Shown here: piece after piece, positions 1 through 64,000 of the stretch
How the letters are laid out: every line of letters starts with the position of its first letter
Position numbering within the stretch: position 1 is the first letter of the stretch
Origin: Oleiharenicola lentus
GTDB lineage: Bacteria; Verrucomicrobiota; Verrucomicrobiia; Opitutales; Opitutaceae
NCBI RefSeq assembly: GCF_004118375.1
Contig: NZ_SDHX01000002.1
Location: 1,167,001-1,231,000 of the forward strand
Reading direction: 5' to 3'
Length of the DNA: 64,000 nt
Translations under genes and position numbers: made by a program
Notes under the pieces: generated by a model
The model's database searches: none
The model's input: only the letters and a program-made list of their open reading frames with translations
Told to the model about the DNA's origin: nothing

Positions 1-952
1 CGACGAAGTGCGCGCCCTCGGCCAGCACGGTCTTGGGGCGGCGCTCGACCTCGAGGCTGGCCCGATAGTAGCGCGCGCGGTAGTCCTGCGGCGTTTGCCC
101 GATGAGTTGCCGGAACACCCGGCAGAAGTAGCTCGTGTCGCTGAAGCCGCAGGCGGCGCCAATGGCCTTCACGCTGAGCTGCGTGGTGCGCAGGCCGTCG
201 GCGGCGTTCTGGATGCGGATGCGCGTGATGTATTCGGCGAGGCGCTCGCCCGTCTTGTCGCTGAAGACCCGTGAGAGGTAGCTGGGCGAAAGCTCCAGCT
301 CCTTCGCAAGAAAGCCGAGGCTCAGCTCGCAGTTGTTGGCGTGGCGCTTCACCAGCCACTGGCAGCGGGTGACGATGTCGCGCACCGGCGAAGGCTGGTC
401 CTGCGGCGCTTCCACCAACTGTGCGACCAGTGCGAGTGTGGCGGTGAGCAGTGCGCGGATGGGCACGCGGTTGGCCGCCTCGTCCTCGTGCGCGAGTTCT
501 CCCACGCGGTCCAGGAACGTGATGATGTCGGCGTAGAGCGGCGTCGTGAAGAAATACATGTTGTCCGGCGCGGGCAGCCCGTGGCCGTTGTCGTGCGCCC
601 CGTGGACATAGACTGTCTTGTTGTAGAAATTCACGATGATGGACCGGTAGTCGGAGTCGGTGCGCCGCACGCGCTCGCTGTGCGCGATGCCACCCGGCAC
701 GAGACACACCTCGCCGGCCCGCACCGTCAGGCTCTGCGCCGCGAACTGGAAATCGCACTCGCCGCCCGTGAGAATGAACAGCTCGGGGCAGAAGTGGTAG
801 TGCATGCCCGCCGCCGGCTGATAGCGCCGGCTCAGGGCGGGAATGCGCCAGGCATCGGCGCCACCCTCCAGGCGCGCGATCTGGGCGCGCAGCGCGGGCC
901 CCATCTGTTCGAGGGGCGTCTGCACGGCGGACGTGGGTTCCGGCAGGTTCAT
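1..952 (-). CDS. AraC-family transcriptional regulator, C-terminus cut by window edge
   Basis: DNA-binding regulator of the AraC/XylS family, expected to answer to a small effector. About 317 residues are visible and the reading frame runs off the left edge. The first 130 or so residues look like a cupin-type sensor half (HYHFCPELF near residue 51). Two helix-turn-helix units follow, seen as SPSYLSRVFSDKTG near residue 220 and CGFSDTSYFCRVFRQLIG near residue 265, so only the tail is missing. The ATG start lies 80 bases downstream of the lyase gene on the same strand, and the gene probably controls the TonB receptor-MFS-lyase operon (inference from position). Confidence 0.9.
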   Translation of the reverse strand, partial: MNLPEPTSAVQTPLEQMGPALRAQIARLEGGADAWRIPALSRRYQPAAGMHYHFCPELFILTGGECDFQFAAQSLTVRAGEVCLVPGGIAHSERVRRTDSDYRSIIVNFYNKTVYVHGAHDNGHGLPAPDNMYFFTTPLYADIITFLDRVGELAHEDEAANRVPIRALLTATLALVAQLVEAPQDQPSPVRDIVTRCQWLVKRHANNCELSLGFLAKELELSPSYLSRVFSDKTGERLAEYITRIRIQNAADGLRTTQLSVKAIGAACGFSDTSYFCRVFRQLIGQTPQDYRARYYRASLEVERRPKTVLAEGAHFV

Positions 953-1032
953 CGCGGGGCTCCGGCGGGACGGCGCGGCGGGGGTGACCGGCTTCCACGT
1001 TATCGCCCTGCCCTCCCGTGCCAAGGACGAGT

Positions 1033-2400
1033 TCATGCGGGAATTGTCGCCAGTCCGCGCCGGGCACGCGCGACGGCCTCGTCCGCCAGGCGGGCGGATT
1101 CGCCGACATAGTTTTCCACCGCCAGGGCGCCGTTGAGGCCCGCAGGCAGATCCTTGCCGCGCACGAGCAGCTGCTCCCGCAGCAGTTCCAGGAAGGGCAA
1201 CCCCTCGGAAATCGCGCGTTGCGCCACCTCGTAGAGCAGGTGGTGCGCCTCGTGCCGGCCCATGGATTCCGTAAGGCGCATCATCACCGCCTCCGAGACG
1301 ATCAGGCCGTGGGTGAGCCGAGCGTTGTGTGCCATGGCCTTCGGACTGACCGTGAGCCCGGCCACCAGCCGCTGCAGCGTCTCCGCGAGGCTGACGGCCA
1401 GGACCGCAATCTCGGGCAGCGTGACGTCGTTGACGTTCGTCGCCGAGGAGTCGCCCTCGTCCATGCGGGCCATGCACTCCAGGCAGAGCGTGACGCGCGA
1501 CCGCAAAAGCCGCGCCATCGAGATAAGCATGAGCGAGGTCGAGGGGTTGCGTTTCTGCGCCATCGTAGAGCTGCCAACCTTGCCGAGATGGAAGGACTCC
1601 GCGACCTCGCCCACCTCGGTCCGTTGGAGAAACACGATGTCGCGCGCGATCTTTTCCGTGGTGCCCGCAAGCAGGGCGAGGGTGGACAGGTAGTCGCAGA
1701 TCCGGTCGCAGGAGGCGCGTGCCGGCAGGCCGGCGGCCTGCAGGCCGAGCTTCTCCGCCATCAGCCGTTCCACTTCCGGCCCGCGCGGTCCCATGGCGGC
1801 GAAAGTGCCGATCGCTCCGCCCATGCAGACGACAAACGACGACGCAAAGCGCTCCGCCAGCCGCGCCCGGTCGCGGACCAACTCGTCGAGCCAGCCGGCA
1901 ACCTTGAACCCGAAGGTCATGGGCAGCGCGTGCTGACCATGCGTGCGGCCAGCTTGGAGCGTGAGCCTATGCTCCTGAGCGAGCACCGCGAGCCGGGCGA
2001 TGGCTTCGTCGAGAAAGCCCAGGGTCAGCGCGTGGGTTTCGGCCATCTGCAGGGCGTTGGCGGTGTCGAAGATGTTCTGGGTGGTCGCGCCCCAGTGGAG
2101 GTAGCCGGCGGCGGGTTCGCCACAGAGTTTCTCGAATTGGCGGAGCACGGGGACGAAGGGATGCTGCGCGAATGCGATATCCTCCGTGAGCCGGTCGAGG
2201 TCGAAACCGCCAATGTCAACATGCCGGTCGATCTCCTGCGCCGCCTCGCGCGGGATGACGCCGAGTTCTCCCTGGGCCCAGGCGAGGCACGCCTCGACCT
2301 TGAGCCAGGCCTGCAGTGTGCCCGTGTCGCTCCAGACGCGGCGGGCCGCGGCGTTATACCAGCCACGCGTGATGAAGGAATCGAAGAGGCCGACGTTCAT
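1033..2400 (-). CDS. Class-II fumarase/adenylosuccinate-lyase family enzyme (PcaB/PurB-like)
   Basis: 455-residue cytoplasmic lyase of the fumarase/aspartase superfamily, which eliminates fumarate-like products or cycloisomerises carboxymuconate. The three conserved regions are visible: HWGATTQN near residue 102, GRTHGQH near 151, and the signature GSSTMAQKRNP near 276. Length and the KRNP form fit 3-carboxy-cis,cis-muconate cycloisomerase or adenylosuccinate lyase; the substrate cannot be fixed from sequence. The frame stays open far upstream, but that part is a shadow of the MFS gene; the ATG at 2400 gives the family N-terminus and lies 17 bases after the MFS stop. Its place behind a TonB receptor and a transporter suggests a catabolic rather than a purine role. 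Confidence 0.88.
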   Translation of the reverse strand: MNVGLFDSFITRGWYNAAARRVWSDTGTLQAWLKVEACLAWAQGELGVIPREAAQEIDRHVDIGGFDLDRLTEDIAFAQHPFVPVLRQFEKLCGEPAAGYLHWGATTQNIFDTANALQMAETHALTLGFLDEAIARLAVLAQEHRLTLQAGRTHGQHALPMTFGFKVAGWLDELVRDRARLAERFASSFVVCMGGAIGTFAAMGPRGPEVERLMAEKLGLQAAGLPARASCDRICDYLSTLALLAGTTEKIARDIVFLQRTEVGEVAESFHLGKVGSSTMAQKRNPSTSLMLISMARLLRSRVTLCLECMARMDEGDSSATNVNDVTLPEIAVLAVSLAETLQRLVAGLTVSPKAMAHNARLTHGLIVSEAVMMRLTESMGRHEAHHLLYEVAQRAISEGLPFLELLREQLLVRGKDLPAGLNGALAVENYVGESARLADEAVARARRGLATIPA

Positions 2401-2417
2401 GGGATAGTAGAGCACCC

Positions 2418-3674
2418 TCAGGCCGGGCTCGCGGCCGGCATGGCTTGTTTCACGCGCCGAAGGACGACGATGCCCATGGCTAGGATCGCGAGCGGCACCA
2501 GCAAGGCCGCCAGGGCGACAAGTCCGCCGTAGTGGTGAAATACCACGCCCAGCAGCGGCGTGCCCACCGCACCGGAGGTCGAGGAGAAGACCACGCTGAG
2601 GCTGGCCAGCGTGTTGTGCCGCGCTGCCGGCAGCGTGGTCAGGGCCGCGGAGTGCATTACCGGCCAGATCGGGCCGACAAACAGGCCGGTCAGCGGCAGC
2701 AGCCACACCGCCAGCGGCACTTCGCGCCAGTCCGCCACGGCGGACAGCACCACGCCCCGGGCGGCCAGCAGACCGAGCACGAGCACGCCGGCCGCCCCGG
2801 CGATGCAGGCGACGAGCACGGGAAACCAGGCGACCCGCTTCAGCACAAAACCCACGCCCACCCGCCCGATGATGGCAAAGATCGCATAGAGCCCGGCCAG
2901 CTGAATGCCGAGCGTCGGCACGAGGCCCATGACCTTGGTGTTGAAGGTCGGCAGCCAGTTGATGAAGCCGTGCTCGGTCACAATCGCTGCGAAGACCAGG
3001 AATGCCAGGGTCACCGCCACCGGCGTGATCGCAAGACGGGCCATTTCGAGAAACGGCAGATAGAGCGGCTTGGCCGAATCCTCGCGGACGCTCGATTCGT
3101 CCAGCGGGGTGGACACCAGGAGGACGAAGGCCACGGCCATCAGACCCGCCAGCAGCGTGTAGGCGTAGGACCAGGAGGTGGAGTGCGGGTCGTTGTTGTT
3201 CGTGAATGCGGCGAAGACAATGAACGTGAGCAGGCTGCCGATCTTGTAGAACGACTCGACGAAGCTCAGCAGGCTCGCGTGCTCCTTCTTGCCGGGCGAA
3301 ATGAGACCGATGGTCGAATACAGCGCGACCTTCATCAGACCGTAGCTCAGGCCCGTCACGAGGAACACGGCCTTGACCGCGGTGAAGCTCACGAAAACCG
3401 GCACCGCGACCAGCACGAGCGCGGAGGCCGCGAGCGCGATAAGCATGGCGCGCTTGTAGCCGATGCGCTTGAGGAACGAGCCGGCAATGAGCGCGCCGCT
3501 GAGGATGCCGAGGCCCTTGTAGAAGGCCAGCGTGCTGGCCTCCACCAGCGACACGCCGAAGCTCCGCTGCGTCTGCAGCACCGCGATGCCCACGCTGTTC
3601 AGCTGAATCGCATAGGCGCAGTAATTCAGGAACATACATAGCCGGAGCTGCAGGGGGGCGGCGGGGGCGCTCAT
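2418..3674 (-). CDS. MFS transporter
   Basis: 418-residue inner-membrane secondary transporter. The protein is almost wholly hydrophobic with about twelve predicted membrane segments and the family loop between segments 2 and 3, here SFLKRIGYKRAM, followed by a long cytoplasmic middle loop near residues 190-210 (STPLDESSVREDSAK). The first residues are polar with no signal peptide. It starts 8 bases after the stop of the TonB receptor and ends 17 bases before the lyase, so the three are probably one operon in which the receptor brings a substrate into the periplasm, this protein moves it across the inner membrane and the lyase breaks it down. Substrate unknown. Confidence 0.88.
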   Translation of the reverse strand: MSAPAAPLQLRLCMFLNYCAYAIQLNSVGIAVLQTQRSFGVSLVEASTLAFYKGLGILSGALIAGSFLKRIGYKRAMLIALAASALVLVAVPVFVSFTAVKAVFLVTGLSYGLMKVALYSTIGLISPGKKEHASLLSFVESFYKIGSLLTFIVFAAFTNNNDPHSTSWSYAYTLLAGLMAVAFVLLVSTPLDESSVREDSAKPLYLPFLEMARLAITPVAVTLAFLVFAAIVTEHGFINWLPTFNTKVMGLVPTLGIQLAGLYAIFAIIGRVGVGFVLKRVAWFPVLVACIAGAAGVLVLGLLAARGVVLSAVADWREVPLAVWLLPLTGLFVGPIWPVMHSAALTTLPAARHNTLASLSVVFSSTSGAVGTPLLGVVFHHYGGLVALAALLVPLAILAMGIVVLRRVKQAMPAASPA

Positions 3675-3682
3675 GCGAGGAC

Positions 3683-6058
3683 TCAGTATTTCACCTTGAA
3701 CTCAACCGTGACGGTGCTCGGCCGGCCGCGGAGGAAGGCCGCGGGCACGTAACTCTCGTCGGTCACATTGTGCCAGTTGAGCGTCAGGCTGGCCGGACGG
3801 TCCTGCCACTTCCAGTCGTAGCCGGCCGCGACGTTGACGAGGGTGAACGGGTCGGTGAAGAGCGCGGGGTTGTTCACGCGCTGGGCCTTCGGGCCGGAAT
3901 AGTTGAAACCGCCGCCGAGCCAGAGTCCCTTGAGCGCGCCGTCCTTCACGGTGTAACGGGCCCAAAGATTGACCAGCTTCTCCACCGTGTTCTCGGGCTG
4001 CGAGCCGAGCAGGTATTCCGTGCCGGCCGGGGTCGAGATGACCTTCACGTTGTTGTGAGAGGCGCTGACATAGACCTGGAAGCTGTCCGTGGGTGACCAG
4101 GTCACCTCGGCCTCGACCCCCTCGCTGCGGTCGAGCGTGCCCTGCATGCGGTTGACCTGGATGAGGCCGGTGGGGCTGGTGGTGTTGAAATTGATCACGC
4201 GTTCGCGCTGGTCGATGGTGAAGACCGAGATCGTGGACGAGATCCGTCCGCCGAAGAAGTCGGTCTTGAGGCCCGCTTCGTAGCCCTCGGACGTGGAAGG
4301 CGCCGCGGGGCCCGAGGGCACGTTGGCGATCTGGAGGTTGGCGATGGCGTTCTGGAACGACGAGCTGTAGGAGGCGTAGAGCAGCACGTCGGGCCGCGGC
4401 TTCCACCCGAGGCCGGCCTGCGGCGTGACCTTCTCGTGCTCGGCCTTGCCGATGCTGGCGTTCGCGTTCAGGAAGTTGTCGTTGGAGCCCGAGCTGCGCG
4501 TGAACCGTGCGCCGGCGACACCGAACATCTTTCCATCGAAGAGATCGGCGTTGAGGATGGCGTAGACCGCCTTGCTACGCCGGTTGCCGCGGTCGAACTG
4601 CGTCAGCGGCATGCTGTCGGCGTCGTAGTCCGTGTCGCGGTTCCAGGTGCTGGGGACATACATGTTCCAGGGTGCGGGGAACAGGCCCGCGGCGACCTGG
4701 CGCATGCGGGTGTTGTCGCGGTATTCCAGATAGCTGACGCCGAAGAGCGGCTTCAGCTCCGCATGGCCAACGATAAACTTGCCGGCGATCTCGGCCTGCG
4801 CGGCACGACCTTCACCAAAGGTTTCCTGGAGGTTGAGCCGGCGCTGCATCTGGGCGTGCGGGGCGTCGAGCGCGAGCCGCGGATTCTTCAGCAGATCGGC
4901 GGCATACACGGCGGCGGCGGCGCGGTATTCGGCGGTGTTGCTCGTGGGATAGGCACCGGCGAAATATCGATTGGGCACCGTGATGTTGATCTGACCCAGA
5001 CCCGTGCCCTTGAACCAGATCTCGTATTCGCTGCGGTTGAAGTTCGCGCGCGCCGTCCAGTGTTCGCCCAGTTGCGCCGTCAGCTCGGCGTTGAAGGACT
5101 CCATGACCGAATCGCGCCGGTCGGTGTTGGCCGAGATGGTGAAGTTGTCCGGCAGCGGGTAGAAGTTGCCGAAGCCGCGGTCCTCGCCGCTGTTCTGCTG
5201 GAGCACGCTGGCCGTGCTCAGGATGCCCGAGGAGGGCAGCGGCGCCACGATGCGGGTCGTGGGCAGGCGCGTGGCGAAGGGCGGGGTCTCCTTCTTGTCC
5301 AGTTTCTGGTAGTCCAGCGTCACGGCCACCTTGTCGGTCACGCGCCACGTCAGCGTCGGCGCGATGACCGTGGTGCTCGCCTCGCCAGGCTCGAAATATT
5401 CGAGGTCGTTTTCCCAGGCGGCATTGAGGCGGAAGAGGAGCTTGTCCGCCACCAACGGCCGGTTGAGATCGAGCGACGCCCGCGCGTAGTTGTGGTCGCC
5501 GGCGCGCACGGACACCCCGACGAAGGGCTTGGGCGCGGCGCGCTTGGTGATGTAGTTCACCGTGCCACCCGGCGCGACTTCGCCGTAGAGGACCGAAGCC
5601 GGACCCTTGACGACCTCAACGCGCTCGATCGTGGCGGCGTCGATGTAGGCCTCGCCGACGAAGCCGTTACGCTGGGGGTTCTGGTTGAAGCCGCGGATGG
5701 CATAGGTCGAGTTGCCCGAGGCGAATTCGACCGCCGCGTGCGTCACACCCGGCGCGTATTGGGCGATGTCGAAGAGGTCGCGCGCGCCGATGTCGGCGAT
5801 GAACTGGGAAGTGAAGGCGCTGATGGAGAACGGCAGGTTCTTGATAGCCGTGTCGATGCGCGTGGCTGAGACGGAGTTGCCGGCGCGGTAGCCGACGTCG
5901 GCCTGGGCCGTCACCTGGAAGGTCGAAAGCACGAGCACTTCATTTTTCTTTTCGCCGTCGGAAGGAGTGGGGTCGGCGGTCTGGGCGGAGACGGAGACAG
6001 CGAGCAGGAGGCAGCCGGCCGCAAGTGCGCGGGCACTGGGACGGGGCCGTCCGAACAT
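3683..6058 (-). CDS. TonB-dependent outer-membrane receptor
   Basis: About 791 residues. A signal peptide (start to VSVSAQ) is followed by a linker, a plug domain with the typical RIDTAIKNLPFSISAFTS region, then RVEVVKGPASVLYGEVAPGG and a long beta-barrel that ends in the aromatic VEFKVKY expected for outer-membrane insertion. Plug style resembles siderophore-type receptors common in Verrucomicrobia. Upstream ATGs exist in frame; the one at 6085 would add nine residues, and neither has a clear ribosome-binding site. First gene of the receptor-MFS-lyase-AraC run, so it likely imports the substrate used by those proteins. The 259-base gap to the divergent YCII gene should hold the promoter. Confidence 0.92.
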   Translation of the reverse strand: MFGRPRPSARALAAGCLLLAVSVSAQTADPTPSDGEKKNEVLVLSTFQVTAQADVGYRAGNSVSATRIDTAIKNLPFSISAFTSQFIADIGARDLFDIAQYAPGVTHAAVEFASGNSTYAIRGFNQNPQRNGFVGEAYIDAATIERVEVVKGPASVLYGEVAPGGTVNYITKRAAPKPFVGVSVRAGDHNYARASLDLNRPLVADKLLFRLNAAWENDLEYFEPGEASTTVIAPTLTWRVTDKVAVTLDYQKLDKKETPPFATRLPTTRIVAPLPSSGILSTASVLQQNSGEDRGFGNFYPLPDNFTISANTDRRDSVMESFNAELTAQLGEHWTARANFNRSEYEIWFKGTGLGQINITVPNRYFAGAYPTSNTAEYRAAAAVYAADLLKNPRLALDAPHAQMQRRLNLQETFGEGRAAQAEIAGKFIVGHAELKPLFGVSYLEYRDNTRMRQVAAGLFPAPWNMYVPSTWNRDTDYDADSMPLTQFDRGNRRSKAVYAILNADLFDGKMFGVAGARFTRSSGSNDNFLNANASIGKAEHEKVTPQAGLGWKPRPDVLLYASYSSSFQNAIANLQIANVPSGPAAPSTSEGYEAGLKTDFFGGRISSTISVFTIDQRERVINFNTTSPTGLIQVNRMQGTLDRSEGVEAEVTWSPTDSFQVYVSASHNNVKVISTPAGTEYLLGSQPENTVEKLVNLWARYTVKDGALKGLWLGGGFNYSGPKAQRVNNPALFTDPFTLVNVAAGYDWKWQDRPASLTLNWHNVTDESYVPAAFLRGRPSTVTVEFKVKY

Positions 6059-6317
6059 AGCATGGGGCAGGTTCGCGGATTGCATGGATGGAGCTGGGGT
6101 TGGGGTGGACCGGCCCAGCCTCGCCCGCAGCGCTTGCGTGGACAAAGGCCGGTCTTGTCTGGGAGCAAACCCCGGGCTTTGCCCCGCGCGAGCGGAAGCG
6201 ATGGTATTATCCAAGCAAGGATAGGAGAAAATTGCGATAACCCTGATTACCGCATCTCGAACCGCCGCCAACCGGGTCGGACTCGCTAAATCGTCGCCCG
6301 TCGACAATCTCCCTCGT

Positions 6318-6740
6318 ATGAACATCCGCGCTCTTCTCGCTGGTCTGTTGATTGCCGGAATTTTCGGGGTCACAGCGCAGGCCGTCGATCCGACTGCGCC
6401 CGCCCTGCCCTCCAACATGACCGTTTACTATTTCGGACTGCTGACCCGCGGACCGCAGGCCGACGCCATCCCCAAGGACGAACTCCCGGCCATCCAGGCG
6501 GGCCACATGGCCAACATCGAGCGACTGGCGAAAGAAGGAAAGCTCCTCGTCGCCGGCCCCTTCATGGACGACGGTGACTGGCGCGGCATCTTCATCTTCA
6601 AGTGCGCGACGCTGGAGGAAGCCCGCGTCCTCGCGGCCACCGATCCGGCCATCCGCGCCGGACGGCTCAAAGTCGAAATCCACCCCTGGCTGACCATGAA
6701 GGGCAGTATCCGCGACCCCGCGTTTCCCGCCAGCCCGTAG
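6318..6740 (+). CDS. Secreted YCII-domain protein
   Basis: 140 residues: a signal peptide (MNIRALLAGLLIAGIFG to AQA) then a YCII-like ferredoxin-fold domain with HMANIERLAKEGKLLVAGPF and a C-terminal EIHPWLT segment. YCII domains usually sit in cytoplasmic proteins with weak enzymatic or accessory roles; the exported form here is a common variant. The start codon follows a divergent gap with the TonB receptor, and the stop lies 13 bases before the convergent stop of the cation transporter. Function unknown. Confidence 0.85.
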   Translation: MNIRALLAGLLIAGIFGVTAQAVDPTAPALPSNMTVYYFGLLTRGPQADAIPKDELPAIQAGHMANIERLAKEGKLLVAGPFMDDGDWRGIFIFKCATLEEARVLAATDPAIRAGRLKVEIHPWLTMKGSIRDPAFPASP

Positions 6741-6753
6741 GGTGCGGCTCTGC

Positions 6754-7656
6754 TCACTTCATCGGCTCGACGTGGACGGTCACGTCGCTGATGGCGTGCG
6801 CGGCAGAGGCGATGAGCGCGTCCTTCACGGCGTGGGCGATGTCGTGGCCCTCGCGCACGGTGAGCCCGCCGTCCACGCGCACCTGGATGTCCACCAGGTG
6901 GCTCAGACCGCTCTTGCGCACGCGCACCTTGTCGAGGGCCTGCACGCCGGGCACGGCGAGCGCGAGCGTGCGCACCTCGCCCTCGAATTTCTGCGGCACC
7001 GCCGAATCCATCACGTCGCCGAGCGCCTTCGTCAGCATGCCGGCGCCGTTGAACCCGATGATCACGCAGGCGAAGAGCGCCGCCCAGTCGTCGGCCGTTT
7101 CCCAGCCCTTGCCGCCGATGAGCGCGATGGCGATGCCGACGAAGGCCGCGGCCGAGGTCATGGCGTCGGTCCAGTGGTGCAGCGCCTCGGCGCCGAGCGC
7201 CGTGCTGCCCGTGCGCTCGCCGGCCGCGCCCAGCCGCCGGGAAAAGAGCCACTTCACCACGATCACGCCGGCAAGCAGCAGCAGCGTCCACCAGGCCGGT
7301 CCGTGATGCGGGGTCATGATCTCGCGCACCGCGTGCCAGCCGACCCAGCCGGCCATGAGGAAAATGAAAACCGCCACCGCCAGCGCAGCCAGGGCCTCGG
7401 CCTTGCCGTGGCCGTAGGGATGATCCGCATCGGGCGGCTGCGCGGCCACGCGAAACCCCGTCCACACCAGCAGCGAGGTCAGGATGTCGAGCAGCGACTC
7501 CGCGCCGTCGGCGATGAGGGCGTAGGTGTTGCCGAGGATGCCGCCCGCGAACTTCGCCGCCGCCAGCACCAGGTTGAGCCCGATGCCGCGCAGGACCAGC
7601 CGCGCGCCTTCCTCGGCGCGGCGGGCGGTGCGGGCATGCGATTCGGCGGCGTGCAT
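6754..7656 (-). CDS. Cation diffusion facilitator (CDF) family transporter
   Basis: 300-residue inner-membrane divalent-cation antiporter, which exports zinc, iron or similar ions using the proton gradient. Features of the FieF-like branch: ADGAESLLD in segment 2, HPYGHGKAEAL in the loop, and the HHWTDAMTS motif (HxxxD) in segment 5. The last 85 residues form the soluble ferredoxin-like cytoplasmic domain (VRVRKSGLSHLVDIQVRVDG). The segment-2 site reads ExxxD rather than the HxxxD or DxxxD of characterised members, so metal choice is open. The ATG at 7656 was chosen because in-frame upstream starts would run into the oppositely oriented ACT gene. Confidence 0.9.
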   Translation of the reverse strand: MHAAESHARTARRAEEGARLVLRGIGLNLVLAAAKFAGGILGNTYALIADGAESLLDILTSLLVWTGFRVAAQPPDADHPYGHGKAEALAALAVAVFIFLMAGWVGWHAVREIMTPHHGPAWWTLLLLAGVIVVKWLFSRRLGAAGERTGSTALGAEALHHWTDAMTSAAAFVGIAIALIGGKGWETADDWAALFACVIIGFNGAGMLTKALGDVMDSAVPQKFEGEVRTLALAVPGVQALDKVRVRKSGLSHLVDIQVRVDGGLTVREGHDIAHAVKDALIASAAHAISDVTVHVEPMK

Positions 7657-7742
7657 CGGGACAGCCTTGCCGCGGCCCGCGCCGGGCTCAAGGCGGCATT
7701 GACCGGCCCCGGCCGCGGGTGTAGGGTCTGCGTCCAGAAACG

Positions 7743-8198
7743 ATGTCCGACACCGCCGCACCTGTCGCCGCTGAGCCCGTGAAGCAGTTCTCCGTCTTCA
7801 TCGAGAACCGCGTCGGCCGCCTGCACGACCTCGTGAACCTGCTCGCGAAGCACAACATCCACATCATGGCGATCACCACGATCGACCAGACCGACACCGC
7901 GCTGGACCGCATGATCGTGGACGACCCCGAGCGCGCCCGCGAACTGATGGCGGCGAACAATTTCTTTTTCACCGAAAGCGACGTGCTCGCGGTGGAGTTC
8001 CGCGACGAATCGCAGGTCAAGGACGTGCTCAACGCCCTGCTCACCGTCGAGGTGAACATCCACTACGCCTACGCGTTCCTCGTGCGCCCCAAGGGCCGCT
8101 CGGCGCTGGCGCTCAGTGTGGAGGACTACGACCTCGCGAGCAGCGCGCTCAACACCCGCGGCTTCAAGGTGCTCACGCAGCGGGATATCTCGCGCTGA
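7743..8198 (+). CDS. Tandem ACT-domain protein
   Basis: 151 residues carrying two ACT ligand-binding folds: the first begins with KQFSVFIENRVGRLHDLVNLL, shape typical of amino-acid sensors, and the second covers roughly residues 80-150 (VEVNIHYAYAFLV). No catalytic domain is attached, so it is a stand-alone regulatory protein, probably binding an amino acid and acting on a partner enzyme. Similar stand-alone ACT proteins are often annotated as acetolactate-synthase small-subunit-like; no synthase is nearby. The start lies 86 bases from the divergent CDF gene. Confidence 0.82.
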   Translation: MSDTAAPVAAEPVKQFSVFIENRVGRLHDLVNLLAKHNIHIMAITTIDQTDTALDRMIVDDPERARELMAANNFFFTESDVLAVEFRDESQVKDVLNALLTVEVNIHYAYAFLVRPKGRSALALSVEDYDLASSALNTRGFKVLTQRDISR

Positions 8199-8214
8199 CG
8201 CGCAGCGCGTCCGC

Positions 8215-8313
8215 GAAGTAACAAGTAGCAAGGGCCAAGTATCAAGAAGACCTCCGGGCAGGAGTCTTGGCACTTGTTACTTGATCCTTGTTACTTCCGG
8301 CGCGAAGCGCCGG
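8215..8313. repeat. Imperfect inverted repeat plus short hairpin
   Basis: GAAGTAACAAG at 8215-8225 is mirrored exactly by CTTGTTACTTC at 8287-8297; the inner part is an imperfect continuation built from AAGTA/CAAG units. It is directly followed by the hairpin CCGGCGC-GAA-GCGCCGG (8297-8313), which ends 2 bases before the stop codon of the convergent DUF3299 gene and could act as a terminator stem. Confidence 0.7.
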
Positions 8314-8315
8314 TC

Positions 8316-9023
8316 TCAGCCCTTCGATTCCACCCGACGCTCGCCCTGCAACAGGTAGAGCCCGGTGAGGTAGCCGCCCTCGTAGATCTGGCCGACCTTG
8401 AGCGTGCCCTCGAACGTGATCGGCACGTCCATCAACGGCGGCACGCCCTTGCCGTTCATGCGCACGACAACCCACTCGTTGACCTTCGGCATGACGCCGT
8501 AGCAGCAGGCCATCGGGTCCTTGACCAGCAGGAACTCGGTGACGAGGCCCTCGTTCATCTTCACCGGCAGCATGAAGCCGGTGACGGCGACCTTCTTGGC
8601 GTCGAGCGCCTTCACGGGTGCGGGAATCTGTTTCTCGGCCTCCCCGGCCTGCTTCTCGTCGGGCGGCGCCACGAACTCGTAGGCGGAGAGGTGAACAAAG
8701 GTGACCTGGTATACGCCTGCGGCATCAGCCTCGGCGGTGGGTTTGATCTCGGTTGCCGCCGGCGAAGGGGCCGAAGCGGCCGGGCCGATGGCCACCGTCG
8801 CCGCCGCCTGGGGCAGGGCCGGGATGGCGGGCTGCAGGATGTCGCGCGACTCAAGGGAGGCGAAGGCAGCGGCCGTAGGCCCGAAATCGTTCATCGCCTT
8901 CGGTCCGCAGCACAGGTCGTGGGGGCCCAGATTGCGCAACCAGCTGGGCTGGGCGGAAACGGCCCCGGCCCCCAGCAGCAGGCCGAGGGCGAGGGACGAA
9001 AGGAGTTTAGTGCGTGTGACCAT
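8316..9023 (-). CDS. Exported DUF3299-domain protein
   Basis: 235 residues with a signal peptide (SSLALGLLLGAGAVSAQ). The C-terminal half is a DUF3299 domain: VTGFMLPVKMNEG, then a Cys pair in DPMACCYGVMPKVNEWV and the closing EGTLKVGQIYEGGYLTGLY. An earlier CCG pair (DLCCGPKAMNDFG) sits near residue 45. DUF3299 proteins accompany FtsX-type ABC systems in the zinc-starvation loci of Vibrio (zrg genes, from memory), which fits the setting here. Its start overlaps the end of the His-rich lipoprotein gene by 17 bases, so the two are translationally coupled. Role probably periplasmic metal handling (inference). Confidence 0.82.
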   Translation of the reverse strand: MVTRTKLLSSLALGLLLGAGAVSAQPSWLRNLGPHDLCCGPKAMNDFGPTAAAFASLESRDILQPAIPALPQAAATVAIGPAASAPSPAATEIKPTAEADAAGVYQVTFVHLSAYEFVAPPDEKQAGEAEKQIPAPVKALDAKKVAVTGFMLPVKMNEGLVTEFLLVKDPMACCYGVMPKVNEWVVVRMNGKGVPPLMDVPITFEGTLKVGQIYEGGYLTGLYLLQGERRVESKG

Positions 9024-9489
9024 GATCCTGATCTTGGACGGAAAAACGGAAGGCGACGTCGTTGAAAGTGACGCCCCGGACCGTAATCGCTTTGATCCGT
9101 CCGTCAAAAGCTTTGGCGGTCCGCAGCCACTCGGCCGGCACCTCGAACAGCGAGGTGTCGCCGGCGGTCTCCCCGGTCATCGTGTTGGCCACGGCCACGA
9201 AATCCAACACGCGGGCCCGGTCCGCCGCGGTCGCCTGGACCTCGAACTCCCGCTGGGCGATGCGCACGAAATTCTCCGCGTGGCCGTCGAGCACCCACGC
9301 CTGCAGGACACCGCGCTTCTCGTCGAACTGGATCTCCAGGTTGAACTGATGCTCTCCCAGTTCAACCAGCACGCCGCCATGCGGGGCGTGGTGGTGGTGA
9401 CCCTGGGCGGGCGCGGCGGAATCCTTTTTCGAACAGCCGGCGAGCACCAGCAACGCGCCGGTCAGCAAGAGCAACAGGTTGGTTTTCAT
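9007..9489 (-). CDS. His-rich lipoprotein, probable metal-binding
   Basis: 160 residues. A lipoprotein signal (LLVLAGC, Cys near residue 18) is followed by a His cluster GHHHHAPHGG near residue 31 and the protein ends DQDHGHTH. The middle is a beta-rich domain (FNLEIQFDEKRGVLQAWVLD). The two His clusters suggest zinc or copper binding in the periplasm. It overlaps the DUF3299 gene by 17 bases and lies 76 bases downstream of the methyltransferase gene. No named family recognised beyond similarity to small His-rich metal-sequestering lipoproteins. Confidence 0.8.
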   Translation of the reverse strand: MKTNLLLLLTGALLVLAGCSKKDSAAPAQGHHHHAPHGGVLVELGEHQFNLEIQFDEKRGVLQAWVLDGHAENFVRIAQREFEVQATAADRARVLDFVAVANTMTGETAGDTSLFEVPAEWLRTAKAFDGRIKAITVRGVTFNDVAFRFSVQDQDHGHTH

Positions 9490-9565
9490 GGGAAGTGCGA
9501 CGCAGGGAAGTCAGCCGGTGTCTTCGCGCCAGTCAAACCCGCGCCACCATGCGGACATGACCGAG

Positions 9566-10282
9566 TCAGGCACACGACGGAAACCCGGACGCAAGCCGGG
9601 CGAACCAGGCTTGCATCAAGAGTGACTGGGAAAAACGCACCGGCCGGACAAAACCGGCTTCGGTCAGCAGCTCTTCCATTTCCGCAGCCGGCAGCAATGC
9701 CACCTCCCGGCCGTAACTGGCGAGCATCGCCTCAATCTGGGCCTCGCCCGCGCCGATGTGCCGCATCATCTGCGACCACACACCCAGCAGACTCTCGTGC
9801 TGGCCCGCCGGAGCCGTGGTCAGGTCGGCCGTGAGCAACAGACCGTCCGGTCGCAGCCGCCGCGCGATCGCGCGGAAGAAATCCGTCCGGCCCGGGCGGT
9901 CGGTGATGAACTGGGAAACCAGAATCGTCGTGGCCGCGTCAAACGGCTCAGTCGGCGGCAGCTCGTGCAGGTAGCCGGCATGAAACACGCAGCGCTCCGC
10001 GATCCCGGCTTCCGCCGCCTTGCGGCAGCAAACCTCCAGCATCGGCGCCGCAGGCTCCACCGCCGTGAAGCGCCAGCCCGGGAAGAAGCGCGCCAGCGCG
10101 AGCAGCTCGGCCCCGGTCCCGACGCCCACGCACAACACGCGGGCCGCGGCAGGCAGCTCCTGGAGGATGAATCTCATCTGCAGGTGCAGACTGTCCCGCA
10201 GCGGCGCGAGCGGCGCCCAGCGGTCGTCGTAATTCGCCGCGTGCTGCGCGTCGAAGGGTCGGGGTTGAGTGGTTGCGGACAT
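9566..10282 (-). CDS. Class I SAM-dependent methyltransferase
   Basis: 238-residue cytoplasmic enzyme that would transfer a methyl group from S-adenosylmethionine to an unknown acceptor. The Rossmann motif I VLCVGVGTGAELL is near residue 53, motif II acid in FTAVEPAAPML near 75, and the post-motif RRLRPDGLLLTADL near 150. An ATG at 10282 was chosen over a TTG four codons upstream. It lies between the ZnuD-like receptor (47 bases upstream) and the His-rich lipoprotein, so it travels with the metal genes although methyltransferases are not standard parts of zinc uptake. Confidence 0.85.
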   Translation of the reverse strand: MSATTQPRPFDAQHAANYDDRWAPLAPLRDSLHLQMRFILQELPAAARVLCVGVGTGAELLALARFFPGWRFTAVEPAAPMLEVCCRKAAEAGIAERCVFHAGYLHELPPTEPFDAATTILVSQFITDRPGRTDFFRAIARRLRPDGLLLTADLTTAPAGQHESLLGVWSQMMRHIGAGEAQIEAMLASYGREVALLPAAEMEELLTEAGFVRPVRFSQSLLMQAWFARLASGFPSCA

Positions 10283-10329
10283 GGGCGGGGACAACGGACG
10301 AGGAGATCAGCCTTGGGGAGGCTGTCGGG

Positions 10330-12408
10330 TCAGAAGAAAAACCGCAAACCGGCCGTGAAGTTCCGGCCGGGCAGCGGGGCGATGTCCTTAAGGAAGGAGG
10401 CGTGGACGCGGGCGGTCTCGTCGAGCAGGTTGCGACCCTGCACAAACAGTTCGCCATGCGCCCGACCGGACTCGAAGCGCCAGGCGGCGCCGAGACTCAC
10501 GAGGTTGTAGGACGGCGAGACGGTCTCGTTGGGCGCGAGGCGATCCTGCTTCATCACGTGCCGCCACTCGGCGGAGGCGGACCAGGGGCCGCGCTGCCAG
10601 TCGAAACCGGCGCCAACCCGCATCGGGCTGGTGCGCGGCAACGGCGTGTTGTCGCTGGTGTTCATCGCGCGCACGCTGTCGGCCAGCAGGCGAAAGTCGG
10701 CGATGGACTCCTTTGACTCGTGCAGGTGGAAGACCAACTCGGCCTCCGCCCCGTAGAGCTTGGCGTCGCGCTGCACAAAGGCATAGACGGGCAGCTCGTC
10801 CTCCTCGGCCCCGGTGGCTTCCTCGTAGATGTAGCCGTCGAAACGGTTCAGGAACACGCTGACCTCGCCGGTCACGGGGCCACGGCGGACGCGGTAGCTG
10901 AGGTCAAGGCCGCGGGACTTTTCCACCCCGAGCGTGGGATCGCCCACCTCGTAGGCGCCGGTGCCGGCGTGCGGACCGTCGGCGTAGAGTTCCTGGGCGT
11001 TGGGCGCGCGCTCGTTGGCCGAGGCAGAGAAGGCGATGCTGCCGCCCTCGCCGACGCGCCAGATAAGGCCGGCGGTGAAGGTCTCGCCCGTGTGGCTCCG
11101 TGCCGCGAGGCCGGAGGAGGCGGCGGGCGTGATCTTCTGGCGTTCGACGCGGGCGCCGAACTGCGCGGTCCAGTCGCCGCGCACGAGTTCCTCGTAAACA
11201 AACACAGCCTGGTTGCGCGTCACGGACGGGGGCATGAAGGCCTCGTCGCCGACGGCTTCGAAGTCGCTGCGCGAGAACTGCCAGCCGAGCGCGCCTTCGA
11301 CGTCGCCGATCTTCTCGTGGAGCAGTTCCAGCCGGCCCTCGTGCGCGTCGTTGGTGAAACGTGTGCCGATCTCGTCGCCCTCGAGCTCGGTGTGCTCGTA
11401 GTCGGCCACGCCGAGCTGGAACTTTGCCGCCCGGAGGATGCCGACCGGCGCCAGCCACTCGCCGTGCCCATCCCAACGGCGCTGGCGCAGGTCGATGCGC
11501 ACGCCGCCGTGCTCTTCCTCGGCCTCGGCGGCCGCTGCTTCCTCTTCCTCATGGTGATGCTCGTGGCCGGGAACACCGTAGAGGGAATCAAAACCGCTGT
11601 AACTGAAACCGAGGTGCCCCTTGCCGTTGATGTAGCTCAGGCCGAAGGATCCGCCGCTGGTCTCGGTGGCGGTGTTGGGCAGCGTCCCGAAAGCGGCCGG
11701 ACCTTCCTCTGCTTCGTCATGATCCGCCAGCAGGGCCGCCGTCTCGGCGAAATCCGGGATGTCGATGTCCTTGGTCTCGCGCCGGAAACCGTCGAGGCGC
11801 CAGGCAAACTTGCCGGTCGCGCCGGTGAGCACCGCCGCGCCCGTGCGTTCGTCGGCGGCGGTGTCGCCGCGCAGCTCGAAACGCCCCGTGATCGCTCCCG
11901 CGGGCAGGATCTCGGGGATACGGCCGTCGATGACATTGACCACGCCGCCAATGGCGCCGCCGCCGTAGAGCAGCGCGGCCGGTCCGCGGACGACCTCGAC
12001 GCGCTCGATCAGCAACGGATCGAGACTCACGGCGTGATCGGGGCTCACGACCGAGGCGTCGAGCGTGCCAACGCCGCCGGTGAGCACGCGGATGCGGTCG
12101 CCACCGAGACCGCGGATGACCGGACGACTGGCGCCGGGGCCGAAATAGGTCGAATCCACGCCGGGCAGGCCGGCGAGCGTCTCGCCGAGCGTGCCCTGCT
12201 GGCGCCGCGCCAGCGCGTCGGCGGCGAGCACGCTGGTCGGCGCGCTGATTTCATCGGCCGCCCGGGCGAGCGGGCTGGCCGTGACGACCAAGTCGTCGAG
12301 ATGGAGATGGCCGTTCTCGCCGCTGGCGGCGGCAGGCGGAATGGTCTGGGCCGACGCGAGAGTCGCGAAGGCGAGCGTTGAAACAAGGGAAAGGGAACGG
12401 AAATGCAT
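10330..12408 (-). CDS. TonB-dependent receptor with His-rich loop, ZnuD-like (zinc uptake)
   Basis: 692-residue outer-membrane receptor. Signal peptide to LASAQ, then a plug beginning LDDLVVTASPLAR with RPVIRGLGGDRIRVLTGG and VVRGPAALLYGGGAIGGVVN, then a 22-stranded-type barrel ending RNFTAGLRFFF. An extracellular loop near residues 285-310 is packed with His and Glu (GHEHHHEEEEAAAAEAEEEH). This loop is the hallmark of zinc receptors such as Neisseria ZnuD. The neighbours (small Cys/His protein, NicO-like transporter, His-rich lipoprotein, DUF3299) support zinc as the substrate. No clear Zur operator could be seen in the 104 bases upstream. Confidence 0.9.
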   Translation of the reverse strand: MHFRSLSLVSTLAFATLASAQTIPPAAASGENGHLHLDDLVVTASPLARAADEISAPTSVLAADALARRQQGTLGETLAGLPGVDSTYFGPGASRPVIRGLGGDRIRVLTGGVGTLDASVVSPDHAVSLDPLLIERVEVVRGPAALLYGGGAIGGVVNVIDGRIPEILPAGAITGRFELRGDTAADERTGAAVLTGATGKFAWRLDGFRRETKDIDIPDFAETAALLADHDEAEEGPAAFGTLPNTATETSGGSFGLSYINGKGHLGFSYSGFDSLYGVPGHEHHHEEEEAAAAEAEEEHGGVRIDLRQRRWDGHGEWLAPVGILRAAKFQLGVADYEHTELEGDEIGTRFTNDAHEGRLELLHEKIGDVEGALGWQFSRSDFEAVGDEAFMPPSVTRNQAVFVYEELVRGDWTAQFGARVERQKITPAASSGLAARSHTGETFTAGLIWRVGEGGSIAFSASANERAPNAQELYADGPHAGTGAYEVGDPTLGVEKSRGLDLSYRVRRGPVTGEVSVFLNRFDGYIYEEATGAEEDELPVYAFVQRDAKLYGAEAELVFHLHESKESIADFRLLADSVRAMNTSDNTPLPRTSPMRVGAGFDWQRGPWSASAEWRHVMKQDRLAPNETVSPSYNLVSLGAAWRFESGRAHGELFVQGRNLLDETARVHASFLKDIAPLPGRNFTAGLRFFF

Positions 12409-12512
12409 GGCGGACTGGGTTGAAGTGCCGGCGCGCGGACAGGCGCAGCCAAGGCGGGGGACGGGAAACGCACGCGACGGACGCCGCCGCGCACGGAACG
12501 GTTCGGTTCAAC

Positions 12513-12869
12513 TCAGGCCGCCGGGGGCGCGTGCGAGGGCACGAGCCGGTAGCGGGGTTGCGCGACGACGAACACATCGGTCGCGCGCAGGGTCAGGCTG
12601 GCCACAGTGGGCCGCGCCAGAATCAGCAGGCAGAAAAACAGCAGCGTCATCGCCCCTTGGGCGAACAGCGTCACGGCGCAGGCGTGATCGGTGTCGCCGA
12701 CCGGGGCGTCCGGGGCGGCATGATCGCAGTCGGCATGCCCGGCATCGGCCATCGCATGCAACCCGGCATGCAGTTCGGGGCTGGCCGCAAACACCGCCAG
12801 CAACAGCACGCCCAGCGCCGCCACCAGGGCGGTGGTGCGGGTCAGCGGGCTTTCAGAGCGGGGGGACAT
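12513..12869 (-). CDS. Small membrane protein with Cys/His segment (DUF2946-like)
   Basis: 118 residues. An N-terminal membrane segment (TTALVAALGVLLLAVFAASP), a periplasmic stretch with ELHAGLHAMADAGHADCDH and DTDHAC that could bind a metal, then a second membrane segment (GAMTLLFFCLLILARP) and a short tail with RYRLVPSHAPP. Resembles the DUF2946-type proteins found next to copper or zinc TonB receptors. It is immediately upstream (104 bases) of the ZnuD-like receptor and in the same direction. Confidence 0.72.
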   Translation of the reverse strand: MSPRSESPLTRTTALVAALGVLLLAVFAASPELHAGLHAMADAGHADCDHAAPDAPVGDTDHACAVTLFAQGAMTLLFFCLLILARPTVASLTLRATDVFVVAQPRYRLVPSHAPPAA

Positions 12870-12914
12870 GGGCTGGGATAGGAAGCAGGTTAACAGATGC
12901 GTCAAGCGGACTGT

Positions 12915-13178
12915 TTAGTCGGCATCGGTGATGTCTGTAATGGCCAAGACCCGCGCAGCGTGATCCACCCAGTAATCAAAGACAAAACCGTCTGTCAGCA
13001 GGTGTGATATGATCCGACCATCGGCATCCGTGCTGGTCAGGTCAGGCACCAGGAAGGGATCCGCCGCCAGCTCCCGCGCCCGGTCCAACAGGCGAATTTG
13101 GCGCCGCCGCGACAGGGACACAAAGAACGCCACGGCGGAATCGGCAAATACCGGCCGGTAGCGGGACACCTTATCCAC
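12915..13178 (-). CDS. ParE/RelE-like toxin of a toxin-antitoxin pair
   Basis: 87 residues with the compact RelE/ParE layout: an N-terminal beta-strand, the paired helices RRRQIRLLDRARELAADP and a C-terminal sheet (HLLTDGFVFDYWVDH, RVLAITDITD). Family members inhibit gyrase or cut mRNA; which one applies cannot be told. Its start lies inside the end of the antitoxin gene (8-base overlap), the usual order for coupled toxin-antitoxin operons. It interrupts the metal locus and is probably a separate acquisition. Confidence 0.72.
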   Translation of the reverse strand: MDKVSRYRPVFADSAVAFFVSLSRRRQIRLLDRARELAADPFLVPDLTSTDADGRIISHLLTDGFVFDYWVDHAARVLAITDITDAD

Positions 13179-13365
13179 GGCTCAACCGGGCCTCGAGCGA
13201 TTCGATCGAGGCGCCGCGGCCGGCCTGAATGTCGCGAACCTTCCTGGCCGTAGCCTTTTTCCAAGCCGGCGTCTCGCGCTTCAACCGCAGGAGATACAGC
13301 TGAATTTCCTGCCGTTCACGGGCGGACAGCTTGGATATCTGCTGTTTGAGTTCGAGCACGCTCAT
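13171..13365 (-). CDS. Antitoxin-like small protein
   Basis: 64 residues, mostly helical and charged (LELKQQISKLSARERQEI), resembling short antitoxins that pair with RelE/ParE toxins. Upstream partner of the toxin gene with an 8-base overlap. No typical DNA-binding fold can be assigned with confidence. Confidence 0.68.
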   Translation of the reverse strand: MSVLELKQQISKLSARERQEIQLYLLRLKRETPAWKKATARKVRDIQAGRGASIESLEARLSRG

Positions 13366-13414
13366 GGGCGGAAAGCTAACCGGATGCGACCACGGGTCAA
13401 GGCCCCCTTGGCCC

Positions 13415-14125
13415 TCAGTGCATGTGCGGATGAAAGTGAAAATGCTCGGCGACCATGAACGCGATGCCGCAGAGCACGAGCAGCGTGCCCAGCACAGGGG
13501 CCTCGCACTTTTCCAGCCACTTGAGACGCAGGCGCTCCACGCCGAGCAGCGTCAGCCAGGTGAACAGCAGCATGGCGGCCCAGGTGCCGGCGGCGAGGAT
13601 GATGCTCAGCAGCGACACGCCGCCCCAGCCGAACTGCACGCCGGCGAGATAGACCGGCAGCAGGCCCTCACAGGGCGAGAAGGTCAGCATGGTGAACAGG
13701 CCGCCGACCGCGGCCCAGTCGCTGGTGCGCGCGACCGGCTTGACCGGTTCGTGGTCATGGTCGTGACCCGGATGGTGGCAGTGGCCCTCAATCCATTCAC
13801 CGTGCCCGTGCGTCCAGCCCTTCCAGTGGCGGAACAGGATCATCGCCCCCATGGCGATCAGCGCACCGCCGGCCAAAAAGGGGAAAAACTCCGCCCAGTG
13901 CTCGTCGATCTGCAGGCCGAACCACGCCAGCGCCACACCGAGACCGGTCATCACCAGCATGTGCCCGCCGGAGCAGAGCGTGACCATCAGCAGAGCGCGA
14001 CCGCGGGACCAGCCCTGCGCCTTGGCCACGACCACGAAGGGCAGCCAGTGGGTCGGAATCGCCGCATGGATGAACGCCACGGCGAGACCGGTGGCGGCTA
14101 AGGTGAAGAAGGCGGCGAGATCCAT
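13415..14125 (-). CDS. NicO/UreH-like heavy-metal transporter with His-rich loop
   Basis: 236-residue polytopic membrane protein with about six helices. It begins with a helix carrying HAAIPTHWLPFVV, continues with CSGGHMLVMTGLG, and has a long cytoplasmic or periplasmic loop near residues 105-125 rich in His (HGHGEWIEGHCHHPGHDHDH). SPCEGLLPVY follows, and the protein ends HFHFHPHMH. The layout fits the NicO/UreH/TauE-like group of Ni, Co or other metal transporters. It sits in the metal locus upstream of the ZnuD-like receptor, so zinc or nickel are candidate ions. Confidence 0.8.
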   Translation of the reverse strand: MDLAAFFTLAATGLAVAFIHAAIPTHWLPFVVVAKAQGWSRGRALLMVTLCSGGHMLVMTGLGVALAWFGLQIDEHWAEFFPFLAGGALIAMGAMILFRHWKGWTHGHGEWIEGHCHHPGHDHDHEPVKPVARTSDWAAVGGLFTMLTFSPCEGLLPVYLAGVQFGWGGVSLLSIILAAGTWAAMLLFTWLTLLGVERLRLKWLEKCEAPVLGTLLVLCGIAFMVAEHFHFHPHMH

Positions 14126-14193
14126 GGATGCGAAGGTGTAGGCGGACCCACCCTAGCAAAGTCGTCAAGCCCCCTCTGGCCGGCCGATCCTTT

Positions 14194-14441
14194 GGCCACC
14201 ACGAAACACACCAAATACACGAAACATCAGTCGATCCATCATTCTGAGACCCTGGACCAAGCCGGAGCCTGCTTGGGGGCGACCGATGAACTTTTCTCTC
14301 GTCATCCTGAGCCGGGCGAAGGATCCAGCGACACGACCGATGGCGGGCCTCACCTTGGATCGCTGCGCTCATGATGACACGCCAGCGAGGCTGACAAGCT
14401 TTCCAAAGCCTTTCGTGTGTTTGGTGTATTTCGTGGTCACC
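14194..14441. repeat. MITE-like inverted repeat element, copy 1
   Basis: Outer arms 14194-14224 and 14411-14441 match at 27 of 31 positions as inverted repeats (GGCCACCACGAAACACACC.. against GGTGACCACGAAATACACC..). An inner pair is GTCATCCTGAGCC..GGATCC at 14301-14326 against GGATCGCTGCGCTCATGATGAC at 14357-14378. The element fills the gap 14126-14436, which holds no gene. The right arm reaches into the end of the DUF4336 gene and supplies its TGA stop. Related copies at 15135-15338 and 35634-35837. No transposase inside. Confidence 0.8.
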
Positions 14442-15123
14442 CCTGCAAAAACGCATAGGCCTCGCGGAAGACGCGGTTGCCACCCGCCTCCACGTTGTGG
14501 CCGTGGCCGACGATGATCCGGTCGAAATCCCATTGCAGGATGCGGTCGAGCGAGGCGCGCACCGCCGCCTTGTCCTTCATCAGCCACTTTTCGAGCGGCG
14601 TCGGGCCGAAGCGGTTCCACGCGCCATAGGCGCACATCATGAGGGCGAACCACCACGGGCCCTCGGGACCGAGGTTGAACGCGAGGTCGGCGATGATGAG
14701 GCTGCGCGAGGCCGGGTGAAAGAACACGACCTCGTTCACCTTCGGCATGCCGCGCACGAGGTGTTGCTCCAGCACGCCGGCCCAGTCCGGGTGCGGCGCG
14801 TCGGACAACTCGGCGCCAAAACGCACGTCCTTCTTCTGCGCGGCGAGACCGGGCGCCGCGTGAAAGAGTGCGGACGGGTAGTTGGCTTGAAATTCGCGCA
14901 GGCACTCGTCGTGCCAAAGGTTCGGCCCGACCACGTGCCGCACCTCGCCCAGTGCGGCGAGTTCCGCCCGCAGCTCCGGCGTCACCGGCACCGGCGAGTG
15001 GATCCACAACCCGCCGCCGGGCAGCCGCACCACCACGAGTTGCCGGCCCAGCGGCATCCCCATCGCCCAATAGGGCACGCGGTGAACCCAGAGATCAGCG
15101 TGGAGCGGTTGCAGCAGCGGCAT
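14437..15123 (-). CDS. DUF4336 protein, metallo-beta-lactamase-fold-like
   Basis: 228 residues. DUF4336 proteins resemble the metallo-beta-lactamase fold; visible segments are LVVVRLPGGGLWIHSPVPVTPE, a metal-site-like NLWHDECL, the VNEVVFFHPASRSLIIADL strand pair and the final FDRIIVGHGHNVEAGG. Substrate and activity are unknown. Member of the same-strand run with the ABC permease, but separated from it by an inverted-repeat element of 200 bases. The last coding bases and the stop codon come from the terminal arm of repeat copy 1. Confidence 0.82.
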   Translation of the reverse strand: MPLLQPLHADLWVHRVPYWAMGMPLGRQLVVVRLPGGGLWIHSPVPVTPELRAELAALGEVRHVVGPNLWHDECLREFQANYPSALFHAAPGLAAQKKDVRFGAELSDAPHPDWAGVLEQHLVRGMPKVNEVVFFHPASRSLIIADLAFNLGPEGPWWFALMMCAYGAWNRFGPTPLEKWLMKDKAAVRASLDRILQWDFDRIIVGHGHNVEAGGNRVFREAYAFLQG

Positions 15124-15134
15124 GGCGAGGAGAT

Positions 15135-15338
15135 TTCACCACGTAACCCACGAAAGACACGAAGATTGGCAAATCGCAGATCCTTACTCTGTCATTCTGA
15201 GCGCAGCGAAGAATCCAGAATGACGTGCGCTCCGGATGTGCCGATGGATTCTTCGCTGCGCTCAGAATGACGCTTCGGATGTGCTTTCCCGTTTCCGCCC
15301 GGTCGCCCTTTCGTGTATTCCGTGTATTTCGTGGTGAC
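15135..15338. repeat. MITE-like inverted repeat element, copy 2
   Basis: Outer arms near 15135-15164 and 15309-15338 are imperfect inverted repeats of the CACCACGAAATACACGG type. The inner pair is a perfect 26-base inverted repeat, GTCATTCTGAGCGCAGCG.. at 15191-15216 against its complement at 15246-15271. Fills the gap between the DUF4336 start and the FtsX-permease stop. Confidence 0.82.
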
Positions 15339-15346
15339 CCTCTGGC

Positions 15347-16546
15347 CTACGATACCGGTGCGATCGTCTCGGCGACGGGGACGCGGTAGGCTTTCACGGC
15401 GGGCACGAGGCCGCCGAGCATGCACAGGCCCACGAAGGTCAGCGGGCCCCACCAGAAAACCGGATTCCACTTCAGCGGTTCGAGCACGACGCCGGTCTGC
15501 GCCTGGATGATGCCGGTCACGACCGCGGCGAAGCCGACGAACACCGCGAGTCCGGTCACCGAGCCCAACAATCCGATGACGGCCGCCTCACCGACGATGG
15601 CGCCAAAGACTGTGCGCCGGCGCGCGCCGAGGGCGCGCAGGATGGCGATGTCGCGCTGGCGGGCACTCATGGAGTTGTAGATGCTCACGAGCACCGAGGC
15701 GGAGGCGACGAGTGCCACCAGCCAGGCAAGCAGCGTGAGCACCTTGTCCACCCAGCTGATCTTGTTGAACAGATCGGCCACGATGGCCCCGATGGGATAG
15801 GCAAAGGTCATCTTGTTGCCCTGCTTGTTAAGCATCATGTCGAGCATGAGCCCGGCCGTCGGTGCACGCAGCTGGATGAGCACGGCGCTCACGTCGGCGG
15901 CCGCGCGCGGATCGTGTCCGCCCATGGTCTGCACGCCGGCGAGCGGAATCCAGATCACGCGGTCGGCAGGCGTGCCGGTGGGCGCGAGCACGCCGACCAC
16001 GGTGTAAACCTCCTCGTGCTGCGCCTGCGGGTCGAAGGCGAGGCCGTGGTAGGGCTGGAACGTGTCGCCGGTTTTCCAGCCGAGCTGTTTCGCCGCATAG
16101 GCGCCGACCACCGCCTCACGCGTGCCGTCGGCGAACAGTTTGCCTCCGGACGCGAACGCGTATTTCCGGCCGGGCAGGTATTCGACGTCGAAGTAAGCCG
16201 GCGTCGTGCCGACGATGCGCCAGCCCTGGAAATTGTCGCCCACGGCGATCGGGATCGCGGCCTTGATGGCCGGATGACGGCTGATGGCGGCGACGTCGGC
16301 CGCGGGCAGGTTGCCCGGCGAGGCCTCGAGGTGGAAGATGGCGTTGAGCACGAGCTGCAACTTGGAGCCGCGCGCGCCGAGCACGGCGTCGAAGCCCGAG
16401 GTCGTGGAGGAGAACACGGCCTGCGACTGCGTCTTCACCACCCACACCGTGAGCAGCAGGCCCGCCGCGAGCGCGATGCTGCCGGCCGTCACGAGCGTGG
16501 AGAGCGCGTGCTGGCGGAGGCTGCGGTAGATGAGGTTCCAAATCAT
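15347..16546 (-). CDS. FtsX/MacB-like ABC transporter permease
   Basis: 399 residues. An N-terminal membrane helix (LVTAGSIALAAGLLLTVWVV), a periplasmic domain of about 200 residues, then three helices in the FtsX-domain arrangement (VDKVLTLLAWLVALVASASV, the conserved SARQRDIAILRALGARR loop, LLGSVTGLAVFVGFAAVV, LTFVGLCMLGGLVPAVKAYR). Pairs with the ATP-binding protein 85 bases upstream. FtsX-type permeases with a DUF3299 partner occur in zinc-starvation loci; lipoprotein export is the other common role. The gap between the two genes carries its own inverted repeat. Confidence 0.88.
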   Translation of the reverse strand: MIWNLIYRSLRQHALSTLVTAGSIALAAGLLLTVWVVKTQSQAVFSSTTSGFDAVLGARGSKLQLVLNAIFHLEASPGNLPAADVAAISRHPAIKAAIPIAVGDNFQGWRIVGTTPAYFDVEYLPGRKYAFASGGKLFADGTREAVVGAYAAKQLGWKTGDTFQPYHGLAFDPQAQHEEVYTVVGVLAPTGTPADRVIWIPLAGVQTMGGHDPRAAADVSAVLIQLRAPTAGLMLDMMLNKQGNKMTFAYPIGAIVADLFNKISWVDKVLTLLAWLVALVASASVLVSIYNSMSARQRDIAILRALGARRRTVFGAIVGEAAVIGLLGSVTGLAVFVGFAAVVTGIIQAQTGVVLEPLKWNPVFWWGPLTFVGLCMLGGLVPAVKAYRVPVAETIAPVS

Positions 16547-16553
16547 TGGGGGA

Positions 16554-16626
16554 ACACCAAGCAGCCAAGGAGCAAAGCATTCTCCTTCAGCAGGGCCTGG
16601 AACTTCGCTGCTTTGCTTCTTGGTGT
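16554..16626. repeat. Inverted repeat between ABC subunit genes
   Basis: ACACCAAGCAGCCAAGGAGC at 16554 onward is mirrored by TGCTTTGCTTCTTGGTGT at 16609-16626. In the RNA this would be a hairpin between the ATPase and permease cistrons. Confidence 0.65.
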
Positions 16627-16631
16627 GAAAT

Positions 16632-17288
<657 letters not shown>

Positions 17289-17420
17289 GGCGGCGGTTAT
17301 TAGAAACCACACGCGAAGCCACGCGGCCCGAAACGTCAAATGTTACCGCCTCCCCGCGAGGACTTTGAACTGGCCACGAAACGTGTTTATGACACTTTCG
17401 CGCCCAATACCCCTACCCCT

Positions 17421-19883
<2,463 letters not shown>

Positions 19884-19935
19884 CGGTCCAAACGGACCGT
19901 CAGCCCTGAGCCAGTCGAACGGGCTGAACTACCAG

Positions 19936-20018
19936 CTGTAGGGCGGGGTCTCCGAACCCCGCCTTACCCGCGCCGTAGGGATCGCACCCGAGCGGGGTTC
20001 GGAGACCCCGCCCTACAG
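19936..20018. repeat. Perfect 27-base inverted repeat (GTAGGGCGGGG family)
   Basis: CTGTAGGGCGGGGTCTCCGA.. at 19936-19962 has its exact complement at 19992-20018, with a 29-base loop. Two partial CCCTGAGCC..TCGAA bases precede it at about 19902-19925. The gap 19884-20195 contains nothing else recognisable. It follows hppA and may end its transcript. A half copy lies at 44717-44743. Confidence 0.82.
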
Positions 20019-20195
20019 TCCAAAAGCTTGGGGCGTTTGGCCTGAGGTCCGCACCAGCAGAGCGCAGGCGTGGTTGGGTGCATTTCGCAGCAAACCAACT
20101 CTCCGCGTTTCGTGTCATTTGCGGGCCTTCTGGACGACACGGCCGGCTTGTGCGTCGGGCAGCGCCGGGGTATTTTCCCTCACCCCCGCCCCGCC

Positions 20196-20681
20196 ATGAA
20201 ATTCCGCCTCCCCACCCTCGGCCTGATCGCTACCCTGCTGCTCGGCCTCACCGCCTGCACCTACGACTTCCCGCTCACGGACCAGCCCACGCAAAATCTC
20301 GATCCACGGCTGCTCGGCGACTGGGTGTCCTACGATGTCGACGACCAGCAGGTGCGGCCGCTGCACGTCCGCCGCCTCGACGCCACCACTTATGTCGCCG
20401 CCTTCGACGGCGATCTCTACCGCGTCAGCCATTCCGATCTCGCCGGCACGGCCTTCGTCAGCGTCCAGAACCTGCAGGCCGGCGACGACTACGGGAAGTT
20501 CACCTACTGCGCGTGGACGCTTTCGCCCGACGGCCGGCAGCTCACGCTGCGCACCGTCCAGTCCCGCGTGGTCTCCGGCGACCTCAAGGACGCCGCTGCC
20601 GTGCGGAAACTCATCACCGCAAACCTCGCCAACCCCGCACTCCTCGGCGACCCCATCGTCTTCACGCCGAAGAAGCGGTGA
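20196..20681 (+). CDS. Lipoprotein of unknown function
   Basis: 161 residues. Lipobox LLLGLTAC near residue 20, then a compact domain with RLLGDWVSYDVDDQQ and alternating strands (THYVAAFDGD-like pattern, FTYCAWTLSPDGRQLTLRTV), which resembles small lipocalin-like or DUF-type lipoproteins that open with a 'LLGDW' strand. No catalytic motif seen. Stop 9 bases before the convergent toxin gene. Confidence 0.75.
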   Translation: MKFRLPTLGLIATLLLGLTACTYDFPLTDQPTQNLDPRLLGDWVSYDVDDQQVRPLHVRRLDATTYVAAFDGDLYRVSHSDLAGTAFVSVQNLQAGDDYGKFTYCAWTLSPDGRQLTLRTVQSRVVSGDLKDAAAVRKLITANLANPALLGDPIVFTPKKR

Positions 20682-20689
20682 GGGCGGAA

Positions 20690-20977
20690 TCACGTGCGCG
20701 ACCATTTCGTCAACGGTTCCTGCCGGGCCGAGCGCACGTAGAGGATTCTCAGCGTATCGCCCCGGATGGTATAGGTGATGTGATACTTGAAACGGCGCAG
20801 ATAACCGAAGCGGATACCCGGGGCAATTTCCGGAAATGAACGCGGAAAGCGACGCAGCTGGATCTCCCAGCGCTCATATTCCTCGAGAAATTCCCTTCCC
20901 AAACCAGCCTCGGTCTCGAGGTATTGCGCTGCCGCGACCAGCTCGCGTTCCGCCAATCGGTTGAAACGGACCTTCAC
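20690..20977 (-). CDS. RelE/ParE family toxin
   Basis: 95 residues with a clear ParE/RelE pattern: MKVRFNRLAERELVAAAQYL at the start, GREFLEEYERWEIQLRRFP helix, GIRFGYLRRFKYHITYTI and LRILYVRSARQEPLTKW at the end. Likely a gyrase-poisoning or mRNA-cutting toxin. Overlaps the upstream antitoxin by the four bases ATGA, showing coupling. Confidence 0.85.
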   Translation of the reverse strand: MKVRFNRLAERELVAAAQYLETEAGLGREFLEEYERWEIQLRRFPRSFPEIAPGIRFGYLRRFKYHITYTIRGDTLRILYVRSARQEPLTKWSRT

Positions 20978-21183
20978 CGCAGGCCCGCCCGGGCCCGCTT
21001 GAGAACGGTGGCCGAGGGCGTGCCCTCGTCACCCTCCACATCCATTTGCAGTGCCCTCAGCGCGCTGACCGTGGCCAGCTCGACCTGCTCGAACCGGCTC
21101 CGGATTTCCGCACCTGTCAGTTTGCGCCCGGACGTCCGGTGACCACGGGACGCTACGGGCTTGGATGCGGTGGCAGAGGGCAT
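20974..21183 (-). CDS. Antitoxin partner of the ParE-like toxin
   Basis: 69 residues from the ATG at 21183 (an upstream frame extension is not supported). Lys/Arg-rich N-terminus (SKPVASRGHRTSGRKL) and a helix (AEIRSRFEQVELATVSALRA) that probably wraps the toxin. Four-base overlap with the toxin start. Confidence 0.7.
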   Translation of the reverse strand: MPSATASKPVASRGHRTSGRKLTGAEIRSRFEQVELATVSALRALQMDVEGDEGTPSATVLKRARAGLR

Positions 21184-21352
21184 GACCAAGGCATATCCGA
21201 GCAACCTTCGAAGGCAAGCAACGTCCTTCGCGGGCCCCGCGTCGCTATGACTTTCTTCGGCAAATAAATCATTGAGCCGGGCGCCGTCGGATTGCTTTTT
21301 GGCCGGTTCCCGGTCGGGCCAACCGGGGAAACCAAACCAACCTACATCAAAC

Positions 21353-21907
21353 ATGAAGAAGTTCGTTTCACTCGCCCTCCTCGCAGCCAGCCTCGCGGTC
21401 TCCGCCAAGGCTCTCATCGTCGGTGCCGACGTCGGCTACCTGCTCGACGACAAGGAAGAGTTCATTTCCGCCCGCCTCGGCCACGCCTTCAAGGCCGATG
21501 CCTCACTCTCCCACCAAGTGGAGCTTGAGCTGGGTTACTCCTCCCACTCCGAGACCATCGCCCCGCTCGGCGCGCCCATCTCGGCCACCTCCAAGATCAC
21601 GCCTCTCACCCTCAACTACCGGGCCGAGTCCATCGCCACCAACAAGCTCGGCTACTATTTTGGCCTTGGTGCCGGTGTGGCCCGCACGAGCATCAAGTTC
21701 GCCGGCAGCGGCGTGCCCAGCGTTTCCGACCACAGCACCTCACTCGCCCTGCAGGGCTTTGTCGGCTTGAGCTATCAGGTCTCCACAGCGGCCAAGCTTC
21801 ACCTGGGGGCCAAATACATCTGGATCGACGAGGCCAAGCTGCTCGGCATCAAGGCCGATGTCGGCGATGATGTCGCCCTCTCGGGCGGCGTCAGCGTGAA
21901 GTTCTGA
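21353..21907 (+). CDS. Small outer-membrane beta-barrel protein
   Basis: 184 residues: signal peptide (MKKFVSLALLAASLAVSAKA) then about eight alternating amphipathic strands ending in GGVSVKF with a terminal Phe, as expected for BamA-inserted barrels. Strands include VGADVGYLLDDKEEFIS, LNYRAESIATNKLGYYFG and KLHLGAKYIWIDE. Resembles OmpA-like or OmpW-like 8-strand porins; no further identity. A rho-independent terminator follows at 21932. Confidence 0.8.
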   Translation: MKKFVSLALLAASLAVSAKALIVGADVGYLLDDKEEFISARLGHAFKADASLSHQVELELGYSSHSETIAPLGAPISATSKITPLTLNYRAESIATNKLGYYFGLGAGVARTSIKFAGSGVPSVSDHSTSLALQGFVGLSYQVSTAAKLHLGAKYIWIDEAKLLGIKADVGDDVALSGGVSVKF

Positions 21908-21931
21908 GCCGACAGACTCCCTGCGATTTCA

Positions 21932-21960
21932 GGCCGCGGCTCACGCCGCGGCCTTTTTTG
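21932..21960 (+). terminator. Rho-independent terminator
   Basis: GGCCGCGGC (21932-21940), loop TCAC, GCCGCGGCC (21945-21953), then six T. It closes the beta-barrel gene transcript just before the regulon promoter. Confidence 0.9.
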
Positions 21961-21994
21961 CGCCCGGCTGTCAGTCACGTGGAGCCGACCCTCC

Positions 21995-22060
21995 GAAATT
22001 ATTCTGATAACACGCATCAGGTTTATCAACTCACGCGGTGCGCGCGGGCGCGGGTAGAGT
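21995..22060 (+). promoter_or_regulatory. Shared promoter, copy A (rhombotarget operon)
   Basis: From column 17 on it aligns without gaps with copies at 25432 and 31040: CGCATCAGGTTTATCAACTC then GCGCGC, then GGTAGAGT. 35 of its last 50 positions equal those of copy B. The hexamer TAGAGT (22055-22060) lies exactly 19 bases after CTCACG in the same place as in the other copies. The start codon at 22067 is 6 bases past the hexamer, which would give a leaderless mRNA. The upstream palindrome of copies B and C is not conserved here. Confidence 0.65.
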
Positions 22061-22066
22061 CGTCGC

Positions 22067-22954
22067 ATGAACTCCGTCCCTCCCCTCCGCCGTTCCGTTT
22101 CCCGTCTGTTCTCCGCCGGCCTCGCCGCCGCGCTCCTGCTCAGCCTCAGTGGCTGCGCCGGTTTCTGGGGCCAGCGCCGCCACCACGAGGCCAGCAGCGT
22201 CGTGCAGTTCCTCTACCCGGACAAAATGCCCTTCGTGCAGCCGGAGATTCCCACGCTGCGCCTGCCGCTGCGCGTGGGCGTGGCCTTCGTGCCCTCCGGC
22301 AGCCGCGGCTTCACGCCCATCGAGGCCGGTTTCACGGAGCAACAGAAGACCGAGCTGATGCGCCAGGTCGCCGGGCAGTTCAAGGCCCTGCCCTTCGTGC
22401 AGGCCATCGAGATCATCCCCGCCACCTACCTGCGCCCGGGCGGCGGTTTCGAAAACCTCGACCAGCTCCGCGCCATGCTCGGCATCGATGTCATCGCCCT
22501 CATCGCCTACGACCAGGCCCAGACCTCGACCGACACCGAGGCCAGCCTCGCCTACTGGACGATTGTCGGCGCCTACGTCATCCCCGCCCAGGCGCAGGCG
22601 ACGCACACATTGATGGAGGCCGTCGTTTACGACATCCCCAGCCGCAGCCTGCTCTTCCGCGCTCCCGGCACGAGCACGGTCAAGGGCCACGCCACGCTGA
22701 TCCGCAACAGCGCCGAGCTGCGCAAGGATTCGGCCCGGAGCTTCACCGAGGCGGCCGCACAAATGACCACCAACCTCGCGGCGGAGCTGGAGCTCTTCAA
22801 GGTCCGCGCCAAGGAGGAACCGCACACCGTGAAGATCGAGCACAAGCCCGGCTACACCGGCGGCGGCTCGCTCGACGCCGGCTTCGCGCTCCTTCTGTTG
22901 GTCGTCCTCGGCACGGCCGCCGTGCGCCAGCTGCGCCGGAGCAACCGGCCATGA
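22067..22954 (+). CDS. Rhombotarget lipoprotein
   Basis: 295 residues. Lipobox LSLSGC with Cys30, a body of about 230 residues with LRVGVAFVPSGSRGF, DVIALIAYDQAQTSTDTEAS and LFRAPGTSTVKGHATL, and at the C-terminus GYTGGGSLDAGF followed by a hydrophobic helix and the basic tail RQLRRSNRP. Gly-rich motif, membrane helix and Arg cluster form the rhombosortase sorting signal described for GlyGly-CTERM and rhombotarget proteins. The next gene is the protease and overlaps by ATGA, so cleavage of this lipoprotein by it is predicted. First gene behind promoter copy A. Confidence 0.85.
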   Translation: MNSVPPLRRSVSRLFSAGLAAALLLSLSGCAGFWGQRRHHEASSVVQFLYPDKMPFVQPEIPTLRLPLRVGVAFVPSGSRGFTPIEAGFTEQQKTELMRQVAGQFKALPFVQAIEIIPATYLRPGGGFENLDQLRAMLGIDVIALIAYDQAQTSTDTEASLAYWTIVGAYVIPAQAQATHTLMEAVVYDIPSRSLLFRAPGTSTVKGHATLIRNSAELRKDSARSFTEAAAQMTTNLAAELELFKVRAKEEPHTVKIEHKPGYTGGGSLDAGFALLLLVVLGTAAVRQLRRSNRP

Positions 22955-23685
22955 ATCCGACCGCCCTACAGATCGGAAAACTTGTCCGCGCGCCCTTGCT
23001 CCTCTTCGCCCTGCCGGCGGTGTTGGTCGCCTTCGCGACCGCACGTCACGGCCAGCTCGTGCTCGCCCGCAACGCCGTCGCCGAGGGCGAGGTCTGGCGG
23101 CTGTGGTCCGGGCACTGGGTGCATTTCTCCGCCTCGCACCTGCTCTGGAATCTCGCCGTGCTGCTCCCGGTCGGTATGTGGCTTGAAAGACTGCGTCCGG
23201 GGCTGCTGTGGCGGCACGTGCTGGTCGCAACACCCCTTGTCAGTTGCGCCATTCTCACGCTGGAACCGGGTCTGCAGACCTATGGCGGCCTGTCCGCGCT
23301 CGCCACCAGTGTCGTGGTGCTGCTCGCGCTGCACCAATGCCGCACCGCCCGCGCCGGCCGCTGGCTGTGGATCAGTGTGCTGGCGCTCGTCGCCGCCAAG
23401 ATTCTCGCCGAAGCCCGCTTCGGCGGCGCGGGTTTTGCCCGCTACGAGTCAGCCACCGTGCGCACAGCCTGGAGTGCGCATGCGGCCGGGGCATTGGCCG
23501 CCGTGTTTCACCAAGCCTGGATGCAGTGGAAGGAAGACGGGGCGTCCGGAAAGGTTACTTCAGCTTCTCCGGGTTGGCCCAGTCGGGCCAGACCTGCTGC
23601 GCGTAGCGCTGCATCTCCGCCACGACGGCGCGGACCATCGGGGACGGCTCGCCGTTCCACACCGCCACGAGCTCCATCCGCTTGA
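22951..23685 (+). CDS. rrtA: Rhombosortase (rhomboid-family intramembrane protease)
   Basis: 244 residues, about six membrane helices. Rhomboid features: WSGHWVHFSASHLLWNLAVL with H63xxxN67, the catalytic Ser115 in TYGGLSALATS, and the catalytic His177 in TAWSAHAAGAL. Small size and adjacency to its target lipoprotein fit the rhombosortase family, which cleaves C-terminal sorting signals. The GLSA form of the Ser motif differs from the common GxSG. The last 50 residues are low-complexity and come from the region overlapping the convergent LysR gene, so they may be a dispensable extension. Confidence 0.85.
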   Translation: MNPTALQIGKLVRAPLLLFALPAVLVAFATARHGQLVLARNAVAEGEVWRLWSGHWVHFSASHLLWNLAVLLPVGMWLERLRPGLLWRHVLVATPLVSCAILTLEPGLQTYGGLSALATSVVVLLALHQCRTARAGRWLWISVLALVAAKILAEARFGGAGFARYESATVRTAWSAHAAGALAAVFHQAWMQWKEDGASGKVTSASPGWPSRARPAARSAASPPRRRGPSGTARRSTPPRAPSA

Positions 23686-24466
23686 AGGTGTCGTCCAGCG
23701 GCAGCGCGCGGACCTGCGGATGCTGGGAGAGGGCCGGCACGCCGATATTGACCCCGACACCTTCGCCGTTGGCGACATACTGTGTCACCAGGCCGAGTGA
23801 ACTCGCCTCAATGCCCGTTGGCCAGACCACCTTGTGGCGCTTGAGGCCCTGCTGGAACAGCTGGCAGATGGCGTCGGACTCCGGGAGGCTGATCAGCGCC
23901 TCGGCGGGCTGGCCGCGGGCCCAGAGTTCGGCCGCGGTCTTGTAGCGCGAACGGCGCGGCACCAGGAGCACGAGGGGCAGCCGCAGCATCAGGTGGAAGC
24001 GCAGCGGTCGCGTAAGCCGCCGGGCGAGCGGCAGCACGGCGAGGTCGATCTCGCGATCGCGCACCCAGCCCTCCAGCTGCAGCTGCAGGCCGGAGCGCAG
24101 CGCGAGCCGCAGTTCGGGGTATTCCTGCTTCACGCGCTGCAGGACCGCCGGAAGATGCTCCCGCAGGATGTTCTCGGGCGCGCCGAGGCGGAGCTGGAGG
24201 GCGGCGCGCTGGCGCAGGCGCGACGCGGTTGCCTTCAGGTTGGAGAAGAACGGATCAACAAATCCGAACAGGCGCGTACCTGCCGCCGTGAGCCGGAACG
24301 GCTGCCGCTCGAAGAGCTTCACCCCGAGATCCTCCTCCAGCTGCAGGATCTGGCTGCTCACCGCCGGCTGCTGGATGCCGTAGGGCATGTGCCGCACCGC
24401 CGCGCTGATGCCGCCGTGGCGGGCCACGTAGTAGAACAACTCGAGGTGATGGATGTTGAGCGCCAC
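23555..24466 (-). CDS. LysR-family regulator, first of a tandem pair
   Basis: 303 residues, starting at a GTG. Winged helix-turn-helix at residues 3-60 (NIHHLELFYYVARHGGISAA, QQPAVSSQILQLEEDLG, KLFERQPFRLT) and a periplasmic-binding-like effector domain of about 210 residues. The recognition helix is nearly identical to that of the neighbour. Cooperative or hetero-oligomeric action with it is plausible. Ends 131 bases inside the convergent rhombosortase gene. Probably co-transcribed after the second LysR gene (4-base gap). Confidence 0.9.
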   Translation of the reverse strand: MALNIHHLELFYYVARHGGISAAVRHMPYGIQQPAVSSQILQLEEDLGVKLFERQPFRLTAAGTRLFGFVDPFFSNLKATASRLRQRAALQLRLGAPENILREHLPAVLQRVKQEYPELRLALRSGLQLQLEGWVRDREIDLAVLPLARRLTRPLRFHLMLRLPLVLLVPRRSRYKTAAELWARGQPAEALISLPESDAICQLFQQGLKRHKVVWPTGIEASSLGLVTQYVANGEGVGVNIGVPALSQHPQVRALPLDDTFKRMELVAVWNGEPSPMVRAVVAEMQRYAQQVWPDWANPEKLK

Positions 24467-24470
24467 GGCT

Positions 24471-25376
24471 TCAGTCCAGTTGGTCGGGCACGGCCCAGTC
24501 CGGAAATGTCCGGTGCGAATAGGCGCGCACCTCGTTGATCACGGTGCGCAGCAAGTCCGTGAGTTCGCCCCGCCAGAGCGCTCCCATGGTCAGCGGTTCA
24601 AAGCCCTCCAGCGGCAGCACCCGGATGCCCTTCGCCGGCATGCTCGCGAGTGCCGCGTAGTTCACGATGCCGAAGCCCTCCCCGTTCAGCACATAGCGCA
24701 TCACCAGCTCGACCGAGGTCACCTCGACCGCCTGCGGCCACGTGATGCGGCGGCGCTTCAGCTCGCGCTGGAAATCCAGCATGAAGCTGGTTTCCGCCGG
24801 CTGCGCCACGAGCGGCTCGGGGATTTTTTTGCGGGCCAGCAGTTCCTCCGCGCTGCGCCACGGCGCCGACTCGTGCACGAGCAGCACGAGCGGGATGCGG
24901 ATCAGCCGCAGTTGTCGCAACCGCACCGGCGGCCGCGCGCCGACCGACGTGATCGCGAGGTCGATCTGGCCTTCGTGCAGCCATTTCTCGACCTGCGACT
25001 GGTAGCCCGAGTGCAGGCTCAGCCGCACCTCGGGGTAGCGCGCCCGCACGTTCGCCATCACGACCGGCACATGGTCGCGCAACACCAGCTCGGCGCCGCC
25101 GATGCGCAGGTCCGGCCGCGCTCCCGCGCGCAATTCGGCCGCCACCGCCGCGATGTTGCCGAAGAACGGCTCCACAAATTCCCGCAGCTCCTGCCCCGCG
25201 GTCGTGAGCTGGAAGGGCTGCCGCTCAAACAGCTTCACGCCGAGCTCCTCTTCCAGCTGCAGGATCTGGCTGCTCACCGCCGGTTGCTGGATGCCGTAGG
25301 GCATGCGCCGGACTGCGGCGCTGATCCCACCATGCAGGGCCACGTAGTAGAACAACTCGAGGTGGTGAATGTTCAT
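24471..25376 (-). CDS. LysR-family regulator, second of a tandem pair
   Basis: 301 residues, ATG start. DNA-binding half residues 1-60 matches the downstream paralogue almost residue for residue (MNIHHLELFYYVALHGGISA, PYGIQQPAVSSQILQLEEEL), while the effector domain (RIGGAELVLRDHVPVV, VLNGEGFGIVNYAAL) has diverged. So the two probably bind the same or similar operators but sense different ligands. The start faces promoter copy B 55 bases away, so the intergenic region 25377-25504 may be a control point for both directions. Confidence 0.9.
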   Translation of the reverse strand: MNIHHLELFYYVALHGGISAAVRRMPYGIQQPAVSSQILQLEEELGVKLFERQPFQLTTAGQELREFVEPFFGNIAAVAAELRAGARPDLRIGGAELVLRDHVPVVMANVRARYPEVRLSLHSGYQSQVEKWLHEGQIDLAITSVGARPPVRLRQLRLIRIPLVLLVHESAPWRSAEELLARKKIPEPLVAQPAETSFMLDFQRELKRRRITWPQAVEVTSVELVMRYVLNGEGFGIVNYAALASMPAKGIRVLPLEGFEPLTMGALWRGELTDLLRTVINEVRAYSHRTFPDWAVPDQLD

Positions 25377-25431
25377 CGGCCCGCACCCTAACTAGGGTTC
25401 CCGCCGGGCCAGGGCAATGCCGTTTGCGCGC

Positions 25432-25497
25432 ATTGGTTCACTCAATGCGCGCATTTGGTTTATCAATTAACGCCCCGCGCGCCGGGTTTGGTAGGCT
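25432..25497 (+). promoter_or_regulatory. Shared promoter, copy B with operator-like palindrome (TRAP operon)
   Basis: ATTGGTTCACTCAAT (25432-25446) has the T-N11-A layout of LysR operators and lies within a longer inverted repeat GCGCGCATTG..CAATGCGCGC (25426-25435/25443-25452). Then 18 bases, AATTAACG (25465-25472), GCGCGC, and a -10-like TAGGCT (25492-25497). Aligns with copy C over 66 columns without a gap, 44 identical. ATG of the small ORF follows 7 bases after the hexamer. Confidence 0.7.
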
Positions 25498-25504
25498 GTG
25501 CGGC

Positions 25505-25576
25505 ATGATCTCCGTCGCCCTCATCCTCTCCGCTCTCGTCCTCCTGCTCGGCGTTGACGCGCAGGAAACCGTCTGA
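25505..25576 (+). CDS. 23-residue hydrophobic peptide ORF, possibly leaderless
   Basis: ATG at 25505, seven bases after a -10-like hexamer, TGA at 25574-25576, then 4 bases to the TatT gene. The peptide (MISVALILSALVLLLG, then VDAQETV) is one short membrane or signal-like segment with a small acidic end. No homologue known to me. It could be a real microprotein, a leader that couples TatT translation, or chance. No Shine-Dalgarno; the position relative to the promoter argues for leaderless translation. Confidence 0.45.
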   Translation: MISVALILSALVLLLGVDAQETV

Positions 25577-25580
25577 AGCC

Positions 25581-26519
25581 ATGCCTGCCGCCGCGCCCAC
25601 CTTGCTGGCTTCTCTCTGCCTGTTGTTGCTTACGGGTTGCGCGAGCATCGACCGGATGGCCGTCAACAAGCTCGGCGATGCGCTGGCCGGAGGCGGCACG
25701 GCCTTTGCCGGCGACAACGATCCCATCCTGATCCGCGACGCTTCCCCCTTCAGCCTGAAGCTGATGGAGAGCCTGCTGGCGCGGAATCCCCGGCACACCG
25801 GCCTGCGCCTCGCCGCCGCGAGCGGTTTCACCCAATACACCTACGCCTTCGTGCAACAGGAGGCCGACGCCACCGAGGAAACGGACGTCGTTGCCGCGGC
25901 AACCCTGCGCCGCAGGGCCGTTCGTCTCTATCAACGGGCGCGTGACCACGGTCTCGCCGGCCTGGAAATTCTGCACCCGGGCCTGCGCGACTCTCTCCGC
26001 CGCGACCCGCGGACCGCGGTCCGCTCCTGCGGCGCAGGCGACGTGCCCTTCCTTTACTGGACCGCCGCCGCGTGGGCGGCCGCCATCGTGAACGGCAAGG
26101 ACCAGCCCGACCTCATCGCCGACCTGCCGGCGGTCGAAGCGCTGATCGACCGCGCGCTAGAACTCGACGAAGCCTACGACCACGGCGCCATCCACGCCTT
26201 CCTCATCGCCTACGAACCCAGCCGGCCGGGCGCAGAGGGCGACCCGTTGGCCCGCGCCCGGGTCCATTTCGAGCGCGCGCTGGCGCTCACCGGCGGCCGC
26301 CACGCCGGCCCTTTGCTCACGTGGGCGGAGACCGTCTGCGTGCAACAACAGGACCGCGCGCGCTTCGAGGCGCTGTTGCAGCAGGCGCTCGCGATCGACG
26401 CCGACGCCCGGCCCGAGTGGCGGCTGGCCAACCTCGTTTTGCAAGAGCGCGCCCGGCGGCTGCTCGCACGCACCGACGATCTTTTCCTGCCCGTAGAAAC
26501 CACGCCCGCCACCCCATGA
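25581..26519 (+). CDS. TatT-like TRAP transporter-associated lipoprotein
   Basis: 312 residues. Lipobox LLLLTGC, then a helical TPR-like protein of the TatT family (TRAP-associated T component), with SPFSLKLMESLLARNPRHTG, WTAAAWAAAIVNGKD, ALELDEAYDHGAIHAFLIAY. TatT proteins form a trimeric ring on the outer face of the inner membrane or outer-membrane inner leaflet and feed hydrophobic ligands to a TRAP receptor. The next genes, a DctP-type receptor and a fused permease, fit this. Overlaps the receptor gene by ATGA. Confidence 0.88.
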   Translation: MPAAAPTLLASLCLLLLTGCASIDRMAVNKLGDALAGGGTAFAGDNDPILIRDASPFSLKLMESLLARNPRHTGLRLAAASGFTQYTYAFVQQEADATEETDVVAAATLRRRAVRLYQRARDHGLAGLEILHPGLRDSLRRDPRTAVRSCGAGDVPFLYWTAAAWAAAIVNGKDQPDLIADLPAVEALIDRALELDEAYDHGAIHAFLIAYEPSRPGAEGDPLARARVHFERALALTGGRHAGPLLTWAETVCVQQQDRARFEALLQQALAIDADARPEWRLANLVLQERARRLLARTDDLFLPVETTPATP

Positions 26520-27541
26520 AAGCCATCACCTGTCTGCTCTTTTGCTGCCTCGGCTCCACCCTGCTCGCCGAGCGCGTCACCATCCGCCTTGGCACCATCC
26601 TGCCCAGCGGCACCGCCCAGCACCAGGCCCTGTTGGAGATGGGCGAACAGTGGCGCAAGGACAGCGCCGGCGGCGTGAAGCTCACGCTCTACCCGGACGG
26701 CCGCCTCGGCGGCGAGGCCGAGATGGTGCGCAAGCTGCGCATCGGCCAGATCAACGCCGCGCTTTTCTCGGCCGTGGGCCTGTCGGAAATCGACCCCGGC
26801 GTGACCGGCCTGCAGATCATGCCGATGGTCTTCAACTCCTGGGCCGCGGTGGACCAGGTGCGCGAGAAGATGCGCGACCGGCTCGAGCAGCGGCTCCGCG
26901 CCAAAGGTTTCGAGGTGCTCTTCTGGGCCGACGCCGGCTGGGTGCGGTTCTTCTCGAAAGAACCCGCCGCCACGCCGGAGGATTTCAAGCGCATGAAGGT
27001 CTTCGTCTGGGCCGGCGACCAGGCCCAGCTGGAGATCATGCAGTCGCTCGGCTACCGGGCCGTGCCGCTGGAGACGACCGACATCCTGCTCGGCCTGAAC
27101 ACCGGCCTGGTGAACGTCGTGCCGATGCCGCCGCTCATCGCCCTCGCCGGGCAGATGAACACCGCCGCGCCACACATGCTCGACCTCAAGTGGTGCCCCA
27201 TCGTGGGCGCGGCGGTGGTACGGCGCGAGGTGTGGGAACAGGTGCCGGCCGCGCAACGCGCCGCCATTGTCTCCGCCGCCGAGGCCGCCGGCGCAAAGCT
27301 GCGCGCCCGCGGTCGCGAAGAGGACGAAGAATCCATCCGCGTGATGCGCCAGCGCGGCCTGCAGGTGCACACGCTTTCGCCCGAGGCGCGCGGCGAGTGG
27401 GAACGGCTCGTGCGCGACATCCACCCCAAGCTGCGCGGCACGAAGGTGCCGGCGGAAATCTTCGACGACGTCATGTCCGAAGTGGCGGTCTTCGCCGCCA
27501 CGGCCAGCCCGGCCCAGGCTCACGCCGCCGCGAAGCCATGA
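26516..27541 (+). CDS. TRAP transporter solute-binding protein (DctP family)
   Basis: 341 residues with a signal peptide (LLFCCLGSTLLAERV) and a DctP fold: VTIRLGTILPSGTAQHQALL, GGVKLTLYPDGRLGGEAEMV, and the ligand-binding Arg region of the mid domain (RMKVFVWAGDQAQLEIMQS). The WADAGWVRFFSKEP segment and the absence of the usual acidic-ligand Arg context mean the ligand cannot be called. It accompanies a TatT protein, so a lipophilic or bulky ligand is more likely than C4-dicarboxylate (family knowledge). ATGA overlaps with both neighbours. Confidence 0.9.
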   Translation: MKAITCLLFCCLGSTLLAERVTIRLGTILPSGTAQHQALLEMGEQWRKDSAGGVKLTLYPDGRLGGEAEMVRKLRIGQINAALFSAVGLSEIDPGVTGLQIMPMVFNSWAAVDQVREKMRDRLEQRLRAKGFEVLFWADAGWVRFFSKEPAATPEDFKRMKVFVWAGDQAQLEIMQSLGYRAVPLETTDILLGLNTGLVNVVPMPPLIALAGQMNTAAPHMLDLKWCPIVGAAVVRREVWEQVPAAQRAAIVSAAEAAGAKLRARGREEDEESIRVMRQRGLQVHTLSPEARGEWERLVRDIHPKLRGTKVPAEIFDDVMSEVAVFAATASPAQAHAAAKP

Positions 27542-29382
27542 ACGCCACCGCCGACATGTCCGCCGTTCTGATTCCCCCGTCACGTCCGGGAAACTGGCAC
27601 TTCGCCGAGGAGCTGGTCGGAGCCGGCGCCTTGGCGGCCATGGTGCTGCTGCCCATGGTGGAGATCGGCGCCCGGGCCGCCGGTTGGCCGGGATTGGCCG
27701 GGTCGGGCACGCTGGTGCAACACCTCACGCTCGTCGTCGGCATGGCCGGCGCGGCGCTCGCCGCCGGCCGGGGCCGGCTGCTGGCCTTCGCCAGTTCCGC
27801 GTCATTTCTGCCGACGCGCTGGCAAAGCCGCGCCCACGGCCTGACTCACGCCGGCTCCGCGGCCGTGACCTTTCTGCTGGCCGTGGCGTCCGCCCGCTTC
27901 GTGGCCGTCGAGCGCGAGTCCGCCAGTTTGCTGCTCGATCGCATCCCGCTCTGGTGGGTCCAATCGGTCCTGCCCCTGGGATTCGCCCTGATGACCGGCC
28001 GTTTGCTCTGGCGCGCCAGCACCGCCTGGCGTGGACGGCTGCTGAGCTTGGCGCTGGCGATGCTGGTGGTCGTGGCGGGCGTGTGGCCGCCCTGCGCCCG
28101 CGAGGCGTTGGTCTGGCCGGGCCTGGTCGGGCTGCTGCTCCTGGCCACGCTGGGCGCGCCGCTCTACGTGCCGATCGGGGGAGCCGCTCTCCTCCTTTTC
28201 CAAGGCGGCGGCCTGCCCATCGCCGCCATTCCGGTTGAACACTACCGGCTGGTCACCAACCCCGCACTGCCGTCGATCCCGTTGTTCACGCTGGCCGGCT
28301 GTCTCATGGCCGAGGGCGGGGCGGCCCGGCGGCTGGTGGCGCTTTCTCAGGCGCTGGTCGGGTGGTTCCATGGCGGGCCGGCGGTCGCGACCGCGTTGCT
28401 CTGCGCCTTCTTCACCGCGCTGACCGGCGGTTCGGGCGTCACCATCCTCGCCCTCGGCGGGCTGCTGATGCCGGTGTTGCGCTCGGCCCGCTACTCCGAG
28501 CGGGACGCCCTCGGCCTGCTCACCGGCGCCGGCTCGCTCGGCATCCTGCTGCCACCCTGCCTGCCGGTGATTCTGTATGCGGTCGTCGCCAAGGTCGGCA
28601 TCAACGAGATGTTTCTCGGCGGGCTTATTCCCGGTCTGCTGCTGATCGGGCTGACCATTGCGTGGGGCGTGCGCACCGGCGGGAAAAACCGCGGCCAACT
28701 CACTCCGTTCAACCTCGCGGCCGCGCGCCGCGCGATCTGGACGGCCAAGTGGGAGCTGCTGCTCCCGGTGGTGGCGCTCGGGGCGCTGTTCAGCGGCCGG
28801 GCCACGCCGGTCGAGGCCGCGGCCGTGACCGCCGCCTATGCGTTCATCGTCGAAACCTGCATCCACCGCGACCTGCACTGGCGGCGCGATCTCCTGCGTG
28901 TGCTGACCGAGAGCGTCCTGCTGGTCGGCGGCATCCTGCTGATTCTCGGGGTGGCGCTCGGGCTGACCAACTACCTGATCGACGTGCAGGCGCCCGACGC
29001 GCTGGCCGCCTGGGCGCGCGAACATGTGCCGAACCGCTGGCTGTTCCTGCTCGGCCTCAACGTCGTGCTGATCGTCGTCGGCGGCATTGTTGAAATCTAC
29101 GCCGCCATCGTGGTCGTGGTGCCGCTGCTGCTGCCGGTGGGACGCGAACTCGGCCTCGATCCCATCCACCTCGGCATCCTCTTCCTCGCGAACCTGGAGC
29201 TCGGCTTCCTCATGCCGCCGGTGGGGCTCAACCTGCTGCTCGCCGCCTCGCGCCTCAACAAGCCCGTCGCAGAGACCGCCCGCGCGGTGCTGCCCATGCT
29301 GCTGGTGCTTTTTCTGGGCGTGCTGCTCATCACCTACGTGCCGGCGCTGACCACCGCGCTGCCGCAGTTATTTCAGCGCTGA
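27538..29382 (+). CDS. TRAP transporter fused DctQ-DctM permease
   Basis: 614 residues of almost continuous membrane helices. The first ~150 residues are the small DctQ-type subunit (four helices), the rest the large DctM-type subunit with LPSIPLFTLAGCLMAEGG, FFTALTGGSGVTILALGGLL, TGAGSLGILLPPCLPVILY, and the C-terminal LELGFLMPPVGLNLLLAAS. These LPPC/MPPVG hairpin motifs mark the elevator transport core. Uses the sodium or proton gradient to import the ligand bound by the DctP-like protein. Third gene of the TatT-P-QM operon. Confidence 0.92.
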   Translation: MNATADMSAVLIPPSRPGNWHFAEELVGAGALAAMVLLPMVEIGARAAGWPGLAGSGTLVQHLTLVVGMAGAALAAGRGRLLAFASSASFLPTRWQSRAHGLTHAGSAAVTFLLAVASARFVAVERESASLLLDRIPLWWVQSVLPLGFALMTGRLLWRASTAWRGRLLSLALAMLVVVAGVWPPCAREALVWPGLVGLLLLATLGAPLYVPIGGAALLLFQGGGLPIAAIPVEHYRLVTNPALPSIPLFTLAGCLMAEGGAARRLVALSQALVGWFHGGPAVATALLCAFFTALTGGSGVTILALGGLLMPVLRSARYSERDALGLLTGAGSLGILLPPCLPVILYAVVAKVGINEMFLGGLIPGLLLIGLTIAWGVRTGGKNRGQLTPFNLAAARRAIWTAKWELLLPVVALGALFSGRATPVEAAAVTAAYAFIVETCIHRDLHWRRDLLRVLTESVLLVGGILLILGVALGLTNYLIDVQAPDALAAWAREHVPNRWLFLLGLNVVLIVVGGIVEIYAAIVVVVPLLLPVGRELGLDPIHLGILFLANLELGFLMPPVGLNLLLAASRLNKPVAETARAVLPMLLVLFLGVLLITYVPALTTALPQLFQR

Positions 29383-29403
29383 AGTCCGCACGTCTTCCCG
29401 CCC

Positions 29404-30054
29404 ATGCACCTGAAACAACTGCCCAACCTGATCAGCCTGTGTCGGCTGGCCGTGCTGCCTCCGCTGATGATCGGAGCCATGGCCGTCGGCGAACGCGCGT
29501 GGTTTTTCGGGTTGCTGTGCGTGGCCTGGGCAACCGATGCGCTGGACGGTTTTCTCGCGCGCCGGCTCAACGCCGTCACCGACCTGGGCCGGCTGCTCGA
29601 CAGCTGGGCCGACTACGTGACGCTCGCGCTGTGCCTCGCCGGTCTGGCCTGGCTCTGGCCCGAGGTGATGGCGCGCGAATGGCGCTGGATCGCCGCGGGC
29701 GTGACCGCCTGCTTCGCCGTCGTGATCTGCGGCCTGGTGCGCTACGGGCGGCCTCCCGGCTATCACACGCGTCTGGCCAAGCTCACGGCCATCGCGCTGC
29801 CCCTGGCCTTCGCCAGCCTGCTGGCGGGCTGGTCGGCCCGGCCGCTGCACGGGGTCGTGGTGCTGCAGGTCCTGAGCACGCTCGAGGAACTCGCGATTTT
29901 CCTGCTGCTGCCCGGCCACTCCGGCGAGGTGTCGTCGGTGAGGTCCGCCTGGCGCCAACGCCAAACCCGGCTGCCCGCGCCACCGTCGCAGCCCCCGGCC
30001 GGTCACCCCGCGCGTCCGCCCGCCCCATTTCCCTCCCATCCTTCCACGCCATGA
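29404..30054 (+). CDS. CDP-alcohol phosphatidyltransferase family enzyme
   Basis: 216 residues with six membrane helices. The full family motif is present at residues 45-70: DALDGFLARRLNAVTD followed by LGRLLDSWAD, fitting D-x2-DG-x2-AR-x8-G-x3-D-x3-D. The enzyme transfers a phosphoalcohol from a CDP-activated donor to an alcohol; the acceptor is unknown and could be glycerol phosphate, inositol or another alcohol. Unexpected in a TRAP operon, 21 bases after the permease. The tail (PPAPFPSHPSTP) is proline-rich and probably disordered. Overlaps the next gene by ATGA. Confidence 0.88.
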   Translation: MHLKQLPNLISLCRLAVLPPLMIGAMAVGERAWFFGLLCVAWATDALDGFLARRLNAVTDLGRLLDSWADYVTLALCLAGLAWLWPEVMAREWRWIAAGVTACFAVVICGLVRYGRPPGYHTRLAKLTAIALPLAFASLLAGWSARPLHGVVVLQVLSTLEELAIFLLLPGHSGEVSSVRSAWRQRQTRLPAPPSQPPAGHPARPPAPFPSHPSTP

Positions 30055-31064
30055 CCCTGTCCACCTCCTCGGGCCGCTTCGCCGGCATGTTTCGCGACGC
30101 TTACCTGCGCTCCCTTGCCGAGTATCGCTTCTTCTACGACGACATCGCCGAAATCGGCAATCCCACGGAGGCGGAACACGTGTTCTACTTCGTGCCCGGC
30201 ATCAACGGCACGCCGGGACAGATGCGCTTCCTGCTGCCCAGCCTGGTCCGCGTCTTCGGTCCGCGCTGCTACCTCAAGGCGCTGCATCTGCCGGAGTTCT
30301 CCGCGCGGCGGCCGGTCTGGGAGAAATACACCCTGGCGAACGTGGACCGAAAACTCGCGCGCCTGCGGGCCGATTTCGAGGATTTGCTCGCACGGTTTCC
30401 GCGCGTGAACGTGCTCTGTTCGAGCAACGGGTTCTACGACTTCGCGGCGGCGGCCGGCGGTCTGTGCGCCACGCTGCCGCCTGGCCGGTTGCACCTGCTG
30501 TGGGGCGCCTGCGCGCCGGACCGCTTCAAGCCCACGCCCTGGGAAAAGGTGTTCTTCCCGCTGAACGGGCTGCACCACGACGGGCAGGCCTGGTTCGCCT
30601 ATCCCAACCACAACCTTCTCCAGCTCTGCAATCCCGAGACCTCCGACTCCTTCGACTGGCGCGAGGGGGACAGCCGCCGGACCTTCGTCAAAGCGGACCT
30701 CGAATCGCGCTTCCGCTGCGCCGGCCTGCACTGGTGCTACACATCGCCCGCCCAGATCGGCCGCTGCGTCCGGCACGTCGTGGCGCAGATCGCGGGGCCG
30801 CTGGACATCCCGGCCGCCGCCCTGGTCGCCGCGAACGACGGTTACTGGCAGGGCCGGTCGCACGGCGAGATCGAGCGCGTCATCCTCGGCTACCTCCCGC
30901 GCTGCCGGATCGATTTCCGTCCGGCCTCCCATCTGTGGGTCGTGACCCCGACCTTCGCGACCGCCCTGCTCGAACGCCTGCGTCATGAGCCCGCTCACCG
31001 AACGGCCGCAACCCGCACGGCGGATGCCTTTGCCCGCCCATTGAGTGACTCAATACCGGCATAG
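30051..31064 (+). CDS. Hydrolase-like protein of unknown function
   Basis: 337 residues, no signal peptide. It has hints of an alpha/beta-hydrolase: strand FYFVPGINGTPGQMRFL, a nucleophile-elbow-like VLCSSNGFYDF near residue 121, a strand HLLWGAC, an acid in VAANDGYWQGR and a terminal His in SHLWVVTP. The sequence is not close to any named family I know. It starts inside the CDP-alcohol transferase stop (ATGA), so the two may act on the same substrate, such as a lipid or ester. Its last 25 bases overlap promoter copy C. Confidence 0.6.
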   Translation: MTLSTSSGRFAGMFRDAYLRSLAEYRFFYDDIAEIGNPTEAEHVFYFVPGINGTPGQMRFLLPSLVRVFGPRCYLKALHLPEFSARRPVWEKYTLANVDRKLARLRADFEDLLARFPRVNVLCSSNGFYDFAAAAGGLCATLPPGRLHLLWGACAPDRFKPTPWEKVFFPLNGLHHDGQAWFAYPNHNLLQLCNPETSDSFDWREGDSRRTFVKADLESRFRCAGLHWCYTSPAQIGRCVRHVVAQIAGPLDIPAAALVAANDGYWQGRSHGEIERVILGYLPRCRIDFRPASHLWVVTPTFATALLERLRHEPAHRTAATRTADAFARPLSDSIPA

Positions 31065-31105
31065 GTATTATGAATTAACGGTCTGCGCGCGCCTTCGGGT
31101 ATTCT
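31040..31105 (+). promoter_or_regulatory. Shared promoter, copy C with perfect palindrome (TonB receptor)
   Basis: ATTGAGTGACTCAAT (31040-31054) is a perfect palindrome with T-N11-A spacing, then 18 bases to AATTAACG (31073-31080), GCGCGCGC, and a TATTCT hexamer (31100-31105). Ungapped match to copy B (44 of 66). The palindrome lies inside the last codons of the preceding gene, whose TAG is at 31062-31064. The receptor ATG follows 70 bases further on, so this mRNA has a leader. Confidence 0.7.
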
Positions 31106-31175
31106 CACCGCGCTTCTCCCCACCACGGCCTTCGCCGCCTGCAGTTTGTTTCCTCCTGTCATTCGCACTCACGTC

Positions 31176-33530
31176 ATGAACTCCACCCGCCTCCTCCACC
31201 GCCTCGGGGTGATCCTTGCCCTCCTGCCTGCGCTCCTCCCGGCCCAGGAAACCATCCAACTCGACAAGCTCACCGTCACCGCCCAAGGACGCGTCCAGCC
31301 TGTCGGCGAGGTGCCGATTCCGCTCACGGCCTACATCGGCTCGTTCCTCGAGCAAAACGGCGTCAGCGACTACGAGGCGCTCGCGCCCTACGTGCCCGGG
31401 CTCTTTATCCAGGAACAGTCGCCCAACAATCCCGGCATCAACATCCGCGGCATCACCACCGACAGCGGAGACCCGCGCGGCGAATCCCGCGTGTCGATCT
31501 TCCAGGACGGCGTCTCCATCAGCCGCTCGCGCGCCAGCGTGGTCGAGCTGTTCGACCTCGAGCGCATCGAGGTGCTAAAGGGGCCGCAGGGCACGCTGTT
31601 TGGGCGCGGGGCGGAGATCGGCGCCGTCTCGATCGTGCAGCGCAAGGCCGCGAACGAGCGCTCCGGTTCGCTAACCGTAGGCTTCGGCAGCGACCGTGAA
31701 TACCGCGTCGCGGGCCACCTCAACGCCCCCCTGGTGGACGGCAAACTGTTCGGCCGCCTAGCGTTCACCCACGTGCAGCACGACGGATCCATCGAAAATC
31801 TCGCCGACGGCTCCGACCTCAACGGCAAGCACACCACGGCGCTGCGGGCCGCGTTGCGGTGGCAGCCGACCGACCGCACCACCGCCGACCTGATCGCCAA
31901 CTGGCAGCACGACACGCCGCCGGGCACGGCGTTCAAGAGCGGCGTCATTCCCACCTCGCGCGGCGACACCAATCCCTTCAGCGCGGCCGAGCTGACCCGC
32001 GGCTCCGCGCTCGGGGTGGACCGCACGGTCGGCGGCCTCACCGGCATCGTCACCCACGAGCTCAACCCGGCCTGGTCGGTCACCAGCATCACCGGCTGGC
32101 GCGAGTATGATGCCTACGAATCCTTCGACGCCGACGGCTCCGGCCTTTACCTGCTGGAGTTCGCCGAGGACGCGCGCGGCCGGCAGCTCAGCCAGGAGTT
32201 GCGTTTCAACTACGACGCGGACGGACGCTTCGCCGGCTTCTTTGGCGCGAGCTGGTTCCGGGAGAACGGTTCGGCGCGCGTGCCCTTCTCGACCGACGAA
32301 CGTCAGCTCTGGCCCTTCCTGTCCGGCTCCTTCGCCAGCGGGCTGGTGCAGGCCGGCGTGCCCGGCGCGCTGGTTAACTTCGCCGTGCCCACTCTGAATC
32401 CGTTCATCCCGCAGGCCACGCTGCCGGCGACCTTCGCCGCCTTCGCCAATCCCGCGCTGCCCCCGTCGCTGCAAGGCCTCTCCTTCCTCGCCGGTGCGCC
32501 GTTGCAGGGCCGCCGCACCGACGAATATACGCAGTCGGGCCGCACCCAGGCCTACGATGTTTTCGCCGACGGCACCTGGCGCGTTACCGACCGGCTCGAA
32601 GTCACCGCCGGCCTGCGGGTGACCGAGGAGAAGCTCACGTCCGGTTATGAAGTGAGCAACGGCACGCCGCCCGCCACGCTCGGCTTCATCCTCAACGCGA
32701 TCCCCGGCTATCCCTACCTGCCCTCGGGCGGAAAGCGCGAGGCGAAGGACTCGCATTCCTCCTGGGACGGCCGGGTCGTCGTCCAATACCAGTTCCGGCC
32801 CACGCTGAACGCCTACGCCAGCGTGAGTCGCGGACACCGGGCGCCCAGCCTGCTGGTCGATTCCACCAGCGTCACCACCGCGGGCGAGGAAGAGGTCTGG
32901 AACTACGAGGCCGGCTGCAAGGGCACCCTGGGCAACGGCCGGCTGCAGTGGTCCGCCTCGGTGTTTCAATATGACTACGCGCACTTCCAGACCAGCGTGC
33001 TGAGCCTGGGCCGCTTCACCGTGCTCGACGCCGGCAACGCCACCGGCCGCGGTTTCGAGTTTGCGCTGCAGGGTGTCGTCAACGAGCGCCTGTCGGTGTT
33101 CGCCACCTATGCCCACACGGATGCGACCTTCGACGACAGCGGCGACGACGGCCAGCCGCAGGCCTATGCCGGTTACTCGTTCCGCCTGACGCCGCGCAAC
33201 GCCTTCTCGTTCGGCGGCACGCTCACGCTGCCCGCCGGCAACGGCCGGTTCTTTGTGACGCCGACCTATCAATATAAATCGGCCCACTGGTTTGAGGACA
33301 ACAACGCCTCCTTCGGCGGCCGTCTGCGGCAGGACGGCTACGGGCTCGCCCATGTGCGCCTGGGTTGGCGCTCGGCCCAGGATCGTTGGGAGATCTCCGT
33401 CCATGCGACCAACCTCTTTGACGAGGAGTATCTGATCGATGCCGGCAACGTCGGCGGCTCATTCGGCATCCCGACCTTCGTGGCCGGCGCACCCCGGCGC
33501 TGGGGAGTGCAGGCCGGTTATCGTTGGTAA
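31176..33530 (+). CDS. TonB-dependent receptor
   Basis: 784 residues. Signal peptide (LGVILALLPALLPAQ), plug with IQLDKLTVTAQGRVQ, YVPGLFIQEQSPNNPGINIR and ERIEVLKGPQGTLFGRGAEI, then a long barrel ending RRWGVQAGYRW. Plug style recalls receptors for small iron complexes or vitamins rather than glycans (no SusC-type extension). In the regulon with the TRAP transporter; a shared substrate that crosses the outer membrane here and the inner membrane by TRAP is an attractive inference. The ATG was chosen over a TTG ten codons upstream. Confidence 0.92.
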   Translation: MNSTRLLHRLGVILALLPALLPAQETIQLDKLTVTAQGRVQPVGEVPIPLTAYIGSFLEQNGVSDYEALAPYVPGLFIQEQSPNNPGINIRGITTDSGDPRGESRVSIFQDGVSISRSRASVVELFDLERIEVLKGPQGTLFGRGAEIGAVSIVQRKAANERSGSLTVGFGSDREYRVAGHLNAPLVDGKLFGRLAFTHVQHDGSIENLADGSDLNGKHTTALRAALRWQPTDRTTADLIANWQHDTPPGTAFKSGVIPTSRGDTNPFSAAELTRGSALGVDRTVGGLTGIVTHELNPAWSVTSITGWREYDAYESFDADGSGLYLLEFAEDARGRQLSQELRFNYDADGRFAGFFGASWFRENGSARVPFSTDERQLWPFLSGSFASGLVQAGVPGALVNFAVPTLNPFIPQATLPATFAAFANPALPPSLQGLSFLAGAPLQGRRTDEYTQSGRTQAYDVFADGTWRVTDRLEVTAGLRVTEEKLTSGYEVSNGTPPATLGFILNAIPGYPYLPSGGKREAKDSHSSWDGRVVVQYQFRPTLNAYASVSRGHRAPSLLVDSTSVTTAGEEEVWNYEAGCKGTLGNGRLQWSASVFQYDYAHFQTSVLSLGRFTVLDAGNATGRGFEFALQGVVNERLSVFATYAHTDATFDDSGDDGQPQAYAGYSFRLTPRNAFSFGGTLTLPAGNGRFFVTPTYQYKSAHWFEDNNASFGGRLRQDGYGLAHVRLGWRSAQDRWEISVHATNLFDEEYLIDAGNVGGSFGIPTFVAGAPRRWGVQAGYRW

Positions 33531-33543
33531 TCGCTCATGTTCC

Positions 33544-34473
33544 ATGAAAGCGCGCTCCCTCCGTTTGCCAGCCGGCGCCGTCGCCCTCCTGCTGGGCGCC
33601 GGCTGCGCCACGCGCGAAGTCATGCCGGTCCGCGTCGAGGTGTATGGCGCACTGGACCTGCCCCGGGATTGCTCCGTCGTCGGCATTTCCGCCGCCGGGG
33701 TCACCCCGGAATTTTACCTGAACGAACCGACCACGAAGGAGTCGGCCGCTCGGGAAATCAGCGAGGACATGCGGGCCAGCCCGATCGACGCCGAGACCGC
33801 CATCCTCCTGCCGGCCGTGCCATTGATCAGCGCGATATTGGGCGGAACATTCGGCGGCGCGATGGGCGTGCGCGCGGCCGAAGTGCAAGAGGGCACTCGC
33901 ACGATTCAGGCGACGCTGCACGACTACGCCATCGATCGCCGGCTGGAACACACCCTGGTGCAGCACGTCGAGCACCTGCGCCCGGGAGCAATCCAACTTC
34001 TCCCGCCCAGTGTGACGCCGCCCAACCCCGGGCGACGTCGCCTGCTGCTCTATGACTACGAGCACCGGCGTTCGACGCCGCGCCCCGAACCGCCCGCCCT
34101 CGCACCGGCCGGCCCGCGCGTTGATGCGGTGCTCACCTGGCGCATCAGCTCCTTTGGTTTCTCGGCGCCACAACCCCATCCCAGACCGGGCACCTTCGCT
34201 GGGAACGAGTTCAATCCGCCGCTGCGGTTGACCGTGGCCGTGGACTTGCAGGCGGTCCGCACCGCGGACCGGTCGGAACTCGGCGGCGTGTCGCTGATCT
34301 ATCAAAGCCAACCCCACAAATTCACCCAATGGGCCGAAAACGACGCCCGGCTCCTGCGCACGGAGCTCGATGCGGCGCTGGCCTGCTTCCAACGGGCAAT
34401 CAACGACCGGCTCGCCGTAGCTTCACTCTACGCTGCTGAAACGCCCGCCGACGGGCGCAGGCCGCTGCACTGA
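33544..34473 (+). CDS. Lipoprotein of unknown function
   Basis: 309 residues. Lipobox LLLGAGC, then a mostly beta/alpha protein with LPRDCSVVGISAAGVTPEFY, a Gly-rich hydrophobic hairpin ILGGTFGGAMGV near residue 100, a Pro-rich linker (RPEPPALAPAGPRVD) and a C-terminal strand pair. No family recognised. It follows the TonB receptor after 13 bases, so it is presumably co-transcribed from promoter copy C and could be a receptor partner. Confidence 0.72.
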   Translation: MKARSLRLPAGAVALLLGAGCATREVMPVRVEVYGALDLPRDCSVVGISAAGVTPEFYLNEPTTKESAAREISEDMRASPIDAETAILLPAVPLISAILGGTFGGAMGVRAAEVQEGTRTIQATLHDYAIDRRLEHTLVQHVEHLRPGAIQLLPPSVTPPNPGRRRLLLYDYEHRRSTPRPEPPALAPAGPRVDAVLTWRISSFGFSAPQPHPRPGTFAGNEFNPPLRLTVAVDLQAVRTADRSELGGVSLIYQSQPHKFTQWAENDARLLRTELDAALACFQRAINDRLAVASLYAAETPADGRRPLH

Positions 34474-34622
34474 TGATCCGGACGAATCCAGAGCCTCGAT
34501 CCGGCGAAGCCGCAGGTGTCGATTCCCTGCAACCCCGCCAACTGCGTCGTTCCCTTCTCCCCGTGCTGCCGACTGCCGCTTGATTTATCGCGCTGGTCCC
34601 GAAGCCAACACCCCACCCTGTC

Positions 34623-35408
34623 ATGCAAATCCACCCCGCCCGGCTCGCCCCGCTTTTCGTTGTGGCGGCTCTGACCCTCACCGGCTGCGTCTCCGCCAAA
34701 TACAAGCTGGCGCCGAAGTCCCCCGCCCACACCTCGCCTCCGCCCGCCTTGGAGATCACGGCGGCCAGCTCTACGGCCCATGCCACGCTGCACACGGTCG
34801 TCGTTTTTCACGGTCCCGGTTCGTGGAAGAGGGATGCGTATTGGGACGAGTATATCGTCACCCTGACGAATACCGCCGAGGTCCCGCTCACCTTCGACCA
34901 AGCGGTGCTCTACAACCTCACCGACCATGAGAGCCGGCCGGGGCACAACCCCTGGGAGCTGGATAAAATCAGCCGGCATCGCCTGAAGGTGGCGAAACGC
35001 ACCGGCCGCAACCTCGCGCTGGGGGTCGGCATAACGGGCGCGTGGGTCGGCTCCCTCTCGCTGGTGGCCTCCAACATCACGATCTGGGGCGGCGTCTCCA
35101 ATGCCAGCGCAGTGACCGCCGGCGCCGCCGGGATGATCGGAATCCCACTGGTCCTGCTCGGCAGCAGTGTCCGCACCATGGTCGCCCGCCGCGCCATCGC
35201 CACGGAATTTGCCCGGCGGGAACTGGACCTCCCCCTGACCCTCGCCCCCGGCGATTCCCGGACCGGCAGTCTGTTTTTCCCGGTCACACCGGGTCCCACG
35301 CGATTGTTCCTGCAAGGCGGGGACGCTTCAGGCCATGGCCATGACCTCACGCTGGACCTGACGCCCTTGGCCGGTCTTCACCTCCGGCCGGCGAAACCTG
35401 CACGCTGA
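34623..35408 (+). CDS. Lipoprotein of unknown function
   Basis: 261 residues. Lipobox LTLTGC, a Pro-rich stretch (KSPAHTSPPPALE), a beta domain with YIVTLTNTAEVPLTFDQAVL that looks like an Ig- or C2-type sandwich, then a hydrophobic Gly-rich hairpin GVGITGAWVGSLSLVAS and VTAGAAGMIGIPLVLLG near residues 125-180, and a C-terminal beta domain with LDLPLTLAPGDSRTGSLFFP. Could be a membrane-anchored cell-envelope protein. Gap of 149 bases after the previous lipoprotein. Function unknown. Confidence 0.7.
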   Translation: MQIHPARLAPLFVVAALTLTGCVSAKYKLAPKSPAHTSPPPALEITAASSTAHATLHTVVVFHGPGSWKRDAYWDEYIVTLTNTAEVPLTFDQAVLYNLTDHESRPGHNPWELDKISRHRLKVAKRTGRNLALGVGITGAWVGSLSLVASNITIWGGVSNASAVTAGAAGMIGIPLVLLGSSVRTMVARRAIATEFARRELDLPLTLAPGDSRTGSLFFPVTPGPTRLFLQGGDASGHGHDLTLDLTPLAGLHLRPAKPAR

Positions 35409-35633
35409 GCCGCAGGCGCCGCCAGCATGAGTTGCGGGAAAATAGCACCGCCGGGATCCGTGGCGGATTCCCGGCGGCAAGGTTCCGGTTGTTACCCCTA
35501 ACGACCGGATTGGACACACAAACCTACAGCTAACGACCCTCTTCATCGGCACGTTTCGCCACGCCGCGACTTTTTTTATTCCCCGCGCAGAAATGTAACA
35601 GAAGCGGCGTTATCCCCAAGCTTGGTCACCACG

Positions 35634-35837
35634 ACGGAGGCTTGGCGGAGATGGCGAAGCAAACACACGAAAGTTGCTCCAATTCCGCATCCGTCATCCT
35701 GAGCCGTGCGAAGGATCCAGCAGCACAACCGATGGCAGATAAAATCTTGGATCCTTCACTTCGTTCAGGATGACACGAGACGGAGGGTTAAAGCCTGTCT
35801 TCAACTTTCCGTGTTTTCCGTGTCTTCCGTGGGCCAA
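35634..35837. repeat. MITE-like inverted repeat element, copy 3
   Basis: Outer GGTCACCACGA start at 35634 is mirrored loosely by a TTTCCGTGTTTTCCGTGTCT-type arm at 35806-35837. The inner pair is GTCATCCTGAGCC..GGATCC at 35693-35718 against GGATCC..CTTCGTTCAGGATGAC at 35749-35774, an almost perfect inverted repeat. Fills most of the 434-base gap 35409-35842; the bases before it (35409-35633) show no gene. It ends 5 bases before the stop of the next minus-strand gene. Confidence 0.78.
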
Positions 35838-35842
35838 CCCCT

Positions 35843-36727
35843 TCACCCGTGCCGGCCCTTGAAGGTCAGCTCGGCGACGCCGCTCTTGTCGAGACCGCCG
35901 AGGCCGAGCGTGACCATGCGGTCGAACTGCGCTTTCGTGGCCTCGGCCAACGGGAGTTTCAGCCCGACATCGCGGCCGAGCTGGGCGGCGATGCCCGAAT
36001 CCTTGGCCGCGTGCGCGCCGGAGAAATAGCAGTCGTGCGCGCGGTTCTGCATGTCCTCGCCATCCGTCTTGAGCACCTGCGAGTTTGCGCCCGTCTGGGC
36101 GAACACCTCGCGCAGCATGTCGAGGTCGAGCCCGAGCGCGGCGCCGAGCCCCAAGCCCTCGGCCAGACCGGCGGTGTTGATGTTCATGACCATGTTCACG
36201 AGCGCCTTCACTTGCGCAGCCTGACCGGCCGTGCCGATGTAGCGCAGCGCCGTGCTGAGTTTTTCCAGCACGGGCTTCACGCGCTCAAAGGCCGCGCGGT
36301 CGCCGCCGCACATGAGGTAGAGCGTGCCGTTGCGCGCCTGCGGGATGGACGACGCCATGCAGCCCTCGAGCGACACCGCACCCGCGGCCTGGGCCCGGCG
36401 CTCCACCTCGACATGCGTGGCCGGGGTGATTGTGGCGCAGTTCACGAAGATCTTCCCCTGGGCGCCGGTGAGCAGCGAATCGCCGGACCCGGCGAACACG
36501 GCCAGCTGCGCCGCATCATCGGTTACGACCGTGAAGATCAGGTCGGCCGCGGCCGTGACGTCCGCCAGCTTGGTCGCGTGCGTTGCGCCGAGTTCCGTCG
36601 CGAGCGCGGCGGCGCCGGCGGTGTTCACGTCGTAAACGGCCGTGACGGCGTAACCGACATCCTTGAGGCGACGGGCCATGTTGGCCCCCATGCGACCGAC
36701 TCCGACAAAAGCGATTTTGGGATTCAT
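35843..36727 (-). CDS. 3-hydroxyisobutyrate dehydrogenase-family NAD(P)-dependent oxidoreductase
   Basis: 294 residues. Rossmann start FVGVGRMGANMARRL (GxGxMG), the family glycine-rich SLEGCMASS region near residue 122, and the catalytic Lys in QAAQVKALVNMVMN near residue 171. Beta-hydroxyacid dehydrogenases of this group oxidise 3-hydroxyisobutyrate, tartronate semialdehyde or 6-phosphogluconate-like compounds; substrate not determinable. ATG at 36727 keeps the normal N-terminus. Downstream of a SASA-domain esterase on the same strand with a 76-base gap. Confidence 0.9.
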   Translation of the reverse strand: MNPKIAFVGVGRMGANMARRLKDVGYAVTAVYDVNTAGAAALATELGATHATKLADVTAAADLIFTVVTDDAAQLAVFAGSGDSLLTGAQGKIFVNCATITPATHVEVERRAQAAGAVSLEGCMASSIPQARNGTLYLMCGGDRAAFERVKPVLEKLSTALRYIGTAGQAAQVKALVNMVMNINTAGLAEGLGLGAALGLDLDMLREVFAQTGANSQVLKTDGEDMQNRAHDCYFSGAHAAKDSGIAAQLGRDVGLKLPLAEATKAQFDRMVTLGLGGLDKSGVAELTFKGRHG

Positions 36728-36768
36728 AAAGCAGGAAGGGTAAAGCCACGCCCGGCCCCTCTGGCCAC

Positions 36769-36788
36769 GGCTTTTTTGCAAAAAAGCC
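36769..36788. promoter_or_regulatory. AT-centred perfect palindrome
   Basis: GGCTTTTTTGCAAAAAAGCC is a perfect 10+10 palindrome in the gap between the esterase gene and the dehydrogenase gene. It may be a weak terminator or a protein-binding site. No further evidence. Confidence 0.35.
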
Positions 36789-36803
36789 CCGCGTCGGGAA
36801 AAA

Positions 36804-37589
36804 TTATCGCTGAATATTCATTTCCCGCCACGCCTGCGCGTAACGGCGGCCGAGCTCGCGAAAACCGGGCGACTCGAAGTGCAGCACCTCCGGCTCCTCG
36901 GGGCGGCCGGGCAGTCCATCCGACGAAACCAGGGCACAATGCGGCACGAGCGCGGGCAGACTGCGCAGGGCGGCGTTGACCGGGCCTTCGTTGGGGCAGA
37001 AACGTCCGATCTCGCCCACGATCACCGGCACGTCGGGCGCGCCGAGGTCGGCGCGGAGTTGCGTGATGAACTTCTTGAAGCGGTCGGCGTAGGTCGCCGC
37101 CTGGTCCGGCGCGCGGTCGGATTCGCCCTGGTGCCAGAGGATGCCGGCGAGCTGGCCGCGCTTGAGCGCCTCCTTGGCGCGGGCGACGGCGTTCACGTAG
37201 TGCGTCCGCCCCGGCGCCCATTCGTCGAGGGCGCTGCCGCCGAAGGCCGCGGGTACGAGGCCGATGACCGCATCGGGGTTGGCGTCGGCGATGACCGCAC
37301 CAAAGGTCTTGCCGAGGCCCGTGCCGATGCGCTCGGGCCGGTCGAAGTGCAGCGGGTCCACGGCCGGCACCCAGGCGAGTTCCTTGTTCAACACCCATAC
37401 CCGCGGATGCGGTGTTTGGTCCCCGGACTCGACCTTGCCGCGTCCGGCCATGTTGGACTGGCCGATGAGCAGGAAGATTTTCATGGAGGCGAGCCCGTTT
37501 GCCGGGCTCAGGGCAGGTGGAGTTTGGGCGGGGGCGAGGTTCACAAGCAACAGGCACGCCAGCAGGGCGCGCAGCGGGGCGGGGTGCAT
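36804..37589 (-). CDS. Secreted SASA/GDSL-like carbohydrate acetylesterase
   Basis: 261 residues. Signal peptide (LLACLLLVNLAPAQ), then a SASA domain (sialate O-acetylesterase/CE6 type): IFLLIGQSNMAGRG with the nucleophile Ser near residue 44, GLVPAAFGGSALDEW, the HQGESDRAP block near residue 143, and HFESPGFRELGRRYAQ with the catalytic His near residue 243. It would remove acetyl groups from glycans in the periplasm. ATG at 37589 gives the signal peptide. Divergent from the DUF885 gene over a 96-base gap. Confidence 0.85.
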   Translation of the reverse strand: MHPAPLRALLACLLLVNLAPAQTPPALSPANGLASMKIFLLIGQSNMAGRGKVESGDQTPHPRVWVLNKELAWVPAVDPLHFDRPERIGTGLGKTFGAVIADANPDAVIGLVPAAFGGSALDEWAPGRTHYVNAVARAKEALKRGQLAGILWHQGESDRAPDQAATYADRFKKFITQLRADLGAPDVPVIVGEIGRFCPNEGPVNAALRSLPALVPHCALVSSDGLPGRPEEPEVLHFESPGFRELGRRYAQAWREMNIQR

Positions 37590-37685
37590 CGCCCACAGCC
37601 TGTGCGGTGGCAGCGGCGACGCAAGCGGGCCGGCACACCGGCTGGTCACTGGACAACGCTCCTCACCCCGCCTAGCTTCCGGCGC

Positions 37686-39461
37686 ATGAAGCTTACCCAC
37701 GCGCTTGCCGTGTTCCTCCTGTTGCCGGCCGCCCTCCTGGCCGGCGATCCCGCCTTCGACACCTGGGTGGACGAGTTCTCCGCCGCCTGGATGCGCGCCG
37801 ACCCGATGGCCGCGACCGAGGCCCAGTATTTCAGCGGGGCCGAACAGGATGCCCTCGACCGGCAGCTCACGCCCTACTCCGTCGCCGCCCGCGCCGCCCA
37901 GGTGGCCCGCGCCCAAGCCGGCCTCCAACGCCTGGCCGGCTTCGACCGCGCCCGGCTCGACGCCACGCAGCGCGTCTCGGCCGACATGCTGCGCTGGCAG
38001 CTGGAAACCACCGTGCGCAACCTCTCCTTCTCGGACCATGTTTTTGTCTTCAACCAGTTTTCCGGCGTGCAGCGCGAGCTGGTCGATTTCCTGAGCCACA
38101 CGCACCCCATCCGCAACCGGCGCGACATCGAGAACTACCTCGCGCGGCTCAATCTGGTCGCCGGCTACATGAACGAGGCGCGGGCTCAGGCCAAGGACCG
38201 CGGCGACCGCGGCTTTCTGCCCCCGAAGTTCATCCTCTCGGCCACGCTGGCGCAGATCGACCGGTTTCTCGAAGGCGGCGCGGAGAAAAACATCCTCGTG
38301 ACCACGCTCGACGAACGCGCCGCACTGCTCGGCGACCTGCCCGCCGCGGATCGCGCAGCCTCCGTCGCGGCCGCCGCCGGCATCGTGCGCGACGCCGTGT
38401 TGCCCGCCTTCACCCGGGTTCGCGCCCTGCTCGAAGCCCAGCTGGCCGTGGCCACCGAGGATGCCGGCCTCTGGCGCCTGCCCGGCGGCCGCGAGGCCTA
38501 CGCCGCGGGCCTCCAGCACTACACCACCACCGACCTGACCCCGGAAAAGATCCACGCCCTCGGCCTGGCCGAGGTGGCCCGCATCGAGGCCAAGATGGAC
38601 GGCCTGTTCGTTTCGCTCGGCTACAAGGAAGGCTCCATCAAGGAGCGTTACGACCGGCTGAACCAGGACCTCCAGCCCCCCGCCGACCCCGACCCGCGCC
38701 CCGCCCTGATCGCGCGCCACGAGGAAATCCTCGCCGACGCCGTGAAGCGGTCGGAATCGCTCTTTGACCTGCGGCCCGCCGCCCCCTGCGTGGTGAAGCG
38801 CATTCCGCCGTTCTCCGAGAGCAGCTCCGCCAACCACTACACCACGCCGGCCAAGGACGGCACGCGCCCCGGCATTTTCTGGGCGAACCTCGCCGGTCCG
38901 GTCTATCGCATCCCTTACATGCGCACCCTCACCTACCACGAGGGCATCCCGGGCCACCACTTCCAGATCGCGCTCCAGCAGGAGCTGACGGAGCTCCCGC
39001 GCTTCCGGCGCGACCGGATCTTCGGTTTCATCTCCGCGCACGGCGAGGGCTGGGCGCTCTATGCCGAGCAGCTCGCCGCGGAGAACAACTGGTATGAGGG
39101 CGATACCGTCGGCCTGATCGGCCAGCTGGAGGCGGAACTCTTCCGCGCCCGCCGCCTGGTCGTGGACACCGGACTTCACACCATGAAGTGGACCCGCCAG
39201 CAGGCCATCGACTACGGCATGCTGCCGCGGGAGGTGGACCGCTACGTCGCCGCCCCCGGTCAGGCCTGCTCCTACAAGATCGGCATGATCCGCATCCTCG
39301 AACTGCGCGAGAAGGCCCGGCGGGAGCTGGGCGACCGGTTCAACCTGAAGGAATTTCACAACGCCGTGCTCCGTGCCGGCACCGTGCCGCTCGCCGTGCT
39401 CGAAACCGTGGTGGACGACTACATCGCCGCCAAGCAGGGCCGGCAAGTTGCGCTCTATTGA
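37686..39461 (+). CDS. DUF885 family metallopeptidase-like protein
   Basis: 591 residues with a signal peptide (MKLTHALAVFLLLPAALLAG). DUF885 proteins are zinc-dependent helical enzymes distantly like M2/M32 peptidases. The metal motif HEGIPGHH lies at residues 418-425, followed by ISAHGEGWALYAEQ with the third ligand Glu. Other parts include YLARLNLVAGYMNEARAQ and MLPREVDRYVAAPGQACSYK. Probably a periplasmic dipeptidase or carboxypeptidase-like enzyme. Stop lies 74 bases before the cytochrome-dehydrogenase fusion gene. Confidence 0.88.
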   Translation: MKLTHALAVFLLLPAALLAGDPAFDTWVDEFSAAWMRADPMAATEAQYFSGAEQDALDRQLTPYSVAARAAQVARAQAGLQRLAGFDRARLDATQRVSADMLRWQLETTVRNLSFSDHVFVFNQFSGVQRELVDFLSHTHPIRNRRDIENYLARLNLVAGYMNEARAQAKDRGDRGFLPPKFILSATLAQIDRFLEGGAEKNILVTTLDERAALLGDLPAADRAASVAAAAGIVRDAVLPAFTRVRALLEAQLAVATEDAGLWRLPGGREAYAAGLQHYTTTDLTPEKIHALGLAEVARIEAKMDGLFVSLGYKEGSIKERYDRLNQDLQPPADPDPRPALIARHEEILADAVKRSESLFDLRPAAPCVVKRIPPFSESSSANHYTTPAKDGTRPGIFWANLAGPVYRIPYMRTLTYHEGIPGHHFQIALQQELTELPRFRRDRIFGFISAHGEGWALYAEQLAAENNWYEGDTVGLIGQLEAELFRARRLVVDTGLHTMKWTRQQAIDYGMLPREVDRYVAAPGQACSYKIGMIRILELREKARRELGDRFNLKEFHNAVLRAGTVPLAVLETVVDDYIAAKQGRQVALY

Positions 39462-39535
39462 GCGACCGCCGGCAACCCGCCTTTCCCGTTGCGAAATCAC
39501 CCAACCGGCGCACGGTGCGCCCCTTCCCTTCCTCC

Positions 39536-40963
39536 ATGCACACCCCCGTCCGCGTTTTACTGACCCTCGCCGCCAGCGGCTTTGCCGCCACGCTCCTCGC
39601 CCAGCCCGCCCCCCGCAAGGACGTCGCCAAGATCTACCAGGAGATCTGCGCCAACTGCCACGGCGCCCAGCTGGAGGGCGGCCAGGCCCCCTCCATGCTC
39701 GACGACCAGTGGGCCAACGGCACCGGCACCGATGCCGATCTCGCCCGCGTGATCAGCGACGGCGTGCTGGAGAAGGGCATGCCGGCGTTCCACTCGCTGA
39801 TGAGCGAGGCCGACGTCCGCGCGATGGTGATCTTCATCCGTGAGCAGCGCGCCAGCTACAAGCGGCAGCGCGCCACGCAAAAACTCCCCGGCGGCGCCAT
39901 TCCCACGCAGGAGCACCGTTTCCGCATCGAGACTGTCGCCGACGGCCTGTCCACGCCGTGGAGCATCGCCTTCCTGCCCGACGGCCGCACGCTCGTTACC
40001 GAAAAACCGGGCCGGCTCCGCGTGATCGCCGACGGCAAGCTCCAGCCCTCTGCCATCAAGGGCACCCCCGCGGTCCGCGACGGCGGCCAGGGCGGCCTGC
40101 TCGAGGTCGCGGCGCATCCCGACTTCGCCAAGAACGGCTGGATCTACCTCGCCTACTCCGACCCGGCCAAGGACAAGGACGGCAAGGAAGTCAGCCTCAC
40201 CAAGATCGTGCGCGGCCGCCTCAAGGACGGTGCCTGGGTGGAGGAGGAGAAAATCTGGCAGGCGCCGCTCGAGCTGTATCGCCCCGGCGGCGGCGTGCAT
40301 TTCGGCTGCCGCATCGCCTTCGACGGCGCCGGCTATCTGTATTTCTCGCATGGCGAGCGCGGCCGCCAGCAGGACGCCCAGGACCTCACCCGCCCCAACG
40401 GCAAGATTCACCGCATTCACGACGACGGCCGCATCCCGGCCGACAACCCCTTCGTCAACACGCCCGGGGCCTTCCCCTCGATCTGGACCTACGGCAACCG
40501 CAACCCGCAGGGCCTCGACTTCGACCCACGCACCGGCCTCCTCTGGGAAACCGAGCACGGCCCGCGCGGCGGCGACGAACTCAACCTCATCAAGCCCGGC
40601 GTGAACTACGGCTGGCCCGTCATCACCTACGGCATGAACTACGACGGCTCGCCCATCACCGCCAACACCGCCCGCGAAGGCATGGAGCAGCCCGTCACCT
40701 ACTGGGTGCCGTCGATCGCCGTGTGCGGCATCGATTTCTACGAGGGCACGCTATTTCCCAAGTGGACGGGAAACCTCTTTGTCAGCTCGCTCGCCCAGCA
40801 GGAGCTCCGCCGTCTCGTCATCGCCGGCGACCAGGTCGTGAGCCAGGAGATCGTCCTCAAGGACATCGGCCGCCTGCGCGATGTGCAGTGCGCCCCCGAC
40901 GGCAGCATCTGGGTCGCCGTGAACGACCCCGGCAGCATCATCCGCCTGGTGCCCGCCGACTGA
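39536..40963 (+). CDS. Cytochrome c fused to PQQ-dependent soluble sugar dehydrogenase
   Basis: 475 residues. After a signal peptide (LLTLAASGFAATLLAQ) a c-type heme domain covers about residues 28-105, with CANCH (Cys38, Cys41, His42) and a Met-containing GMPAFHSLMS as the distal ligand. From about residue 125 a beta-propeller of the soluble aldose dehydrogenase family begins (RFRIETVADGLSTPWSIAFL, WTYGNRNPQGLDFDP, ETEHGPRGGDELNLI). It would oxidise sugars in the periplasm with PQQ and pass electrons to the fused heme. The order heme-propeller is a domain fusion. No PQQ synthesis genes are in the window. Confidence 0.88.
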   Translation: MHTPVRVLLTLAASGFAATLLAQPAPRKDVAKIYQEICANCHGAQLEGGQAPSMLDDQWANGTGTDADLARVISDGVLEKGMPAFHSLMSEADVRAMVIFIREQRASYKRQRATQKLPGGAIPTQEHRFRIETVADGLSTPWSIAFLPDGRTLVTEKPGRLRVIADGKLQPSAIKGTPAVRDGGQGGLLEVAAHPDFAKNGWIYLAYSDPAKDKDGKEVSLTKIVRGRLKDGAWVEEEKIWQAPLELYRPGGGVHFGCRIAFDGAGYLYFSHGERGRQQDAQDLTRPNGKIHRIHDDGRIPADNPFVNTPGAFPSIWTYGNRNPQGLDFDPRTGLLWETEHGPRGGDELNLIKPGVNYGWPVITYGMNYDGSPITANTAREGMEQPVTYWVPSIAVCGIDFYEGTLFPKWTGNLFVSSLAQQELRRLVIAGDQVVSQEIVLKDIGRLRDVQCAPDGSIWVAVNDPGSIIRLVPAD

Positions 40964-40972
40964 CCCGCCACG

Positions 40973-41776
40973 GTGGACCTCGACGCGTATTTCGCCCGCA
41001 TTGGTTACACCGGTCCGCGCACGCCGACCCACGGGACCCTGGCGGCCATCCTGCGTGCGCAGGTGCAGACGATCCCGTTTGAGAACCTCGACGTGCTGCT
41101 CGGCCGGCCGATCCGCACCGATCTCGAATCCGTCCAGCGCAAACTCGTTTACGATCGGCGCGGCGGCTACTGTTTCGAGCAGAATCAACTGCTGCTCCAG
41201 GCTTTGCGGGCGTTGGGCTTCACGGCCCAGCCGCTGATTGGCCGCGCGCGGTGGCTGGTGCCGGCGGAAGTCATCACCGGCCTCACGCACCTGCTGGTGC
41301 ACGTGACCCTCGACGGCCGCGACTGGCTGGCCGACGCCGGCATGGGCTCGGTCTCGCTCACCGCCCCGCTCGAAATGCGTGAGGGCCTCGAGCAAGAAAC
41401 CCCGCACGACCGCCGGCGCCTTGTGCGGCGCGACGGTCATCTCGTCCAGCAGGTCTGCTTCGCCGGAGCATGGCAGGACATCAATCTGTTCCGTCCCGAG
41501 CCGGCCGCCCCCGTGGACCTGGAAATGGGCAACTGGTATAGCCACACCCACCCGCAGGCGCATTTCCGCAACAACCTGCTGGTCGCCCGCGCCACGCCCG
41601 ACGGCCGCCGCACGCTCTTTAACCGCGAGTTCACCGTCCGCCACCGCGACGGCCGCGCCGACAAGCGCGAGCTCGCCACCGCCGACGAGCTCCTCGCCGT
41701 GCTCGCCGAGCACTTCGACCTGCACTTCCCCGCCGGCACCCGTTTCGGCGCCCCCGGCGCCCCTTGGCCGGTGTAA
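40973..41776 (+). CDS. nat: Arylamine N-acetyltransferase
   Basis: 267 residues, GTG start at 40973, nine bases after the previous stop. Acetyl-CoA-dependent N-acetyltransferase. Catalytic triad in place: Cys67 in RRGGYCFEQN, His106 in GLTHLLVHV, Asp121 in WLADAGMGS, which matches the enterobacterial enzyme numbering closely. Also seen: PFENLDVLLGR near the N-terminus. Cytoplasmic. Probably detoxifies or modifies aromatic amines, or acts in a biosynthetic role; nothing near it fixes the substrate. Confidence 0.93.
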   Translation: MDLDAYFARIGYTGPRTPTHGTLAAILRAQVQTIPFENLDVLLGRPIRTDLESVQRKLVYDRRGGYCFEQNQLLLQALRALGFTAQPLIGRARWLVPAEVITGLTHLLVHVTLDGRDWLADAGMGSVSLTAPLEMREGLEQETPHDRRRLVRRDGHLVQQVCFAGAWQDINLFRPEPAAPVDLEMGNWYSHTHPQAHFRNNLLVARATPDGRRTLFNREFTVRHRDGRADKRELATADELLAVLAEHFDLHFPAGTRFGAPGAPWPV

Positions 41777-41825
41777 ACGGAAATTTGTAACGCAATACGT
41801 TACACCTCGCTTCGGTTTGGACGGT

Positions 41826-41917
41826 GTAGCCGCGTTTGAGTCCCGCGTCCGCGGGACGAAAGCGTGGCCACAGCGCCCCACGTTGTCTCCCGCGGACGCG
41901 GGATCCAACGCGGCTAC
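41826..41917. repeat. GTAGCCGCG dispersed repeat, copy 1
   Basis: Begins GTAGCCGCGTTTGAGTCCCG and ends ATCCAACGCGGCTAC, so the termini are inverted. Nested CCCGCGTCCGCGGG palindromes inside. The same layout (GTAGCC, GAAAGCGTGG, CCCACGTTGTC, CCAACGCGGCTAC) recurs at 46931-47005. Lies in the 401-base gap 41777-42177; the remaining part of the gap shows no gene. Confidence 0.75.
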
Positions 41918-42177
41918 CGCTGAGCCCGGACCTTGATATTGGCGCGGGGCCACACCCGGGATTTGCCCGGCACGGCAAGGTCGTCCCAAGGGTCATGCGC
42001 GTTTTGTGCAATTTTCGGAGCGCGGTGGATACTTTACCCCGGCCGGTTGCACGACAGTTAAGCAAGCATCACCGGTTGTGTCCTTACCCGACTACCCCTC
42101 CCGACCGGCCTCTGGCGGCGCCACGCGCCGTCCGTGCCCCAGGGATCCGGTGTGGTCAGCACTCTAACCCAAACCAC

Positions 42178-44541
42178 ATGAACCCGACCAAACCCCGCCT
42201 GTTGCCCCGCGCAACCGTCGCGGCGCTGTTGCTCAGCTCCGCCGTCCTGGCCTCCGCCCAGACCACCGCCCCCGAGAAAAAGGAGGACGTCATCACCCTC
42301 CCAACGTTCACCATCACGGAAGAACCCGTGAACCCCTACGTCTCCAAGCAGGCGCTCTCCTCCTCGCGCGTCGCGATGGACATCCAGGACATCCCGCAGA
42401 CCATCTCCGTCGTCACCGCCGACTTCATGCAGGACTCGATGAGCTTCCGCATGCTCGACGCGGCCAAATACGTGACCCCCGTCACCGAGTCCACGCTGCC
42501 CACCGGCGGCGACCGCTACACGATCCGCGGCTTCCAGGTCTCGCACGAGTTCGTGGACGGCATGGAAATCTCCGGCGCCGACGGCTACAGCGCCTCGATG
42601 ATGAGCTACAACATCGAGCGCATCGAGGTCATCAAGGGCCCCAACGCCATCCTCGTCCCCGGCGGCGCGGCCGGCGGCCAGATGAACCCGATCACCAAGT
42701 CGCCGATCATGAAGGACCAGGCCAGCTACACGCTCGAGCTCGCCCAATACAAGGGCAACGCCTTCAGCTTCGACGTGAACCGCGTGGTCTCCGCCGACAA
42801 GGGCATCGCCGCCCGCGTGGTGGGTGCGGTCTGGAAAAACGACGGTTACTCCAAGAATTACTTCCGCGACGGATTCATGCTGGCCCCGTCCATCTCGATC
42901 CAGCTCTCCCCGGCGCACAAGCTCACCTTCAAGGGCGAGATGATGCGCAACCAGGAGACCAATGGTGTCTTCCTGCCGATTGATCCGAGTGTCGGCAGCG
43001 ACGACTACGCCATCATCGCCAAGGGCCTCCCCCGCGACTGGTCGTTCGGCAACGAATCCGACCGCCGTGACCGCGAGACCGAGCGCCTGACCATGGAACT
43101 GCTCTCCGAGCTGGGCGAGCACGTCAGCTCCCGCCTGCAGCTGACCGGCAACCACGTCGTGCGCGAGGACCAGGGCACCACCAGCGGCTCGATCGCCGGC
43201 ATCACCATCACCCGCAACCCGACCACGGGCAAATATGAGCCGGGCAAGGTTTGGAGCGTGGACCAGACCGGCGCCGTCGCCATCCCGTCCGTGACCAACG
43301 TGGCCCTGCCCGATCCGAGCACCTACGTCTATGGCCGCACGGCCGGTTCCGACCATCTCTACTACAACGAGCTGCACCTCCGCAACGACTACGCCATCAA
43401 GTTCGAGGGCGAGGGCTGGAAGTCCACCACCATCACCGGTCTCGCCGCCAACGCCGTGAAGACCCACTGGAAGAGCTTCCCCGCCTACAACCGCGGCAAC
43501 GTCGCCAACAACAACCTCGCGGGCATCACCTACCCCGACTGGTCGTTTGCCCAGCCCTCCGTTCCCGCCAACGGCCAGAACCGCAAGGCCAAGCAGCATG
43601 ACTACCAGTTCTTCGTCTTCGAGAACCTGAGCCTGCTGCAGGACAAGCTCATCGTCTCCGGCGGTGTCTCGCGCTTCCAGGGCGAGCTCACCCGCGTGGA
43701 CACGACCGGCATCCAACCCACGCCGTTCCCGAGCTACAGCCTGGCCGACACGGCCAAGAGCTACGGTGTAGTCGTGAAGCCCACCAAGGAGATCTCGCTC
43801 TTCTACAGCCACAACACCTCCGGCGGCACCATGCCCGGCTCGCTCAGTGCCGGCAACGTCGCCCCGACCTTCCGCGCCTCGGTCGGCGACCAGGACGAAT
43901 ACGGCATCAAGACCTCGTTCCTCGACGGCAAGCTCACCGCCTCGTTCGCCTGGTTCGACATCACCTCGTCGAACTACGCCGTGCCGAACAGCGAATACTA
44001 CGTCCTGATCGCCCAGGGTAACCTCGCCGCCGCCAACGCCCTCCAGAACCCGCTCTACCTCGACCTCACCTCCAAGGGCTGGGAATTCGAGGGCAGCTAC
44101 ACCGCCACAAAGAACCTGACGCTCATCGGCAACTACACCGACTACAAGATGCGCCAGCCCACCGGCGTGCGCCTCCGCGGCGTGTCCGACACGAGCTACG
44201 GCTTCTATGCCGACTACCGCTTCAGCGAGGGCTCGCTCGCCGGCTTCGGCGTAAACGTCGGCGTGGACTACCGCAGCGACCTCGTGGGCGAGAACGTCAA
44301 CGCCTTCACCACCACCAAGCCGCTCGCCGGCGGCGTGCTGGTGCCGCAGCAGCCCAGCTTCAAGATCGCCCCGCGCACCATCGTGAACCTCGGCTTCACC
44401 TACCGCGCCAAGGACTGGACCGCGCGCCTGCAGGTCAACAACGCCCTCGACAAGGACTACATCCTCGGCGGCATCAACCGCAACTCGATGATGGTCGGCG
44501 ACCCGGTCAACCTGAAGTTCTCGGTCACCTACAAGCACTGA
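42178..44541 (+). CDS. TonB-dependent receptor
   Basis: 787 residues. Signal peptide (RATVAALLLSSAVLASAQ), plug with LPTFTITEEPVNPYVSKQ, MDIQDIPQTISVVTADFMQD, GDRYTIRGFQVSHEFVDG and IEVIKGPNAILVPGGAAGG, then a barrel ending VNLKFSVTYKH. Resembles siderophore-type receptors of FhuE/FpvA style, though with Thr/Asp-rich extracellular loops of unknown ligand. A strong terminator follows at 44588. The AraC gene next on the same strand could be its regulator. Confidence 0.92.
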   Translation: MNPTKPRLLPRATVAALLLSSAVLASAQTTAPEKKEDVITLPTFTITEEPVNPYVSKQALSSSRVAMDIQDIPQTISVVTADFMQDSMSFRMLDAAKYVTPVTESTLPTGGDRYTIRGFQVSHEFVDGMEISGADGYSASMMSYNIERIEVIKGPNAILVPGGAAGGQMNPITKSPIMKDQASYTLELAQYKGNAFSFDVNRVVSADKGIAARVVGAVWKNDGYSKNYFRDGFMLAPSISIQLSPAHKLTFKGEMMRNQETNGVFLPIDPSVGSDDYAIIAKGLPRDWSFGNESDRRDRETERLTMELLSELGEHVSSRLQLTGNHVVREDQGTTSGSIAGITITRNPTTGKYEPGKVWSVDQTGAVAIPSVTNVALPDPSTYVYGRTAGSDHLYYNELHLRNDYAIKFEGEGWKSTTITGLAANAVKTHWKSFPAYNRGNVANNNLAGITYPDWSFAQPSVPANGQNRKAKQHDYQFFVFENLSLLQDKLIVSGGVSRFQGELTRVDTTGIQPTPFPSYSLADTAKSYGVVVKPTKEISLFYSHNTSGGTMPGSLSAGNVAPTFRASVGDQDEYGIKTSFLDGKLTASFAWFDITSSNYAVPNSEYYVLIAQGNLAAANALQNPLYLDLTSKGWEFEGSYTATKNLTLIGNYTDYKMRQPTGVRLRGVSDTSYGFYADYRFSEGSLAGFGVNVGVDYRSDLVGENVNAFTTTKPLAGGVLVPQQPSFKIAPRTIVNLGFTYRAKDWTARLQVNNALDKDYILGGINRNSMMVGDPVNLKFSVTYKH

Positions 44542-44587
44542 TCCGATTTGGTGGACGCACCCCGCCCTCACCGGCGGGATGCCCTCA

Positions 44588-44620
44588 GGCCGGCACCGTT
44601 GGGGGTGCCGGCCTTTTCTT
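44588..44620 (+). terminator. Rho-independent terminator
   Basis: GGCCGGCACC (44588-44597), loop GTTGGG, GGTGCCGGCC (44604-44613), then TTTTCTTT. Ends the TonB receptor transcript. Confidence 0.88.
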
Positions 44621-44640
44621 TGCGCGGGTTCGTCCGGTGG

Positions 44641-44743
44641 AGCCCGCGCTCCGCCGCGGGCTTGGTTCACGCCATTGAGGTGGAGCGACCTGCTCCCCAG
44701 GGCGTCGGCCGCGCCCCTGTAGGGCGGGATCGCCGATCCTGCC
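44641..44743. repeat. Hairpin and half-copy of the GTAGGGCGGGG repeat
   Basis: AGCCCGCG..CGCGGGCT hairpin at 44641-44662, then CTGTAGGGCGGGATCGCCGA.. at 44717-44743, half of the inverted repeat seen whole at 19936-20018. The 311-base gap 44542-44852 holds these and the terminator but no gene. Confidence 0.6.
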
Positions 44744-44852
44744 TTAGGGAAGGGCCCTCTGCTCCGTTCACTCTGACTGGCCGAATCCCACGGGTCTGGC
44801 CCCGCCGGTCTCCGGCCCCAGCATCCGCCCTCAACCCCACCCCACGCCCGGT

Positions 44853-45725
44853 ATGCTCCGCTATTTCGCGAACGGTCGCATTCATTGGAAAGAGCGCATG
44901 CGCTGCAACACGCGCACGAACTGGGAATTCTATGCCGTCACGGACGGACGCTGCGCGGTCAGTTTCCGCGACGGCGACAAGCCCGTCTTCCAGGAACGCA
45001 CCTTCTGGCTCTTCGCCCCCGAGAGCCCGCATGCCTGGCTCGATGACGGCCGCCACAGCTACCGCCGCCTGTCGATCCATTTCAGCAGCGTGCCCTACCC
45101 GCTCGACGAGATCGTGCGCGCCCGCGGCGGCTGGATTTCCCGACCGCTCGACGACGCCGCCATCCGGCGCCTCGAGACCATCGCCACCGCCCTGGAGCCG
45201 CATTTCTGCAACCCGGTCGTCGCGAGCCCGCTCCACCACCAGCGCCACCTGATGGACCTCTGCCTGCTCCTGCTCGAAAACGATCCTTCGGCGACGCAGC
45301 CGCTCACTCTGACCGACGTGGCCAGCTTCCGCGTCGAGCGTGCCCTCTCCTGGTATGCCGAGCACCTGCAGCGGCATCCCTCCGTCAAGGAAGTGGCCGA
45401 CGCCATCCACGTTTCCCCGAGTCACCTGCGCCGGCTCTTCGCCGAGGTGCGCCAGGCCAGCCCCAAGGAACTCTTCCGCCGCGTGCGCCTCGACAAGGCG
45501 CAGGACCTGCTCGGCCGCACCAACCTCACGCTCGACGAGGTCGCCCGCGCCTGCGGCTACACCGGCGCCAGCCACTTCTGCCGCGAGTTCAAGGCCGTGC
45601 ACCGCTTCACGCCCTCCACGTGGCGCCGCCGCCTGATCGACCGCTTCATCAAACCCCTCCCCGCCGGCATCGTCCCCGTCCGCGAATTCAGCGCCCGCCC
45701 CGGCGAGCGCGCGATGCGCGCGTGA
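44853..45725 (+). CDS. AraC-family transcriptional regulator
   Basis: 290 residues. N-terminal cupin-like half with RTNWEFYAVTDGRCAVSF and FAPESPHAWLDDG; C-terminal DNA-binding half from about residue 160 with HPSVKEVADAIHVSPSHLRR and LTLDEVARACGYTGASHFCR, the two helix-turn-helix units of the family. Downstream of the TonB receptor; may control it or an unlinked set. The tail (FIKPLPAGIVPVREFS) is short and basic. Confidence 0.9.
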   Translation: MLRYFANGRIHWKERMRCNTRTNWEFYAVTDGRCAVSFRDGDKPVFQERTFWLFAPESPHAWLDDGRHSYRRLSIHFSSVPYPLDEIVRARGGWISRPLDDAAIRRLETIATALEPHFCNPVVASPLHHQRHLMDLCLLLLENDPSATQPLTLTDVASFRVERALSWYAEHLQRHPSVKEVADAIHVSPSHLRRLFAEVRQASPKELFRRVRLDKAQDLLGRTNLTLDEVARACGYTGASHFCREFKAVHRFTPSTWRRRLIDRFIKPLPAGIVPVREFSARPGERAMRA

Positions 45726-45846
45726 GTTTGGCTTGGCTGGGTTCCCGCAGGGTCGCCGCGAGCGGCGTCCTCATTCACGCCTAGGAGGTAAAATGGTAAA
45801 GCATACCCCTTTGGCTGCCCTCTGACTTTGATCGTAGATCGTATTC

Positions 45847-46164
45847 TTAACTCAACCGCTCCTTAAGTAGGGCATTCTTAGCAACCTGAGAAATTGTCTC
45901 CGATGTAATTCCCTTTCGCTTACAATAAGCGGAATCAATCCAAACACCAAGGGACTTAACCCCCTTGCTTGCATTACACGAAACGCAACACCTCGCGATG
46001 TTTTCTCGGGTAATGATCGAAGCATCGTTTATGATGTGCTCCCAAGACGGAGTCACTCCACGACCCCCAGTGGAAGTTGAAAAATCCACTTGGCAGTAAA
46101 TGCATCGCGCGTCCCTACCGCTAATTTCTATTTCCAGATATGCGGGAATATTCCAACGATTCAT
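45847..46164 (-). CDS. HNH endonuclease-like protein in an AT-richer islet
   Basis: 105 residues. HNH-type zinc-binding arrangement: CIYCQVDFSTSTGGRG, SWEHIINDASIITREN with the catalytic HI/N, then CCVSCNASKG. Such proteins are small nucleases of mobile or defence origin. The gene and its flanks (about 45780-46240) are clearly richer in A and T than the rest of the window, which suggests recent arrival. Start chosen at the ATG at 46164. Possibly a passenger of a lost mobile element; no partner genes recognised. Confidence 0.72.
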   Translation of the reverse strand: MNRWNIPAYLEIEISGRDARCIYCQVDFSTSTGGRGVTPSWEHIINDASIITRENIARCCVSCNASKGVKSLGVWIDSAYCKRKGITSETISQVAKNALLKERLS

Positions 46165-46237
46165 GCAACGAGTAGAATGGCAGCGTGGCGCAAACCTCAA
46201 AAATTAGACACGGTAAGACGGAAATGCGGCTTCGAGT

Positions 46238-46684
46238 TCACCCTTTCATCGCCGGCGGTTCGCGGTCTTCGCTCTGCTCGATCAGGTCGAAGGAAGTGAT
46301 CGCGGTGAGGTGGTCCCAGCCGGGCTCGGTCTTCACCTTGGCGTTGAAGGCGGCGACGCGGTCGTTCCAACCGATCTTGCGCGAGTGCTCGTTCCACACG
46401 TGGGTCTGCGAGCGGTTGGGGCGCAGGCCGGTCGTGAAGATCCACTCGGCGACCTCGACGTCGGTGCGGCCGGCCTTCACCTGCGCCTCGACGTCCTCGA
46501 ACGTCACGTTGAGGAAGCCGCAGAGCTGGCCGTCGAGGCCGATGGACAGGCCGTAGTTGCGATGAAAGTGCTCGGGCAGCGCGCCCGCCTGCATCAGACG
46601 GATCTTGTCGAGCATGCGACCGAGGTGGTGCAGGCCGCCGAGGGTTTTGTCGTAAGGGGATCGCAGGCCTTCAACGCGGGGCAT
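46238..46684 (-). CDS. DUF5069 protein
   Basis: 148 residues with the DUF5069 layout: LRSPYDKTLGGLHHLGRMLD, KIRLMQAGALPEHFHRNYGL, DVEVAEWIFTTGLRPNRSQT and a final NAKVKTEPGWDHLTAITSFD. Family of unknown function seen across Verrucomicrobia and Planctomycetes. No signal peptide. No obvious partner. Confidence 0.8.
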   Translation of the reverse strand: MPRVEGLRSPYDKTLGGLHHLGRMLDKIRLMQAGALPEHFHRNYGLSIGLDGQLCGFLNVTFEDVEAQVKAGRTDVEVAEWIFTTGLRPNRSQTHVWNEHSRKIGWNDRVAAFNAKVKTEPGWDHLTAITSFDLIEQSEDREPPAMKG

Positions 46685-46777
46685 GGCGGGAGAAAAACGG
46701 GCGTCGGGAATGGCGGCGAGCGCTTTTCTTCGGCGAGCGGCGGCGGCTCAGACCAAGCGCGCGGGGCATTCAGCCGT

Positions 46778-46847
46778 TAAAAACGCGAAGATCGCGGAGG
46801 ACGCGGAGCAAAAAGCTTGGGGATTCACCTCCGTGTCCTCCGCGTTT
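46778..46847. repeat. Inverted repeat (ACGCGGAGGACGCGGAG type)
   Basis: AAACGCGAAGATCGCGGAGG at about 46780 is mirrored by CCTCCGTGTCCTCCGCGTTT at 46828-46847. Lies in the 400-base gap 46685-47084, which also holds the GTAGCC repeat copy at 46931 and otherwise nothing recognisable. Confidence 0.65.
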
Positions 46848-46930
46848 CAAATGCATTTTTGGGATTCAGGCCTTAGTCATCGTGCGACCGGCCGAGCAGT
46901 CGGGGCGATGCGATTGATGCAGCCAGGGTG

Positions 46931-47005
46931 TAGCCGGGTTTGAGCCGTAGGCGAAAGCGTGGTCAGGGAACGCCCACGTTGTCGCTGCGCTCCAACGCGG
47001 CTACT
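46931..47005. repeat. GTAGCC dispersed repeat, copy 2
   Basis: GTAGCCGGGTTTGAGCCG.. to CCAACGCGGCTAC, followed by five T. Shares its framework with 41826-41917 but lacks the nested CCCGCGTCCGCGGG. Confidence 0.72.
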
Positions 47006-47084
47006 TTTTCATTCTAGCCGCCCTGGCTGGATTGCTTCGTCTCCCGCGGAAGCGGGAGACTCGCAATGACGGTCCGGGCTGAAA

Positions 47085-48344
47085 TCAAATCTCGCCGACG
47101 CGGACGCGGGCCACGCCCTCGACGGGCTGGCCCTTGACCAGCGCGGGCTTGAAGAAGGCCTCGGCCACGACGGCGCGGGCGGCGGCATCGTCGATCTTCA
47201 GGCTGCAGCTCTCGTCGGCGAACAGGTCGAGCAGGGAGCCGTCCGGCGCGATCCGCGCGTAGTAGGTGCGGTTCATCTGGTCGAGCGTGAGCTCCTTGAG
47301 GCGCTCGCGCGGCAGGGTGCCGGGCACGACGAGCGCCGGGGCGGTCTTGCCTTTGTTCGCGCCGATGTGCTCGATCACGAGATACTGCTGCGCCTCGCTG
47401 CGCGAAAGCTCCACGCGCTTGGAGGACTTGTTGGTCGCGACTTCCTTGCCGCGGTTGAAGATGTGCACCTCGCAGCCGAGATACTTGAAACCCTGCGGCA
47501 TCCCGCCCTGGCGCACGCGGATATGTTTGGGATTGGACCCGATGCGGTCGATCGCCTCCGCGTGGATGAGCATGCCCTCCGTGCCCGGCTTGGCGTCGCG
47601 CTCCCGGAATTTGAACAGGATCACCATGTGCGGGTTGTCCAGCTCCACGGGGGAGGAGACCTTGAACGACACCTCGAAGGCGTCGTGATTGCCCTCGTCC
47701 AGCTCGAGGTTCATCTTGTGGACGTAGGCGGCCGTGTCGTATTGCTGGCTGAGCATGGCGTCGTTGGCCGCGGAGGCCTGCATCGCGCCGGCGTTGTACT
47801 CGGCCTGCGCCCCCTGCTGGGCGGCCACCACCATGGGGCGGCTCGCCGAACCCTCGGGCGTGTTGGACACGGCCAGGTTGGCCGCGCCGAGGCTGATCTC
47901 CGCCGCGATCATGCGGCCGTAGGCGAGATCCTGCACCGCGGCGGCGCCGCCCGCGGCGCCGGAGGCGGCAATCATCTTGCGCACCGGATCGTTGGCGGGC
48001 GTGTAGGCGGGGCCCGCATACAGGCCGTCGATCTTCACGGAAGTGTCCGCCAGCTTCAGGCTGTGGCTCACCTTGAGCCCGGTGCGACGGTTGCGAGTCG
48101 GCACAAAAAACTCCTTCTTGCCGATCTTGATCCGAAATTCGCTGCCTTCGACGTTCTCCACCCGGTAATACTTCTTGTCGCGCTGCACGGACAGGTCGGT
48201 GCCAAGGAAAAGCACGTAGGGCTTGTCCTCGGCCGGCTTCGCGCCCGGCGCGGGCTTGGCCCCGGCCCCGTGCAAATACGGGACCGTCAGGCACAGACCG
48301 ATGAGGCCGAGGCGGAGCAGGGGGCAGGGTTGGGGCGTTCTCAT
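47085..48344 (-). CDS. Secreted protein of unknown function with TonB-C-like end, paralogue 2
   Basis: 419 residues. Signal peptide (LGLIGLCLTVPYLHGAG), a domain with VLFLGTDLSVQRDKKYYRVE and VEGSEFRIKIGKKEFFVPTR, an alanine-rich helical middle, then FEVSFKVSSPVELDNPHMV and GFKYLGCEVHIFNRGKEVAT. The last 50 residues (EAFFKPALVKGQPVEGVAR) look like the end of TonB-C domains. Paralogue of the next gene upstream, with a 7-base gap, at the tail of the TonB operon. Probably a periplasmic part of that system; no family name known to me. Confidence 0.72.
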   Translation of the reverse strand: MRTPQPCPLLRLGLIGLCLTVPYLHGAGAKPAPGAKPAEDKPYVLFLGTDLSVQRDKKYYRVENVEGSEFRIKIGKKEFFVPTRNRRTGLKVSHSLKLADTSVKIDGLYAGPAYTPANDPVRKMIAASGAAGGAAAVQDLAYGRMIAAEISLGAANLAVSNTPEGSASRPMVVAAQQGAQAEYNAGAMQASAANDAMLSQQYDTAAYVHKMNLELDEGNHDAFEVSFKVSSPVELDNPHMVILFKFRERDAKPGTEGMLIHAEAIDRIGSNPKHIRVRQGGMPQGFKYLGCEVHIFNRGKEVATNKSSKRVELSRSEAQQYLVIEHIGANKGKTAPALVVPGTLPRERLKELTLDQMNRTYYARIAPDGSLLDLFADESCSLKIDDAAARAVVAEAFFKPALVKGQPVEGVARVRVGEI

Positions 48345-48351
48345 GGCAGGT

Positions 48352-49560
48352 TCAGAGAGTCAGGTCCGCCAGGCGGACGCGCACGGTGCCGTCCATCGGC
48401 CGGCCGTTGGCCAGGGCGGGCTTGAAGAGGGCGCGGGCAAATGCCCCGGTCAGGGTCTCGTCGGCGAGCGGCAGACTGGCGCCTTCGTCGGCGAAGATGC
48501 CGATGACCTGCCCATCCTTGGCAACCCGGGCGAAGCAGACGCGGTTCAACCGGTCGGCATCCAGCAGCCTGCGGACCGAGGCGGAGAGGCTGCCGCTGAC
48601 CGGCTGCGGCGGGAGCGTGGCGCCTTTGTTGGCCGCCAGATGCTCGATCAGCAAATACTGCCGGGCTTCGTCCGGGCTGAGTTCGACGCGCTTGGAGGAC
48701 TCGCTGGTGGCGACCTCCCGGCCGCGGTTGAAGATGTGGACCTCGTGGCGCAGATATTTGAATCCGACCGGCAGGCCGCCCTCGCGGATGCGGACATATT
48801 TCGGCTCGGTCCCGATGGGATCGAGGCTCTTCGCGTGGATCAGCGTGCTGATCTCCCCCGGCTTGGCGCCCCGCGGGGTAAATTCCACCAGCACCACCAT
48901 GTAGGGGTCGTCGAGCGGCTCGGGGGAGGAAATCTTGAAGGAAACATCCACCAGGTCGTAGTTGCCCTCGGCCAGCTCGAGCGCGAGGGCGTCGGCCATT
49001 TTGGGCGTGGAGCTGTAGTCCGAGCTGAGGTTGTGGCTGGCGACATCCAGCTGCCCCTGCTGGCGGGAGAGCTCGGTTTCGAGCTGCGCCTCGCGCTCCT
49101 TCCACTGAACCGCACCGTTTTTCACCTGTTCGAGCGTGGTGGTGATTTCCTTCACATTGTAGTCGGCCAACCCCTCGGCGGCGGCCGCCCCGGAGGCCGC
49201 GCCGCTGCGGGCGTTGAACTTGTGGCGCGGGTCCGCGGCCGGCGTGTATCCCGGCCCGCCCTGCAAATCGTCGAGCTGCACGGAAACCGGCGCCAGCTTG
49301 AGTTCACGCTGCACCTTCAGGTGGTTGGCCTGCAGGCGCGTCCGCACGAACCGTGGCTTGCCCCCGACGGTGATCACAAACTCGCTGCCATCCACATCTT
49401 CCACCGGGTAAAACTTTTTCCCCTGCTGAACGGAGAGGTCGGAGCCCATGAAGAGCACATATTTCCCCGGGGCGCCCGCGGTGGCCTCGGCGGCCGGCAG
49501 ACCCGGGGCCAGGGCGAGGGCGGCGGCCACGGGCAGGAAGATAAAACGGCGGGGCAACAT
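48352..49560 (-). CDS. Secreted protein of unknown function with TonB-C-like end, paralogue 1
   Basis: 402 residues. Signal peptide to LAPGLPAAE, then VLFMGSDLSVQQGKKFYPVE and DVDGSEFVITVGGKPRFVRT, a coiled central part (ITTTLEQVKNGAVQWKEREA), VDVSFKISSPEPLDDPYMVV and GFKYLRHEVHIFNRGREVAT, ending FARALFKPALANGRPMDGTV. Same architecture as the adjacent protein with local identity in each block. Co-directional with the TonB system, 65 bases after the TPR gene. Possibly binds a cell-envelope partner of the energy transducer (inference). Confidence 0.72.
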   Translation of the reverse strand: MLPRRFIFLPVAAALALAPGLPAAEATAGAPGKYVLFMGSDLSVQQGKKFYPVEDVDGSEFVITVGGKPRFVRTRLQANHLKVQRELKLAPVSVQLDDLQGGPGYTPAADPRHKFNARSGAASGAAAAEGLADYNVKEITTTLEQVKNGAVQWKEREAQLETELSRQQGQLDVASHNLSSDYSSTPKMADALALELAEGNYDLVDVSFKISSPEPLDDPYMVVLVEFTPRGAKPGEISTLIHAKSLDPIGTEPKYVRIREGGLPVGFKYLRHEVHIFNRGREVATSESSKRVELSPDEARQYLLIEHLAANKGATLPPQPVSGSLSASVRRLLDADRLNRVCFARVAKDGQVIGIFADEGASLPLADETLTGAFARALFKPALANGRPMDGTVRVRLADLTL

Positions 49561-49625
49561 GGTGGGGCCGGGGGCTGGACAGCTTGGAAGCTAATCAAAC
49601 CGGCCGGGCGAGTCAAACGACGGGG

Positions 49626-51026
49626 TCACGGCGCGGAGGACTCGGGGGCGTCCAAAAGCGTCCTCACCCGCGCGAGGTAGTCGGCCACCTCGTCGGTGTG
49701 CCGGAGACTGAGCGCTTTCTGCAGGTGGCCGACGCTGGCGGCGTAGTGGCGGCGGCGCAGCTCGAGGTTGGCCAGCTCCAGGCTGGCCCGGTAGGTGGAA
49801 TCGGGCACGCGGGCCGCCGCCTCGAAGGCAAACACCGCCCGGTCATCCTCGCCCTCGCCGACATGCACGGCGCCCAGGGCGATCAACGCCGGGCCGTGCA
49901 GGGGATCCTCGGCCAGGATGACCTGGAGATCGCGTCGGGCGTCCGCCCACCGCTTCGCGTGGGTGGCGAGTTGGGCCTGGAGGAGCAGCTTGGTCGTGCG
50001 GCCGGAGGCACTGAGCGTGGCGGGCAGCGCCCGGAGCGCCGCCTCCGCGTCGGCGGGCCGGTTGGCTCCCACCAGCGTGCGCGCCAGCCGCAGCAGCCGC
50101 TCCTCGCCGGCGGCGGGCTCGGGCTTGAGCAGCTTGGCGTAAATGGCGAGGGCCTCCGGGTGCAGCCCCTGCTCGGCGTAGAGATCACCCAGCAACGTGA
50201 GCTCCTCCGCCTGGGCCACGCCGGCCTCGGCGCAGAGTTCCAGCACGGCGATGGCCTCGAGCTTGCGCTGCCCGGTGAGCAGGACGTTGGCGAGGATGAG
50301 CCAGAAGCGGGCCTCGGTCGGCCGGGTCTTGATCAGCGTGCGGGCAATGGCCTCGGCTCGCTCCACCTGGCGGCCCTGGATGCAGATGCGCAACAGGCCC
50401 TCCTGCCAGTCGGCCGAGCCGGGCGCGCCGCTGAGCGCCTGCATGTAGGCAACCTCCGCCGCGATGGAGTTGCCCTCCTTCTCCAGGCTGTAGCCCAGCA
50501 GGCCGTAGGTGGTCGGGTCCCGGTCGCCGAGCGCGATGGAACGGGAAAACGCATTCACCGCGTCGGTAAAACGGTCGGTCGTGTAGTAGAGCACGCCCAG
50601 GTTGTTCCACGCGCGCAGGAAGGTCGGGTAGCGCTCCACCGCGCTCTTGTAGCTGGCCTCGGTCTTTGCGTTGTCCCCGGTGGCGTAGTAGGCGTTGCCG
50701 AGGATGAACTCGAAGGCCGGGCTCGGCTTCTCGCTGTCGTTCATCATGCCCTCGAGCAGGCGCAGCGCGAACGCGGGGTTGGTGCCGAGCATCGTGACCA
50801 CCTTCTCGTAGAGCGCATATTCCTCGGCGGACATCTCGGGTTCGCGCTCGCGGAGGAAGCCGGACGACTCGTTGATGATGCGCTTCGGGTCGAGCGACGG
50901 CGGCCGGTCGCTGCCCAGCGCGCCGAGGGTGCCCAGCTGGGTGCGCTCGAGGATGTCGATGTCAGACTGGGCCGGCAGCAGGGCCGGCAGCAGCAGGAGC
51001 AGAAAGGGCGGGAAGCGGCGCAGCAT
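49626..51026 (-). CDS. TPR protein of the TonB system
   Basis: 466 residues. Signal peptide (PPFLLLLLPALLPAQ), then about ten tetratricopeptide-like helical pairs, clearest at AFEFILGNAYYATGDNAKTE, RAWNNLGVLYYTTDRFTDAV, TTYGLLGYSLEKEGNSIAAE, LTLLGDLYAEQGLHPEALAI and PALIALGAVHVGEGEDDRAV. TPR proteins are regular members of Vibrio/Shewanella TonB2 clusters. Two-base gap from the tonB gene. Likely a scaffold in the periplasm. Confidence 0.85.
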   Translation of the reverse strand: MLRRFPPFLLLLLPALLPAQSDIDILERTQLGTLGALGSDRPPSLDPKRIINESSGFLREREPEMSAEEYALYEKVVTMLGTNPAFALRLLEGMMNDSEKPSPAFEFILGNAYYATGDNAKTEASYKSAVERYPTFLRAWNNLGVLYYTTDRFTDAVNAFSRSIALGDRDPTTYGLLGYSLEKEGNSIAAEVAYMQALSGAPGSADWQEGLLRICIQGRQVERAEAIARTLIKTRPTEARFWLILANVLLTGQRKLEAIAVLELCAEAGVAQAEELTLLGDLYAEQGLHPEALAIYAKLLKPEPAAGEERLLRLARTLVGANRPADAEAALRALPATLSASGRTTKLLLQAQLATHAKRWADARRDLQVILAEDPLHGPALIALGAVHVGEGEDDRAVFAFEAAARVPDSTYRASLELANLELRRRHYAASVGHLQKALSLRHTDEVADYLARVRTLLDAPESSAP

Positions 51027-51028
51027 GG

Positions 51029-51766
51029 TCAGTTCACGTCAAAGGGATTGCCGCCGCGCCACACCACGCGGACGTTCTGCTGGACGAGGCAGCGGACCTT
51101 GCGACCCTTCTTCATCGCCGGGGAAAAGACCCAGGCCTCGCGGACGTCGCGCAGGATGATCTCGTCGAAGTACTTGTTGCCCGAGCCCTGGAGCACCCGG
51201 AGGTTGCCGACGGTGCCGTTGGTCTCGATCAGGATGAGCACGGAGATGCGGAGGCTCTCGGCGTTGCCCCGGACCGCGGAGGGCACGTTGGGATTGGGCC
51301 GGGAGAGGACCGCGGGGCGCTGGTCCACCTCGTGCTGCTGGAAGATGCGGGAGAAGTCGCCGGTGATCTCGGTCTTGGGCTTGAACTCGGTGTGGAGGCG
51401 CGCCGGCTCGATCTTCGCCGCGGGCGCGGCGGTGCTGACCGGCATGAGCTGCGACAGGTCCGGCGGCACGACCGCGATGCGCACCGCGCTTTCGGAGGCG
51501 CCGATCTCCAGGCCGGCAAAGGGCGTGGCCGCCGTCTCGGCGGGGGCGGACTCCACCGGCCGCGGCGGCGGGGTGTCCATCGGCATCGACATGGCGCGCA
51601 ACTCGGCGATCTCCGCCTCGGGCGCGGGCGGCTCGACCGCCTGGAAAAGCATGACGCCGATGAACAGCGCGAGCGTGAACGCGGCCCCGAGGGCGAGGCA
51701 CAGCGCCTCCGTCAGAAACGCGACCGCGGGCCGCTCGTCCTGCAGGATGAAGGCGTCCGCCTGCAT
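51029..51766 (-). CDS. tonB: TonB energy-transducing protein
   Basis: 245 residues. Membrane anchor near residues 25-45 (ALCLALGAAFTLALFIGVML), Pro-rich linker (DTPPPRPVESAPAETAATP), and a C-terminal TonB domain of about 100 residues, seen as SLRISVLILIETNGTVGNLR, then KYFDEIILRDVREAWVFSPA. The linker is shorter than in classical TonB. Transmits the proton-gradient energy from ExbB/ExbD to the outer-membrane receptors, of which four are in this window. Two bases after the ExbD gene. Confidence 0.88.
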   Translation of the reverse strand: MQADAFILQDERPAVAFLTEALCLALGAAFTLALFIGVMLFQAVEPPAPEAEIAELRAMSMPMDTPPPRPVESAPAETAATPFAGLEIGASESAVRIAVVPPDLSQLMPVSTAAPAAKIEPARLHTEFKPKTEITGDFSRIFQQHEVDQRPAVLSRPNPNVPSAVRGNAESLRISVLILIETNGTVGNLRVLQGSGNKYFDEIILRDVREAWVFSPAMKKGRKVRCLVQQNVRVVWRGGNPFDVN

Positions 51767-51768
51767 GG

Positions 51769-52182
51769 TCAGGGCCCCTCCGTCCGCGCGGTGGCGAACT
51801 GCACCTGCTTGATGCCGGCGCGCTTGGCCTCGGTGTAAACCTGCGCGAACACCCCGAGGCTCGAGGCCTGGTCGCCGCGCACGATGAGCGAGGGCGAGCG
51901 GCCCACCGCCGCCTGCTTGAGGACGGTGGCGACCTGGTCGGTGCGGATTTCCTGGCCGTCGAACCAGATGCGGTTGTCGGCGGCGATGGCGATGAGCAGG
52001 GCGTTCTGTTCGCTGCTGAGGGCCCCGACGACGTCGGGCTTCTGCACCTCGACGCCGGGGTCGTTCACGAAAGAGCTGCTGACCATCAGGAAAATCACCA
52101 GCACCATGATGCAGTCCACCATCGGCACCATGTCGATGTGCGTGGACTCGAAGCGATGCTGGCCGTGCGCGCGCCGGATCAT
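51769..52182 (-). CDS. exbD: ExbD/TolR proton channel subunit
   Basis: 137 residues with one membrane helix containing the essential Asp: HIDMVPMVDCIMVLVIFLMV near residues 15-35 (D23 area), then a periplasmic domain (VVGALSSEQNALLIAIAADN, SLIVRGDQASSLGVFAQVYT). Overlaps the ExbB gene by ATGA. Part of the ExbB-ExbD-TonB energiser. Confidence 0.93.
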   Translation of the reverse strand: MIRRAHGQHRFESTHIDMVPMVDCIMVLVIFLMVSSSFVNDPGVEVQKPDVVGALSSEQNALLIAIAADNRIWFDGQEIRTDQVATVLKQAAVGRSPSLIVRGDQASSLGVFAQVYTEAKRAGIKQVQFATARTEGP

Positions 52183-52661
52183 GCGGCACCTCCCCGCCGG
52201 CCGGCCGCGCGATCCAGCCGGTTGACCGCCTGCACCTGGCTCTGGACCTCGCGGTGCGCGAGATAGACCAGCAGCATGGCGGGAATCGCCACCGTCAGGC
52301 CGGACTGCGTGGCCACGAGCACCTCCGAAATGCCGCCGGCCAGGCCCTCCATGGATTTTTCGCCCGCGATCGACAGGTTCTCAAAGGTCTTCTCCATGCC
52401 GCTGACCGTGCCGAGCAGGCCGAGCAGCGGTGCGGCCGCGATCATCGGGCCGATCGCGGCGCGCTGCCGCCGGAAGGAGTCATGCGCCTCCGTCTGCAAC
52501 CGGTGCCGGGCCGCCGGCGTGGCCGCGGCGCGCAGCGCCCGGCGGATGCGCCCGAGGGAGAGCAGCAGCCGGAAACAGCGGGCGTAGAGCAGAACCGAGA
52601 GGGTGATGATCACCGGCATCACCCAGCCTCCGCGCTCGATAAGTTCGACCAGGGCGTTCAC
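52179..52661 (-). CDS. exbB: ExbB/TolQ-like proton channel protein
   Basis: 160 residues with an MotA/TolQ/ExbB domain: helices VMPVIITLSVLLYARCFRLL and, near the C-terminus, APLLGLLGTVSGMEKTFENL and EVLVATQSGLTVAIPAMLLV. Forms the channel with ExbD. A second, larger member of the family lies directly upstream with a four-base overlap, the usual TtpC-ExbB2 pair. Confidence 0.92.
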   Translation of the reverse strand: MNALVELIERGGWVMPVIITLSVLLYARCFRLLLSLGRIRRALRAAATPAARHRLQTEAHDSFRRQRAAIGPMIAAAPLLGLLGTVSGMEKTFENLSIAGEKSMEGLAGGISEVLVATQSGLTVAIPAMLLVYLAHREVQSQVQAVNRLDRAAGRRGGAA

Positions 52662-54085
52662 CGGACCTCCCCGGCCGGCACCACGCCGCTCTGGGCGGTG
52701 CCCGCAGCCGTGACGAACTCGAGCGCCTGCCGCTCCAGCACCGCGAGGTGCTTGTTGATGCGGTGCGCCAGGAAACCGTGCACCACCAGCGAGGGGATGG
52801 CCACGGCGAGGCCCAGCTCGGTGGCTACGAGCACCTCGGAGATGCCGCTGGAAAGCTTCGCGGCGTTGCCGGTGCCGAACACCGTGATGAGCGTGAAGGT
52901 CTTCACCATGCCGACCACGGTGCCGAGCAGGCCCATGAGCGGCGCGGCGGTGGCGATGACCGCGAGCAGCGGCAGCCGGCGCTCGAAGTGCAGCCGCTGT
53001 CCCAGCAGCACGGCCTCGAGCCGCTCCTCCAGAATGTCCGCCGGGGAGTCGAGGTGCCGCAGGCCTTCCTCGAACAGCTCGCGGGTCGTGCGCCCGAGAC
53101 CGGCCAGGGCCGCCTCCGCCTCGGGGCGGGAGCCACGGGCGACGGCCTGCAGAAACGCGGCGGTCCGCGCCGAGGTGTCCACCCGCATCATCGCCACGTC
53201 CCAGAACTTGTGCAGCATGAGGAGCAGGGCGACCACGCCCACGCCCACGATGACCCAGGCAACCTTGCCGCCCTTGCTGATGTATTCGCCCGCGGATCCG
53301 GCGCTCTGCTGCAGGCGCAGGGCCTTGCCGCCGGTCGGATCGGCCGGCATCGAGCCCAGTTGGCCGCTGAAAAAGGCCGCGCTCTCTGCCGCCGGCCAGG
53401 CCGGTTGCGGATAATAGACCGGCTGGCGGGAACCTTCCCGCATGCGTACCAGGCCGGCCGGTCCGCCGCCCTTCGGGGCGAAGAACACCTCGGGACCGGC
53501 GAAGGCCAGCGTGCCCTCCTCGAGGCGGTTGTCGCCCGCGTTGAGCGCCGGCGCGTCCCGCAGCTGGCCGCCCAGCACCCGTTCGGTGCGGGCGAGCATG
53601 AAGTCGGCGATGTCCAACGCCACGACCGCCCCGGTGCCGGTGGCGGCGGACGCGTCGAGTTTATCCTGCAGCTGCAACAGGTCGTCCCCGACGAAGGCCT
53701 GCTCGCCCGGGGGCAGTCCGGTGGCGAACGCTTTCAGCGCATCCCCGGCCAGCGTGGTCACGTAGGCGGTGGTCTTGCGCTGTTCCTCGATGTCGCGGAT
53801 CAGGCGGCGCTTGGTGCTCGTGGCGTTTTCCCGGTCGGTGTCCAGGCGGACGATTTCGCGTTCGAACGCGATGATGCTGTCCTCGGCGGCCCGCAGTTCC
53901 TTGAGCAGGGGGGATTTCTCGCGGGCGATGCGCTCCCGCGCGCGGTTGAGCTCATCGGCGGCCTGCTGGAGTCGTGTTGTGTAGTGGGTGGCGGCGCGCT
54001 TGAGCGCCTCATCGAAATTCTCCGCCGCCGCGGCCGTGGTGGCCAGCAGGCCGGCGAGCAGGAGGAAAAAGGCGCGTGCTTTCAT
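52658..54085 (-). CDS. TtpC-like MotA/TolQ/ExbB protein with long N-terminal extension
   Basis: 475 residues. Signal peptide to TTAAAAE, a periplasmic coiled-coil part of about 110 residues (NFDEALKRAATHYTTRLQQA, LKELRAAEDSIIAFEREIVR), a middle region with Gly/Pro, a membrane helix near residue 280 (VAWVIVGVGVVALLLMLHKF), and a C-terminal proton-channel domain (RLPLLAVIATAAPLMGLLGT, GISEVLVATELGLAVAIPSL). This is the form known as TtpC in the Vibrio TonB2 system. Overlaps the ExbB gene by ATGA and follows DUF3450 by 6 bases. Confidence 0.9.
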   Translation of the reverse strand: MKARAFFLLLAGLLATTAAAAENFDEALKRAATHYTTRLQQAADELNRARERIAREKSPLLKELRAAEDSIIAFEREIVRLDTDRENATSTKRRLIRDIEEQRKTTAYVTTLAGDALKAFATGLPPGEQAFVGDDLLQLQDKLDASAATGTGAVVALDIADFMLARTERVLGGQLRDAPALNAGDNRLEEGTLAFAGPEVFFAPKGGGPAGLVRMREGSRQPVYYPQPAWPAAESAAFFSGQLGSMPADPTGGKALRLQQSAGSAGEYISKGGKVAWVIVGVGVVALLLMLHKFWDVAMMRVDTSARTAAFLQAVARGSRPEAEAALAGLGRTTRELFEEGLRHLDSPADILEERLEAVLLGQRLHFERRLPLLAVIATAAPLMGLLGTVVGMVKTFTLITVFGTGNAAKLSSGISEVLVATELGLAVAIPSLVVHGFLAHRINKHLAVLERQALEFVTAAGTAQSGVVPAGEVR

Positions 54086-54091
54086 GGGCGA

Positions 54092-54868
54092 TCAGCGGGC
54101 CGCGTCCAGTTTTGCGGGCACCGGGATGAGCCGCGGGTCGGCTTCATCGCGCCGGACCGCCAGCAGTTCCGCCACCGCCGGCGCCGCGCCCGCGAGCAGC
54201 TCCCAGCGCCAGCCGTCCGGACCGGGCGCTCCGAGCCAGGCCTTGGCGCCCGCGCGATCCAGCGCGTAGCCGTGGCTGAGGCCCCAGTAAATGACCTCCA
54301 CGGATTTCGCCGCCGGCTCGCCGGGCAGGGTGAGGACCTCCTCGCCGTGGGTGATGTCCATGTTGAACTGCGCGCAGCGGTTCAGCACCGTCATCACCAG
54401 CTGCATGCGCTCGCCGGGGCTCAGCTCCTTGCCCGCGAGGCTGCGATAGGACATCTCCAGGGCTTCGGCCAGCCGCGGCGGGAGCTTGGGGCGCAGCGCC
54501 TGCACCTTGTCCGCCAGGGCCAGCAACCGCTGCTCGGTGGACACGAGCGTCTGCCGGGCTTCGGTGAGCTTGGTGTTGAGCGAGGCCTGTTCGGTGCGTT
54601 CATCCGCCGTGGCGGCGAGCAGGTGGTCGCGTTTCTCCTTGAGCCGCTCCCCCCGCTCCTTGAGCGCGGTCAGGGTGGACTCGAGCAGCACCCGGTCCTG
54701 CTCCCAGTCCTTTTCCAGACGGACGGTCTCGGCGCGGGTCTTGACCCACTCGGAGGCGGTCTTGCCGACTTCCTCAATGGGATCCGCGGCGCGGGACGAA
54801 ACCAAGGGCAAGGCCCAGCCCAGCAGCAGGAAGCCGCAGGCCGCGCGGGGGAGAAGGGGTGTGCGCAT
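54092..54868 (-). CDS. DUF3450 protein of the TonB2-like system
   Basis: 258 residues. Signal peptide (LLLGWALPLVSSRA), a long coiled coil over residues 30-125 (ESTLTALKERGERLKEKRDH, EQASLNTKLTEARQTLVSTE) and a C-terminal domain with ALEMSYRSLAGKELSPGERM, VEVIYWGLSHGYALDRAGAK. DUF3450 proteins sit at the head of TonB2-type operons and are exported partners of TtpC. ATG at 54868 gives the signal peptide. First gene of the eight-gene minus-strand operon; the promoter should be in 54869-55070. Confidence 0.85.
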   Translation of the reverse strand: MRTPLLPRAACGFLLLGWALPLVSSRAADPIEEVGKTASEWVKTRAETVRLEKDWEQDRVLLESTLTALKERGERLKEKRDHLLAATADERTEQASLNTKLTEARQTLVSTEQRLLALADKVQALRPKLPPRLAEALEMSYRSLAGKELSPGERMQLVMTVLNRCAQFNMDITHGEEVLTLPGEPAAKSVEVIYWGLSHGYALDRAGAKAWLGAPGPDGWRWELLAGAAPAVAELLAVRRDEADPRLIPVPAKLDAAR

Positions 54869-55070
54869 GTTGACCACGAAACACCGCACGGCGAAGCGCG
54901 GGTGCCGGGGGGGGAGAGGTGAAAGCACCGCCAGAGGATTGGCCGACGCGTCTCGTGTCAATTTTGAACCCCCACCCAGCTCGTCGCACGTTAGAACAGA
55001 AGCGGCACACCAGCCCGCGCCGGCCGACTATCGGTTTTCCTTTCGGCCGCTTTCGTGCATCCGTGCTGGC

Positions 55071-56060
55071 ATGCAATCCCGCCCCTTCGGCCGGCACGGC
55101 CTCAACTGCTCGGAGATCGGATTCGGTGCGTGGGCCATCGGCTCGCATTGGGGTGCACAAAGCGACGCCGACTCGCTCGCCGCGCTCCACCGCGCGCTGG
55201 ACCTCGGGTGCAACTTCATCGACACGGCGGCCGGCTACGGCAACGGCCACAGCGAGAAAATCATCGCGCGCGTGCTGCGCGAGCGCGCCGCCGCCGGGAA
55301 GCAGGAGCGCGTCTTCGTCGCCACGAAGACCCCGCCGGCCGACGGCATCTGGCCGCCCTCGCCCTACTGCCGGGCGGAGGAGCGCTACTCCGAGGCCTGG
55401 CTGCGCGCCAATGTTGCCACCCGCCTCGCCAACCTCGGCGTGCAGAAACTCGACCTGCTCCAGCTCCACACCTGGACGCGCGCCTGGAACCGGAACCCGA
55501 CGCCGTTCAAGGTCCTCCGCCAGCTCCAACGCGAGGGCCTCCTCGGCCTGATCGGCGTCTCCACCCCCGAGCAGGACCAGAACAGCGTGATCGACCTCAT
55601 GCGCGGCGGCTGGGTGGATGCGGTGCAGGTGATCTACAACCTGTTCGAACAGGAACCCGCCGCCGAACTGCTCGACGTGGCGCGCGAGTGCGGCGTCGCC
55701 ATCATCGTGCGCGTGGCCTTCGACGAGGGCGTGCTGACCGGCAAGTTCACCGCCGACACGAAGTTCGCGCCCGACGATTTCCGCGCCCGCTACTTCGAAG
55801 GCGACCGTCTGGCCCGCGCCGTGGCCCACGCCGACGAGATCAAAAAGGACCTCGTGGGCACCGGCTACACCCTGCCGCAGGCCGCGCTCAAGTGGGTGCT
55901 CGCCCACCCCGCCGTCTCCACCGTCATCCCGGGCATCCGCAGCGTGGCCCAGGCCGAGGCCAACTGCGGCGTGAGCGACCTGCCGGCCATGCCGGCGGCC
56001 CTCGTGGAGAAACTCCGCCGCCACAACTGGCGCCGGGGGGTCTGGTATGGCGGCAAGTGA
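55071..56060 (+). CDS. Aldo/keto reductase
   Basis: 329 residues, TIM barrel. Tetrad residues visible: Asp in DLGCNFIDTAAGYGNGHSEK with Tyr following, Lys in ERVFVATKTPP and His in DLLQLHTWTRAW. Cofactor region VSTVIPGIRSVAQAEANCG near residue 285 is typical of NADPH-dependent members. Resembles the YghZ/VdKC-like branch. ATG at 55071 starts the normal MQSRPFGRHGLNCSEIG N-terminus. Substrate unknown; no pathway neighbours. A partial CCCTGAGCC..CGAAG repeat follows the stop. Confidence 0.92.
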   Translation: MQSRPFGRHGLNCSEIGFGAWAIGSHWGAQSDADSLAALHRALDLGCNFIDTAAGYGNGHSEKIIARVLRERAAAGKQERVFVATKTPPADGIWPPSPYCRAEERYSEAWLRANVATRLANLGVQKLDLLQLHTWTRAWNRNPTPFKVLRQLQREGLLGLIGVSTPEQDQNSVIDLMRGGWVDAVQVIYNLFEQEPAAELLDVARECGVAIIVRVAFDEGVLTGKFTADTKFAPDDFRARYFEGDRLARAVAHADEIKKDLVGTGYTLPQAALKWVLAHPAVSTVIPGIRSVAQAEANCGVSDLPAMPAALVEKLRRHNWRRGVWYGGK

Positions 56061-56108
56061 CTTCGCGCGCCGCGAAGTCACCCTGAGCCTGCCGAAGTGA
56101 TCATGGCT

Positions 56109-56576
56109 TCACAGCCCCGGCGACAGTCCCACGACCACGCCCACGATGGCGCCATAGGCCACGTGACCGGCGAAGTGGCTGAGCCCGACCAGCAGGTCGG
56201 CCTCCTTGAATTCCTCCAGCGGGTGACGATCCGACACGACCCACACGAGCATGAGGCTCACGAGCAGGCCATGCAGCACGCCGGCACCGAGCCCGAGCAT
56301 CAGCGAGAGCGGCATCCGCGTGAGTCCCAGCGTGATCATGAGCAGCGTGTAAACGAGCGCGAAGCCGAGCGCGGCCGTCGCATGCACGACCAGACCGACA
56401 CGGTAGGCGTTGTCCCGCGACTTGGTCAGCAGGCTGCCGAGCGCGAGGATCATGTCGCCGCGGGCGAGGCCGGCTTTGGCGATCAGCCACATTGCGCCTT
56501 CCATCGCGAGACCGCCAAAGACACCGGCGACCAGCGCCGTGCCGAGATAGTTCACCAGAAACATCGCCAGGTTCAT
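56109..56576 (-). CDS. Small integral membrane protein
   Basis: 155 residues with about four membrane helices (LGTALVAGVFGGLAMEGAMW, VVHATAALGFALVYTLLMIT, LMLGLGAGVLHGLLVSLMLV, HFAGHVAYGAIVGVVVGLSP). Charged loops EEFKEADL and FGxAMEG-type motifs. No enzyme motif seen. Divergent from the next small membrane protein over 162 bases, which is the only other hint of a pair. Confidence 0.72.
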   Translation of the reverse strand: MNLAMFLVNYLGTALVAGVFGGLAMEGAMWLIAKAGLARGDMILALGSLLTKSRDNAYRVGLVVHATAALGFALVYTLLMITLGLTRMPLSLMLGLGAGVLHGLLVSLMLVWVVSDRHPLEEFKEADLLVGLSHFAGHVAYGAIVGVVVGLSPGL

Positions 56577-56738
56577 GGGATTTCCAGAGGTTGGGTTTTG
56601 ACCGGCGGGAAGCGCGTGGAACGCCGCCCTCAACGGAGGAAATTATGTCCCGGCCGGCCGGCATTGCCACCCTCAATTTGCCGCAACCCGGGGCTGGTCT
56701 TTTCCCGCGCCCCGGAGTAACTCCCGGCCTGTTCCCGC

Positions 56739-57119
56739 ATGAACTTCAACCCCTTCGCCCTGCTCGCGCCGCTGTTCCTGCTGTTTGAGGTCTGGCAGCT
56801 GGTCGTCAGCGAGCGCTACATGGGCGTGAAACAGATCCGCGTGAACGCCGACCCGCGCACCCTGCCGATGGCCGGCTGGATGGCCGCCGTCTGGGCGGGC
56901 GGCCTGCTGGTGTATTTCAGCTGGATGATGACGCTGCTGATCCACCCCGTCGGCCGCGCGCAGGGCGTGGTGCTGATCGCCATCACCGGACTGGGCTACG
57001 CGGTCCGCACGACCTGCGGGTTGAAATGGGTGCTCGTCGTGCTGACCTTCGAGGGCGCCGTGCGCATCGGCATGCTCGTCTCGCTCTTCGCCAGCTCCTG
57101 GCGGCGGATGATGCTCTGA
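56739..57119 (+). CDS. Small integral membrane protein
   Basis: 126 residues with three or four helices (NPFALLAPLFLLFEVWQLVV, LPMAGWMAAVWAGGLLVYFS, AQGVVLIAITGLGYAVRTTC, WVLVVLTFEGAVRIGMLVSL) and an N-terminal loop with RYMGVKQIRVNADPRTLP. No family assigned. The stop is one base before the convergent 57121 gene end. Confidence 0.72.
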   Translation: MNFNPFALLAPLFLLFEVWQLVVSERYMGVKQIRVNADPRTLPMAGWMAAVWAGGLLVYFSWMMTLLIHPVGRAQGVVLIAITGLGYAVRTTCGLKWVLVVLTFEGAVRIGMLVSLFASSWRRMML

Positions 57120-57120
57120 C

Positions 57121-57381
57121 TCAGGCGCGCGGCGCCGGGCCGGGCTTGGACTCCACGAAGAACTGCTGCGCCGCGGTGAGCAGCTTCGCATACTGGCCGT
57201 AGTCGCCGGCCCAGGAGTTGGGCACGCACACGCGCTTGATCACGCCCGAGCCGACCTTGTCGGGCGCCTCGTGGTCGGGCGTCAGCTCGAGGGTGAACTT
57301 CGGGTCGTGCGTGTGCACCACGTAGTGCCGCTCGAGCCCGCGGCGTTCCCGATCAATCCGCACAAAGTGGGAGTAATTCAT
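57121..57381 (-). CDS. Small conserved-looking protein of unknown function
   Basis: 86 residues: NYSHFVRIDRERRGLERHYV then VHTHDPKFTLELTPDHEAPD and KRVCVPNSWAGDYGQYAKLL. Basic and soluble. The Gly/Cys/Trp-containing centre looks like a small folded domain. Function unknown; I cannot relate it to a named family. Confidence 0.6.
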   Translation of the reverse strand: MNYSHFVRIDRERRGLERHYVVHTHDPKFTLELTPDHEAPDKVGSGVIKRVCVPNSWAGDYGQYAKLLTAAQQFFVESKPGPAPRA

Positions 57382-57500
57382 CGGCTGTGCCCGGAGTCTG
57401 CCCGGCCGACCGGCCGGCGCAAGACCCGACTCGCCCCGGGATTTCTGCCTTGAGAAACCGGCTTCGTCCGACGAAAAGGAGCGTGCGCGCGACTCACCCT

Positions 57501-58826
57501 ATGAATCTCGACCCCGCTCCCCGTCAGCCCAAACTGGTTTACCTCGCGATCGATGCCGGCCTGCTGATCACCGCCTTCATCATCGTTTTTTTCGCCAAGG
57601 ATCCCTACGCCCCCCTGCCTTTCGTCAGCGCCGTGCTCTGCGTGGTGCTCGCCGCGATCATCGGGCTCGTCCCCTTCCTCACCGACTACGCCGCCGATTC
57701 CGCGGAGTACGTGCAGGCCGAGCGCGGCCGCGTGACCGACCAGGTGCAGCGGCTGCACGCCGCGGCGGAGAGCCTCAACCGCGCCGCCGCCCAGATCAAG
57801 GCGGTCGAGGAAGCCGTCCACAAGACCGCCCACGCCGCCGAGAACCTGCCCTACCGCATGCAGGAGAAGCTTGCGGAGTTCAACGAGGCCCTCGCCGAGA
57901 AGGAAACGGAGGACCGCGACGCCCTCGAGCGCGAACTCGACGAGCTGCGCGCCGCCAACTCCGCCAATCTCAAGGGCGTGGCCGACAAGATCGCCAAGGT
58001 CGCCACCGAGCTGGCCGCGCTCGAGAAGGACGCGCGCACGCACGTCACCTCCGCCCAGAGCGCCACGGCCCTGGCCGCCGACCGGCTGCAGACCGCCGCG
58101 CAGGATGCCGCCACGAAAGTTCACGCCCAGCTGAGTGACGCCCTCGCCAAACTTGACGCCCGCATCGCCGACTTGCGCCAGGCCGCCGCGGCCGCCCCCG
58201 TCGCCCACCCTGTCGCACCGCCGGCCAGCGAATCCGCCATCATCGAGCCGCCGGCGCCCGCGGTTGAATTGCCCAAGTCCGAGCCGGCCCCGGTCGAGAC
58301 CCCGATCGCCGCGCCCGCTCCGGTCATCGAGTCGGTGACGCTCACCGAGACGGCCGCCGCGCCCAGCGAGGAACCCAAACCCAAAAAGCCGCGGGCGCCG
58401 CGCAAATCGAAACCGGAGGAGATGCTCGCCTCCATGTCGGCGGAGCCGGCCCCGGTCGAGCCCGTGACCGCCGCCCCCTCGGAGGCAGCCCCCGCCCCGC
58501 TCGCCAGCGAGGAACCAGCCTCGGTGGTCGAGGAAGCCCCCGCCAAGGCCGAGTCCTCCGCCTCCTCCGACGGCGCCACCCGCCTGCTCGTCACCGCCTA
58601 CATCGGCATCGGCAACAAGCTTTTCATCCGCGGTGAGGGTCCCGGCCTGAGCTGGGACAAGGGCGTGCCCATGCAGTTCGTCTCCATCGGCAAATGGGGC
58701 TGGGCCTCGCACGAGGCCACCGGCCCGGTGAAGTGCAAACTCTACAAGAACGACGAAACCGCCGCCCTCTCCGGCGAGGTGTCCATCGAGCCGGGCAAGC
58801 ACGTCGAGGTCTCGGCGCTGTTTTGA
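57501..58826 (+). CDS. Membrane-anchored coiled-coil protein with a C-terminal beta domain
   Basis: 441 residues. Two hydrophobic helices near residues 14-60 (YLAIDAGLLITAFIIVFFAK, PFVSAVLCVVLAAIIGLVPF), a long coiled coil (about residues 70-215, for example EKETEDRDALERELDELRAA), a Pro/Ala-rich linker of about 130 residues (APAVELPKSEPAPVETPIAA, KPKKPRAPRKSKPEEMLAS), and a compact domain of about 80 residues starting TRLLVTAYIGIGNKLFIRGE, then WDKGVPMQFVSIGKWGWASH. The end domain resembles carbohydrate-binding or Ig-like modules (inference). Could tether something to the envelope. Confidence 0.75.
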   Translation: MNLDPAPRQPKLVYLAIDAGLLITAFIIVFFAKDPYAPLPFVSAVLCVVLAAIIGLVPFLTDYAADSAEYVQAERGRVTDQVQRLHAAAESLNRAAAQIKAVEEAVHKTAHAAENLPYRMQEKLAEFNEALAEKETEDRDALERELDELRAANSANLKGVADKIAKVATELAALEKDARTHVTSAQSATALAADRLQTAAQDAATKVHAQLSDALAKLDARIADLRQAAAAAPVAHPVAPPASESAIIEPPAPAVELPKSEPAPVETPIAAPAPVIESVTLTETAAAPSEEPKPKKPRAPRKSKPEEMLASMSAEPAPVEPVTAAPSEAAPAPLASEEPASVVEEAPAKAESSASSDGATRLLVTAYIGIGNKLFIRGEGPGLSWDKGVPMQFVSIGKWGWASHEATGPVKCKLYKNDETAALSGEVSIEPGKHVEVSALF

Positions 58827-58840
58827 ACGCTCTCTTTCGT

Positions 58841-58900
58841 TGTAGGGTCGGCGCTTGCGCCGACCTCGCGCACAAGGTCGTTGCAAGCAACGACCCTACA
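58841..58900. repeat. Inverted repeat between convergent genes
   Basis: TGTAGGGTCG at 58841 is mirrored by CGACCCTACA ending at 58900; each half also folds on itself (GGTCGGCGC-TTGC-GCCGACC and GGTCGTTGC-AAG-CAACGACC). Eight bases before the SlyX stop, so it can end transcripts from both sides. Same TGTAGGG start as the 19936 repeat. Confidence 0.72.
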
Positions 58901-58908
58901 AAAACGCC

Positions 58909-59109
58909 TCAATAATGCGGCGGCCTTTCGTCCGTCGGCTCGGGGGCGGTGCCGCCGGATGAATCGCGCGCGCGCAGCACGCCCAGCTCGGCCCGGAGGC
59001 GCGCCACTTCCTCGGTGAGCTCGAGCATGACCTTGTCCTGTTCCGCCTGATGGCGTTGCAGGTGCGCGTAGCGCTCCTCCAGCCGGGTCAGTCGTTCCGC
59101 ATCGTCCAT
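58909..59109 (-). CDS. slyX: SlyX family protein
   Basis: 66 residues. Helical coiled-coil protein, starting MDDAERLTRLEERYAHLQRH with an almost continuous heptad pattern, ending GGTAPEPTDERPPHY. The PPHY ending is the SlyX family hallmark. Function unknown. ATG at 59109 gives the usual start; divergent from the NPP gene over 52 bases. Confidence 0.87.
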   Translation of the reverse strand: MDDAERLTRLEERYAHLQRHQAEQDKVMLELTEEVARLRAELGVLRARDSSGGTAPEPTDERPPHY

Positions 59110-59161
59110 GCCCGGAACATGCAGGTTGCGAGGGAGCAGACAAACCCTAGTTTCCCGCTTC

Positions 59162-60388
59162 ATGCGTCGTCTCCTCCTGCTGCCTCTGCTGACCGTGTGG
59201 CTCGGCCTGGTCTCGTGCCAGTCGCCGCAACGCAGCGCGGGAGACGGACCGCTGATCGTGATCTCCCTCGACGGTTTCCGCTGGGACTATCTGGACAAGC
59301 ATCCCGCGCCGACCCTGCGCCGGCTGGCGGCCGCCGGGGTGCACGCCCGCCGGCTCACGCCGAGCTATCCTGCCCGCACTTTTCCCAACCACTACACCCT
59401 GGTGACCGGCCTCCGGCCCGAGCACCACGGCATCGTGAACAATCAGTTCCATGATCCCGCGCTCGGGGCGGACTTTGGCAAGACCAGCACGGCCCCCGCG
59501 TGGTGGAATGGCGGCGAACCGGTCTGGGTGACGGCCGAAAGCCAGGGGCGGCGGGCCGCGACCTACATGTGGCCGGGCGGGGAGGCGGAGATCCGCGGCC
59601 GGCGACCCTCCGAGCACATACCCTTCAGCAAGACCCCCACGGAGTCGGAACGGGTGGATGCCGTGCTGGCCTGGCTGGCCCGGCCGGTGACAGAGCGCCC
59701 CCGCTTGTGCCTGCTCTACTTCGACGCCGTGGATATCATGGGCCACAACCACGGTCCGGAAGCCCCTGAAACCGCGGCAGCCGTGCAACAGGTGGACGCC
59801 GCCCTCGCGCGTCTGCTCACCGGCTTGGAGAAACTGGGCCTGGGTGACACCACCAACCTCGTGGTGGTGTCGGACCACGGCCTGGCCGAGACCAGCCCCG
59901 AGCGGGTCGTGTTTTTCGACGACCTGCTCGACCTGTCGCTCGTCACCGTCGAAGCCAACGGCCCGCATGGTGGCGTGCGCCCCAAGCCCGGGGTCAACGC
60001 GGCCGCCTTGGTTGCTGCCATCCGGGCCAAGGCCCCGCCGCAAGTGCAGGTTTATCTCCGCGAGGAACTGCCCGCCCGGCTCCACTACCGCGCGAGCGAG
60101 CGAATCCCGCCGATACTTTTTGTCCTGCAACCGGGCTGGTGCATCGAAGCCAGGACCGGCTGGGCGATGTTCAAGGCCTTCTACAACCGCGGCAATCACG
60201 GCTGGGATCCGGCCACCCCCAAAATGGGCGCGCTGTTCATCGCCCACGGACCTGCGTTTCGCCGCCAGGTGACGCTTGCGAACGCCGAGAACGTGGACGT
60301 TTACAACCTGCTCTGCGCCGTCCTCGGCCTCACGCCCGCCGCCAACGACGGCGGCGATACGCTGGCCCGCGCCGCGCTGCGCCGCTGA
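59162..60388 (+). CDS. Ectonucleotide pyrophosphatase/phosphodiesterase lipoprotein
   Basis: 408 residues, alkaline-phosphatase fold. Lipobox LGLVSC near residue 19. Metal and nucleophile residues: Asp in PLIVISLDGFRWDYLD, Thr nucleophile in TFPNHYTLVTGL near residue 74, Asp and His in DAVDIMGHNHGPE, Asp-His in VVVSDHGLAET, and His in NRGNHGWDPATPK near the end. Hydrolyses nucleotides or phosphodiesters in the periplasm. Anchored to the outer or inner membrane by its lipid. Convergent with the response regulator gene, with a 6-base gap. Confidence 0.92.
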   Translation: MRRLLLLPLLTVWLGLVSCQSPQRSAGDGPLIVISLDGFRWDYLDKHPAPTLRRLAAAGVHARRLTPSYPARTFPNHYTLVTGLRPEHHGIVNNQFHDPALGADFGKTSTAPAWWNGGEPVWVTAESQGRRAATYMWPGGEAEIRGRRPSEHIPFSKTPTESERVDAVLAWLARPVTERPRLCLLYFDAVDIMGHNHGPEAPETAAAVQQVDAALARLLTGLEKLGLGDTTNLVVVSDHGLAETSPERVVFFDDLLDLSLVTVEANGPHGGVRPKPGVNAAALVAAIRAKAPPQVQVYLREELPARLHYRASERIPPILFVLQPGWCIEARTGWAMFKAFYNRGNHGWDPATPKMGALFIAHGPAFRRQVTLANAENVDVYNLLCAVLGLTPAANDGGDTLARAALRR

Positions 60389-60394
60389 GCGCGC

Positions 60395-60993
60395 CTATTT
60401 CTGCACGCGGGTTACCTGTGGATACGGCGGCGGCTCGACGCCGAGTTTCTGCATCTGCGGCACGAGCACGCGGTCGTAGCAGTCGGGGCACACGCCGTGG
60501 CTGAACTCCGAGCCGGTCTGCTTGCCGATGTATTCCTCGACCTGGCTCCAGTAATTGTGGTCGTCGCGCATTTTCCGGCAGTAGCCGCAGATCGGGATGA
60601 TCTGCTGCAGCTGTCGCACCTGGGTCGCGTAATTCAGGATGCGCTCGGCCACGCGGAGGCGGGCGCGCAGTTCCGCCGTCGTGACCGGCTTGGCGAGAAA
60701 GTCGTCCACGCCGGCCTCCATGGCACGGTCGAGGTTCTCCGAGCGGTTGGCCGAATTCGAGAGCAGGATGAAATAGGTGTAGTCGCCGCCCTGTTCGCGC
60801 ACGCGCCGGCACAGCTCCAGGCCGTCGAGCTCCGGCATCATCCAATCACTGATGACCAGGCGGTGGGGCGACTCCAGAAAGCGCTGCCAGGCCGCGCGAC
60901 CGTCCGCGGCCATCGTGACCTCCTGTCCGAGGGACTTGAGCGAGGCTTCCAGGACCGCGCCAGCGATCGGATCATCCTCAACGACGAGAATCT

Positions 60994-60997
<4 letters not shown>
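60395..60997 (-). CDS. Response regulator with C-terminal Cys-rich module
   Basis: 200 residues. Receiver domain to about residue 125: acidic pair near 8-9 in VVEDDPIAGAVL, phospho-Asp51 in ISDWMMPELDG, Lys near 105 in DDFLAKPV. After a coiled segment (LRVAERILNYATQVRQLQ) a module of about 55 residues has two Cys pairs (ICGYCRKMRDDHNYW and VCPDCYDR) and resembles the short zinc-ribbon-like tail seen on PAS/GAF proteins. No DNA-binding domain. Overlaps the end of the histidine kinase gene by four bases. Confidence 0.9.

Positions 60998-64000
<3,003 letters not shown>

Follow-up and report, generated by a model that had tools for sequence, protein, structure and literature searches.

Gene content of the locus

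The window (the whole 64-kb stretch of DNA analysed here) contains three copies, A, B and C, of a promoter element, each followed by genes on the + strand, with two LysR genes on the - strand between copies A and B. Behind copy A lie a rhombotarget lipoprotein gene (22067..22954; TIGR04179, 308 bits against a cut-off of 150), whose ATG stands 6 bases after the hexamer TAGAGT, and the adjacent rhombosortase gene (22951..23685; TIGR03902, 100.3 bits, cut-off 84), a rhombosortase and target pair in which both members exceed their cut-offs. LysR1 (23555..24466) and LysR2 (24471..25376) both contain the LysR HTH and effector domains (PF00126 and PF03466, above cut-off). LysR1 is a tandem copy with 51% identity to LysR2, whereas LysR2 is divergent from the neighbouring operon with copy B between them and, in view of its domains and its adjacency in relatives, is the proposed regulator.

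The operon behind copy B begins with a hydrophobic frame of 23 codons (25505..25576, +), its ATG 7 bases after TAGGCT. A 23-aa frame occupies the same place in one relative (G012, locus L263), and the frame is possibly a leaderless small protein or a leader. It is followed by the gene for TatT, a TRAP transporter T-component (25581..26519, +; PF16811, 286 bits, cut-off 26.5), an assignment based on the PF16811 match together with the TRAP genes alongside; its PDB matches include 3u64 (Tp0956; E 1.7e-29) and 8g52 (E 1.9e-12). These TRAP genes encode a DctP-type binding protein (26516..27541, +; PF03480), with Tp0957 among its best PDB matches, and a fused DctQ-DctM permease (27538..29382, +; PF04290 and PF06808). 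Next comes a CDP-alcohol phosphatidyltransferase, a phospholipid head-group enzyme (29404..30054, +; PF01066), for which the best NCBIfam models, ClsA and PgsA, both score below their cut-offs. The last gene (30051..31064, +) encodes a hydrolase-like protein that matches nothing in Pfam or NCBIfam; conserved SSNG/SSTG, Asp263 and His294 in an alignment of three sequences suggest an alpha/beta hydrolase, and its structure model (mean pLDDT 44.5) was too poor for a fold search. Copy C precedes a TonB-dependent receptor gene (31176..33530, +; PF00593 and PF07715), and 3.5 kb behind this copy lies the gene for a small lipoprotein, lipoD2 (34623..35408, +), homologues of which are found behind about six other sites.

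The promoter element and its anatomy

The original prediction rested on ungapped identity between the copies, and its coordinates and counts are exact: copies B and C are identical at 44 of 66 columns, and copies A and B at 35 of the last 50; copies A and C agree at 31 of the last 50. The best other + strand matches in the window score 32/66 (with B) and 31/66 (with C), against background means of ∼17 and ∼16, respectively, in the same window (s.d. ∼3.4), and the best other 50-base matches reach 25–27. On the - strand, copy B matches its own palindromic reverse at 37/66 columns, and its score elsewhere in the window is 33/66.

Copy A (22004..22060, +; 42.1 bits with model R1, described below) is composed of GAT (22006-22008), GCATCAG (22014-22020), TTTATCAACTCACG (22022-22035), and the -10 hexamer TAGAGT (22055-22060). 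Copy B (25432..25497, +; 41.5 bits) contains the T-N11-A palindrome ATTGGTTCACTCAAT (25432-25446), GCATTTG (25451-25457), TTTATCAATTAACG (25459-25472), and TAGGCT (25492-25497), and copy C (31040..31105, +; 34.8 bits) the palindrome ATTGAGTGACTCAAT (31040-31054), GCATAGG (31059-31065), ATTATGAATTAACG (31067-31080), and TATTCT (31100-31105). A TAnnnT hexamer is thus present in all three copies, as predicted. The palindrome had also been assigned to all three; it is present in B and C, where it takes the form ATTG-N7-CAAT and represents the T-N11-A box with a one-base shift, but its left arm is absent from copy A. Similarly, the proposed common core AATTAACG occurs in B and C, whereas A has AACTCACG instead; both forms recur in relatives. 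The GCGCGC named as a promoter element does lie in the spacer, but is probably incidental, because the spacer is not conserved in relatives and the G+C content is 67%. One of the best-conserved parts was missing from the original description, namely GCATC, which reads GCATT in copy B and GCATA in copy C and occupies the stretch from 8 to 4 bases upstream of TTTATC.

The standard LysR-type layout has boxes near -65 and -35. Over 89 sites, with positions counted from an assumed start 7 bases after TAnnnT, the consensus layout consists of a T-N11-A box near -66, GCATC near -51, and TTTATCGATTAACG near -40, with TAnnnT 18 or 19 bases after TTTATCGATTAACG. The -10 element is clear and the -35 element poor, and the dyad lies ∼65 bases before the assumed start, where a LysR-type regulon would have it. 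The alternative that GATG-N5-CATC is the true dyad and ATTG-N7-CAAT incidental was dropped after examination of this geometry.

The hexamer lies close to start codons at many sites, with an ATG 5–9 bases past TAnnnT at 29 of 95, compared with a background of 7.1%. Because this distance is 6–9 bases in 14 of 14 rhombotarget lipoprotein genes, their mRNAs are probably leaderless.

Distribution in the genome and the family

BLAST with copy B DNA against the same genome was too insensitive, and a matrix and model were used instead. A matrix built from copies A, B, and C alone picked out the element at 11 additional positions, spread over 10 related genomes, and seven of these positions precede rhombotarget genes. 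With the refined model, R1, the 4.7-Mb genome has six strong sites, three of which lie in the window; they score 27.8–42.1 bits, and the next match reaches 12.3 bits. Of 200 family genomes, 59 have sites, 106 in total. Eighteen of the 106 sites lay outside the regions examined for context, one of which (G096:C80) was examined later, and two sites known from the scan of the window's own genome were added to the site set. The set of 90 sites used below consists of 94 matches minus the four weakest (≤21.7 bits).

Association with LysR genes

A divergent LysR gene starts 60–350 bases upstream at 38 of the 90 sites, and the remaining 52 have none in this interval; in genomes outside the training set the count is 25 of 57 sites. 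The DNA-binding segment of these site-flanking regulators is nearly constant. Across 95 genomes, a site without a close LysR gene occurs in four (one weak, at 21.4 bits) and the LysR gene without a site in two, a table that is not independent because LysR-adjacent sites made up part of the model's training set. A separate comparison used 43 desaturase loci found by protein and having upstream DNA present. Twenty-seven have a divergent LysR gene, and all 27 also have a site, scoring at least 26 bits at 17 loci and 14–23 bits at 10; 12 loci have neither. The distance correlation between LysR and operator is 0.27 (0 of 5000 permutations) and is confounded by ancestry. On sequence comparison a single LysR-type regulon with a predicted T-N11-A operator is well supported.

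Targets in relatives

Sites precede orthologues of all three operons in relatives, although regulon membership differs between species. Rhombotarget lipoprotein genes have a site at 10 of 18 loci (9 of 17 if the window's own genome is left aside) and lack one at eight, of which one has only 379 upstream bases and one is at a contig end. No site was found at 10 of 10 TatT loci first examined, from nine relatives; G096 nevertheless retains the order LysR-LysR-site-TatT-DctP-DctQM-hydrolase with the same tandem LysR pair. The TonB orthologue in G066 is preceded by a site, whereas seven of the eight TonB loci tested (of 12) are not.

The commonest recognisable targets beyond those of the original theme are phospholipid genes: 30 of the 90 sites head lipid-gene operons, comprising 12 with a desaturase, 13 with LplT/Aas, and five with a PlsA/Ger-like protein. 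In lineages lacking this LysR, the desaturase adjoins LplT (L247, L249) or a PlsA/Ger-like gene (L253). Behind one site (L156/L234, L229), the desaturase gene is followed by that for the TonB receptor. Several other target classes, among them DUF2339, amidohydrolase, C92 peptidase, and unassigned genes, are not known to act on lipids. One MFS cluster, here called Spinster-like, is MFS_1/OATP by Pfam. The proposal of one regulon pairing transport with rhomboid processing is well supported as regards a single regulon, but its theme was too narrow; judged by gene content, the theme is wider.

Comparison with known systems

The window TatT and DctP proteins match PDB chains of the Treponema pallidum TatPT/TatQM system (Tp0956-Tp0957), but in the window operon DctQ and DctM are fused, CDP-alcohol enzyme and hydrolase genes lie behind, and a LysR-type site lies ahead. 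The sterol-binding lipoprotein BstC, which we infer to be PDB 8g52, belongs to the same T-component family as TatT; its partners are BstA and BstB instead of a TRAP permease (PMC10942540).

The desaturase targets match PF10520 at 130.7 bits. The eight histidines and one aspartate (D100 in PEDS1) given as essential in CarF/PEDS1 and FAD4 desaturases (PMC9131029, PMC8960569) are invariant in 12 of 12, corresponding by spacing to H29, D33, H54, H55, H108, H112, H137, H140, and H141. Assignment as a PEDS1 plasmalogen desaturase was rejected, since the PEDS1-specific H131 and F118 are replaced by Leu and Asn in 12 of 12 and the CarF equivalog score, 75.2 bits, falls short of the cut-off of 500. The PlsA/Ger-like protein has two PF01869 stretches and PF09989 (DUF2229) in one chain in both sequences scanned, the two-activation-domain layout linked to Ger in PMC13274423, where PlsA and Ger are described as indistinguishable by sequence. 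In facultative anaerobes a TetR/AcrR-like gene lies upstream of pls, according to PMC9702350, compared with LysR here. For the adjacent salvage genes the best NCBIfam models are LplT (208.6 bits) and an Aas-type model (721 bits), below the curated cut-offs of 297 and, for a longer fused model, 1349; unlike known LplT-Aas genes, they often lie behind rhombotarget genes and a LysR-type site.

The divergent gene pair, the T-N11-A near -65, and further boxes that lie near -40 and overlap the poor -35 resemble the general LysR scheme, whereas the multi-operon regulon, its membership shifting between species, and its probably leaderless targets do not. Searches of open-access PMC articles, at the level of listings, turned up no such regulon.

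Discussion

Given the observed site, its spacing and conservation, its targets and its LysR neighbours, our main reading, to which we assign a probability of about 0.7, is that the three copies represent one activator-dependent LysR-regulon promoter type, spread through the family (Opitutaceae, to judge by named relatives) and serving envelope phospholipid upkeep. LysR2, and perhaps LysR1 too, would bind at about -66, where the T-N11-A box lies, and would recruit RNA polymerase together with the boxes GCATC (near -51) and TTTATCGATTAACG (near -40). Transcription would start ∼7 bases after TAnnnT and yield a leaderless rhombotarget mRNA and 23-codon frame. The TonB receptor, TatT-TRAP, and LplT/Aas would serve import or salvage, the PF10520 desaturase and, in some species, the PlsA/Ger-like reductase would remodel chains, and the CDP-alcohol enzyme would exchange head groups, with the rhombosortase-processed lipoprotein as a further product. 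For the window's own transporters, a lipid role is what we infer.

An unlikely but serious competitor is a LysR regulon that is real but has no lipid theme, controlling unrelated envelope genes in different species in answer to another signal (for example an organic acid via TRAP, or stress). The sites head many kinds of gene, roughly a dozen of the 90 have no assigned gene, and TatT, TonB, and rhombotarget genes elsewhere often lack a site; nevertheless, a third of the sites (30/90) head desaturase, LplT/Aas, or PlsA/Ger-like operons, the desaturase keeps such neighbours even in lineages without this LysR, and a TonB receptor follows it behind one site. The ordinary appearance of TAnnnT and its short distance to ATG, together with the 52 sites without a close divergent LysR, would also fit a general promoter class, a sigma factor signature shared through chance proximity and independent of LysR. 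That we consider very improbable, given six strong sites in 4.7 Mb, a T-N11-A dyad upstream of the promoter, and the distribution among the 43 desaturase loci (27 with both LysR and site, none with LysR alone, four with the site alone, 12 with neither). Least credible of all is a dispersed repeat, mobile element, or RNA motif, which three similar copies inside 9 kb might suggest: the copies resemble one another only across the operator and -10 region, different genes in many genomes have this geometry in front of them, the distance to the start codons of orthologous genes is conserved, and an Rfam scan of 10.1 kb around the element gave no family near its gathering score.

The promoter type serving phospholipid upkeep thus remains the favoured reading. 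A more specific version is tentative, and we would sooner expect it to fail than to hold in full: a LysR subfamily found in Opitutaceae and related Opitutae might sense a phospholipid-derived signal and run a lipid-remodelling regulon of an oxygen-dependent desaturase, a PlsA/Ger-type ester reductase (in some genomes), lysophospholipid salvage, and a two-membrane lipid importer with a lipid or fatty acid as the cargo of TatT-TRAP, one class of the promoters yielding leaderless mRNAs.

A promoter spotted by eye in one window has proved traceable through a whole family. If the interpretation is correct, phospholipid remodelling in Verrucomicrobiota would have a transcriptional regulon of its own, of which the searches of open-access PMC articles gave no description. 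It would also provide a concrete guess, a lipid, for the cargo of TatT-type TRAP transporters and would connect the genes of lysophospholipid salvage with rhombosortase and its lipoprotein. A recurring promoter switch, often near a likely regulator gene and before membrane-lipid genes, points to an undescribed control circuit of the cell envelope.

Three copies in the window

Copies B (25432–25497) and C (31040–31105), 66-base putative operator-promoter elements on the + strand, are identical at 44 of 66 columns, and in the last 50 columns copy A (21995–22060, also +) matches B at 35 and C at 31. Other places on the + strand of the 64-kb window reach at most 32 of 66 against B and 31 of 66 against C; on the − strand, the palindromic reverse of B itself agrees at 37 positions and other places agree at no more than 33. 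The likeness among the three is real, and the coordinates and alignment counts of the original prediction are exact, with a lower background in the same window. For six randomly placed sites, the chance of finding three in a stretch of 9.1 kb, a distance chosen post hoc, is 0.00024.

Copy A precedes genes for a rhombotarget lipoprotein (TIGR04179) and then a rhombosortase (TIGR03902), after which a tandem pair of LysR genes, 51% identical to each other, lies on the − strand. The second, LysR2, is divergent from copy B, which is followed by a 23-codon frame and genes for TatT, DctP, a fused DctQM, a CDP-alcohol phosphatidyltransferase and a hydrolase-like protein. Copy C overlaps the 3′ end of the hydrolase-like frame upstream of a TonB-dependent receptor gene, downstream of which, at greater distance, are two lipoprotein-like frames. 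A membrane pyrophosphatase gene lies near the LysR/site region in the window (17340–19883) and at nine fetched loci from several relatives. Oleiharenicola lentus has ten LysR genes by PF00126, of which four are related to LysR2 at E 1e-40 or better.

Distribution and anatomy of the site

Loci were obtained through TatT from 57 genomes and through the rhombotarget lipoprotein, LysR2 and the TonB receptor from 95 genomes each. A matrix built solely from A, B and C and run over 98 loci located 11 additional distinct sites, seven of them upstream of rhombotarget genes, in 10 genomes besides that of O. lentus. R1, a sequence-only model from an alignment of 29 sites, gives bimodal scores across 21 genomes of the genus (≥26 bits or ≤17.1 bits). 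A search with R1, along the lines originally proposed for this genome and Opitutaceae, returns six sites in O. lentus (27.8 to 42.1 bits; next-best match 12.3) and 106 sites in 59 of 200 family genomes at E 1e-4 or better. Three of the six lie elsewhere in the O. lentus genome: one is followed by a PF10520 lipid desaturase gene with a LysR paralogue alongside (contig C2:375358), another by a DUF2339 protein gene (C1:726762), and the weakest of the six (C2:208603), after 264 bases, by a protein gene without family assignment.

Across 89 sites the upstream part reads CCATC, nine bases, GAT, a layout that contains the T-N11-A dyad first read as a LysR operator. GCATC lies 8 to 4 bases 5′ of TTTATC, and TAnnnT is spaced from TTTATCGATTAACG, or a variant such as CTTATCAACTCACG, by 19 bases in 66 sites and 18 in 23. 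If transcription is assumed to start 7 bases past TAnnnT, the centre of the dyad falls close to −66 and the TTTATC box close to −40, which is the usual LysR layout.

The rhombotarget start codon lies 6 to 9 bases past TAnnnT in 14 of 14 cases, and an ATG lies 5 to 9 bases past the hexamer at 29 of 95 sites versus 61 of 855 background windows; the simplest reading is that rhombotarget-class transcripts would be leaderless. Other classes start further away (desaturase, 18 to 56 bases; TatT, at least 83). A 23-codon hydrophobic frame begins 7 bases after TAnnnT both in the window (25505–25576) and in a relative (G012, locus L263), with different genes downstream, and possibly encodes a leaderless small membrane protein. 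A sub-class of sites, often TTATTCGATTAACC/G, lies upstream of DUF2339 membrane proteins without an adjacent LysR gene at eight loci, including C1:726762, and may have a regulator other than this LysR.

Association with LysR

Among 95 genomes, 21 have both this LysR subfamily and a site, 68 have neither, two have LysR without a site (G025, G071) and four a site without LysR (G001, G011, G021 and G061, the last at 21.4 bits); this table is not independent, because LysR-adjacent sites were used in training R1. The desaturase loci afford a cleaner test. A 12-protein alignment retrieved 45, all verrucomicrobial, of which about 11 are records already encountered and at least two (L209, L215) apparently match training contigs; two records begin within the gene, leaving 43 for evaluation. 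An R1 match lies immediately upstream at 31 of 43: 21 score at least 26 bits, and ten score 14.3 to 23.3 bits, partly at the whole-genome noise level, and are counted as sites because of their position, while two matches of 13.7 and 12.1 bits were scored as no site. Wherever the LysR of this subfamily is present and divergent, at 27 loci, a site is present too (17 strong, 10 weak), 12 of 43 have neither, and four of 43 have a site without LysR.

In the main set of 90 sites from 81 sources, a divergent LysR gene starts 60 to 350 bases upstream at 38; for genomes not used in training the count is 25 of 57. The DNA-binding segment MN(I/V)HHLELFYYVA-HGGIS-AVR-(M/I)PYGIQQPAVS is almost invariant across the 38 proteins. 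LysR and operator distances correlate at 0.27 (0 of 5000 permutations), and in 37 pairs one HTH residue goes with a TTTATC box of the CAC form (Fisher p 0.002); both agree with LysR-operator co-evolution but are confounded by ancestry. The proposal of one LysR-type regulon is thus well supported by comparative genomics. Searches of open-access PMC literature on LysR or Opitutaceae regulons, Opitutaceae lipids, ether lipids and plasmalogens, verrucomicrobial desaturases and leaderless genes turned up no description of it among the papers listed; the one paper that combined plasmalogens with LysR was unrelated.

Target genes and membership

Targets of the 90 sites, assigned with Pfam and NCBIfam, include rhombotarget lipoproteins (14), LplT and/or Aas (13, six of these behind rhombotarget genes), PF10520 desaturases (12), amidohydrolases (7), lipoD2 (6), DUF2339 (6), PlsA/Ger-like proteins (5), TatT-TRAP (4) and TonB receptors (4), the window counted in both, B12 radical SAM proteins (3) and small classes, plus about a dozen sites without an assigned gene. 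The order LysR, LysR, site (27.8 bits), TatT, DctP, DctQM, hydrolase recurs in one relative, G096, with identities to the window proteins of 68, 62, 61 and 65% and a site-to-TatT gap of ∼730 bases; the CDP-alcohol gene has no match in that locus. A desaturase gene and then a TonB receptor gene follow a single site in G107 (L156/L234) and at L229, an order that connects copy C with a gene of lipid metabolism. In lineages without this LysR, the desaturase gene adjoins LplT at two loci (L247, L249) and has a PlsA/Ger-like gene nearby at a third (L253).

Between site and TonB gene in another relative (G066, L133), the first residues of the frame that runs into the TonB gene resemble, by eye, the desaturase start; a profile search gave no match, and the frame may be what is left of an operon of desaturase and TonB genes. 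B12-binding radical SAM proteins lie behind sites at three loci, with DUF4070 in one (L164); their best NCBIfam models are BchE and HpnJ, at scores far below cut-off, and any role in lipids would be guesswork. The Amidohydro_2 proteins behind seven sites look secreted, and no LysR of this subfamily adjoins them.

By residue spacing, the desaturase keeps all eight histidines and the aspartate that are essential in PF10520 enzymes (PMC9131029, PMC8960569). At the positions of PEDS1 H131 and F118, however, it carries Leu and Asn, and it scores 75.2 bits against a CarF equivalog cut-off of 500; its substrates may be acyl chains, as for FAD4. The LplT and Aas proteins score under their equivalog cut-offs too. 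The TatT of the window resembles Tp0956 and probably the sterol-binding BstC (PMC10942540), a likeness that favours a lipid ligand but is no proof of one.

Eight of 18 rhombotarget loci lack the site (L046 offers just 379 upstream bases, and L053 reaches a contig end), as do all 10 TatT loci from nine relatives and 7 of the 8 TonB loci that were tested, indicating that regulon membership varies between species. The original theme, transport across both membranes paired with rhomboid-type protein processing, is too narrow, with desaturase, LplT/Aas and PlsA/Ger-like genes together at 30 of 90 sites. The regulon is wider than three operons could reveal, and phospholipid upkeep is its most coherent theme.
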